Part shown: piece after piece, positions 1 through 43,938 of the stretch
Layout: each line of letters opens with the position of its first letter
Numbering within the stretch: the stretch's first letter is position 1
Origin: Streptosporangiaceae bacterium
GTDB lineage: Bacteria; Actinomycetota; Actinomycetes; Streptosporangiales; Streptosporangiaceae
Assembly (NCBI GenBank): GCA_030038015.1
Contig: JASHPR010000048.1
Span: forward strand, 1-43,938
Direction: 5' to 3'
Length of the DNA: 43,938 nucleotides
The notes under the pieces: generated by a model
Seen by the model: only the letters and a program-made list of their open reading frames with translations
Told to the model about the DNA's origin: nothing
Database searches by the model: none
Position numbers and translations under genes: made by a program

Positions 1-1
1 G

Positions 2-232
2 GCCGTCTCGCTGCGCCCGGAACTGCGGCGCACGCTGGCCGCGGGCCGCGAGTCCGGCGCGCTCGGCGCGATCGTCTCCGGTTCCGGCCCCACCTGCGCC
101 TTCCTGGCCGCGGACGCGGACAGGGCGCGGGAGCTCGCGGTGTCGCTGACCGGCGCCGGGGTCTGCCGCGGTGTGGTCAGGGTCCAGGGCCCCGCCGCAG
201 GCGCCGCGGTGGCGGTCCCGGTCGCCGGATGA
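2..232 (+). CDS. ispE: 4-diphosphocytidyl-2-C-methyl-D-erythritol kinase, C-terminal part (5' truncated by window)
   Basis: Frame 2 reads [38 protein letters not shown]...VAG* with the GHMP-kinase SGSGPT motif; sits next to an ABC-F gene. Confidence 0.8.
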
Positions 233-298
233 GAATCTTTCGGCTATCGAACGGCTCACCCGCGCCGCCGCAGCCGCCGGGACGCCGCATTCCCGCGC

Positions 299-418
299 GC
301 GCCTCCGGCACGACCGTGCGTCAGCGGTGCCCGGCGGCAAGGGATGCCTCCCGCCGCGCCCCTGGCGCACCTCCGGCACGACCAGCGAGGTGCCTGACGG
401 CGCGCCTCCGGCGCGACG
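299..418 (+). repeat. Three imperfect 17-bp direct repeats GCGCCTCCGGCACGACC (299-315, 367-383, 402-418)
   Basis: Direct sequence comparison. Confidence 0.7.
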
Positions 419-439
419 CACCGGGAGGGAGGCCATGAC

Positions 440-2198
<1,759 letters not shown>

Positions 2199-2203
<5 letters not shown>

Positions 2204-2223
2204 TCCGGCGGAAGCCGGTCAGA
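2199..2223 (+). terminator. Putative terminator hairpin TCTGA-t-CCGGC-ggaa-GCCGG-TCAGA
   Basis: 10-bp stem with one bulge and a GNRA-type loop, overlapping the ABC-F stop codon. Confidence 0.55.
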
Positions 2224-2293
2224 TTGCGCTATTCCCGCAGCGGCTCCTGACCGGAGCTCCGGCCCGCCTGCGTGCCGGTGCGAGAATGCCGGC

Positions 2294-2575
2294 ATGGCTG
2301 ATCGCAACGGCTCGAAATGGTCGCTGGGCTCCCAGCGCTCGATCCTGAGCATCGCGTCAACGGGGTCGATCCTCTCGATCGGATCGGCCGGCTCGATCCT
2401 CTCGGTCGCGTCGGCGGGCTCGATCCTGTCGATGGGGTCGGCCGGCTCCCTGGCCAGTGTGGGCTCGATCCTGTCGGCGCTGTCGGACCGGTCCATCCTG
2501 TCGGTGCTGTCGGACCGGTCCATCCTCTCGGCTAGCTCCAGCCGGTCGATGCTGGCCTGGAAGTCTGGCCGCTAG
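2294..2575 (+). CDS. Small Ser/Ile/Leu-rich nonapeptide-repeat protein
   Basis: 93 aa: SILSIASTG SILSIGSAG SILSVASAG SILSMGSAG ... SILSVLSDR SILSASSSR; periodic at both protein (9 aa) and DNA (27 nt) level. Confidence 0.75.
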   Translation: MADRNGSKWSLGSQRSILSIASTGSILSIGSAGSILSVASAGSILSMGSAGSLASVGSILSALSDRSILSVLSDRSILSASSSRSMLAWKSGR

Positions 2576-2593
2576 GCGGGGGCGCCCCGGGGC

Positions 2594-3502
2594 TCAGCCG
2601 CCCTGGTCGGCGAGCAGGAAGGCCAGCGCGATCACCCCGTAGCCGACCGGCCGTGCGTGCTCGTTCGGTCCCCGCGGGGCCGCGGCGCACTCCCACGTCC
2701 ACAGGCAGATCGCGGCGACGTTCCGGGGGACCGTGCCCAGCCCGGGAACCCGCACCTGGTCGGTGAAGTCGCCGCTGTGGAAGGCGCCGAACACGTTCGC
2801 GACCCTGACCCCGAACTGCTGGTACACGCCGGCCAGCAGGTTGTTGTAGGCCACGACGAGCCGTTCGGACAGCCGCGCGAGCTGCTGGCCGAGGAAGCCG
2901 TCGCGCCACTCCGACAGCGCGGGCACGTAGTAGTTCATGCCGATGATGCGGACGCCGCTGCCGGCGCCCGCCCGGATGGTCCTCATGATCTCCGTGAGGT
3001 TGGTCACCGCGTCGGGGAAGCTCCGGGAGACGCATGAGACGACCGCTCCGATGCTCGGCTGGGTGACGCAGGAGTCCGGGTCGTTGGCGCCGATGTCGAT
3101 CGTGATCAGCGAGACCTGGCCGCGGTGGGCGCGCAGGAAGCTGGCCGCCTCGGCCAGCTGCGAGCCCGCCGGGTAGGAGCAGATCCCGCCGTCGATCATG
3201 GTGTGCGTGGTCTCGCCCGAGCAGCCCAGCTTGACCAGCCGCAGGCGGGGGTCGGTCAGGCGCAGCGCCGAATACAGCTGGTTGGCGTAGCCCTGCCCCG
3301 TTGGCAGGCTCTTCCCGGCCGCGTCCGGCTGCACGCCTACCGATAGCGAATCACCGAGGGCGAGGTAGTAGCTGGGCCTCGTCTTGGCCCTGGCGGGGCG
3401 GGGCTGGGTGTGGGCGCTGCAGGCGGAGACCGCCACGGCCAGCGACACGACCACGGCCACCGCTGCGGCCAGGGCGACGGCGATGGCTACGCGGCGGCGC
3501 AC
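2594..3502 (-). CDS. SGNH/GDSL-family hydrolase, putative lipoprotein
   Basis: N-terminal hydrophobic segment with lipobox-like VSAC, GDSLSVG block, ITIDIGANDP block. Confidence 0.85.
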   Translation of the reverse strand: MRRRVAIAVALAAAVAVVVSLAVAVSACSAHTQPRPARAKTRPSYYLALGDSLSVGVQPDAAGKSLPTGQGYANQLYSALRLTDPRLRLVKLGCSGETTHTMIDGGICSYPAGSQLAEAASFLRAHRGQVSLITIDIGANDPDSCVTQPSIGAVVSCVSRSFPDAVTNLTEIMRTIRAGAGSGVRIIGMNYYVPALSEWRDGFLGQQLARLSERLVVAYNNLLAGVYQQFGVRVANVFGAFHSGDFTDQVRVPGLGTVPRNVAAICLWTWECAAAPRGPNEHARPVGYGVIALAFLLADQGG

Positions 3503-3523
3503 TGGGACTCCTGCATGCCCTGG

Positions 3524-4150
3524 CTAGCTGCCCGGCCCGGGCCCCAGCCCGGCCGGCCTGCCGAGCCGGCCGGTGATGTACGCCTCGATCGTCGGCCCGA
3601 TCCAGGCGGCGACCTCGGCCCTGGTGGCCGACGCGAACGGCTCCATGCCGATCACGTACCTGGCCCACGCCGCGCCGAGCAGCTGGGAGGACACGAGCGC
3701 CGTGGCCCTGGCGGGAACCGCGCCGCCGGCGCCGTTCCCGCCAGGCACCCGGGCCCACACCCGCTCGGTGAGGAACTCGCGCACGGCCCGTGCCACCTCC
3801 GGCGCACTGGAGACCGCCTGGGTCAGCGTCACGAAGGACTTCCCCGGCTCGGCGGCGCCCTCCTCCCACTGCGCCAGGAAACGTTCGGCGATGCGGGCGC
3901 CGTCGAGCTTGCCCGCGCGTGCCTGGAGCTGGACCCGGCGGGGGTCGGCCGGCAGGTCGAGGCAGGCCACGAACAGCCCGGCCTTGTCGGCGAAGTAGTG
4001 GTAGACGAGGGCGGGGTCGACGTCGGCGCGCCTGGCGACCTGGCGGATCGTCGCCGCGACGTAGCCGCGCTCGCCGAACTCGGCCCGCGTGGCCTCGAGG
4101 ATCTTGGCCCGAGTGTCGGGGCCGCCCGGCCGGCGGCCGGCCGGGCTCAC
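3524..4150 (-). CDS. TetR/AcrR family transcriptional regulator
   Basis: N-terminal HTH: TRAKILEATRAEFGERGYVAATIRQVARRADVDPALVYHYFADKAGLF. Confidence 0.9.
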   Translation of the reverse strand: MSPAGRRPGGPDTRAKILEATRAEFGERGYVAATIRQVARRADVDPALVYHYFADKAGLFVACLDLPADPRRVQLQARAGKLDGARIAERFLAQWEEGAAEPGKSFVTLTQAVSSAPEVARAVREFLTERVWARVPGGNGAGGAVPARATALVSSQLLGAAWARYVIGMEPFASATRAEVAAWIGPTIEAYITGRLGRPAGLGPGPGS

Positions 4151-4217
4151 GGCGTCACGGCCCGGGTGAGCGGCCGGGGTTCGCCGCGGGGCGGGCTCAC
4201 GGCGTCACGGCCCGGGT
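4143..4217. repeat. Exact 25-bp direct repeat GGGCTCACGGCGTCACGGCCCGGGT (4143-4167, 4193-4217)
   Basis: Two identical copies 50 bp apart across the tetR start codon. Confidence 0.9.
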
Positions 4218-4268
4218 CCGCGCCGCGGGGTTCACCACCCGTGAATTTCCTGGCATAATTCATCAGTG

Positions 4269-4802
4269 ATGGATTCTAGCCAGGCCGCAGCCGGGTCACG
4301 AGGGCTGCACGAGGCCACCCCGGCGGCATCACCCGAGACCGGGACCGGCCGCCAGCCGGCGAGCGCAAGGGCTCGGCTGCGCTGGATGATCCTCGCCGCC
4401 ATCCTGCTCGTGCTGGTCCAGGCCGGGATCGGCATGGTCGTGAACCTGTTCGTGACGATCCCGTCCAGCCACCCGGGCGCGCGGCCGTCCGACTACTTCG
4501 CTGGGTCCTTCCACAGCGTCGTCTGGGCGGTCGCGCACGGCGCCCCGGCCCTCGCCGTCCACGCCTCGCTGGGGCTGGCGCTCGTGGTGATCGTGATCGG
4601 CGTGGCCGGGCACGCCGCGCGGCTGGGCAGCCGCGCGGTCGCCGCGCTGTCCATCCTTGCCGGGATGCTCATCATCGGGGCCGGATTCAACGGGGCCAGC
4701 TTCCTGGACTTCAACGGCAACATCAGCTCGCTGATCATGGCCCTGCTCACCCTCGCCGCCCTGGCGTGCTACTCGGCAGCCCTCAGCCTGCTGGCGAGGT
4801 AG
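4269..4802 (+). CDS. Hypothetical integral membrane protein (about four TM helices)
   Basis: Hydrophobic segments (MILAAILLVLVQAGIGMVVNLFV, ALVVIVIGVAGHAA, ALSILAGMLIIGAGFNGASFL, LIMALLTLAALACYSAALSLL); divergent from tetR. Start taken as the second in-frame ATG; 4266 also possible. Confidence 0.75.
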   Translation: MDSSQAAAGSRGLHEATPAASPETGTGRQPASARARLRWMILAAILLVLVQAGIGMVVNLFVTIPSSHPGARPSDYFAGSFHSVVWAVAHGAPALAVHASLGLALVVIVIGVAGHAARLGSRAVAALSILAGMLIIGAGFNGASFLDFNGNISSLIMALLTLAALACYSAALSLLAR

Positions 4803-4835
4803 CCGCCCGCGGCGACCCGTTCTTGATGGTGGTCA

Positions 4836-5384
4836 TCAGCGGGAGGTGTCCGGCGGCTGGCTGGCGTCGAACGGCGCGAGCAAGATCCGCAGCAGCGCGG
4901 CGAGCTCGCGCCGCTGCGAGCGGTCCAGGCCCGTCAGCAGCTTGCGCTCGCTGCGCAGCAGGTCCTCGAAGGCCGCGTCCACCGCGGCCCGGCCGCAAGG
5001 GGTCAGCGTCACCAGGACGCCGCGCTTGTCCTGAGGGTCGGGGTGCCTGCTGACGAGCCCCGCCTCGGCCAGGCGGTCAATCCGGTTGGTCATCGTGCCC
5101 GAGGTCACCAGCGTGGCCCGCAACAGCGCGCCCGGGCTCAGCTGGTACGGCGGCCCCTGTCTGCGCAGGGCGGACAGGACGTCGAACCCCCAGGCCTGCA
5201 GGCCGTGCGAGGCGAACGCCGCGGTTCGCGCCCGGTCCAGGTGCCTGGCCAGCCTGGATACCCGGCTGAGCACCTGGAGCGGTTCGGCGTCCAGGTCGGG
5301 ACGCTCGGCGCCCCATCGCGCCACCAGCTCGTCGACCTCGTCACGAAGTTCTCCCGCTGCTGGCTGCTGCGGTCCCCGGCCCAT
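4836..5384 (-). CDS. MarR family transcriptional regulator
   Basis: wHTH text: LSPGALLRATLVTSGTMTNRIDRLAEAGLVSRHPDPQDKRGVLVTLTPCGRAAVD. Start moved to 5384 (MGRGPQQP), next to a palindromic operator. Confidence 0.88.
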   Translation of the reverse strand: MGRGPQQPAAGELRDEVDELVARWGAERPDLDAEPLQVLSRVSRLARHLDRARTAAFASHGLQAWGFDVLSALRRQGPPYQLSPGALLRATLVTSGTMTNRIDRLAEAGLVSRHPDPQDKRGVLVTLTPCGRAAVDAAFEDLLRSERKLLTGLDRSQRRELAALLRILLAPFDASQPPDTSR

Positions 5385-5398
5385 CCAGGCAGTATATC

Positions 5399-5412
5399 TC
5401 TTGACGTCAAGA
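5399..5412. promoter_or_regulatory. Perfect 14-bp palindrome TCTTGACGTCAAGA, putative MarR operator
   Basis: Self-complementary sequence 15 bp upstream of the marR start. Confidence 0.7.
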
Positions 5413-5495
5413 TTGCGCTGGCCAGCCCTCTTAGCGGAGCCGCGGGCCGGCTCGCTTAGCGGATGGGCGCGCGCCGTGTGGCGCGGTCCCCGGCT

Positions 5496-5549
5496 GGGTG
5501 GTGTGTGCGAAAACTGCGGTCCCAGCAGCATAAAGCGCACACACCACCC
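5496..5549. terminator. Long inverted repeat (14-bp perfect stem, nested hairpin in loop), putative terminator of the upstream tetR
   Basis: GGGTGGTGTGTGCG (5496-5509) pairs exactly with CGCACACACCACCC (5536-5549); loop contains CTGC...GCAG. Confidence 0.55.
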
Positions 5550-5596
5550 GGATTCCGCCCGGCTGCGAACCATATCCCGGGATTGTTCCTGCGGTT

Positions 5597-6292
5597 TTAC
5601 TGCCCGGCGCGCAGCCGCCGCTTGGCCGCGGCGGAGATCTCCGGCTTCGGGTCCAGCTTGGACAGCCCGTTCCAGGCCAGGTTCACCAGGTGCGCCGCGA
5701 CCTCCTCGAGGTCCGGCTTGCGCGCGTCCAGCCACCACTGGCCCGTGAAGGCCACCATCCCGACGAGCATCTGCGCGTACACGGGGGCGAGCTTCGGGTC
5801 GTAGCCCCGGTTGGCCAGCACATCGCCGAGGATGTACTCGACCTGGCTGGCGATGTCGCTGATCAGGCTGGCGAACGTGCCCGAGCCGGACGACGGGTTC
5901 GAGTCGCGCACCAGGATCCGGAAGCCGTCGGAGTTGTCCTGGATGTAGCGGAGCAGCTCGACGGCGGCGACCTCGAACTTCTCCATGGTGTCCTCGCCCG
6001 AGAGCAGCCGGGTGGCCATCGCGAGGAACCGCTCGACCTCGCGGTCCACGACGACCGCGTAGAGCCCTTCCTTGCCGCCGAAGTGCTCGTACACGACCGG
6101 CTTGGACACGTCGGCTGTCGCGGCGATCTCCTCGATGGACGTTCCATCAAGGCCGCGCTCGGCGAACAGGCGGCGGCCGACGTCGAGCAGCTGCTCCCGC
6201 CGCTCCTTGCCGGTCATGCGCCTGCGGCCCGAGCCTGAAGAGGGCTGGCTTGGCACTGGTTCATCATGCCAACCCAGCGCGACCTCAGCCAA
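5597..6292 (-). CDS. TetR/AcrR family transcriptional regulator
   Basis: HTH: KERREQLLDVGRRLFAERGLDGTSIEEIAATADVSKPVVYEHFGGKEGLYAVVV. Start may be 6217 (ATG) rather than 6292 (TTG). Confidence 0.9.
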   Translation of the reverse strand: MAEVALGWHDEPVPSQPSSGSGRRRMTGKERREQLLDVGRRLFAERGLDGTSIEEIAATADVSKPVVYEHFGGKEGLYAVVVDREVERFLAMATRLLSGEDTMEKFEVAAVELLRYIQDNSDGFRILVRDSNPSSGSGTFASLISDIASQVEYILGDVLANRGYDPKLAPVYAQMLVGMVAFTGQWWLDARKPDLEEVAAHLVNLAWNGLSKLDPKPEISAAAKRRLRAGQ

Positions 6293-7382
6293 CCTCGCGG
6301 GTCGCGGCCGGCCCGGCCACGGCGCGCTTGGTCATGGAGCCAAGCTGCCGGGAGCGGCCGGTGACACGCTTGCCGGCCAGCCGGGCCTCGTCCGGCCAGC
6401 GGACATCGCGGACCCAGCCGAGCTTCTCGCACCACCGGATCAGCCGCGCGGCGATGTCGATCTGGCCGCGGAGCACCCCGTGCCGGGCGCAGGTCGGGTC
6501 GGCGTGGTGCAGGTTGTGCCAGGATTCACCGAACGACAGGATCGCCAGCCAGTTGACGTTCCGCGACTTGTCCCTGACCTCGAACTCCTCCTTGCCGAAC
6601 GTGTGGCAGATCGAGTTGATCGACCAGGTGACGTGGTGCAGGAACGCGACGCGCACCAGGCTGGCCCAGAAGAACGCGGTGACCGCGCCCTGCCAGGACA
6701 TCGACCACAGCCCGCCGATCGCGGCGGGCGCCAGCAGCGAGGCGGCCACCAGCACGGGGAACAGCCGGGAGACCCAGCGGATGTCGTCGTCGGCGAGCCA
6801 GTCCGGGCAGAACTTCTCCTTGGAAGTGCGGTTGCGGTCGAACAGCCAGCCCATGTGGGCGAAGGCGAGCCCCTTGGCCAGCGCCTTCCAGTCGCTGCCA
6901 TACCGCCAGGGCGAGTGCGGGTCGCCTTCGGCGTCGCTGTACTTGTGGTGCCTGCGGTGATCGGCGACCCAGGTGAGGACCGGGCCTTCCACGGCGAGCG
7001 TCCCGGCCACCCCGAGCGCGATCTTGAACGGGCGGGTCGCCTTGAACGAGCCGTGCGTGAAGTAGCGGTGGAAGCCCATGCTGATCCCCAGGCCGGAGAT
7101 CGCGTAGAACACGACGGCGATCACGATGTCGTGCCAGCCCAGGCCCCATCCCCAGGCCACTGGCCCCGCGGCGAGCAGGGCGAGCATCGGCACGCCGACG
7201 AAGACCCCGATCAGGGCCCGCTCGGCGGTGCCGTTCTGCTCCGGCTCGACGTCGGGCCGGGGAGCCCGGCGCGGGATGGGCGCCGCGGCTGGCGTGGCCG
7301 GCCCGGTTCCGGCAGCGGGCGGTGGCTGGGGTGGGGCCAGCGTGGCGATGGTCGCCGCGGTGGGGTCTGCGGACGCGGCCAT
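6285..7382 (-). CDS. Acyl-CoA (delta-9) fatty acid desaturase
   Basis: Histidine boxes HRYFTH, DHRRHHKYSD, ESWHNLHH; RBS GAGG before ATG at 7382. Confidence 0.93.
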   Translation of the reverse strand: MAASADPTAATIATLAPPQPPPAAGTGPATPAAAPIPRRAPRPDVEPEQNGTAERALIGVFVGVPMLALLAAGPVAWGWGLGWHDIVIAVVFYAISGLGISMGFHRYFTHGSFKATRPFKIALGVAGTLAVEGPVLTWVADHRRHHKYSDAEGDPHSPWRYGSDWKALAKGLAFAHMGWLFDRNRTSKEKFCPDWLADDDIRWVSRLFPVLVAASLLAPAAIGGLWSMSWQGAVTAFFWASLVRVAFLHHVTWSINSICHTFGKEEFEVRDKSRNVNWLAILSFGESWHNLHHADPTCARHGVLRGQIDIAARLIRWCEKLGWVRDVRWPDEARLAGKRVTGRSRQLGSMTKRAVAGPAATREVG

Positions 7383-7461
7383 GGTGTCCTCGCTCGGATT
7401 CGGAGATTGCGGCCAATTGCTGAGCGCTCCGCACGTACCGGGTCTGGGGCACTGCAAATAC

Positions 7462-7501
7462 GCTTACGTAACCGTAGGCTACGGTACCGTAGGTTACGCA
7501 A
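7462..7501. promoter_or_regulatory. Overlapping palindromic operator array upstream of desaturase
   Basis: CCGTAG-G-CTACGG (7472-7484) overlaps the perfect palindrome CTACGGTACCGTAG (7479-7492), inside outer arms CGTAACC...GGTTACG. Confidence 0.65.
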
Positions 7502-7583
7502 GTACCCGGGCAAACATTTTTTGAACTTATGGTGACGGTCGCGCCCCAGGTGCGCGCGCCCTGGCCGCGGCGCGAACGAGGTG

Positions 7584-7657
7584 TTCCGGCGGCTGGACTC
7601 GAACCAGCACAAACCCGACTCCAAAGGACGGTGGGCTGCCAATTACCCTACGCCGGA
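7584..7657 (-). tRNA. tRNA-Gln (anticodon TTG)
   Basis: Reverse strand TCCGGCG-TA-GGGTAATTGGCAGCCC-A-CCGTC-CTTTGGA-GTCGG-...-GCTGG-TTCGAGT-CCAGC-CGCCGGA-A folds as a cloverleaf (one U.U in the anticodon stem). Confidence 0.87.
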
Positions 7658-7927
7658 TCATGGCAACAGACCGTGATCTGCCGCCAGGTGGTAGCTCCAC
7701 GATACCGAGTGCCACGCAGGTGCTTCAGGCCCCGGCGCGTGCGGCAGCAGTCCCGGCCGCCACCCGGCTCGCCAGAAGGTGGCAGAGCACACAGATGAGC
7801 GCATGCCGGGCCGTGCCGGGCAGCCGGGCGGTATCCTGCGAGGGTCGGGAGCGTGAACTGTCCCGGGGGAGCGCACCAGCGGCTATCAGGCCCAGGTGCC
7901 TGCAGCGATACCGAGGAGCCGAGCCGA

Positions 7928-8962
7928 GTGAGCCTCAGCGATCCGGCCGCCGTGATCATTCTCGCGGCGGGTGAGGGCACCCGAATGAAGAACCAGACGC
8001 CGAAGGTTCTCAACCACGTGTGCGGCCGGAGCATGCTCGGCCATGTCATCGCCGCCTCCAGGGAACTGGCGCCCGGCCGGCTGATCGTGGTGACCGGGCA
8101 CGGCCGTGACAAGGTCACCGCCCACCTGGCCGAGCACGCGTCCGACGCCGAGATCGTCGTCCAGGACCGGCGCGGCGGCACCGGGCACGCGGTGCGCGTG
8201 GTCATCGAGGCCGTCGGGCTGATCCACGGCACGGTGGTGGTGACCTACGCGGACACGCCGCTGCTGCGCGGGAGCACGCTCAGCGACCTCGTCGCGGCGC
8301 ACAGGGCACACCAGGCCGCGGTCACCGTGCTCACCGCCAGGCTGGACAACCCGACCGGCTACGGCCGGATCATCAGGGACGCCGGCGGCGCGTTCACCGG
8401 CATCATCGAGGAAGCGGACGCGAGCCCGGAGCAGCGCGCGATCACCGAGATCAACTCGGGGATGTACGCTTTCGACGGCGAGCTGCTCGCCGACACGGTC
8501 AAGCGGGTGCCGACCGACAACGCCAAGGGCGAGGAGTACCTCACCGACGTCGTGTCGATCCTGCGCGGTGACGGCTACCCGGTGGCGACGGCCGCGTGCG
8601 CCGACCCCGAGGAGGTCCTCGGGGTGAACGACCAGGCGCAGCTCGCGTGGGCGCGCCGGGTGCTGAACGAGCGGCTGCTGCACGCGTGGATGCGCGCCGG
8701 GGTGACCATCGTCGACCCGGCGAGCACCTGGATCGACGTCGGCGTCAAGCTCGAGCCCGGGGTGCACATCGGTCCCTCCACCCAGCTGGAGGGCACCACC
8801 ACGGTCGCGGCCGGGGCGCAGGTGGGGCCCGGCTGCCTGCTGCGGGACACCACGGTCGGCGACGGCGCCACGGTGGTCAACTCCGTCTGCGAGTCCGCGG
8901 TGGTCGCGGCCGGCCTGACGGTCGGGCCGTTCGCCCACCTGAGTGGGGGACGTCATCAGTGA
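7928..8962 (+). CDS. glmU: GlmU-like UDP-GlcNAc pyrophosphorylase, truncated in the C-terminal acetyltransferase domain
   Basis: GTG start; VIILAAGEGTRMKNQTPKVL, GGTGHAVR, GYGRIIRD, VNDQAQLAWA, early left-handed beta-helix rungs, then stops at VGPFAHLSGGRHQ*. Confidence 0.9.
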   Translation: MSLSDPAAVIILAAGEGTRMKNQTPKVLNHVCGRSMLGHVIAASRELAPGRLIVVTGHGRDKVTAHLAEHASDAEIVVQDRRGGTGHAVRVVIEAVGLIHGTVVVTYADTPLLRGSTLSDLVAAHRAHQAAVTVLTARLDNPTGYGRIIRDAGGAFTGIIEEADASPEQRAITEINSGMYAFDGELLADTVKRVPTDNAKGEEYLTDVVSILRGDGYPVATAACADPEEVLGVNDQAQLAWARRVLNERLLHAWMRAGVTIVDPASTWIDVGVKLEPGVHIGPSTQLEGTTTVAAGAQVGPGCLLRDTTVGDGATVVNSVCESAVVAAGLTVGPFAHLSGGRHQ

Positions 8963-8975
8963 GAGGGCGGGTTCA

Positions 8976-9953
8976 GTGACTGGCATTACCGCCGCTAACC
9001 AGAAGAAGCTGCTGCTGCTTTCCGGCCGCTCCCACCCAGAGCTCACCGACGAGATAGCCGCCTGCCTGGGCGTCGAGCCGACCCCGACGACGCTGTACGA
9101 CTTCGCCAACGGCGAGATCTTCGTCAGGTTCCTGGAGTCGGTGCGCGGCTGCGACGCGTTCGTCCTGCAGAGCCACACCGCGCCGATCAATCGGTGGATC
9201 ATGGAACACCTGATCATGGTGGACGCGCTGAAGCGCGCGTCGGCCAAGCGGATCACGGTGGTGGCCCCGTTCTTCGGCTACGCGCGGCAGGACAAGAAGA
9301 GCCGGGGCAGGGAGCCGATTTCCGCCCGGCTCATGGCGGACCTGTTCCTCACCGCCGGCGCGGACCGGATCATGGCCGTCGACCTGCACACGGCCCAGAT
9401 CCAGGGCTTCTTCGACGGGCCGGTCGACCACCTGTTCGCGCTGCCGATCCTCGCCTCCTACCTCGAGGACCAGCTGGATCTGGCACGGGTCACCGTGGTG
9501 GCGCCGGATGCGGGGCGGGTCCGGGTCTGCGAGCGGTGGACCGACCGGCTCGGCTGCCCGCTGGCCATCATCCACAAGCGGCGCGACCCCGATGTCGCCA
9601 ACCGGGTGCGGGTCCTCGAGGTGGTGGGCCAGGTGGCCGGGCGGACCTGCATCATCGTGGACGACATGATCGACACCGGCTCCACGATCGTGAACGCGGC
9701 CGAGGCCCTGTTCGAGCAGGGAGCCGCCAAGGTGATCGCGACCGCCACGCACGGGGTGCTGTCCGGCCCGGCCGTGGATCTGCTGAAGAACTCCAGGATC
9801 AGCGAGGTGGTCGTCAGCAACACGCTGCCGATCCTGAACGAGAAGCGATTCGACAAACTCACCGTGCTGTCGATCGCGCCGCTCATCGCCAGGGCGATCA
9901 GCGAGGTGTTCAGCGACGGGTCGGTGACCAGCCTGTTCGACGGGCAGAGCTGA
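8976..9953 (+). CDS. prs: Ribose-phosphate pyrophosphokinase
   Basis: DFANGEIFVRF, ARQDKKSRGREPISA, DLHTAQIQGFFD, PRPP loop IIVDDMIDTGSTI; GTG start with RBS GAGAGGG overlapping the glmU stop. Confidence 0.95.
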   Translation: MTGITAANQKKLLLLSGRSHPELTDEIAACLGVEPTPTTLYDFANGEIFVRFLESVRGCDAFVLQSHTAPINRWIMEHLIMVDALKRASAKRITVVAPFFGYARQDKKSRGREPISARLMADLFLTAGADRIMAVDLHTAQIQGFFDGPVDHLFALPILASYLEDQLDLARVTVVAPDAGRVRVCERWTDRLGCPLAIIHKRRDPDVANRVRVLEVVGQVAGRTCIIVDDMIDTGSTIVNAAEALFEQGAAKVIATATHGVLSGPAVDLLKNSRISEVVVSNTLPILNEKRFDKLTVLSIAPLIARAISEVFSDGSVTSLFDGQS

Positions 9954-10223
9954 GCGCGCCGCACCGCAGCGGCTGGAGGTGACCGCTGGCCTCACACCCG
10001 TTCGAGGAGTAGCGGCGGGCGCCGCCCCGGCGCTCCCGGCACCCGGCGGGACCCCCGGGATCACCGCCCGCCGCCGGGCGGGCCGGCACCCGCTGTCCCG
10101 GTATCGATTGCCCTGCCAGCGTTGGCGCACCAAGATAGCTATGTCCCGGCTGTCACCGCTGCGCAGCCCGCCGCACGGCATCCGGCGGGCGGGAAGCGGC
10201 CCGGACTAGGGAGGGTGCAGGCG

Positions 10224-10907
10224 GTGCTGGCCGGAGAACAGCCGATGAGTTCGCTGCCCAACGGCCCGTCCGGGGCCGCCCGGTTCTTCACCGCCCACCA
10301 GGCCGCGGTCGTGGAGGCCGCCACCGCGCGGATCGCTCCCGGCCCGGAAGACGACCCCGCGGAGGAGGGCCACCCCGGTGCGCGCGAGGCCGACGTCACC
10401 CGGTACATCGACATCATGCTGGGGGCGCTCGACACGCTGGAGGGGACGGCTCCGGTGATCTTCGCGGGCGGCCCGTGGAGCAACCGGCACACGCCCGGCC
10501 CGGACCACATGGCGTCCTTCATCCCGCTCGATCCCGTCGCCCGCATCGCATGGCGCAGGCGCCTCACCGGATGGCGTCAGCAGTACCAGCAGGGCATCGC
10601 GGACCTGGACAGGCTCGCTGACGGGGATTTCACCAAGGCAACCCGCGTGGAGCAGGACCGGATTCTCGCCGGCCAGGCCATGGACGCGTTCCGGTCGCTG
10701 CTGTTCGAGCACACGGCCGAGGGCCTGTACGCCAGCCCCGAGTACGGCGGAAACCGCGGCAAGTCCGGCTGGAGGGACATCCGCTTCCCCGGCGACGTTC
10801 AGCCGCGCGGCTACACCAGCGACGAGGTCGAGCGCCCGGACGGGCCCGATCCGCTCGGCGACAGCGGCATCGTGGCCGAGGTGCTGGCGTTCCTCGGCGG
10901 GCTGTGA
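10224..10907 (+). CDS. Gluconate 2-dehydrogenase subunit 3 family protein
   Basis: Composition and context: directly upstream of and overlapping a GMC oxidoreductase; ARFFTAHQAAVVEAATARIAPG...YIDIMLGAL. Start uncertain (10224 or 10245). Confidence 0.7.
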   Translation: MLAGEQPMSSLPNGPSGAARFFTAHQAAVVEAATARIAPGPEDDPAEEGHPGAREADVTRYIDIMLGALDTLEGTAPVIFAGGPWSNRHTPGPDHMASFIPLDPVARIAWRRRLTGWRQQYQQGIADLDRLADGDFTKATRVEQDRILAGQAMDAFRSLLFEHTAEGLYASPEYGGNRGKSGWRDIRFPGDVQPRGYTSDEVERPDGPDPLGDSGIVAEVLAFLGGL

Positions 10908-12607
10908 CGGTGCGCAAGGCGGTCGTGGTCGGCAGCGGCGCCGGCGGGTCGATCGCTGCGATGGAACTCGCGCAGGCAGGGTGGCAGGTCGCCGTGTTCG
11001 AGAAGGGCCCCAACTACTTCGCCGACCTCGACGGCGAGGGGCCGCTGCGGACGCTGTTCTCCAACGACGAGCTCAAGATGAACGTGCGCCACTTCGCCGG
11101 CCCGGATCCGCTGGTGTTCCCGCGCACCTGGCGCCCGGTCGGCGCGCCTGCCGTGCAGCACACCGGCGCGGTGGACGAGCTGCCCCAGCTCGTCGGCGGC
11201 GGGACCGTGCACTGGGACGCGAAGGTGCCGAGGTTCTGGGACATCGACTTCCAGCAGCTCACGGCCCTCGGCCCGGTTCCTGGCGCAGACCTGGCCGACT
11301 GGCCGTTCGGCTACGCCGAGATCGCGCCCTACTACGACGAGGTGGAACGGCTGATCGGGGTGCAGGGCGACGTCCGGGCGATGCCCGGCGTCGTGCTCAA
11401 GCACGCACCGCGCGGCGGCCAGTTCCCGATGGCGCCCGGCCCGCAGCAGCTCGCGTCGCTGACCGTGGCGGCGGGAGCCGCCGCCGTCGGCCTGCACCCG
11501 TTCCCGTTCCCCATGGCGATCAATTCCCGGCCCTACAACGGGCAGCGCGCGTGCAACGACTGCGGTTTCTGCAGCACCTACGGCTGCCCGGTGGTGGCCA
11601 GGCCGTCGGCGCTGGTCCCGCTGCGGCGGGCGCTGCGAACCGGCCGGGCCACGCTGGTCCCGCAGACCATGGTGACCAAGGTCATCCTGTCCGGCTCCGC
11701 CGCCACCGGGGTCCGCTGGGTGCGGATGACCGCGGACGGCCCGGTGACCGGCGCGGAGAGCGCCGACGTGGTCGTGATGGCGGCGTCCGCCATCGAGACC
11801 GTGCGGCTGGCGCTGCTCTCGGGATTCCCCGACGCCAGCGGCAAGCTCGGCCGGCGGCTGATGCTGCACTCATTCCTGGACGGCACCGCGATCTTTCCCG
11901 GCGAGCGCATGCACGCCCACCGTGGCCGGTCCATCACCCAGTGCGCGGAGGACGCCGCCGATCCCGACTTTCCCGGGGCGCGGTCGTTCGCCAAGGCCAA
12001 CGGGCTGCCCTACATCCGCGGCGGGATCATGGAACTCGGCGGCAGCCAGGGCCCGATCGGCGAGGCGCGCTCCTACCAGACCCTGCTTGGCCTCCTGCGT
12101 TCGTCCCGGCCGTTCGGCACCGAGTTCAAGCAGCTCATGCGCTCCTCGATGCTGCGGGACCGGCTGGCGGGGTGCGTGCTCGTCGGCGAGGAGCTGCCGT
12201 ACCTCGACCACACGGTGACCCTCGACCCCACGGTGACGGACGTCTTCGGGCTGCCCGTGGCCCAGATCACGTGGAGCCCTGGCCGGTACGAGCAGGTGGC
12301 GCAGCAGTTCTACAGCCCGCTGCTGAAGAAGATGATGATCAGTGCCGGGGCCGCCGTCGCCTTCGCGGTGCCCGACACGATCAACAGCGAGGGCCTTCCC
12401 ACCAGGAGCCATGTCATGGGCGGCATGATGATGGGCGCCGATCCAGCCACCAGCGTCACCGACGGCTACGGGCGGGTGCACGGGCTGGACAACGTCTACG
12501 CCGCCGACGGCTCCGTCTTCGTCACCTCCGGCGCGCACAACCCGACCAACACCATCATGGCCGTGGCGCTGCGCAACATGCGCCAGCTCGCCGGCACGGC
12601 ATCCTGA
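10904..12607 (+). CDS. GMC family oxidoreductase
   Basis: FAD motif VVVGSGAGGSIAAMELAQAGWQVAVFEKG; C-terminal NVYAADGSVFVTSGAHNPTNTIMAVALR. Confidence 0.92.
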   Translation: MTVRKAVVVGSGAGGSIAAMELAQAGWQVAVFEKGPNYFADLDGEGPLRTLFSNDELKMNVRHFAGPDPLVFPRTWRPVGAPAVQHTGAVDELPQLVGGGTVHWDAKVPRFWDIDFQQLTALGPVPGADLADWPFGYAEIAPYYDEVERLIGVQGDVRAMPGVVLKHAPRGGQFPMAPGPQQLASLTVAAGAAAVGLHPFPFPMAINSRPYNGQRACNDCGFCSTYGCPVVARPSALVPLRRALRTGRATLVPQTMVTKVILSGSAATGVRWVRMTADGPVTGAESADVVVMAASAIETVRLALLSGFPDASGKLGRRLMLHSFLDGTAIFPGERMHAHRGRSITQCAEDAADPDFPGARSFAKANGLPYIRGGIMELGGSQGPIGEARSYQTLLGLLRSSRPFGTEFKQLMRSSMLRDRLAGCVLVGEELPYLDHTVTLDPTVTDVFGLPVAQITWSPGRYEQVAQQFYSPLLKKMMISAGAAVAFAVPDTINSEGLPTRSHVMGGMMMGADPATSVTDGYGRVHGLDNVYAADGSVFVTSGAHNPTNTIMAVALRNMRQLAGTAS

Positions 12608-12677
12608 CCGCCGGGCGCGGCACCGGCGGTTCTCGGCTAAACTCTCAGGATTACCTGTCGTCTGGAGGAGCGCAACC

Positions 12678-13346
12678 GTGCCCGAGGTACGCATCGCCGC
12701 CGAGCCCCGCACCGAGTTCGGCAAGGGCCCGGCCCGCCGGGTGCGGCGCGCGGGCCGGGTACCCGCCGTCCTGTACGGCCACGGGGCCGACCCGCGGCAC
12801 GTCAGCCTCCCCGGCCACGAGGTGCTGCTCGCCCTGCGCACGGCAAACGTGCTGATCCGGCTGGAGGGCCTGCCCGGCGGCAGCCAGCTCGCGCTGCCCA
12901 AAGCGGTCCAGCGGGACGCGATCAAGGGCTACGTGCAGCACGTCGACCTGATCATGGTCAGGCGCGGTGAGAAGGTCACCGTCGAGGTCCCGGTCACGGT
13001 CACCGGGGACGTGGCGGCGGACGGGCTGCTGGACCAGCAGCTGATCCAGATCGCGGTGGAGGCCGAGGCGACGAACATCCCGCCGGGCATCGAGGTGAAC
13101 GTCGAGGGCATGCCGATCGGCGCGGCCGTCCACGCCGGGGACCTGACGCTGCCGGCTGGCGTATCGCTGGCGGTCGAGCGCGACGTCCTGGTCCTGCACG
13201 TGATCGCCTCCCCGACCGCGGCGCAGATCGAGGCCGAGCTCGGCGTGCCCGAGGGCGCGGCGGCCGAGGCTGCTCCTGCCGCTCCGGCCCCCGCCGCGGC
13301 ACCGGCTCCCGGGGCCGGCGAGCAGCCGGAATCGCCTGGCGAGTAG
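12678..13346 (+). CDS. rplY: 50S ribosomal protein L25/general stress protein Ctc
   Basis: EVRIAAEPRTEFGKGPARRVRRAGRVPAVLYGHG; TL5/CTC C-terminal domain and Ala/Pro-rich tail. Confidence 0.93.
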   Translation: MPEVRIAAEPRTEFGKGPARRVRRAGRVPAVLYGHGADPRHVSLPGHEVLLALRTANVLIRLEGLPGGSQLALPKAVQRDAIKGYVQHVDLIMVRRGEKVTVEVPVTVTGDVAADGLLDQQLIQIAVEAEATNIPPGIEVNVEGMPIGAAVHAGDLTLPAGVSLAVERDVLVLHVIASPTAAQIEAELGVPEGAAAEAAPAAPAPAAAPAPGAGEQPESPGE

Positions 13347-13382
13347 CCATTTCTCACCCGGCCGGCGTGATCCGGTTGCCGC

Positions 13383-13994
13383 ATGGCCACTGAGCGAGCG
13401 GGAGACACAGAGCGCTGGCTGATTGCCGGGCTCGGCAACCCCGGCAGTGAGTACGCAGGCAACCGGCACAACTGCGGGTTCATGGTCGCCGACCTCCTCG
13501 CCGGGCGGATGGGCGTCAGCTTCAAGCGCGACCGCTCGCGTGCGCGCGTCGCCGGAGGACGGCTCGCCAGCCGGCCGGTCACGCTCACGAAGCCGCAGAC
13601 GTTCATGAACCTCTCCGGCGGTCCCGTCGCCGCGCTGCGCGGCTTCTACAAGATCCCGGCCGGCCGGATCGTCGTGATCCATGACGATCTCGACATCCCG
13701 TTCGGCGGGATCAGGCTCAAGCAGGGCGGCGGGGACAACGGCCACAACGGCCTGCGCTCGGTCACCGCCGCGCTCGGCACGCGCGAGTACCTGCGGGTAC
13801 GGGTGGGCATAGGCCGCCCGCCGGGCCGCATGGACCCCGCCGATTTCGTTCTGCACGATTTTTCTCCCGCAGAGCGGAAAGTACTGCCGGAAGTTCTTGA
13901 ACGTGCCGCCGACGCGGTCGAGGCCCTGCTGCAGCGCGGCCTGGCCGCCGCGCAGAACGAGTTCCACGGCACCGCCCAGGCGGCGCAGCCGTAG
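13383..13994 (+). CDS. pth: Peptidyl-tRNA hydrolase
   Basis: [72 protein letters not shown]. Confidence 0.96.
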
Positions 13995-14008
13995 CGAAGG
14001 CAATCACA

Positions 14009-14065
14009 AATGATCTCTGATGATGACCGCCTCGCCGCCGGCCTGGCGGGCGTGCCAGCGCGATG
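14009..14065 (+). pseudogene. Vestigial 5' fragment of cysQ
   Basis: MISDDDRLAAGLAGVPAR* aligns with MISADDRLAAGLAGEAGR at the start of cysQ (40610); 37/42 identical nt over the first 42. Confidence 0.75.
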
Positions 14066-14291
14066 ATCGGGACGAATGCGGGTAACCCCATATGACGTAG
14101 GACGGCCCTGACTAAGTGGGGTTCCGGCACGGGCCGCCGATGACCACCCTGATGGGCGGTGGGTGATGACGGTCAGGGCTGCGTGCGGGACGGGTTCGTC
14201 AATCCGCCGGGCGTGTGCCGATGGCCAGCACATGAGGCCGCCGCGGTAATCGGCGTGTGCCGATTATGCCGACGCGACATCGGGCGGGACA

Positions 14292-15116
14292 TTGACATCT
14301 GCGCGCGTTAAGGCCGTGGGCGCCGGTGCGATCTTGCTCTGCACCGTGCTGGTCTGCTACCGCAGCCTGTCGGGTCCCGGGGATGCCCCGCCGCCGCCGG
14401 GCGGCTACTTCACCTTGCAGCCCGTGGGCTCCTACGCCGCACTGCCTGATGACGCCGCCGCCGCCGCCGAGGTCCACCGCTCGGGATGGGAGCCGCGGCC
14501 CGGCAACTCACCGTATAACCAGACCATCCCGCCGCACTTGAAGCTCCACCCGGTCAGCATCGCCTCCCGCGCCTACGATCCCCTCTGGAACAAGTACATC
14601 CTGGGCCGCATCACCGGTGATTTCACCGGGACCACCGACGAGATTTTCCAATGGGCGGCGGCAAAATGGGGGTTGCCGGACAACCTCCTGCGGACCGTCG
14701 CGTACATGGAATCCGGCTGGCGCCAGTCCAACTTCGGGGATTACGTCGACGACCGCGCGGAGTGCCCGCCTGGCTATCAGACGGTCCCGTGCCCAGTCAC
14801 CTTCGGAATCGTGGGAGTCAAGTCAACGAGCTGGCCCGGGATCTTTCCCTGGAACCGCGATTCCACCGCGGCGGCCGTGGACGTCCTGGGCGGCTGGCTA
14901 CGCGGCTGCTATGAGGGCTGGGTCTGGTGGCTCCGCGAGCACGGGAACCGGTCACGCGGCGTCTATCACGCCGGGGACATCTGGGGCTGCGTCGGAGCCT
15001 GGTACTCGGGCAACTGGCTCGACGGCTCGGTCAGCGACAGCCGCAGCGGCGAGAACTACATCTACCGAGCGCAGCACTGGTACCGGACGCGGCCATGGCT
15101 CAGCAAGTGGTTTTAA
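14292..15116 (+). CDS. Secreted SLT/lysozyme-like transglycosylase family protein
   Basis: TTG start, N-terminal TM/signal, VAYMESGWRQSNFGD (putative catalytic Glu), Trp-rich C-terminus. Confidence 0.7.
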   Translation: MTSARVKAVGAGAILLCTVLVCYRSLSGPGDAPPPPGGYFTLQPVGSYAALPDDAAAAAEVHRSGWEPRPGNSPYNQTIPPHLKLHPVSIASRAYDPLWNKYILGRITGDFTGTTDEIFQWAAAKWGLPDNLLRTVAYMESGWRQSNFGDYVDDRAECPPGYQTVPCPVTFGIVGVKSTSWPGIFPWNRDSTAAAVDVLGGWLRGCYEGWVWWLREHGNRSRGVYHAGDIWGCVGAWYSGNWLDGSVSDSRSGENYIYRAQHWYRTRPWLSKWF

Positions 15117-15144
15117 TCCCCCCGCATCACAGGAGTGCTCTCCG

Positions 15145-16779
15145 ATGAATCTTGGGTACACCATCCGCGCTTCACAGGTCATGGTGCGTCATCCCGTTCA
15201 GGGGGTCGAACGCGTCCGCGGGCGCATTGACAGACGCAGGGACTTGCGGGACTTGGCGGGGCTCGGCACGTCGGTCAGTGATTTCTACGGCGCGGTCGCG
15301 GACTGGGCGCCACGACTCCACGCCCTGCTTGACCTGCCCTGGCCGTGCCCGGCCGTAGCCGACTTCGAGCGGGTGTGGGACGGGATCGTCGCCGACCTGA
15401 GCAGCGCCGGCGTACGCGTCGGGATACGCTCCTACGGCGGGTGGAACGACGGCGATAAAGCGTTCGCCGAGGCCATCTGGTGCATCATCCTGCACCGGCG
15501 CCCCGGAAAAGTAGTGGAGACGGGCGTTGCTCACGGGCTTACCACCCGGGTAGTCCTCGAGGCGCTCGAGCGCAACGGCTGCGGCCATCTCTGGAGCATT
15601 GATCTGCCGGCCGTCGATTCGGCCCTGCATTCCGAGATCGGCATGGCGATTCCGCAGCACCGGCGCCATCGCTGGACGTACGTCCCCGGAACGGCCCGTC
15701 AGCGGCTGCCCGCGCTGCTCGATAAGCTGACGGGGATCGACGTCTTCATACATGACAGCCTGCACACCGGGCGCAACCAGATGTTCGAGCTCGAATCGGC
15801 ATGGTCCGCTATGCGGGACGGCGCGGTGGCCGTGGTCGATGATATCGATCACAGCCTCGCATTCCGGACCTTCGTCGACCGCGGGGAGCAGCGCAGGTGG
15901 CTGGCTGCCAGGCACGTAACCGGGCCCGGTCTCGCGGTCGAATCGGGGCTGTGGGGACTGGTCGTCAAGGACCGTGAGGCGCTGGCGCCGTCACGGCGAC
16001 GGCCGCGGCCGGGCCGCGCCGCGGTGAGCGACATAAGGGACAATCAGCACTACCGTGCCCTGCGCCCGCTGATGAGCACCGGCACGGCTCGCGACACCCG
16101 GCACGTGCGGATCGAACTGGCCGTCACGAGAGAGATCGCCCGTGCCGTCCGGCTTCGGGCGCCGTCCGGTGCCCGCATCCTGCAGATCCAGGCGCACCAC
16201 GGCCAGGAGACCTTGCTCCTGCGCGACCAGCTTGACCGCCCGGACCGCCCGGTTATCTACGATCAGGAGGACGCGCGTGATGCCGAGGCCAGGGCGGGGA
16301 CGCAGTTCGAGCAAGTGGATTTCGAATCGGCAGCGTTCCCTGCCTCCGGCGGGGTCTTTGACGTTGTTGTCTGGAACCGTAATCTGGTCACCCTGAAGAA
16401 CGCCGTGCCGGCCCTGCGCGAGGCCCGCAGGGTGCTGAGGCCGGGGGGTCTCCTCGTGCTCGCGGTCCCCAATCTGGCCGCCCTGCACAACCGCGTGCTC
16501 CTGCTGGCCGGCCGGCAGCCGACCACGCTGCACATCGACAACGGGGACCACGTCCGCGGTTTTGCCAGCGGCTCGATGACCAGGTTCCTCGAGCGCGATC
16601 TGGAATTCCGCGTCGTGCAGATCACAGGCGTGGGCATCGCCCCGGTCACCGGGGCTGTCTTGCCGCGGCCGTTTCGCGGTATCGGCCACACCGTCGTATG
16701 GGTCCTGCAGAAACCGGGAGGGACAACACCCGGCCGTTCGCAGCCGGCCACGGCCGGGTTGCATTCCGCCGGCGTTTAG
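15145..16779 (+). CDS. Two-domain methyltransferase fusion (class I SAM MTase + Methyltransf_11-like)
   Basis: RBS AGGAG then ATG; KVVETGVAHGLTTRVVLEAL...IDVFIHDSLHT and ARILQIQAHHGQETLLL...FDVVVWNRNLVTLKNAVPALREARRVLRPGGLLVLAVPN. Confidence 0.75.
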   Translation: MNLGYTIRASQVMVRHPVQGVERVRGRIDRRRDLRDLAGLGTSVSDFYGAVADWAPRLHALLDLPWPCPAVADFERVWDGIVADLSSAGVRVGIRSYGGWNDGDKAFAEAIWCIILHRRPGKVVETGVAHGLTTRVVLEALERNGCGHLWSIDLPAVDSALHSEIGMAIPQHRRHRWTYVPGTARQRLPALLDKLTGIDVFIHDSLHTGRNQMFELESAWSAMRDGAVAVVDDIDHSLAFRTFVDRGEQRRWLAARHVTGPGLAVESGLWGLVVKDREALAPSRRRPRPGRAAVSDIRDNQHYRALRPLMSTGTARDTRHVRIELAVTREIARAVRLRAPSGARILQIQAHHGQETLLLRDQLDRPDRPVIYDQEDARDAEARAGTQFEQVDFESAAFPASGGVFDVVVWNRNLVTLKNAVPALREARRVLRPGGLLVLAVPNLAALHNRVLLLAGRQPTTLHIDNGDHVRGFASGSMTRFLERDLEFRVVQITGVGIAPVTGAVLPRPFRGIGHTVVWVLQKPGGTTPGRSQPATAGLHSAGV

Positions 16780-17387
16780 AGCGCCCGCAAACCCTGGCCG
16801 GACTCGGCGTACTGCTCGCCGGTCTGCGGACAGCGCCATTCCCCGTCGCCCGCCTCGACCAGCCGCACCCCGGCGCGGCCCACCCACCCGATGCGCCGCG
16901 CCGGCGAGCCGACGACCAGCGCGAAGTCCCGCACGTCGCGAGTGACCACGGCGCCGGCCCCGATCATGGCCCAGCGTCCCACCTCGCAGCCCGCCAGGAT
17001 CACGGCGCGGGCGCCGATCGATGCCCCCTCCCGTACCCGCACCCCCTGGGCCTGCCAGTCCGCGGGCCGCTTGAGGTTTCCCGAGACCCCGACCGAGCGC
17101 GGAAACATGTCATTGGTGAGCACGGCAGCGGGGCCGATGAACACGCCGTCTTCCAGCCGGGCCGGCTCGTAGACCAGCGCGTAGTTCTGCAGCTTGACCT
17201 TGTCGCCGATGATCACACCGGGGCCGACGTAGGCACCGCGGCCCACGATGCAGTCACGGCCCAGGCGTGCGTTCTCTCGTACCTGCGCCAGGTGCCACAC
17301 CGTCGTGCCGGGCCCGATCTCGGCGGACGGGTCGACGTCCGCGGTGGCCTGCACCGGCGGAGGTCGGGTGTCAGTGTCCTCGGTCAC
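16776..17387 (-). CDS. Hexapeptide-repeat (LbH) acetyltransferase, WlbB/WbpD-like
   Basis: VDPSAEIGPGTTVWHLAQVRENARLGRDCIVGRGAYVGPGVIIGDKVKLQNYALVYEPARLEDGVFIGPAAVLTND. Confidence 0.85.
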   Translation of the reverse strand: MTEDTDTRPPPVQATADVDPSAEIGPGTTVWHLAQVRENARLGRDCIVGRGAYVGPGVIIGDKVKLQNYALVYEPARLEDGVFIGPAAVLTNDMFPRSVGVSGNLKRPADWQAQGVRVREGASIGARAVILAGCEVGRWAMIGAGAVVTRDVRDFALVVGSPARRIGWVGRAGVRLVEAGDGEWRCPQTGEQYAESGQGLRAL

Positions 17388-17531
17388 CTGTGTCGCCTTC
17401 GGTCGCGTTCGGTGCCAGGCTCCGCCGGCCCTACGTTTGTTGAGGGGAGACTACCTGCATCAGATCGGCTACGGTACAGGCCCTGTGCACTGCTGTGCGA
17501 GATTCTTACCAGCAAGGCAGGGGGCTGAGCC

Positions 17532-18755
17532 ATGCCTGACACAGATGTGGCCATCGTGGGCGCCGGCCCGTACGGGCTGTCCGCCGCCGCTCACCTTCGC
17601 GCCGCCGGAGTGGACGTCCGGGTCCTGGGCGACCCGATGTCGTTCTGGCGAACCATGCCCGCCGGCATGCTTCTGCGATCGAACTGGACCGCCACGTCGA
17701 TCGCCGATTACCGGGGCCCGGTGTCGCTCGATGCGTTCTGCGCCGCGACCGGCGTGCAGGTTGGCCGGCCGGTCCCGCTGGCTCGCTTCATCGAGTACGG
17801 CACCTGGGTGCAGCAGCGGGTCGCCCCCGACGTGGACCGCAGGACGGTGGAAACGCTTGACGGTGACGGGGACGGGTTCTGCCTCGTGCTCGCCGGCGGC
17901 GAGCGGCTTGAGGCGCGCCGGGTGGTGGTCGCCGCAGGCATCAAGCCGTTTCCCAACCGCCCCGCCTTTGCCGACGGGCTGCCGCCCGAGCTGGCTACCC
18001 ACACGGGGGATCATCAGGACCTGTCCCGGTTCTCGGGAGCCAAGGTGCTCGTCGTGGGGGGCGGGCAGAGCGCGCTGGAGTCCGCCGCGCTGCTGCACGA
18101 GAGCGGCGCCGAGACCGAGGTCGTCGTGCGCGCCGATCACCTGAACTGGCTGCACGGCGGAAAGTACCAGCGCAGGCTCGGCCGCCTCTCCCCTTTGCTC
18201 TACGCCCCGACCGACGTCGGGCCCATGGGACTGTCCCGCCTGGTCGCCGTTCCCGGCCTGTTCCGGCGGTTCCCCCGCGCGGCTGCGGATCCGCTCGCTT
18301 ACCGGTCGATCCGCCCGGCCGGCGCTGCGTGGCTGGGCCCCCGGCTGCAGGACGTGCCGATCACCATGACCCGGTCGATCGTGTCCGCGACGGCACGGGG
18401 CGGAGGGGTCCGCGTCACGTTCGGCGACGGGGACGAGCGGGCCGCCGATCACCTGCTGCTCGGCACCGGTTACCGCGTGGACATCGCGCGCTACCCATTC
18501 CTGGCGCCGTCGTTGCTCGCTCGCTTGCGGCGGGTGAACGGCTACCCCGTGCTCGGGCGCGGCCTGGAGTCGTCCGTGCCGGGCCTGCACTTCCTCGGCG
18601 CTCCGGCGGCGTTCAGCTTCGGGCCGACCATGCGCTTCGTCTCCGGAGGGTGGTACGCGGGCCGGGCGCTGACCCGGGCGGTGGCCGGCCGGGCCCGGCC
18701 GGGCCGGCTCGACGCGGCGGCTCCGGCCGCGGTCACGATGAGCGACGCGTCTTAA
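17532..18755 (+). CDS. FAD/NAD(P)-dependent monooxygenase-like oxidoreductase
   Basis: DVAIVGAGPYGLSAAAHLRAAGVDVRVLG; second Rossmann KVLVVGGGQSALESAALLHESGAETEVVVR. Confidence 0.88.
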   Translation: MPDTDVAIVGAGPYGLSAAAHLRAAGVDVRVLGDPMSFWRTMPAGMLLRSNWTATSIADYRGPVSLDAFCAATGVQVGRPVPLARFIEYGTWVQQRVAPDVDRRTVETLDGDGDGFCLVLAGGERLEARRVVVAAGIKPFPNRPAFADGLPPELATHTGDHQDLSRFSGAKVLVVGGGQSALESAALLHESGAETEVVVRADHLNWLHGGKYQRRLGRLSPLLYAPTDVGPMGLSRLVAVPGLFRRFPRAAADPLAYRSIRPAGAAWLGPRLQDVPITMTRSIVSATARGGGVRVTFGDGDERAADHLLLGTGYRVDIARYPFLAPSLLARLRRVNGYPVLGRGLESSVPGLHFLGAPAAFSFGPTMRFVSGGWYAGRALTRAVAGRARPGRLDAAAPAAVTMSDAS

Positions 18756-18793
18756 CCGGCGGCGTGAGCCGGTTCGCGGGCCCGCTGACGGGC
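18754..18793 (+). terminator. Tandem hairpins AACCGGC-ggcgtga-GCCGGTT and GCCCG-ctga-CGGGC
   Basis: Perfect 7-bp stem overlapping the stop codon, followed by a second 5-bp stem. Confidence 0.55.
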
Positions 18794-18988
18794 TCAGATA
18801 CGCCAGATGGGGGTGGCCTGGTGCGCACCCGCGCAACAAGCTTGGAACGAAAAAAGGCGGCTCTGCTGTGTGCGCTGAGCATTCTGCCCCGGGCGATGTG
18901 CGGGCCAGCAGGTGCGCAGCCAGACACCCCGGTTCGTTGTCTTGGGGGGCGTAGCGCCTGCAGAACCACGTGGGAGGGGGCGCGGACC

Positions 18989-21154
18989 ATGGTCGCGAAG
19001 GGCCGATGCCAGCGCAGCGGTGCATGGTGGTTCCGGCGTGGCGGGCGGCGCGCCGCCTTGGTGTGCACGGCCGTTTCCGTCGGCCTGGCGATGGCCGGAC
19101 TCGCGGCCGTCAGCCAGGCGGCGTCGGCCCAGACCGCGACCGTGGTGTCGCTGAACTTCGACAACGACACCTACAGCGAGTACACCCTGGGCTACGAGGA
19201 TGCCCTGCAGCCCGCCGGGGTGGACGCGACGTACTACATCAACAGCGGCACCATCGGCACGTCCAACCATCTGACGTGGTCCGAGGTGCAGACTCTCTAC
19301 GCTGCGGGAGACGACATCGGCGGCAAGACCGTCGACGGCACCAACCTGACCACGCTCAGCACCTCGCAGCAGATCAGCGAGATCTGCAACGACGTGCAGA
19401 ACATGAAGGCGGAAGGCATAACCCCGCTCTCCTTCGCGTACCCCAGCGGGGCGTACAACACGACCATCGAGGCCGAGGTGCAAGGCTGCGGATACGGGAA
19501 TGCCCGGACGGCCGGCAGTCTGACCCCGAGCGGGCCCACCTACGCGGAGACGCTGCCGCCGCGCAGCTGGATGGCGCTGCGGGCCTACGCCCCGAGCGGC
19601 CAGGTCACGCTGGCCAACCTGGAGTCCCTGGTGACCAGCGCGTCCGCCAAGGGCGGCTGGATCCCGATCGTGATCGGCAAGGTCTGCTCGCAGACGCTGG
19701 ATCCGACGAACTACAGCGCGTGCACGTCCTCGGCGGGCTGGATCCAGCTCAGCGATCTGCAGTCCTTCATCACCTGGGTGCAGGACGCCGGGCAGTCGGG
19801 CGACGCGCCAGCCGGGACCGTGTTCCAGACCATGGGGGCCACCGCCAAGCAGTATTCGACCGCTCCGACCACCACGATCTCCTGCAACGGGTCGCCGTGC
19901 CAGACGACCACCTACGACCAGACGGTCTATGTCACCCTGTCGGCGACCGATCTCGGGTCGGGCGTCGGCAGCGTGCATTACACGCTGAACGGCACGACTC
20001 CCACCCTGTCCAGCCCCACCTACACGGGGCAGTTCCCGTTGACGGCGACCACCACCGTGGAGTACACGGCCTGGGACAACGCCGGGAACGAGGAGGCCGT
20101 GCAGACGCAGACCATACCGATCCAAGAGCCTCCCGATACCACGATCCCGACCACCACCATTTCCTGCAACGGGGCGGCGTGCCAGAGCACTCCGTACTAC
20201 CAGCCGGTGACGGTGGCGCTGACCGCGTCGGACACGGGTGGCTGGGGCGTGGCGAATACCTACTACACCACCAACGGCACCACTCCCACGACGTCAAGTC
20301 CGGTGTACACCGGGCCGTTCACGATCAACGGGCCCACCACCGTTGAATTCTTCACGACCGCCCTGTCCGGCAACACCGAGCCGGTGGTTACCCAGCAGAT
20401 CCAGGTGGACACGGTGGTCTCGCTGACCTTCGACGACCAGTGGGAGGACGAGTGGCTGTACGGGCAGCCGCTGATGCAGCAGTACGGCTTCCTGGGAACC
20501 TACTACGTGATCACCTCCGACAGCGACAACGGCTACGCGTGCTGCATGTCGTGGTCGCAGCTGGACACGCTGGAGGCCGAGGGAAATGACGTCGGCGGGC
20601 AGACCATCGACCACCCGAACCTCACGACGCTGACCGTGGCGGAGATGCAAGAGGAGCTGTGCGGCTCCCGGCAGGACATGATCAACAACGGCATCCCGGA
20701 CCCGGTGTCGATGGCCTACCCCTACGGGGACTACAACGCAACCGTGGAGAGCGTCGCCTCGGAGTGCGGGTGGCTCACCGCGCGCCAAGGCGGCGGCATC
20801 TCTAATTCGAATACCGTGCCCACCACGCCATACATATCAACCATTCCGCCCGCGAACCCCATGGCGCTGCCCACGATCGCGGTGGACGGAACGGCCGACG
20901 AGAATCTCAACGACCTCGAGGCCTTCGTGGATGCTGCCTCGGCGCACGGTGGCGGCTGGCTCCCCATCACCTTCCACGATGTCTGCGACGCCAACGCCTC
21001 CGACTACAGCACCTGCATGTCCGAATACGGGTCGATCCAGGACACGATCTTCGGCCAGTTCCTCGCCTGGCTGGCGGATGCCGGCCAGCCAGGCGGCGCG
21101 CCAGCAGGAGTCGTGGTGGAGGACGTCTGCCAAGTCATGGACGACTGCGGCTAA
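18989..21154 (+). CDS. Secreted protein with two polysaccharide deacetylase (NodB)-like domains flanking two chitobiase-C-terminal/Ig-like repeats
   Basis: Signal peptide; ATVVSLNFDND...GGKTVDGTNLTTL and DTVVSLTFDDQ...GGQTIDHPNLTTL; two TTISCNG..C...YYTTNGTTPT..SP.YTG repeats. Confidence 0.85.
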   Translation: MVAKGRCQRSGAWWFRRGGRRAALVCTAVSVGLAMAGLAAVSQAASAQTATVVSLNFDNDTYSEYTLGYEDALQPAGVDATYYINSGTIGTSNHLTWSEVQTLYAAGDDIGGKTVDGTNLTTLSTSQQISEICNDVQNMKAEGITPLSFAYPSGAYNTTIEAEVQGCGYGNARTAGSLTPSGPTYAETLPPRSWMALRAYAPSGQVTLANLESLVTSASAKGGWIPIVIGKVCSQTLDPTNYSACTSSAGWIQLSDLQSFITWVQDAGQSGDAPAGTVFQTMGATAKQYSTAPTTTISCNGSPCQTTTYDQTVYVTLSATDLGSGVGSVHYTLNGTTPTLSSPTYTGQFPLTATTTVEYTAWDNAGNEEAVQTQTIPIQEPPDTTIPTTTISCNGAACQSTPYYQPVTVALTASDTGGWGVANTYYTTNGTTPTTSSPVYTGPFTINGPTTVEFFTTALSGNTEPVVTQQIQVDTVVSLTFDDQWEDEWLYGQPLMQQYGFLGTYYVITSDSDNGYACCMSWSQLDTLEAEGNDVGGQTIDHPNLTTLTVAEMQEELCGSRQDMINNGIPDPVSMAYPYGDYNATVESVASECGWLTARQGGGISNSNTVPTTPYISTIPPANPMALPTIAVDGTADENLNDLEAFVDAASAHGGGWLPITFHDVCDANASDYSTCMSEYGSIQDTIFGQFLAWLADAGQPGGAPAGVVVEDVCQVMDDCG

Positions 21155-21269
21155 CGATCACCAGTGGCGGGGGTGACGTTCGGCCGGCCACTGACCACAG
21201 GGGCGGCCGGTCCCGGGCCGGATTAACCGTTCCCGCTAAGCGGGCAGACGCGGCTACGCTTGCGCGGCG

Positions 21270-22011
21270 GGCGAGAGCTGGGTGGACGAGGCGGACCAGG
21301 CCGAGATACCGCTGGCCGGGGATGACGTCACCGTGGGTGCGGGCCGGGCCGGTGACACGGTGCGGCGGCCGGCCGGGCCGCACTCGCCGCCGGTGCACGC
21401 GCTGCTGACGCACCTCGAATCGGTGGGCTTCGAGGGGCACCACGGTTCCTCGGCATCGACGGGTCCGGACCTGAGGTGCTGAGCTATATCGACGGCGAGG
21501 TGGCCGGACGGCCGCGCATCCCTGGATCGCCGACGAGTCCCGGCTGGCGTCGGCCGGACGGCTGGTGCGCGCCTGCGACGACGCGGCCGCGTCGTTCGCT
21601 CCTCCGCCGGACGTGCCGCTAGACAGAAGGCCGGCCGAACCGCCGGGGATCCCGGCCGCTCCGGCGTGTCCGCCGGATCTGGTCGGGCACGTCGACATCA
21701 CGCCCGAGAACGTGATCTTCCGAAACGGCCGGGCACACGCGCTGATCGACTTTGACCTGGCCACGCTGGCCGCCCGGGCCGACGAGGTGTTCAACGCGAT
21801 GCTGTGGTGGGCGCCGCTTTCCGATCCGCGCGACGTGGATCGGCTGCTGCGGGACGTCGGCGCGCCCCGGCGATCCGGCATTCGGGCGGAAACTCAGGGC
21901 GGCGGCCGGCAGCGGATGTGGGACGAGGGTGTGGGCGAGGTGATCAAGCGCCGCGAAGCCTGGCTGGACCGGCATGCCGTGACGCTGACCGCCGCCCTCA
22001 CCGAGCCGTAG
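21270..22011 (+). pseudogene. Frameshifted aminoglycoside-phosphotransferase (APH)-like pseudogene
   Basis: Frames need two shifts (about 21437 and about 21520) to read GFEG|APRFLGIDGSGPEVLSYIDGEVAGRP|..WIADESRLASAGRLVRACDDAAASF...VGHVDITPENVIFRNGRAHALIDFDLA; C-terminal stretch looks internally deleted. Confidence 0.7.
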
Positions 22012-22029
22012 CCGTCCGGGCGCTGGCGA

Positions 22030-23214
22030 TCAGCCCTTCCTGGCCACGGCGGCCAGGTGATCACGGTAGCCCTGCCCATAGGTTCGGGTAGGGGTGCCGC
22101 TGTAACTGGTGATCAGCGACGGCTCACCGGTACAGCTTCCCACATTCCACGCCCATGCCAGGTAGCTCACGCCGTGGGCATCTGACCAGTTCAGCAGGGG
22201 GAGGATGGAACTGGCGGTGCAGTTTATGGAGCCAATCTCGCCCTCCACCACGGGCACCTTGGCGGCCACCCGTGCGATCTGCGACGTCCAGCAAGCCGGT
22301 GCCGCACAGGGTGCCCAATCTGGCTCGTAGATGTGAATGGATGCGATCAGCTGGTGCAGCGGGTCGTGTGGCTCGTACTGCAGCCAGCGGTCGAGATCGC
22401 CCGCGTATTGCGGTCCGGCGATCATGAGCGGCTGGGTTGCCCCGGTCGCCCGGACCACGTCGACAAGCTGCTGCATCCCTGCCGCCTGGAAGGGAACGCC
22501 AGGGCAGGAGCCGCCGTGCAGTACACACGACCACGCGGCCGCGGTGTCCTTGTTCGAGTCGGGATACGGCTCGTTGAAAAGGTCGAAGATCAAGTGGTGA
22601 TCGTTCTTGAAGAACGTGGCCACGCTCCGCCAGAAGGCGGGCGAATGGTCGCTGTCCGCCATGGGTGCCTGGCTATCGGGAACTTCGCTGCCCGGCGCGG
22701 AGAAATGCAGGTTCAGGATCGGTGTGATCCCGAACCGCTCCAGCCGGTCCACATAGTCGGCGATGGCTGCACGGTATCTGGCCTTGGAGTAGGCGGGCTT
22801 GACGTTGTTGATGCCCAGCCAGCAATCCTCGTTGAGCGGGATGCGGACGGCGTTGACATGCCAGGACACTATCGCCTGGATGGCCGCGTCGGTGTCGGTA
22901 GGTCCGTCCCAAATGCCCCACCCCTCGGCGCAGGCATACTCCGCGCCGGAACGGTTGACCCCGGTAAGCCTGACGATCGCACCCTGCTGGTCGACGAGGT
23001 GATTGCCGCGCACCGACAGGACCGGTGCCATCCGGGCGGCGTGCGGCGCCACCTGGGCGGCGTGCGGCGCCACCTGGGCGGCGTGCCGTCGTGTCTGGGC
23101 AGCGATGGCGAGGTTAGACGCCGCGAGCCCGGCAAGACCTGCTGCCAGGGCGTAAGCGGCCAGGCGAAGATTAGTCACGGCCGCAGCCCCGCCCCTCGAC
23201 CGCACCCACCGCAA
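22030..23214 (-). CDS. Secreted glycoside hydrolase family 5-like (cellulase-fold) protein
   Basis: VSWHVNAVRIPLNEDCW, LIFDLFNEPYPDS (acid/base), VPVVEGEIGS (nucleophile); N-terminal signal segment. Confidence 0.85.
   Translation of the reverse strand: MRWVRSRGGAAAVTNLRLAAYALAAGLAGLAASNLAIAAQTRRHAAQVAPHAAQVAPHAARMAPVLSVRGNHLVDQQGAIVRLTGVNRSGAEYACAEGWGIWDGPTDTDAAIQAIVSWHVNAVRIPLNEDCWLGINNVKPAYSKARYRAAIADYVDRLERFGITPILNLHFSAPGSEVPDSQAPMADSDHSPAFWRSVATFFKNDHHLIFDLFNEPYPDSNKDTAAAWSCVLHGGSCPGVPFQAAGMQQLVDVVRATGATQPLMIAGPQYAGDLDRWLQYEPHDPLHQLIASIHIYEPDWAPCAAPACWTSQIARVAAKVPVVEGEIGSINCTASSILPLLNWSDAHGVSYLAWAWNVGSCTGEPSLITSYSGTPTRTYGQGYRDHLAAVARKG
23038..23100. repeat. 21-bp tandem repeat, two exact copies plus a degenerate third
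   Basis: GGCGTGCGGCGCCACCTGGGC at 23038-23058 and 23059-23079, degenerate at 23080-23100; encodes HAAQVAP repeats. Confidence 0.85.
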
Positions 23215-23249
23215 ACCCGGTGCGCACTAATTGAGGCAGCGCGGGCCGG

Positions 23250-23861
23250 TCAGCAGCTACGCTGCAGCACTTCTTCCTTGAACATCGCTGCCCACTGATA
23301 GGCGATCTGATATGGCCATTCGAGTACCGGCAGCGGGGTGGTGACCACGTAGATCTTGCCGACGTAACAGCGCTCGAACCTGATGCGCGCGCGTATGACC
23401 TGGTCCGGCGTGACCACCAGCACGACAGACCGCCAGTGGTATTTTCTCGCGAGATGGCTGACAAACTCGGCCTCCCCCTGGGTCGTGCGCGGGCGGGGCA
23501 GGAAGCAGATCACCTTGAAGGTCTGGCTCTGCGGACTGCACACGCTGCCGGGAACCGGATGCGGCAAGCCCTGCGAGACAACGAGGACGGGTGCCCGATG
23601 CTGATGCGCCAGCTCCAGGCCCTTGCCCAGGCGGTCGCCCTGTCCGCCCAGCACGACGATCGCGTCCACCCGCCCCGGCATGCCCTGGCCGGGGGGCCAG
23701 ATGAAAAGAACGCCCGTGGCGGCGCAAAACCCCGCGAGAACGATGATCAGCGCGGCACCTGCCAGACGCCAGCGCCGGCGACGAACCGCCCGGCGGTTGG
23801 CTTGCGGCACGGCCGGCTGCCAGCTCGTGTTTTGAGAGGCCGGGCTCCGCGGTGTTCTCAT
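23250..23861 (-). CDS. YdcF/DUF218-family membrane-anchored protein
   Basis: One N-terminal TM, VDAIVVLGGQGDRLGKGLELAHQHRAPVLVVSQG...TTQGEAEFVSHLARKYHWRSVVLVVTPDQVIRARIRFERCY. Confidence 0.78.
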   Translation of the reverse strand: MRTPRSPASQNTSWQPAVPQANRRAVRRRRWRLAGAALIIVLAGFCAATGVLFIWPPGQGMPGRVDAIVVLGGQGDRLGKGLELAHQHRAPVLVVSQGLPHPVPGSVCSPQSQTFKVICFLPRPRTTQGEAEFVSHLARKYHWRSVVLVVTPDQVIRARIRFERCYVGKIYVVTTPLPVLEWPYQIAYQWAAMFKEEVLQRSC

Positions 23862-24703
23862 GTGCGTAACCTGAGCGCCCGGGGCGAGAGCCGCTGCTCC
23901 GTCGACCGCCCGTGTTCTTGCCATTCGCGCGCCCGCTGGTCGTTGGACGCCCGCATCGCGTCGATGAACGGGGACTGCCTCAGTTGTTCGAGCAGGTCGA
24001 GATTCGGCATGACGCAGTGACCGCCGATAAAGCCCGGCTCGAAGCCGACGGGCGGCAGAAAGCCGATCTCCTCGAAGAACGCGAGCGTCTCCCAGTAGTC
24101 CGCGGCCACCGAGCCGGCGAAGCGGTCCATCTCCTGCGCCCACGCGACCAAGACGCCGAAGTAGGTGGTCTCCAGAAGCTTGGCGAGCTCGAGCGCCTCG
24201 AGCGGCGACATCCGCTGCGTCGTCATGCCCGCGGCGGAGAAGTGGCCTTCCACCAGGCAGACGGCCTCCGCCGATGAGCCGGCGACGAACTTCCGGTAGC
24301 GCCGCAGTTCCTCGGCCATGCGCGTGTGCTTGCCGCGCACCGGGCTGTACACGGTGGGCACGCCGGTCGTCTCCTGAATCGACCTGGTCGTGCCCGGAAC
24401 CACGGTGCTGTTGACCACGGCGACCTCGGGCCTGTAGCGGGAGACGTAGCCGGAGGCGGCGGGAACGAAATCCGGCCCGAAGGGAAAACAGAGGTGGAGC
24501 ACCTGCACGCCGTGGAAGTCCCGGTCCTCGATATCCCGGCCTTCGGCCTGGTGCGCCCCGCGCAGAACGGCCAGCAGCGGGCCACCCACCTCGCCAAGGC
24601 CGACGACGAGCACCGGCGCCTCGACGGAGGCCTGCCGCTCGGTCCCGGAAAGAGTGCCGGCGGCAGCCGGGGCGAGAGCGCCCCGTGAATCGTATTGGCT
24701 CAT
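23858..24703 (-). CDS. Compact UDP-glucose/GDP-mannose dehydrogenase-like protein
   Basis: VLVVGLGEVGGPLLAVL, VVNSTVVPGTTRSI, AKLLETTYFG, GFIGGHCVMPN; about 280 aa, overlaps 23250-23861 by 4 nt. Start 24703 or 24736. Confidence 0.7.
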   Translation of the reverse strand: MSQYDSRGALAPAAAGTLSGTERQASVEAPVLVVGLGEVGGPLLAVLRGAHQAEGRDIEDRDFHGVQVLHLCFPFGPDFVPAASGYVSRYRPEVAVVNSTVVPGTTRSIQETTGVPTVYSPVRGKHTRMAEELRRYRKFVAGSSAEAVCLVEGHFSAAGMTTQRMSPLEALELAKLLETTYFGVLVAWAQEMDRFAGSVAADYWETLAFFEEIGFLPPVGFEPGFIGGHCVMPNLDLLEQLRQSPFIDAMRASNDQRAREWQEHGRSTEQRLSPRALRLRT

Positions 24704-24761
24704 GGTTTCCTTATCCCGCTGCTCGCGATCCGTCACCGGCGTCTGGGCGCGATCGCATTGA

Positions 24762-25961
24762 TTAAGGTGTCCTTACCATCGCCGATTCGCCCCGCGAGCG
24801 CAGCCTCTCGTCACTGGCTAGCGCCTCGACGGTGGCAACCAGCGTCTCTTTCTGGGCAGGCCAGTCAAGCTTCCGCAGCTTTATACGGCTTCTGGCCGCG
24901 CGCTCTTGGGCCGCCGCCGGATCGGTCAGCAGGTCGCGGATGGCCCGCGCAAGATCGCGGGCATTGCCCGGCTCGAAGAACATCAATTCGTCGTCATCGA
25001 AGTAGTGCCGCATCGTCGTGATGCCCGAGCAGGCAACGGGCAGGCCGAGGGTGGCGTACTCGGCGACCTTCATCGAGAACACGAGCGAGCCGAAGATGTC
25101 TTCTCGGTGCGCCGAGACTCCCGCGGCCGCCCCGCTCACCAGGCCCGGGATCTCGTGGTTGGGCACCCAGTCCAGGAAGTCGACCCGGTCCGCGACCCCC
25201 AGGTCCCTGGCCATCCGCACGAGGGACTCCAGGGCGGTGCCGTCGCCGATGATGCGAAGGCGCAAGGCCGGGAACTCGTCCGTGAGCAGGGACAGCGCCT
25301 CGATGATCAGGTCGGGCCCGTTGCGGTGGGTGATCGCTCCGCTGTAGACAAGAAAGTCCGCGCCTTCCCTGCGCGGTGGCTCCTCCCTGGCGCCGAAGAC
25401 GGCCGGGTCGGGCAGGTTCATCACCACCGTCACCGGCCGCCCGGACATGGCGCTGATCCGCCGCCGCATGGACTCGTTCACGGTGATCAGCGCGTCGGAG
25501 AACGACATGCTGACCCGTTCCTCGGCTCTGGCCAGCGAGCGCATCCAGCCCGGCAGGTCACGCCCCCGGATCGATGCCAGCAGCTCGGGCGCGGGATCGT
25601 GGACGTCCAGGACTATCTTGGCTCCGCCCATCTTCGGCAGGCATCCGGCGAAGACCAGGAAGTTCGGCATGTTATGGACGTAGACGACGTCGTACCGCCG
25701 CCGGACATGGAAAAAGCTGACCAGAATGAAGGCCCACGCGCAGAAGAAGCCGTATTCATAGGCATACCGTGCCACGGCCGAGCGCTGTTTTTTCATGCGC
25801 AGCCTGCGGATGGTCAGGAGCGCATTGTTGCTTGCTCGCAGCCCGGCGTGGTCGGCGACAAAGAGGTCGACGTAGTGGCCGCTCTCGACGAGCGCGTCAG
25901 CTGCCCGCTTGACCCGGGCGTCGAGCTCATAGAAGGTGTAGCCGATCATCGCGATACGCAC
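24762..25961 (-). CDS. GT4-type glycosyltransferase
   Basis: VRIAMIGYTFYELDARVKRAADAL, VVMNLPDPAVFG, LRLRIIGDGTALESL, VSAHREDIFGSLVFSMKVAEYATLGLPVA; GGAGG before GTG start. Confidence 0.9.
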   Translation of the reverse strand: MRIAMIGYTFYELDARVKRAADALVESGHYVDLFVADHAGLRASNNALLTIRRLRMKKQRSAVARYAYEYGFFCAWAFILVSFFHVRRRYDVVYVHNMPNFLVFAGCLPKMGGAKIVLDVHDPAPELLASIRGRDLPGWMRSLARAEERVSMSFSDALITVNESMRRRISAMSGRPVTVVMNLPDPAVFGAREEPPRREGADFLVYSGAITHRNGPDLIIEALSLLTDEFPALRLRIIGDGTALESLVRMARDLGVADRVDFLDWVPNHEIPGLVSGAAAGVSAHREDIFGSLVFSMKVAEYATLGLPVACSGITTMRHYFDDDELMFFEPGNARDLARAIRDLLTDPAAAQERAARSRIKLRKLDWPAQKETLVATVEALASDERLRSRGESAMVRTP

Positions 25962-26388
25962 GTCAGTTCCTCCGCAGGAAACGCCCACCTGGCCAGGCGT
26001 CGTGCCAGGCCGCGGCCCGGCGCCGGCTGGGCCGTTGCTTCGGCGGCAGTTGCCGGAGCGGCAGGTTGCCGGGCGGACTGAATGCTGAGTTCATTACGGC
26101 CGCGGCGGGCATCAGCTCGTTCTTCCCTGCTCTTTTCCTCGTCAACTGCTCAACGCCCCGCGGAGATGGACGGCAATCAGCCCGCATGCCGTCCGCGGGC
26201 ATTGATGATCCGATTTCTTCCAGCAAGCTAGCCCGGTCACCGGTATCTGCGCACCCCCAATGTGGCGTAGCGTTCCTCGCCGGGTTGAGGGTGGTCGCTA
26301 AGTCCTCGCGAAAGCTAGCCTGAGTCGATTATTAATAGCAAAGCCCTGGTCACGCCGTTTAGTCGGCGGTCACAAGGATTTGGCCACA

Positions 26389-27603
26389 ATGAAGATTGCC
26401 AGCGACCCGGTAAGCGAGCGGAAGGCCGCGCCCGGCACGGGGGTGCCGGGCGCGGTAGTCATAGGCGGGGACTATCAGGGGCTCGGTATTGCGCGGAGCC
26501 TGGGCCGGCACGGCATCCCGGTGTGCGTGATAGACGATGAGACGTCAATAGCCCGTGCCTCACGTTATGTGCGGAAGGTCGTCCGCGTCGGCGACCTGCG
26601 CAGCGAGGCGTCGGTGCTCGACGCGCTGGCCACGGCCCGCCGGAGGCTCGGGCTCTCCGGGTGGGTGCTCTTCCCGACCCGGGACGAGACCGTCGCGGCC
26701 ATATCCGCCAACCGGGACGCGCTGCGGGACGACTTCAGGGTTCCGACCCCGGATCTGGCCTCGGTGCGGCGCGCCTGGGACAAGCGGGAGACTTACCGGC
26801 TGGCGACCGAGTTGCGCATCCCGATCCCGCGGACGTGGTTTCCCCGCGCCGAGGCCGACCTGGCGACGATCGACACCGACGCCCCGGCCGTGGTCAAGCC
26901 CGCGATCAAAGAGCACTTCTTTTACGCCAGCCGGGCGAAGGCCTGGCGCGCGGACGGCAGCGCCGAGCTTCTCAGCTGCTTCCGCCGGGCCGCCGCCATC
27001 GTCGGCGAGGGCGAGGTCATCGTTCAGGAGATGATCCCGGGCGGCGGGGAGGAACAGTACGCGTACTGCGCGCTCTTCCGGAACGGCCGCGCCGTGGCGA
27101 GCATGACGGTGCGAAGACGCCGTCAGCACCCATCGGACTTCGGCCGGGCCAGCACGTACGTCGAGACGATCAGCCTGCCCGAGCTGGCGGAGCCGTCCGT
27201 GAGGTTCCTCCGCGCGATCGGCTATTACGGGCTCGTCGAGCTCGAGTACAAGCGGGATCCCCGCGACGGTGCCTTCAAGCTTCTCGACGTCAACGCCCGG
27301 ACCTGGGGGTATCACACGCTGGGGCCGCCGGCGGGGGTGGACTTCCCGTACCTGCTGTTCCGCGATCAGACCGGTGCCGGCGTGGACGAGGCGCATGCCA
27401 GGGCAGGGATCCGCTGGGTTCGGCTGGCCACCGACGTGCCCAACGCCCTGCGCGACATCCGGGCCGGGACGTTGCGCACCCGCGACTACCTGCGCTCGCT
27501 GCGCGGCATGCACACCGAGGCCGTGTTCTGCCTGCGTGACCCGCTGCCGGCGCTCTACGAGGTGGCGCTGCTCCCGTACCTCGCGGTCAAACGCGGGCTC
27601 TGA
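26389..27603 (+). CDS. ATP-grasp domain protein (carboxylate-amine ligase-like)
   Basis: VVIGGDYQGLGIARSLGRHGIPVCVIDD, AVVKPAIKEHFF, VIVQEMIPGGGEEQYAYCALF, LDVNARTWGYH; AAGGA RBS. Confidence 0.88.
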   Translation: MKIASDPVSERKAAPGTGVPGAVVIGGDYQGLGIARSLGRHGIPVCVIDDETSIARASRYVRKVVRVGDLRSEASVLDALATARRRLGLSGWVLFPTRDETVAAISANRDALRDDFRVPTPDLASVRRAWDKRETYRLATELRIPIPRTWFPRAEADLATIDTDAPAVVKPAIKEHFFYASRAKAWRADGSAELLSCFRRAAAIVGEGEVIVQEMIPGGGEEQYAYCALFRNGRAVASMTVRRRRQHPSDFGRASTYVETISLPELAEPSVRFLRAIGYYGLVELEYKRDPRDGAFKLLDVNARTWGYHTLGPPAGVDFPYLLFRDQTGAGVDEAHARAGIRWVRLATDVPNALRDIRAGTLRTRDYLRSLRGMHTEAVFCLRDPLPALYEVALLPYLAVKRGL

Positions 27604-27627
27604 CCCATTGTCCGCCCGGAGGAACCG

Positions 27628-29097
27628 GTGTTCGAATCTTCCAGCCCGTTTGCCCTGTTCGATTACTTCCGCGTCCCCTACACGGTGCGGTCTGCCGAGC
27701 GCGAGAGCGGGCCGGCCGCGGTGCACTGGCTGCGCGCCATGGAGCAACCCGGCGCCGCGCGCCGCTCGCTGCTCTGGCTCGGCTCGGACGCGCAGCGTGA
27801 CGGCCGCGCCGCGGCCGCCCGGCTCGGCCGCTACCAGTTCGCGGGATGCACTTTCTTCGGGCATGTCGCACCGGATATCCCGCAGCAGGCGCGGGATATC
27901 GGCGACGGCTGGCGCGCCGCGGAGCCGATTACCGACGCCGACGGCCGCCCCGTCGCCGCGATCTGGCGAGACCGTGACGGCCGCATGTTCCTGCCCTTCG
28001 ACCCAGGTGAGGTGATGCTGCAGTTCTGGTCGGAGGGCTACCTGAACGTGAGGCGGTCATCCCTGGCCGCGGCCGGGCCGGCCCTGCGGCGCTGCTACTA
28101 CTTCGCGCGGCCCGCGATGCCGCGGGCGGTCCAGGTCAGGCTTCGCCGGGCCTTTACCCGCGTGCAGGCCCGCTCGTCGTTTCCCGGGTGGCCCATCGAA
28201 GACAGCCTCCACAACCTCTACCGCTGGCTGTTCGCGTCGGTCGCCGAGATCGCCGGCGGTCCGGTGCCGTTCCTTGAGCTGTGGCCCGAGGGGCGGTCGT
28301 GGGCCCTGGTCCTCACCCATGACGTGGAGACCGACGCGGGCTACCGGACCATGGGGCTGCTGCGCGACGCCGAGCGCGAACTTGGCTACCGGTCGTCGTG
28401 GAACTTCGTCGCGGAGCGGTACCGGGTGGAGGACGCCACCGTCCGGGCCCTTCAGGACGAGGGGTGCGAGGTCGGCGTGCACGGCCTGCGCCACGATGGC
28501 CGCGACCTGGCGTCGCGGCGCCTGATGGAGAAGCGGCTGCCGGCCATGCGGGCGAATGCCGAGCGGTGGAACGCCGTCGGCTTCCGCTCGCCGAGCACCC
28601 AGCGGGACTGGCAGCTGATGCCCCGGCTCGGTTTCGAATACGACTCGTCCTACACCGACACCGACCCATATGAGCCGCAGGCCGGGGGATGCTGCACCTA
28701 CCTGCCCTACTTCAACGGCAGCATGATCGAGCTGCCGATCACGCTGCCGCAGGACCATACCCTGTTCTGCATCCTGCCGGACTCCGGCGCGGATGTCTGG
28801 ATCCGCAAGGCCCGGTCCCTGCGCGAGCGCAACGGGATGGCGCTCGTCCTCACGCACCCGGACTACGCGCAGGAGCAGCGGGTGGCCGACGGCTACCGGG
28901 AACTGCTCGAGACCTTCCACGGCGATGACACCGTCTGGCACGCCCTGCCGAGGGAGGTGGCCCGCTGGTGGCGCCAGCGGGACGCCTCGGCACTGCGCCG
29001 GGACGGCGATGGGTGGCGCGTCGACGGCCCCGCGTCGGCCCGGGGACGCGTCGGATTCGCCGGCGCGGACGGGCTGCGCGAGGACAGCCTGACGTAA
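27628..29097 (+). CDS. Polysaccharide deacetylase-family protein
   Basis: LVLTHDVETDAGY...EVGVHGLRHDGRDLAS...GFRSPSTQRDWQLMPRLGFEYDSSYTDTDPYEPQAGG; GTG start. Confidence 0.88.
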   Translation: MFESSSPFALFDYFRVPYTVRSAERESGPAAVHWLRAMEQPGAARRSLLWLGSDAQRDGRAAAARLGRYQFAGCTFFGHVAPDIPQQARDIGDGWRAAEPITDADGRPVAAIWRDRDGRMFLPFDPGEVMLQFWSEGYLNVRRSSLAAAGPALRRCYYFARPAMPRAVQVRLRRAFTRVQARSSFPGWPIEDSLHNLYRWLFASVAEIAGGPVPFLELWPEGRSWALVLTHDVETDAGYRTMGLLRDAERELGYRSSWNFVAERYRVEDATVRALQDEGCEVGVHGLRHDGRDLASRRLMEKRLPAMRANAERWNAVGFRSPSTQRDWQLMPRLGFEYDSSYTDTDPYEPQAGGCCTYLPYFNGSMIELPITLPQDHTLFCILPDSGADVWIRKARSLRERNGMALVLTHPDYAQEQRVADGYRELLETFHGDDTVWHALPREVARWWRQRDASALRRDGDGWRVDGPASARGRVGFAGADGLREDSLT

Positions 29098-29113
29098 CCG
29101 CGAGCAGGCGGCG

Positions 29114-29132
29114 GGGTAACCCGGCGTTACCC
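29114..29132. terminator. Hairpin GGGTAAC-ccggc-GTTACCC between convergent genes
   Basis: Perfect 7-bp inverted repeat overlapping the stop codon of the minus-strand kinase gene. Confidence 0.5.
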
Positions 29133-30599
29133 GGGGTTCCTCGCCGACGCCGGGGCATCGCTGTTGTTGAGCTCGGTGGGCGCATGGCCAGCCCCAGCCG
29201 GCGCCGGTCGTGCCCGCAGGGCTGGCCGGCCCGGCTTCAGGCCGTTGTGCCGCTGCGCCCTGTTGTCCAGCAAGGCTGCCCCCCCGTCACCCATGACGGG
29301 CGGCCTTGCCCGGCCGATCGACAGAGCTCGGGGCACCCTGTTGAGTACGCCCACAATGGTGCCCTGGCTCATCGTCCTGATCTCCTGGGCGGCGGTGCGG
29401 ACCGACGTCCGCCGGGTACGGCGGACGTCGGCCACGACCACCACCACGTCGCTGATGCGCGCCACCGTCATCGCGTCGGAAACCGCCAGCACCGGCGCGC
29501 TGTCGACCACGATGGCATCGGCGACGCCTTTCATATCGGCGAACACCCGGGTCAGCTCTTGGACATCGAACAGCTCGGCCGGACAGCCCGTGCGACCGCC
29601 CACGGTCACCAGGCTCAGCCCGCGCACATCGGTGGGAAGCACCACCTCGTCCAGCGATGCCTCGTCCATGAGCAGGTCTGTCAGGCCGGGCGCGTCGCTG
29701 ACGCCGAACACATCGCCCAGCGACGGGTGCCGGAGGTCCGCATCGACCAGCAGCACCATCACCCCGGCCTGCGTCAGGGCCGTGGCCAGGTTGACCGCCA
29801 CGGATGTGCGGCCCTCGCGGGGCTGCGCACCGGCCACCAGCAGCACCGTCCCGGGGTCGCCCGCCGGGGTGAGCAGCGGGCCGAGCCGCGCCCTGAGATA
29901 GCGGTAGGCCTCCGCCGGGCGGGACGACGGGGCTTTCCTGAAGACGAACGCCGGGTTGGTGCGGTAACGCCACATGCGCGGGACCGCGGCCACGGCCGGC
30001 GCGCCCAGGCACTCCTCCAAATCGGCCCGGTCGCGCACCCGGCCGTCGAAAGCTTCGCGCACGAAGATCTCGCCCACGCCGAGCAGCAGTCCAAGAACCA
30101 CGCCCAGCGCAAGCAGGATCTTTTTGGACGTCCCGGCCGGCGCAGTCGGCAGATCAGCAGGCGTCACCAGCGTGGCCTGCAGCGGGTCTGCCGCACGTAC
30201 CGCCTTGGGGCTCGCGGCCAAATTGCGGAATGCGATGTAGGCCGCCGCAGCGGCGGAGGCGCATCGCTGAGCCGCCGGGGCCGTCGGCATTGAGCAGCTG
30301 ACCGACAGTATGTTGGAGGTGCTCGATACATCGGCACTCAGGTGCGGTGCCAGCAGGCCGGCGTTGACGTGCAGCGTGCGTGCGGCATGGTCCACGACCA
30401 CCCCAGATGTGGCAACAATCTTCTCCGTGGCCTGGTTCGGCACGACCAGCGTCGCGTTGGGCACGACGTGGGACTCAACGTCAACTTGAGCTGTGGAGGT
30501 GTAGTGGACAGGCTGCATCCTGGCGAACAGCCAAGCCGCCACCACGCCCGCCAGCGTCGCACATACCAGCCATAGCCCATGCTTTCGCAACACTGTCAT
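29127..30599 (-). CDS. Wzz-type chain-length determinant/BY-kinase (CpsD/CapB-like)
   Basis: Two TM helices flanking the periplasmic domain, then LLVAGAQPREGRTSVAVNLATAL...VLLVDADLRHPSLGDVFG...DAIVVDSAPVLAVSDA. Confidence 0.9.
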   Translation of the reverse strand: MTVLRKHGLWLVCATLAGVVAAWLFARMQPVHYTSTAQVDVESHVVPNATLVVPNQATEKIVATSGVVVDHAARTLHVNAGLLAPHLSADVSSTSNILSVSCSMPTAPAAQRCASAAAAAYIAFRNLAASPKAVRAADPLQATLVTPADLPTAPAGTSKKILLALGVVLGLLLGVGEIFVREAFDGRVRDRADLEECLGAPAVAAVPRMWRYRTNPAFVFRKAPSSRPAEAYRYLRARLGPLLTPAGDPGTVLLVAGAQPREGRTSVAVNLATALTQAGVMVLLVDADLRHPSLGDVFGVSDAPGLTDLLMDEASLDEVVLPTDVRGLSLVTVGGRTGCPAELFDVQELTRVFADMKGVADAIVVDSAPVLAVSDAMTVARISDVVVVVADVRRTRRTSVRTAAQEIRTMSQGTIVGVLNRVPRALSIGRARPPVMGDGGAALLDNRAQRHNGLKPGRPALRARPAPAGAGHAPTELNNSDAPASARNPG

Positions 30600-30708
30600 A
30601 ACTGCCGGACCCGCCTATCGGTTCTTTCGATGTGCCGCTGGGACGCGGCCTGCCTGGTCTGCGGACTGGGTACGGGGGCAGTGCGGGCACCGCCGCCGTG
30701 TGTCGTGG

Positions 30709-32247
30709 TCACGCGAACACTCGCCGCGGTAGCCGTGTGATGGCCGATGCGGCGCTCGGCCGGCCGTCGGCGTCGGCTGGCTCACTTCGCCCGGGCAGGA
30801 CCCGGACCAGGGCCAGGAGCAGGAAGAACATGTCGCCGGAGCCGCGGTAGGTCAGGTGCGGGTCGAACACCATCATCACGACCTGCGAGCAGGTGCACGC
30901 GGCTAGCGCCGTGGCGATGACCCCGGCCGGGTCGGCGCGCTGCGCGTGCCTCCAGCACTTCTTGAGCACCGCCGCGACGAACGCGAAGTAGCTGACGAGC
31001 AGCGGGATCCCGCCGCCCCAGAGCAGCCAGGTGTATCCGCTCTCGATCCAGACGTAGCCGTACTGCCGGGTATCCGTGGCTATCCGGGCCGAGGGCCGCA
31101 CGCCCAGGATCCAGTTGTTATCTGAGAACAGGACCGGCCAGAAATACGTCCGAAGGTTGTAGAGCCGGTCTAGCCAGCTCACCGGAAGACCTGTCGCGGA
31201 ATTGAAGCCGCCCAGCCGGGTCTGAATGACTGGCCACAGCAGCACGCCGCCGACGAGCCCAACTGGAACGGCGTAGGCGGCGATCCGGGCCGCCTTCGTG
31301 AGCACCATCAGCGCCACGAGCGCCACGATCAGGCCGATCAGCGTGGAAAACTCTGCCGCGGCGATGACGGCCAGCGCGAACAGGGCCGCCAGGCCGCCGA
31401 GCCACAGGCGCCGCGGGTAGCCACGCACGAGCATCGCGATCGCAATCCCGAGGTTCAGGATCGCGAGGTCGGCGACGGCCGCGGGCAGGCCAAGCAGGGA
31501 ACTGCCGCGGCCGTCTGACAACGGCGCCGTGACGTCATTCGGCGCGTAGTACGTCGCGAGCAGCCTGGGTACCCCGAAAAGGTGCAATGACTGCAATATC
31601 CCGATAAAGCACACGAGCGCCGCCGCCACCATCGACAGCGTGAGACAGCGCAGGGCCTGCTCGCGCGTCTTGACGACCGACCGCACGATCACGTACTCCG
31701 CGAGCAGCTTCCACATCACGATGCAGTACAGGAGGTCGTCCTCGGTGATCGCCCGCTGCCGTACCTCCATCATCGCCAGGGGCAGCACCGAACTCGTGAT
31801 CCCCAGCGCGATGATGGTGACATCGACGCGATCGATCGGTGGCCACCGGAGCCCGCCGGTTCGCAGTTGCGCCAGCCAGCGCAGGCCGATGGCCCCCCCG
31901 AACAAGACGATCAGGGCCTCGTTCGGCCGCAGCACCGGGAGCACCGCGCCGGCGTTGATCCCGACGATCAGCGGCGTGAGGAGGATCAGGGAGTACGCCG
32001 CAATGACCGGCCTGACGATGACCAGCCCGATGACGGCGAGCGCGACGAGCGCGAGCACCGCGTACTTGACCTTGACGTTCAGCAGTGCCCCGAGCGCGAC
32101 CGGGCCGAGCAGCAGGGCGCCGTCCAGAAACCGCCGCCAGACGGCCGGCCCGGCGTCCTGGATGGCGTCGGCAAACGCCAGCTTGCGTGAGGCGAACCCG
32201 ACGCCGAACCGCCTCGGGCCGACGCCCGCCGCACCGCTTGCCGTCAC
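30709..32247 (-). CDS. O-antigen ligase/polymerase (Wzy-like) membrane protein
   Basis: About 10+ TM segments, large loop with [15 protein letters not shown]-type ending ([20 protein letters not shown]), position in cluster. Confidence 0.8.
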
Positions 32248-32912
32248 CTCGCACCGCCTCCGAGAAGGGCCGGAATGGTGCGCAAAAGGATCACGGCATC
32301 AAGGAGGAAGCTGCGGCGGGCTACGTACTCCACATCGAGCCGGAGCGCATCCCGCATCGACAGCCTGCTGCGCCCGCTCACCTGCCACAGGCCCGTCATC
32401 CCGGGTTTTACGTCAAAACGGCGCTGGTACGCCTCGCCGAACATGTCGGCTTCCCACGACAGCACCGGGCGCGGCCCGACGAGGGACATCTCGCCCTTGA
32501 GCACGTTGAGCAGCTGCGGGAGCTCGTCCAGGCTGCTGCGGCGCAGCCACGCGCCGACCGGCGTAACGCGCGGATCGGCGTCTAGCTTGAAGAGCCCTCC
32601 GGCGTCGGCCGTGGCGGCCGCGCCGGAGGAGAGCAGGCCCGTCACGTAGTCGCGGTGTATCCGGTCGTCGTTGTCGATGCGCATCGTCCGCAGTTTCAGC
32701 AGCGTGAAGGGGTGCCTGTTCCGGCCCAGCCGCTCCTGGCGGAACAGCGCCGGCCCGCGGGATGTCGAACGCACAAGCAACCACAACAGCAGCAACAACG
32801 GCGTCAAGATGATGATCGCTATCAGCGAGAGCACAATGTCGGTGGCCCGCTTTGCCGTTTCGCGTCCCGGCACGAGCGCGGCGCCGCGTTTTTTTTCCGC
32901 AACGTCAGTCAT
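32244..32912 (-). CDS. Initiating sugar-phosphate transferase (bacterial sugar transferase family)
   Basis: [86 protein letters not shown]. Confidence 0.93.
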
Positions 32913-34090
32913 GGCCTGATTCCCCCTCGCCCTCGCAGCGCGGTTGCCAGCGCTTCGCACACGAGATCGACCTGACCGTCGGTCTGATGAGGGAATATGG
33001 GCAGCGACAGCAGCTCGCCCGCCGCCCGCTCGGCCACCGGCAGCGAGCGGTTCGCGAACCGCCGCAGCGGCGGCTGCAGGTGACACGGGAGCGGATAGTG
33101 CACCCCGGTCTCGATGCCGCGCCGCCCCAGTTCCTCGCGGACGCCGCCGCGGTCGGCGACCCGCACCACGAACAGGTGGTAGACGTGGCGCGCGGACGGT
33201 GCGACTCCGGTCAACTTCACGCCCGTGCCGCCGAGCTGAGCGCGGTACCGGTCGGCCACCGCGATCCGCCGCTGCGTCCACGCGTCGATCCGGGCCAGCT
33301 TGCCGGAGAGCGCGATCGCTTGCAGCGTATCCAGGCGGCTGTTCGTGCCGAGGCAGTCGTGCTCGTAGTGCGCCGTGCCCCGGGACCGGCCGTGGTTGGC
33401 CAGCACCCGCACGCGATCGGCTAGGTCTGGCCGTGAGGTGACCACGGCGCCTGCGTCGCCGAACGCACCCATGTTCTTCCCCGGGTAGAAGCTGAAGCAG
33501 GCGGCCTCGCCGAACGATCCCGCCCGCCTGCCGTCCCATTCCGCGCCGTGGGCCTGCGCCGCGTCCTCGATCAGCGCGATGCCCGCCTCATCGGCCACGG
33601 CCAGCAGGGCGGTCATGTCCGGCACCTGCCCGAACAGGTGCACGACCATCACCGCGCGCGTGCGGGGCGTGATGGCCTCGGTCAGTGTCTGCGGCGTGAT
33701 CAGCAGCGTGTCGTCGCTGACGTCGGCGAAGCGGGGGACGGCCCCGGCGCGCACCACCGCGGCCGCGGTGGCGATGAACGTGTTGGCCGGGACGATGACC
33801 TCGTCGCCCGGGCCGATCCCCAGCGCCATGAGCGTGAGCTCCAGCGCGTCCGTCCCGTTCGCGACCCCGACGGCGAAGTCCGCGCCGCAGTAGGCGGCCC
33901 AGTCCCGCTCGAACGCCGCGACCGCCAGCCCGCCGATGTACCGGCCGCCGAGCAGGCTGGCCAGGTAGTCCTGCTCGATCGAGGCCCAGACCTCGCTCGC
34001 CATCGGGGCGAGGTCGGTAAACGGGACGCGGGTCATCCCGCCCGCCGGGGTTCGGGGCGCGCGCTCTGGCTTGATGCCGGTGTCAGCCAA
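32909..34090 (-). CDS. DegT/DnrJ/EryC1/StrS-family PLP aminotransferase
   Basis: VPFTDLAPM, GVANGTDALELTLMALGIGPGDEVIVPANTFIATAAAV, IEDAAQAHGAEW, FSFYPGKNMGAFGDAGAV. Start 34090 (TTG) or 34036 (ATG). Confidence 0.93.
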   Translation of the reverse strand: MADTGIKPERAPRTPAGGMTRVPFTDLAPMASEVWASIEQDYLASLLGGRYIGGLAVAAFERDWAAYCGADFAVGVANGTDALELTLMALGIGPGDEVIVPANTFIATAAAVVRAGAVPRFADVSDDTLLITPQTLTEAITPRTRAVMVVHLFGQVPDMTALLAVADEAGIALIEDAAQAHGAEWDGRRAGSFGEAACFSFYPGKNMGAFGDAGAVVTSRPDLADRVRVLANHGRSRGTAHYEHDCLGTNSRLDTLQAIALSGKLARIDAWTQRRIAVADRYRAQLGGTGVKLTGVAPSARHVYHLFVVRVADRGGVREELGRRGIETGVHYPLPCHLQPPLRRFANRSLPVAERAAGELLSLPIFPHQTDGQVDLVCEALATALRGRGGIRP

Positions 34091-35174
34091 CGGACGTCCC
34101 CGCTGAAGCCACGTCCAGCCGGGGCCGGGCGTCAGCGGGCCGCCGCGTCACCTCGGCCAGCGCTACCGGGCGCTGTTCCTGCAACGAGAGCTGAGCGCAT
34201 TCCAGGACCTGGACCACGGCCAGCCCGCTGCCCCCGTCCACGGAAGGATGCGACCCGCTGACGATGCAGTCGATGAAATGCTGATCCTGGACCGCGAGCG
34301 GCTCGGCGAAGGCGACGAATGGTGACACGGTGTCGCCCAGGTGGTACGCGATCTGAGATACCGGCCCGTCTCCCTCATCCGGGGGCACGGCCGACTTGTC
34401 ATAAACGCGGATCCGCTCGCCGTCGACCATGTCGTCGTAGACGACCATCTTTTTCGATCCGACCGCCGTGATCCGTCTGACCTTCTGCGGGTTGAGCCAG
34501 CTGACCTGGATATTGGCCCGCACGCCGACGTCGGCATAGTCGAGCCGCAGGTAGGCGACGTCCTCGTGCTCGAGATGGACGTGCCGTGAGGCCCAGGCCG
34601 TGACGGTCGTCGGCCGTGAGCCGAGCACGAAGTTCGAGATCGAGATGTCGTGCGGCGCCAGGTCGAGAATGACATTCACATCCGCCTGGTAGAGCCCCAG
34701 ATTCAGGCGCGCGCAATCCAGGTAGAACAGCCGTCCGAGCTCCCCGGAGCGCACCAGGTCGCGCAGCTTGTGCACCGCGGCGTTGTGCTCGAAGGTGTGG
34801 CCCGGCATCAGCACGACGTCGGCGTTCTCGGCCGCCTCGACCAGGGACCGCGCGGCGCGTGTCGTGGTGGCCAGCGGCTTCTCTATCAGCGCGTGCTTCC
34901 CGGCGGCGATTGCTTTCAGGCCCAGTGGCGCGTGGCTGGCCGGCGGGGTGGCAATGATGACCGCGTCAATATGCGGCAGCGCGTCCTCGAGATCGGCGTA
35001 TGAGGGGATGCCCAGCTCGACCTGACGCTGTGCGCCATTAAGGCTGGCGAATTGCGGATCCACTCCGACAATCGATGCCACCCCGGTCGTGGACCGCAGC
35101 ACGCGCACATGCCGGGACCCCCAGTAGCCGACGCCCACGACGCCGACGCGGACTCCCTCCGGTTGCTCCCGCAT
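34083..35174 (-). CDS. Gfo/Idh/MocA-family oxidoreductase (WlbA-like)
   Basis: VGVVGVGYWGSRHVRVL, ALIEKPLATT, MPGHTFEHNAAVHKLRDLVRSGELGRLFYLDCARLNLGLYQADVNVILDLAPHDIS. Confidence 0.92.
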   Translation of the reverse strand: MREQPEGVRVGVVGVGYWGSRHVRVLRSTTGVASIVGVDPQFASLNGAQRQVELGIPSYADLEDALPHIDAVIIATPPASHAPLGLKAIAAGKHALIEKPLATTTRAARSLVEAAENADVVLMPGHTFEHNAAVHKLRDLVRSGELGRLFYLDCARLNLGLYQADVNVILDLAPHDISISNFVLGSRPTTVTAWASRHVHLEHEDVAYLRLDYADVGVRANIQVSWLNPQKVRRITAVGSKKMVVYDDMVDGERIRVYDKSAVPPDEGDGPVSQIAYHLGDTVSPFVAFAEPLAVQDQHFIDCIVSGSHPSVDGGSGLAVVQVLECAQLSLQEQRPVALAEVTRRPADARPRLDVASAGTSVG

Positions 35175-35463
35175 AACGATCCCCCTTTGGTCCTATCCCT
35201 GCTTCGTCGCCTTACGGCATCCGGTGCAGCCGCGGATGCCGGCCGGGCCAGTCCGTCACGTTCCGGGCGAGGATTCGGAGCAATTGAGCCATGTATTCGG
35301 CCTCATATCGCAGGTGGCAGATTGGAATTGCTAATGTCCCCTTGGGCACAAGAAGCGCCGGTGGCAGCACATTCCAGAGCTTGGCCCATGCACCCTGGCC
35401 GGCGGCACCCCCGCATGAGCGGCCGGAGCTACGTCAGATTGGGGGCATTGCGTTGCCGCTGCG

Positions 35464-38400
35464 CTAGCCATCGGCCATCTCGGCGACCCGGCTGCGGGCC
35501 TTGTTGCGCACGTGACCCAGGCCCCCGGCGAGCCAGCCCAGCTCCGGCGTCCGCCACGCGGCCTGGACGGCGATATATATCGCGCTTCCGACCAGGGCGG
35601 CGGCAACGATTCCGAGGCGCGCGCCGATGGGCCGCGCCAGCCAGTGCTGGATGGTCGTCGCGGTGAGCCAGGCCGGCCCGGCCATGATCGCGGCGCCGGC
35701 CAGGAACTTGCCCAGCGACGGCGCGAGGCGCTCGGTGCCGCTGCGGCTGATCTTCCGCCACAGCCGGGTGGTCAGGTGGCAGGCCGCCACGGTCACCGCC
35801 ACCGAGAAGGCCAGGCCGAGCGCGAGGATGACATGGAGGCCGTGGACCAGCAGGGCGGCGCTGGCCAGGCCCAGGCAGATGACGGCCTGCAGCAGCATCG
35901 ACACCAGCGGTGAGCGCGTGTTCTTCCTCGCGTAGAACGCGTAGGTGGCGATCATGAAGGCAGTCTGACTGATCACGGCCAGCGACAGCGCGGCCAGCGA
36001 CAGCGCGACCATGGTGACGCCCGACGCGGTGTTCATCCGCCCGAAGGAGATGGCCCGGGCCAGCGGCACGGCCAGGACCAGGTAGGCGACGGCGGCCGGG
36101 ATGGCCACGAAGAGCCCCAGGGCGAAACCGCGCACGAGGGTGTCGCGGAACCCGGTCGTGTCCCCGTCCAGGTGCATCCTGGCCAGCCGGGGCAGCAGCG
36201 ACAGGGCCACCGGCGTGGCGCCCACCGCGATCGCGAGGTAGTAGAAGTTCAGCGCGATCTGGAAGCCGACCACCCCGCCGGGCAGGCGGTTTGCCACGGT
36301 CAGCAGGGTGAGCACCTGCAGGGCGAGCAGCCCGGCCTGGGCCAGCGAGGGCAGGGCCCGCCGGACGACCACCCGGACCTCGGGGTCGCGCCAGCCCAGG
36401 CGCGGGATGAGGACCGAGCCCGCCCGCTTGGCCCCGTACCACTGGGTCGCGGCGTGCAGCACGACCGCGCCGGTGGAGCCGAGCCCGAGCAGCAGCATCT
36501 CGCCCGTTGGCACCTGGTTCAGGTTCGTGTCCGTCCCGTAGAGCACGGCGGTGGCGAGCAGGACGGCGATCGTGCCGAGGTTCTCGATGGAGGGAGCGCC
36601 CGCGGCCAGGGCGAAGCGCTGGCGCGAGTTCATGACCGCGGTGGCGGTCCCGACGACGCCATAGCAGAAGATCTGCGGGATGAACATGAGGATCAGCAGC
36701 CGGCCGATGCGGACCTCGGCCGCGCCCGCCAGGTGGGTCCCGCCGCCCATGGCCGCGAACCCCAGCACGAGAGGGCCGAGGACGAGCGCCACGGGCGCGA
36801 CCGCCACCAGCGAGACCAGGGTCATCCCGAGAAAGCCGCCGGCCACGCGTTCCGAGGCGCGGCGGTCCCCGGCGTCGATGTGGCGCACGAGCGCGGGCAC
36901 CAGCAGCGAGGAGAACAGCGAGCCGGCCAGGAACCCGTAGTAGATCAGGTTCGGCAGGGAGTTCGTGAGCTGGTAGGTGTTGCCGAAGAAGGTCGGGCCC
37001 AGGACCGCCCCGATGCAGGCGAACCTGATCAGGCCGGTGACCCGGCTCACGATGGTCCAGGCGGCCACCGTGAGCGAGTCGCCCGCGGCCGCGGTGGCCG
37101 ATGCCGGGGCGTCGCTGCCGCCCCGGTGGGCAGGGGCGTGGCTGGCGGTGTCGGCGGGGCGGGGTGGCCTGGCCAGGTCGGGGCGGCCGGGCTTGAGCCC
37201 GTTGTGGCGGTGCGGCCCGGCGGCCTCGAGCAGGGCGGGCGGGCTGGCCGGGAGGCGGGCCCGGCCGATCGACAGCGGCCGGGGGGCGCAGTTGACGATG
37301 CCGACGAGGGTGGCGGGGCTGATGGTTTTGATTTCCTGGGCGGCGGCGCGGACCGATGTCCGCCGGGTGCGGCGCAGGTCGGCCACCATGACCACGACGT
37401 CGGCGACCCGGGCCAGCGTCATCGCGTCGGAGACAGCCAGCACCGGGGCGCTGTCGACCACGATCGCGTCAGCGGCGCCCCTCATCTCGGCGAAGACCCG
37501 GGCCAGCTTGGTGACCTCGAGCAACTCGGCCGGCCGGGCCGCCAGCCCGCCGACGGTGACCAGGCTCAGCCCGGGCAGGCCGGTGGGCACCACCGCCTGG
37601 TCCAGCGATGCCTGCCCGGTGAGCAGGTCGGTTAGCCCAGGGGCCTGGCCGGCGCCGAAGACCTCGCCCAGTGACGGGTGCCGCAGGTCGGCGTCGACCA
37701 GCAGCACCCTGGTCCCGGCCTGGGTCAGGGCCGTGGCCAGGTTGACCGCCACGCTGGTGCGGCCCTCCCGGGGCTGCGCGCCGGCCACCAGCAGCACGGT
37801 GGCGGGGTGGCCGGCGGGGGTGAGCATCGGGCCCAGGCGCGCCCGCAGGTACCGGTAGGCCTCGGCCGGGCGGGAGAACGGGGCGTTGCTGAACACGAAC
37901 GCCGGGTTGGTCCGGTAGCGCCACATCCGCGGCACCGCGGCCACCGCCGGGGCGCCCAGGCACTCCTGCAGGTCGTCCCGGCCGCGGACCCGGCCGTCGA
38001 TGGCGTCGTGGACGAAGATCTCGCCTGTGCCGAGCAGCAACCCCAGGGCCGCGCCCAGCGCATAGAGGATCTTCTTCGACGTCCCGGCCGACGCCAGCGG
38101 CAGGTCGGCAGCGGTCACCAGCGTGGCCTGCAGCGGGTCGGCCGCGCGGATCGCCTTGGGGCTCGAGGCCAGGTTGCGGAATGCGATGTAGGCCGCCGCG
38201 GCGGCGGCGGCGCACTGCTGGGCCGCCGCCGCCGTCGGCATGGAGCAGCTGATCGACAAGATGTTCGAGGTGCTCGACACCCCTGCGCTCAGGTGCGGCG
38301 CCAGCAGGCCGGCGTTGACGCCCAGCGCCCGGGCGGCACTGACCACCACCACTCCGGACGTGGCCACGATCTTCTCCGTGGCCTGGTTCGGCACCACCAG

Positions 38401-38550
38401 CGTCGCGCCCGGCACCACGTGCGACTCAACATCCACCTGAGCCGTCGAGGTGTAGTGGACAGGCTCGCTCCTGACAAACAGCCAGACCGCCACCACGCCC
38501 GCCAGCGTGGTGGCCACCAGCCACAGGCCATGCTTCCGCAATGCTGTCAT
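35464..38550 (-). CDS. Fusion: Wzz/BY-kinase (N-term) - MurJ/MviN-type MOP flippase (C-term), 1028 aa
   Basis: N-terminal ~485 aa parallels 29127-30599; after DAPASATAAAG continues DSLTVAAWTIVSRVTGLIRFACIGAVLGPTFFGNTYQLTNSLPNLIYYGFLAGSLFSSLLVPAL... with about 13-14 TM. Confidence 0.88.
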   Translation of the reverse strand: MTALRKHGLWLVATTLAGVVAVWLFVRSEPVHYTSTAQVDVESHVVPGATLVVPNQATEKIVATSGVVVVSAARALGVNAGLLAPHLSAGVSSTSNILSISCSMPTAAAAQQCAAAAAAAYIAFRNLASSPKAIRAADPLQATLVTAADLPLASAGTSKKILYALGAALGLLLGTGEIFVHDAIDGRVRGRDDLQECLGAPAVAAVPRMWRYRTNPAFVFSNAPFSRPAEAYRYLRARLGPMLTPAGHPATVLLVAGAQPREGRTSVAVNLATALTQAGTRVLLVDADLRHPSLGEVFGAGQAPGLTDLLTGQASLDQAVVPTGLPGLSLVTVGGLAARPAELLEVTKLARVFAEMRGAADAIVVDSAPVLAVSDAMTLARVADVVVMVADLRRTRRTSVRAAAQEIKTISPATLVGIVNCAPRPLSIGRARLPASPPALLEAAGPHRHNGLKPGRPDLARPPRPADTASHAPAHRGGSDAPASATAAAGDSLTVAAWTIVSRVTGLIRFACIGAVLGPTFFGNTYQLTNSLPNLIYYGFLAGSLFSSLLVPALVRHIDAGDRRASERVAGGFLGMTLVSLVAVAPVALVLGPLVLGFAAMGGGTHLAGAAEVRIGRLLILMFIPQIFCYGVVGTATAVMNSRQRFALAAGAPSIENLGTIAVLLATAVLYGTDTNLNQVPTGEMLLLGLGSTGAVVLHAATQWYGAKRAGSVLIPRLGWRDPEVRVVVRRALPSLAQAGLLALQVLTLLTVANRLPGGVVGFQIALNFYYLAIAVGATPVALSLLPRLARMHLDGDTTGFRDTLVRGFALGLFVAIPAAVAYLVLAVPLARAISFGRMNTASGVTMVALSLAALSLAVISQTAFMIATYAFYARKNTRSPLVSMLLQAVICLGLASAALLVHGLHVILALGLAFSVAVTVAACHLTTRLWRKISRSGTERLAPSLGKFLAGAAIMAGPAWLTATTIQHWLARPIGARLGIVAAALVGSAIYIAVQAAWRTPELGWLAGGLGHVRNKARSRVAEMADG
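37094..38550 (-). repeat. About 1.45 kb direct repeat of 29141-30599 (paralogous kinase segment)
   Basis: By-eye alignment of several stretches shows about 80-85% nt identity in the same orientation. Confidence 0.7.
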
Positions 38551-38947
38551 GACGACCGAGCCGGCGGGTGCGGACGGCGGCCTATCGTCACGGCGGGTCG
38601 GGGGCGGGGGGCGCGACCGGCGGTGGGTCAGGTTGGATCACGACGTCAGGCACCAGCGGGGCGCGCCGCCGCCGGCCGCTGCCCGCTGACCTAATTAGAA
38701 GAAGTATCGCCCGATCCTTTCCTCCGGGAACGCGCCGCATGGTGCGACAAGCAGGGCCAATGATGTCCCGGGGCGGCGGATGGCGGACATCCTCATCCGA
38801 CGTATCACGCCTGCGTCATCGCGCGGGTATGCGGCCGTTCAGTCCTGGGAACTGAATGCGATCGGCGGATTAACTTCCGAGAACGTCTCGGCCTCCACGT
38901 AACTCTTTTGTCACGCTCGCGCGTCATACGACTAGACGTTCGGGCGA

Positions 38948-38995
38948 TTAAGGGCTGGTGTCGGTACATAGCTCTTTGATGGCTATGTTAAGGGC
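38948..38995. promoter_or_regulatory. Inverted repeat ACATAGC-N9-GCTATGT flanked by TTAAGGGC direct repeats
   Basis: 38966-38972 pairs with 38982-38988; TTAAGGGC at 38948-38955 and 38988-38995, upstream of the response regulator. Confidence 0.5.
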
Positions 38996-39033
38996 GAAAC
39001 GGGCGTTGCGCGACGGAGCAAAGGGGCGGATCG

Positions 39034-39690
39034 GTGCGGCTGGTACTTTGTGATGAAAACCGAATTTTGTGCGAAGCGCTCGGCGCTGCCATGGAGGGGC
39101 GCGGGCATCAGGTAGTCGCGATCACAACCACCGCCGCCGGCGGCGTCGCCGCTGTGCGGGCATTACGGCCCGACGTCATCCTGCTGGATCTTCGCTTTCC
39201 CGATGAGGCGGCAGCTGGGGGCGCGGCGGGCATCGACGCCGCCCGGAAGATCCGCCGCGACTGCCCAGACACGGCGGTGATGGTGCTGTCCAGCCTGGCC
39301 GACCCCGCGGCGTGGTCGGCGGTCCTCGAGATCGGCGTGGCGGGCCTCATGCTCAAGGACCAGTGCGTGAACGCGATCGCCGGCGCCCTCGACGTCATCG
39401 CGGCAGGCGGGGTCGTGTTCGACCAGAAGCTGTCCAGCCAGGCAAGCCAGCGTGCCTCCCGGCGGCGGCGCAACGGCACGCCCTACGTGCTCACCCCGCG
39501 GGAGAAGGAGGTACTGCGCAGGATCGTGGCTGGCCAGAGCACGGGACAGATGGCCCGAGAGATGAACATCGCCACCAGCACCCTGCGCACCTACGTGAAG
39601 AACGTGCTCTCGAAGATCGGCGCGCACACCCGTCTGCAGGCTGCCGCTCTCGCGACCCAGGGAGAACTGCAGGATGAACTCACCGCGTAA
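39034..39690 (+). CDS. NarL/LuxR-type response regulator
   Basis: REC domain VRLVLCDENRILCEALG...VILLDLRFPD...MLKDQ; HTH LTPREKEVLRRIVAGQSTGQMAREMNIATSTLRTYVKNVLSKIGAHTRLQAAA. Confidence 0.92.
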   Translation: MRLVLCDENRILCEALGAAMEGRGHQVVAITTTAAGGVAAVRALRPDVILLDLRFPDEAAAGGAAGIDAARKIRRDCPDTAVMVLSSLADPAAWSAVLEIGVAGLMLKDQCVNAIAGALDVIAAGGVVFDQKLSSQASQRASRRRRNGTPYVLTPREKEVLRRIVAGQSTGQMAREMNIATSTLRTYVKNVLSKIGAHTRLQAAALATQGELQDELTA

Positions 39691-39796
39691 CGCCGCACTG
39701 TGCTCAATACCGGCCGGAACCCTCCCCACCTGGCGTATGCGCGACCACGGCGGGCGGGGCTATTGCGATGCTGGTGGCTAAGCGAGGCTCGCGCCC

Positions 39797-40468
39797 ATGG
39801 GTATCAGTGTCTTTGTCATAGACGCGGAGCGCACCTTTGCCGACGCCCTCTCGGCCAGGCTGGAGGCCGAGGAAGACATAGACGTTGTCATGCCACTCCA
39901 TCCCACCGCACCTGCGCCGTCGCTGATTATCGGCAGGCACGCGGATGTAGTGCTGTTGGACGCTGACCTGCCCGACAGCGCTGCGATCAACCTGTGTGAG
40001 GAGCTGTCCGGCCGGTCTGAGGCCCCGCGGGTGGTGATGATGAGCTGCGGCTCGCACCCGGATCGCATCGCGGATGCCGTCCGCGTGGGCGCTGCGGGCT
40101 GGGTGCGCAAGGACGAGTCGCTTCATGACCTGCTGCGCGTCGTGCGGGGGGTGGTGGCGGGGGAAACGTGGCTGCCGCGGGCCCAGATGGGCGCGGTGCT
40201 GCGGCTGCTGCTCGAGGAGCGCCAGCAGCGGCATGAAAGCGACCGGCTGCTCGCCGCGCTGACGCCGCGCGAGCGGGAGATATTGTCGTGCCTGGCCGAC
40301 GGCGCGGGGCGGCGCGATGTGGCCGAGCGGCTCCATCTGTCGGCGAACACGGTCCGAACCCACCTGCAGAATCTCATGGCCAAGCTTGGCGTCCATTCCA
40401 CGCTTGAGGCGGTGGCGGTGACCCGCTCCCTGCTGAGCGTGTCCTCGACCGGCGAGGGTTCGTGCTAA
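39797..40468 (+). CDS. NarL/LuxR-type response regulator
   Basis: VFVIDAERTFADALSARLEAEEDI...VLLDADLPD...WVRKDES; HTH LTPREREILSCLADGAGRRDVAERLHLSANTVRTHLQNLMAKLGVHSTLEA. Confidence 0.92.
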   Translation: MGISVFVIDAERTFADALSARLEAEEDIDVVMPLHPTAPAPSLIIGRHADVVLLDADLPDSAAINLCEELSGRSEAPRVVMMSCGSHPDRIADAVRVGAAGWVRKDESLHDLLRVVRGVVAGETWLPRAQMGAVLRLLLEERQQRHESDRLLAALTPREREILSCLADGAGRRDVAERLHLSANTVRTHLQNLMAKLGVHSTLEAVAVTRSLLSVSSTGEGSC

Positions 40469-40609
40469 CGTCGGGGCGGGCTGCGAGCCCCGCCGCGGTT
40501 AGCGCCTGACCGGCGTGTGATGCGAGGCTAGAGCCGGTTCCGGCGATGCATCCGCGGCCGGCCCGGCTGCGGCCGGGGGTCGGCGCCAGCGGCGCCCGTG
40601 GGAAGGTGC

Positions 40610-41353
40610 ATGATTTCTGCTGATGACCGGCTGGCCGCCGGCCTGGCCGGCGAGGCAGGGCGCAGGCTGCTGGCGCTGCGGGCGGGCGGCGGCGACCCCG
40701 ATGCCATGCGGCACGCCGGCGACCGCAGTTCCCACGAGTTCATCACCGCCGAGCTGGCCCGGCGGCGGCCCGGCGACGCGGTGCTGTCCGAAGAGGGCGC
40801 CGACGACCCCGGCCGGCTGCGCGCCCGCCGCGTCTGGATCGTGGACCCGCTGGACGGCACGCGGGAGTTCGGTGAGCCTGGGCGCAGCGACTGGGCGGTC
40901 CACGTCGCGCTGTGGGAGCAGGGCGGGCTCGCCGCCGGCGCGGTCGCCCTGCCAGCTCAGGACAGGCTGCTGAGCACGGCCGACCCGCCCCCCCCGCCGC
41001 CGCCGCGACCAGACGCAACCCTCCGGTTCGTGGTCAGCCGCACCCGGCCGCCCGAGTTCACGACGCGGCTGGCCTGCAAGACCGGCGCCGAGGTGGTCCC
41101 GCTCGGCTCCGCCGGCGCCAAGGCGGCCGCGGTGATCTGCGGGGAGGCCGACGCCTACGTGCACAGCGGCGGTCAGCACGAGTGGGACTCCGCGGCACCG
41201 GTCGCCGTTGCCCTCGCCGCCGGGCTGCACGCCTCGAGGATTGACGGGTCCAGGCTCTCGTACAACCAGGCAACGCCCTCGGTGCCGGATATCCTGATCT
41301 GCCGAGCCGCGCTCGCCGGCACGCTTCTCGGGGCGATCAGGTCCGTCCGCTAA
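40610..41353 (+). CDS. cysQ: 3'(2'),5'-bisphosphate nucleotidase CysQ-like (inositol monophosphatase family)
   Basis: SEEGADD, WIVDPLDGTREFGEPGRSDWAVHVALW, HEWDSAAPVAVALAAGLHAS; upstream of cysDN. Confidence 0.88.
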   Translation: MISADDRLAAGLAGEAGRRLLALRAGGGDPDAMRHAGDRSSHEFITAELARRRPGDAVLSEEGADDPGRLRARRVWIVDPLDGTREFGEPGRSDWAVHVALWEQGGLAAGAVALPAQDRLLSTADPPPPPPPRPDATLRFVVSRTRPPEFTTRLACKTGAEVVPLGSAGAKAAAVICGEADAYVHSGGQHEWDSAAPVAVALAAGLHASRIDGSRLSYNQATPSVPDILICRAALAGTLLGAIRSVR

Positions 41354-41384
41354 AGCCCGCCTCCGACCCATTTGGAGTCTCCCG

Positions 41385-42308
41385 ATGGCCACGCCACCGC
41401 GTTCCGACTACCAGCTCTCCCATCTCGACATGCTCGAGGCCGAGTCCATCCACATCATCCGCGAGGTGGCCGCCGAGTTCGAGCGCCCGGTGCTGCTGTT
41501 CTCCGGCGGCAAGGACTCGATCGTGATGATGGCCGTGGCCGAGCGCGCGTTCCGGCCCGCGCGGCTGCCGTTCCCGGTGATGCACGTGGATACCGGCCAC
41601 AACTTCGCCGAGGTGCTCGAGTTCCGGGACCGGCGGGTGGAGCAGGCGGGCGCCCGGCTGATCGTCGCTTCGGTGCAGGACTCGATCGACTCGGGCCGGG
41701 TCGCCGAGGAGACGGGACGCTGGGCGAGCCGTAACCGGCTGCAGACCGTCACCCTGCTGGACGCGATCGAGGAGCACCGCTTCGACGCGGTGTTCGGCGG
41801 CGCCCGCCGCGACGAAGAGAAGGCCAGGGCCAAGGAGCGGATGTTCTCCTTCCGTGACGAGTTCGGCCAGTGGGATCCGAAGAACCAGCGACCCGAGCTG
41901 TGGAACCTCTACAACACCAAGCTGCGGCGCGGCGAGCACATCCGGGTGTTCCCGCTGTCCAACTGGACCGAGCTCGACGTGTGGCACTACATCCGGCGGG
42001 AGGAGCTCGAGATCCCGTCCATCTACTTCGCGCACCGGCGCCATGTCTTCGAGCGCGAGGGCATCCTGCTCGCCGGCAGCCCGTACCTGATCAGGGGAGA
42101 GGACGAGCCGCTCTTCGAGGCGACCGTCCGCTATCGCACGGTCGGGGACATGACGTGCACCGGGGCCGTCGAGTCGGCAGCGGCGACGATCGCCGACGTG
42201 ATCTCGGAGATCGCGGCGACGCGGATCACCGAGCGGGGCCAGACGCGCGCCGACGACCGCACCAGCGAGGCAGCGATGGAAGACCGCAAGCGAGAGGGCT
42301 ACTTCTGA
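41385..42308 (+). CDS. cysD: Sulfate adenylyltransferase subunit 2
   Basis: LLFSGGKDSIVMM, HVDTGHNFAEVLEFRD, GGARRDEEKARAKER, WTELDVWHYI. Confidence 0.96.
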   Translation: MATPPRSDYQLSHLDMLEAESIHIIREVAAEFERPVLLFSGGKDSIVMMAVAERAFRPARLPFPVMHVDTGHNFAEVLEFRDRRVEQAGARLIVASVQDSIDSGRVAEETGRWASRNRLQTVTLLDAIEEHRFDAVFGGARRDEEKARAKERMFSFRDEFGQWDPKNQRPELWNLYNTKLRRGEHIRVFPLSNWTELDVWHYIRREELEIPSIYFAHRRHVFEREGILLAGSPYLIRGEDEPLFEATVRYRTVGDMTCTGAVESAAATIADVISEIAATRITERGQTRADDRTSEAAMEDRKREGYF

Positions 42309-43621
42309 TGACGCACGCTCAGGCTGACCCCGGCGCCAGCCAGCCCCCGGACCGGCACGTGGACATGCTCCGGCTGGCGACCGCGGGCTCGGTCGACGAC
42401 GGCAAGAGCACCCTCATCGGGCGGCTGCTCTTCGACTCCAAGGCGATCTTCGAGGACCAGCTCGCCGCGGTGGAGCGCACCAGCAGGGAGCGCGGCGAGG
42501 AGTACACAAACCTGGCCCTGCTGACCGACGGGCTGCGCGCCGAGCGCGAGCAGGGCATCACCATCGACGTGGCCTACCGCTACTTCGCCACGCCGCGGCG
42601 GAAGTTCATCATCGCCGACACGCCCGGTCACATCCAGTACACGAGGAACATGGTCACCGGGGCGTCAACCGCCGACCTGGCGATCGTCCTGGTCGACGCC
42701 CGCAACGGGCTGACCGAGCAGAGCAGGCGGCACGCGTTCCTCGCCACGCTGCTGCGGGTGCCGCACCTGGTGCTCGCGGTGAACAAGATGGACCTCGTCA
42801 ACTACGACGCCGCGGTGTTCGAGCAGATCACCGAGGAGTTCACCTCGTTCGCCGCCAAGCTGGAGATCGGCGACCTGACCTTCATCCCCATCTCGGCGCT
42901 GCACGGGGACAACGTGGTGCAGCGCTCGGCCAGCATGCCGTGGTACGACGGCCCGTCGCTGCTGCACCACCTGGAGCACGTGCACATCGCGTCCGACCGG
43001 AACCTCATCGACGTGCGGTTCCCCGTGCAGTTCGTGATCAGGCCGCACCAGGCCACGCATCCTGAGCTGCACGACTACCGTGGCTACGCCGGCCAGGTGG
43101 CGGGGGGCGTGCTCAAGCCCGGCGACGAGGTCATGCACCTCCCGTCCGGCCTGACCACGACCATCAAGCGCATCGACACGGCGCGCGGCCCGGTGGCGGA
43201 GGCCTTCCCGCCCATGTCGGTGACCCTCCTGCTCGACGGCGACCTGGACATCTCGCGGGGGGACATGCTCTGCCGGCCGCACAACCAGCCGCCAGCGGCC
43301 CAGGATGTCGAGGCACTGGTCTGCTGGATGACCGACGCCAGGACGCTGACCCCGCGCAGCAGGCTGGTCGTGAAGCACACCACGCGGACCGTGAAGGCGT
43401 TCGTCCGCGACCTGCATTACCGCCTCGACGTGAACACCCTGCACCGGGACGAGTCAGCCACCCAGTTCGGCCTCAACGAGATCGGGCGGGTGACGCTGCG
43501 GCTGACGCAGCCGGTGTTCTGCGACCCGTACAACCGCAACCGGCTCACCGGCGGCCTGATCCTGATCGACGAGGCGACCAACGGCACCGTCGGCGCGGCC
43601 GTGGTCACCGACGCCCATTAG
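42308..43621 (+). CDS. cysN: Sulfate adenylyltransferase subunit 1 (GTPase)
   Basis: ATAGSVDDGKSTLIGRLLFDSK, TDGLRAEREQGITIDVAYRYF, IADTPGHIQYTRNM, NKMDLV; overlaps cysD stop (TGATG). Confidence 0.96.
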   Translation: MTHAQADPGASQPPDRHVDMLRLATAGSVDDGKSTLIGRLLFDSKAIFEDQLAAVERTSRERGEEYTNLALLTDGLRAEREQGITIDVAYRYFATPRRKFIIADTPGHIQYTRNMVTGASTADLAIVLVDARNGLTEQSRRHAFLATLLRVPHLVLAVNKMDLVNYDAAVFEQITEEFTSFAAKLEIGDLTFIPISALHGDNVVQRSASMPWYDGPSLLHHLEHVHIASDRNLIDVRFPVQFVIRPHQATHPELHDYRGYAGQVAGGVLKPGDEVMHLPSGLTTTIKRIDTARGPVAEAFPPMSVTLLLDGDLDISRGDMLCRPHNQPPAAQDVEALVCWMTDARTLTPRSRLVVKHTTRTVKAFVRDLHYRLDVNTLHRDESATQFGLNEIGRVTLRLTQPVFCDPYNRNRLTGGLILIDEATNGTVGAAVVTDAH

Positions 43622-43691
43622 GCGAGCGGCCGGGCGGCCGCCATGGGGGGTGGCCCGGGGATCCCGGCGGTCCCGGCGGCGGCCGCGAATA

Positions 43692-43707
43692 AGCCCCCGG
43701 GGGGGCT
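43692..43707 (+). terminator. Putative terminator hairpin AGCCCCC-gg-GGGGGCT
   Basis: 7-bp perfect stem about 70 bp downstream of cysN (tight loop). Confidence 0.4.
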
Positions 43708-43799
43708 GCCGCTCTATACGCTGAACTTCATCGAATGAGCGATTTGCGTGGCCACTGAGGATTTGCGCGGTCACCCGGCAGGAAGGGCGAACGCAGGCG

Positions 43800-43938
43800 G
43801 TGGCGGCAGGAGACGGGGAGACCCCGCCGTCGCGCGGGCGCCACAGGCAGACCGCCGCTCAACCGGGGCCGGATGAGCCAGGGCCGGTGCGGGGGGCGGC
43901 GGGGCCTGGGCGGGGGCTGCCGGTGCCGGCGCCGCCGG
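43800..43938 (+). CDS. Possible N-terminus of a Pro/Gly-rich protein, truncated by the window
   Basis: GTG start with upstream AGGAAGG, open to the window end: VAAGDGETPPSRGRHRQTAAQPGPDEPGPVRGAAGPG. Confidence 0.3.
   Translation, partial: MAAGDGETPPSRGRHRQTAAQPGPDEPGPVRGAAGPGRGLPVPAPP

Follow-up and report, generated by a model that had tools for sequence, protein, structure and literature searches.

In Wzx/Wzy systems, repeat units are assembled on undecaprenyl phosphate and flipped; Wzy then polymerises them outside, controlled by a co-polymerase. For the enterobacterial common antigen, polymerase and co-polymerase are physically associated as a WzyE–WzzE complex, and the two are separate, non-covalently associated proteins, unlike the single chain described below, and the flippase lies outside the reported complex (PMC10030265); the enterobacterial flippase was described separately (PMC11706664). 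The cited papers thus place polymerase and co-polymerase together and the flippase apart, and do not settle the place of the flippase in the Wzy–Wzz complex. In mycobacteria, MurJ (MviN), which acts in peptidoglycan synthesis, carries a pseudokinase domain after its 14th transmembrane helix, so that a MurJ flippase and a cytoplasmic pseudokinase are found on one chain (PMC6180346). Fusions of a flippase with Wzy or with a co-polymerase in polysaccharide loci were not found in the literature searched, with subscription journals lying mostly outside the search.

The window analysed here (the whole stretch of DNA) comprised 43,938 nt of contig JASHPR010000048.1 from an uncultured actinobacterium, Streptosporangiaceae bacterium (assembly GCA_030038015.1, a single draft of 786 contigs, 91% complete, with 6.9% estimated contamination). 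It encodes a protein in which a co-polymerase half, referred to as K1, is joined to a flippase of the MurJ family:

35464..38550, minus strand: K1::MurJ fusion, 1028 aa, Wzz/Wzc-like co-polymerase, linker and MurJ-type flippase (from the ORF, Pfam, NCBIfam, model and PDB folds)
37279..38550, minus strand: residues 1–424, co-polymerase half, with a transmembrane helix (2–28), external domain (32–146), second transmembrane helix (159–184) and BY-kinase-like ATPase fold (about 190–421)
37111..37278, minus strand: residues 425–480, Pro/Ala-rich linker, low-confidence in the model, containing no tyrosine, homologous to the C-terminal tail of the stand-alone paralogue K2
35467..37092, minus strand: residues 487–1028, MurJ-type MOP flippase of 14 helices, from a divergent subfamily and not the housekeeping MurJ
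37066..37068, minus strand: in-frame GTG, codon 495, lacking a Shine-Dalgarno-like match, use of which as a start would cut the conserved (A)GDSLT flippase start

A single uninterrupted ORF of 1028 codons at this place had been reported in a preliminary description, which gave no strand; the reading frame was confirmed as unbroken and real, with a signal well past chance, and runs on the minus strand from an ATG at 38550 to 35464. GC content at third codon positions was 0.87–1.00 in each 60-codon window, and the junction showed neither a dip nor a change of frame. An AlphaFold model computed from a 17-row alignment (mean pLDDT 79) contained both folds intact, with a disordered linker at residues 425–480 between them and a 14-helix MurJ; pTM was low (0.56), so the model does not predict how the two halves are placed relative to each other. 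Comparison against the PDB using Foldseek matched the first half to Wzc and CapAB and the second to MurJ, at E values of 1e-11 to 1e-18. The linker begins on the cytoplasmic side, and the N-terminus of E. coli MurJ is also cytoplasmic (PMC4790310), so the topologies of the two halves are compatible. The description of the protein as a co-polymerase-like part fused to a complete MurJ-type MOP flippase therefore stands, on Pfam and NCBIfam matches as well as on both folds.

The first half resembles Wzc and CapAB–CpsCD in having two transmembrane helices (residues 2–28 and 159–184 in the model) that flank an external alpha/beta domain (32–146), as in Wzz-type co-polymerases, and a cytoplasmic ATPase fold; its fold match to CapA1B1 had a TM-score of 0.91 (target-normalised). 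It differs from these proteins in its short external domain, in the flippase joined at its C-terminus, and in the motifs discussed below. Of the three domains expected in the polypeptide by the preliminary description, AAA_31 was matched by residues 263–393 (31.2 bits, cut-off 27) and MurJ by the second half, but Wzz (PF02706) gave no match to K1 at E ≤ 0.001, and K2 reached 21.0 bits, below the cut-off of 25.5. The further proposal that this half is a BY-kinase was not upheld. Its Walker A motif (GAQPREGRTS, residues 257–266) has Arg264 in place of the catalytic lysine, which is present in the corresponding motif of BceF (GPTPGIGKS; PMC8394532), and no tyrosine lies between residues 235 and 490 of either K1 or K2, so the autophosphorylated tyrosine cluster that BY-kinases carry C-terminally (PMC8394532) is missing. 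Both co-polymerases of the window (29127–30599 and 37279–38550) have the Walker A lysine replaced and lack the tyrosine tail. With these two losses, the first half is best called a putative pseudokinase co-polymerase. It is very improbable that an active BY-kinase half controls the flippase in cis by phosphorylation: the NCBIfam eps_fam model, ‘polysaccharide biosynthesis tyrosine autokinase’, is matched by residues 250–419 just over its cut-off (113.9 bits, cut-off 108), and both Walker A' (LLVDADLR) and Walker B (IVVDSAP) have been retained, but most related loci share these losses, their kinase motifs being mostly decayed equally or worse, and the decay is thus a property of the subfamily and not damage in this genome.

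The flippase half was matched by Pfam MurJ (PF03023) over residues 515–970 (E = 1.1e-39, 136.8 bits, cut-off 27.4, profile positions 3–440 of 451) and contains the complete domain and the 14-helix fold of a MurJ-family MOP flippase, with a TM-score of 0.85 (target-normalised) to E. coli MurJ. It departs from MurJ/MviN proper in lying within an exopolysaccharide locus and in scoring 155.5 bits against the TIGR01695 lipid II flippase equivalog, below the cut-off of 235.55. Two MurJ genes on other contigs scored higher (305 and 290 bits, compared with 139 for the fusion flippase). Neither a second MurJ-family flippase nor one of the Polysacc_synt family occurs in the window, in keeping, for these two families, with the earlier statement that no further flippase is visible in the locus. 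Arg503 and Arg509 conserve R18 and R24 of E. coli MurJ, and equivalents of D39, R52 and R270, likewise reported as essential in that protein (PMC4790310), are absent. Loss of R52 and R270 as grounds for excluding a lipid II substrate was considered and rejected, since the housekeeping MurJ C271 of the same genome also lacks both, and the residue losses therefore do not define the substrate. With two good MurJ genes present elsewhere, this divergent third paralogue is most likely the Wzx of this exopolysaccharide locus, a prediction based on gene neighbourhood, which fits.

Homology between K1 and K2 ends near residue 485, with four codons left to the K2 stop, and the flippase starts right there, its N-terminus after the junction being the AAAGDSLTVAAW start, which is common to one of the related loci described below, L038 (AAAGDSMTVAAW). 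In those related loci in which the GDSLT-type motif could be located, about 30 more residues precede it. A real ORF that nevertheless yields two proteins with no functional coupling, by initiation at GTG 495 or GTG 501 or by proteolysis of the linker, is unlikely. Such an outcome would agree with the predicted disorder of the linker, with the flippase having its own start in relatives, and with the in-frame GTGs at the flippase start, of which GTG 495, near LTVAAW, had been raised earlier as a possible separate start. These two GTGs are the only in-frame starts between codons 406 and 530 (none at 406–494), but both cut into the conserved flippase N-terminus, and initiation there would lose the GDSLT-type start that relatives conserve; GTG 495 also has no Shine-Dalgarno-like match upstream, which weighs against its use and is not decisive, because such matches are weak at other genes of the locus too.

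The genes downstream of the fusion, on the same strand, are as follows:

34083..35174, minus strand: GFO/IDH/MocA oxidoreductase, the next gene after the fusion, across a 289-bp gap
32909..34090, minus strand: DegT/DnrJ/EryC1/StrS aminotransferase
32244..33539, minus strand: initiating sugar transferase, with a Bac_transf domain at ORF residues 230–426
30709..32247, minus strand: Wzy-type polymerase, overlapping the sugar-transferase stop by 4 bp, with a weak fold match to the O-antigen ligase WaaL
29127..30599, minus strand: K2, stand-alone co-polymerase paralogue, 490 aa, 78% identical to K1 in amino acids and 81% in nucleotides

The listed sugar-transferase ORF overlaps DegT, so its true start lies further in. 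The Wzy-type protein had no Pfam or NCBIfam match and compared weakly with the WaaL fold (E = 0.022, probability 1.00), its name otherwise coming from its conserved neighbourhood; with this assignment, sugar transferase, flippase, Wzy and co-polymerase of a Wzx/Wzy locus are all contained in 29127–38550. Invariant motifs of the protein, among them DPHLT.RGS, mark what seems to be a polymerase family not yet described. Two adjacent LuxR-type response regulators (39034–39690 and 39797–40468) are divergent from the fusion gene; L038 has a homologue of the second ahead of its GFO gene. The locus is adjoined at 40598–43621 by genes resembling inositol phosphatase/CysQ, CysD and CysN (the last named by translation alone), which point to sulphate activation, with a sulphated polysaccharide as a possible purpose. 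A single ORF at 14617–16779 holds two methyltransferase domains (Methyltransf_24 and Methyltransf_11), and similar-looking proteins occur near the locus in L036 (11821–13443) and L037 (15753–17426). Promoter and terminator scans found nothing.

A GTDB-wide scan with the flippase alignment recovered eight loci; besides the isolates Actinocatenispora rupis and Longispora albida, the sources were mostly draft genomes from Streptosporangiaceae and other Actinomycetota, with one labelled Chloroflexi. The same kind of scan with the fusion itself gave no relative, and homologues spanning the junction, which the preliminary description had proposed to seek in related genomes, were absent from 60 relatives, 61 genomes across the family and 151 of the order. 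The related loci have in common the gene order GFO–DegT–sugar transferase–MurJ–Wzy–co-polymerase, which they show as the probable ancestral one, with two exceptions, L038 being cut off inside Wzy and L042 carrying GFO and DegT elsewhere; one co-polymerase stands at its place, separate from the flippase. In four of the eight loci, MurJ and Wzy lie in one ORF, with proteins of about 1070–1140 aa where complete:

9866–13198 in L042: MurJ::Wzy ORF
7628–11350 in L043: MurJ::Wzy ORF
9839–13135 in L045: MurJ::Wzy ORF
4413–6653 in L038: MurJ::Wzy ORF, open at the contig end

These proteins share the flippase subfamily, the neighbourhood and the joining of the flippase to a pathway component with the fusion of the window; in contrast to it, their partner is the polymerase, at the flippase C-terminus, and their co-polymerase is separate. 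The gene trees hint at more than one origin of the MurJ::Wzy fusion, which is arguably the more general of the two arrangements.

In the window, MurJ is missing from the slot between transferase and Wzy, and sits instead behind K1, upstream of GFO. Its flippase is nearest to those of L039 and L038 (69–71% identity) and fell outside the L042/L043/L045 clade (support 98–100, in a thinly sampled tree of 9 sequences), whereas Wzy, co-polymerase, GFO, transferase and DegT of the window were placed inside or next to that clade (support 89–100), with nearest identities of 62–70%, and 49% for the co-polymerase. The vacant slot and the conflicting flippase phylogeny together indicate a lineage-specific rearrangement. 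A quite unlikely alternative is an assembly artefact, in which a draft, possibly metagenomic, joined the co-polymerase gene to a non-adjacent, foreign flippase gene; the fragmentation into 786 contigs, the 6.9% contamination, the differing phylogeny of the flippase and the occurrence of the fusion in no second genome would all agree with this. However, the 281 bp around the junction are unique in the assembly, except for two short partial matches of 78–86% identity, and no orphan copy of either half was found elsewhere in it. The join also keeps the reading frame and brings in the flippase from its conserved N-terminus onward, and a repeat-driven misjoin is unlikely because the longest exact match between K1 and K2 is 30 nt, too short for a typical repeat-induced join.

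K2 had gone unmentioned in the preliminary description, as had the place of the flippase beside Wzy, or on one chain with it, in relatives; K2 bears on what the K1 half contributes. Divergence of the two copies (dS 0.48, dN/dS 0.27) indicates purifying selection, by which K1 has been kept as a protein, and part of this selection may predate the fusion. K2 by itself could be the active chain-length regulator, and in the relatives the co-polymerase functions as a separate protein, so function does not depend on the tether. It is possible, if rather doubtful, that the fusion is a neutral accident, tolerated while its K1 half adds nothing beyond K2: the intact, 78%-identical K2, the single occurrence of the fusion and the one co-polymerase that relatives have at this place would suit such a history, and the signature of selection, read with the same reservation about its age, argues against it.

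We consider it probable that this is a real two-part protein, in which a degenerate Wzc-like co-polymerase is tethered to the flippase of the locus, with the following mechanism and origin. A flexible cytoplasmic linker of about 55 residues would hold the co-polymerase to the flippase, which, as Wzx, would move the undecaprenyl-linked repeat unit outward, and the K1 half may pack with K2 around the separate Wzy, whereby flipping would be held at the polymerisation site and substrate delivered there; the ATPase fold would serve as an assembly scaffold and not as a tyrosine kinase. Covalent coupling of flipping with chain-length control is thus plausible, and the MurJ::Wzy fusions elsewhere point the same way, to a flippase at the polymerisation site. 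As to origin, the native flippase, fused to or beside Wzy, may have been lost in this lineage, a flippase from another branch acquired laterally, and the acquired gene fused in frame to a duplicate of the co-polymerase gene, a few codons short of the latter's stop, the fusion presumably arising after or together with the flippase replacement.

The protein is a new domain arrangement built from known components. Mycobacterial MurJ is the nearest published ‘MurJ plus pseudokinase’ architecture that we found, as an analogy and not as a relative; its domain differs from K1 in being Ser/Thr-kinase-like and C-terminal, in acting via FhaA, and in coming without a co-polymerase domain (PMC6180346). 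The main interest lies in flippase fusions with two different partners within one family of loci, natural fusions with either partner being ‘Rosetta stone’ evidence of working side by side, and also offering, as single chains, material for structural studies of a complex whose membrane proteins are otherwise separate. The findings further suggest that what may be swapped between such loci is a flippase of the MurJ family and not a classical Wzx. More tentatively, flippase, polymerase and co-polymerase might form one physical complex of which different pairs have been made covalent in different lineages; if true, these fusions would provide direct genetic evidence that a stable Wzx–Wzy–Wzz assembly exists, along with single-chain constructs for solving its structure.
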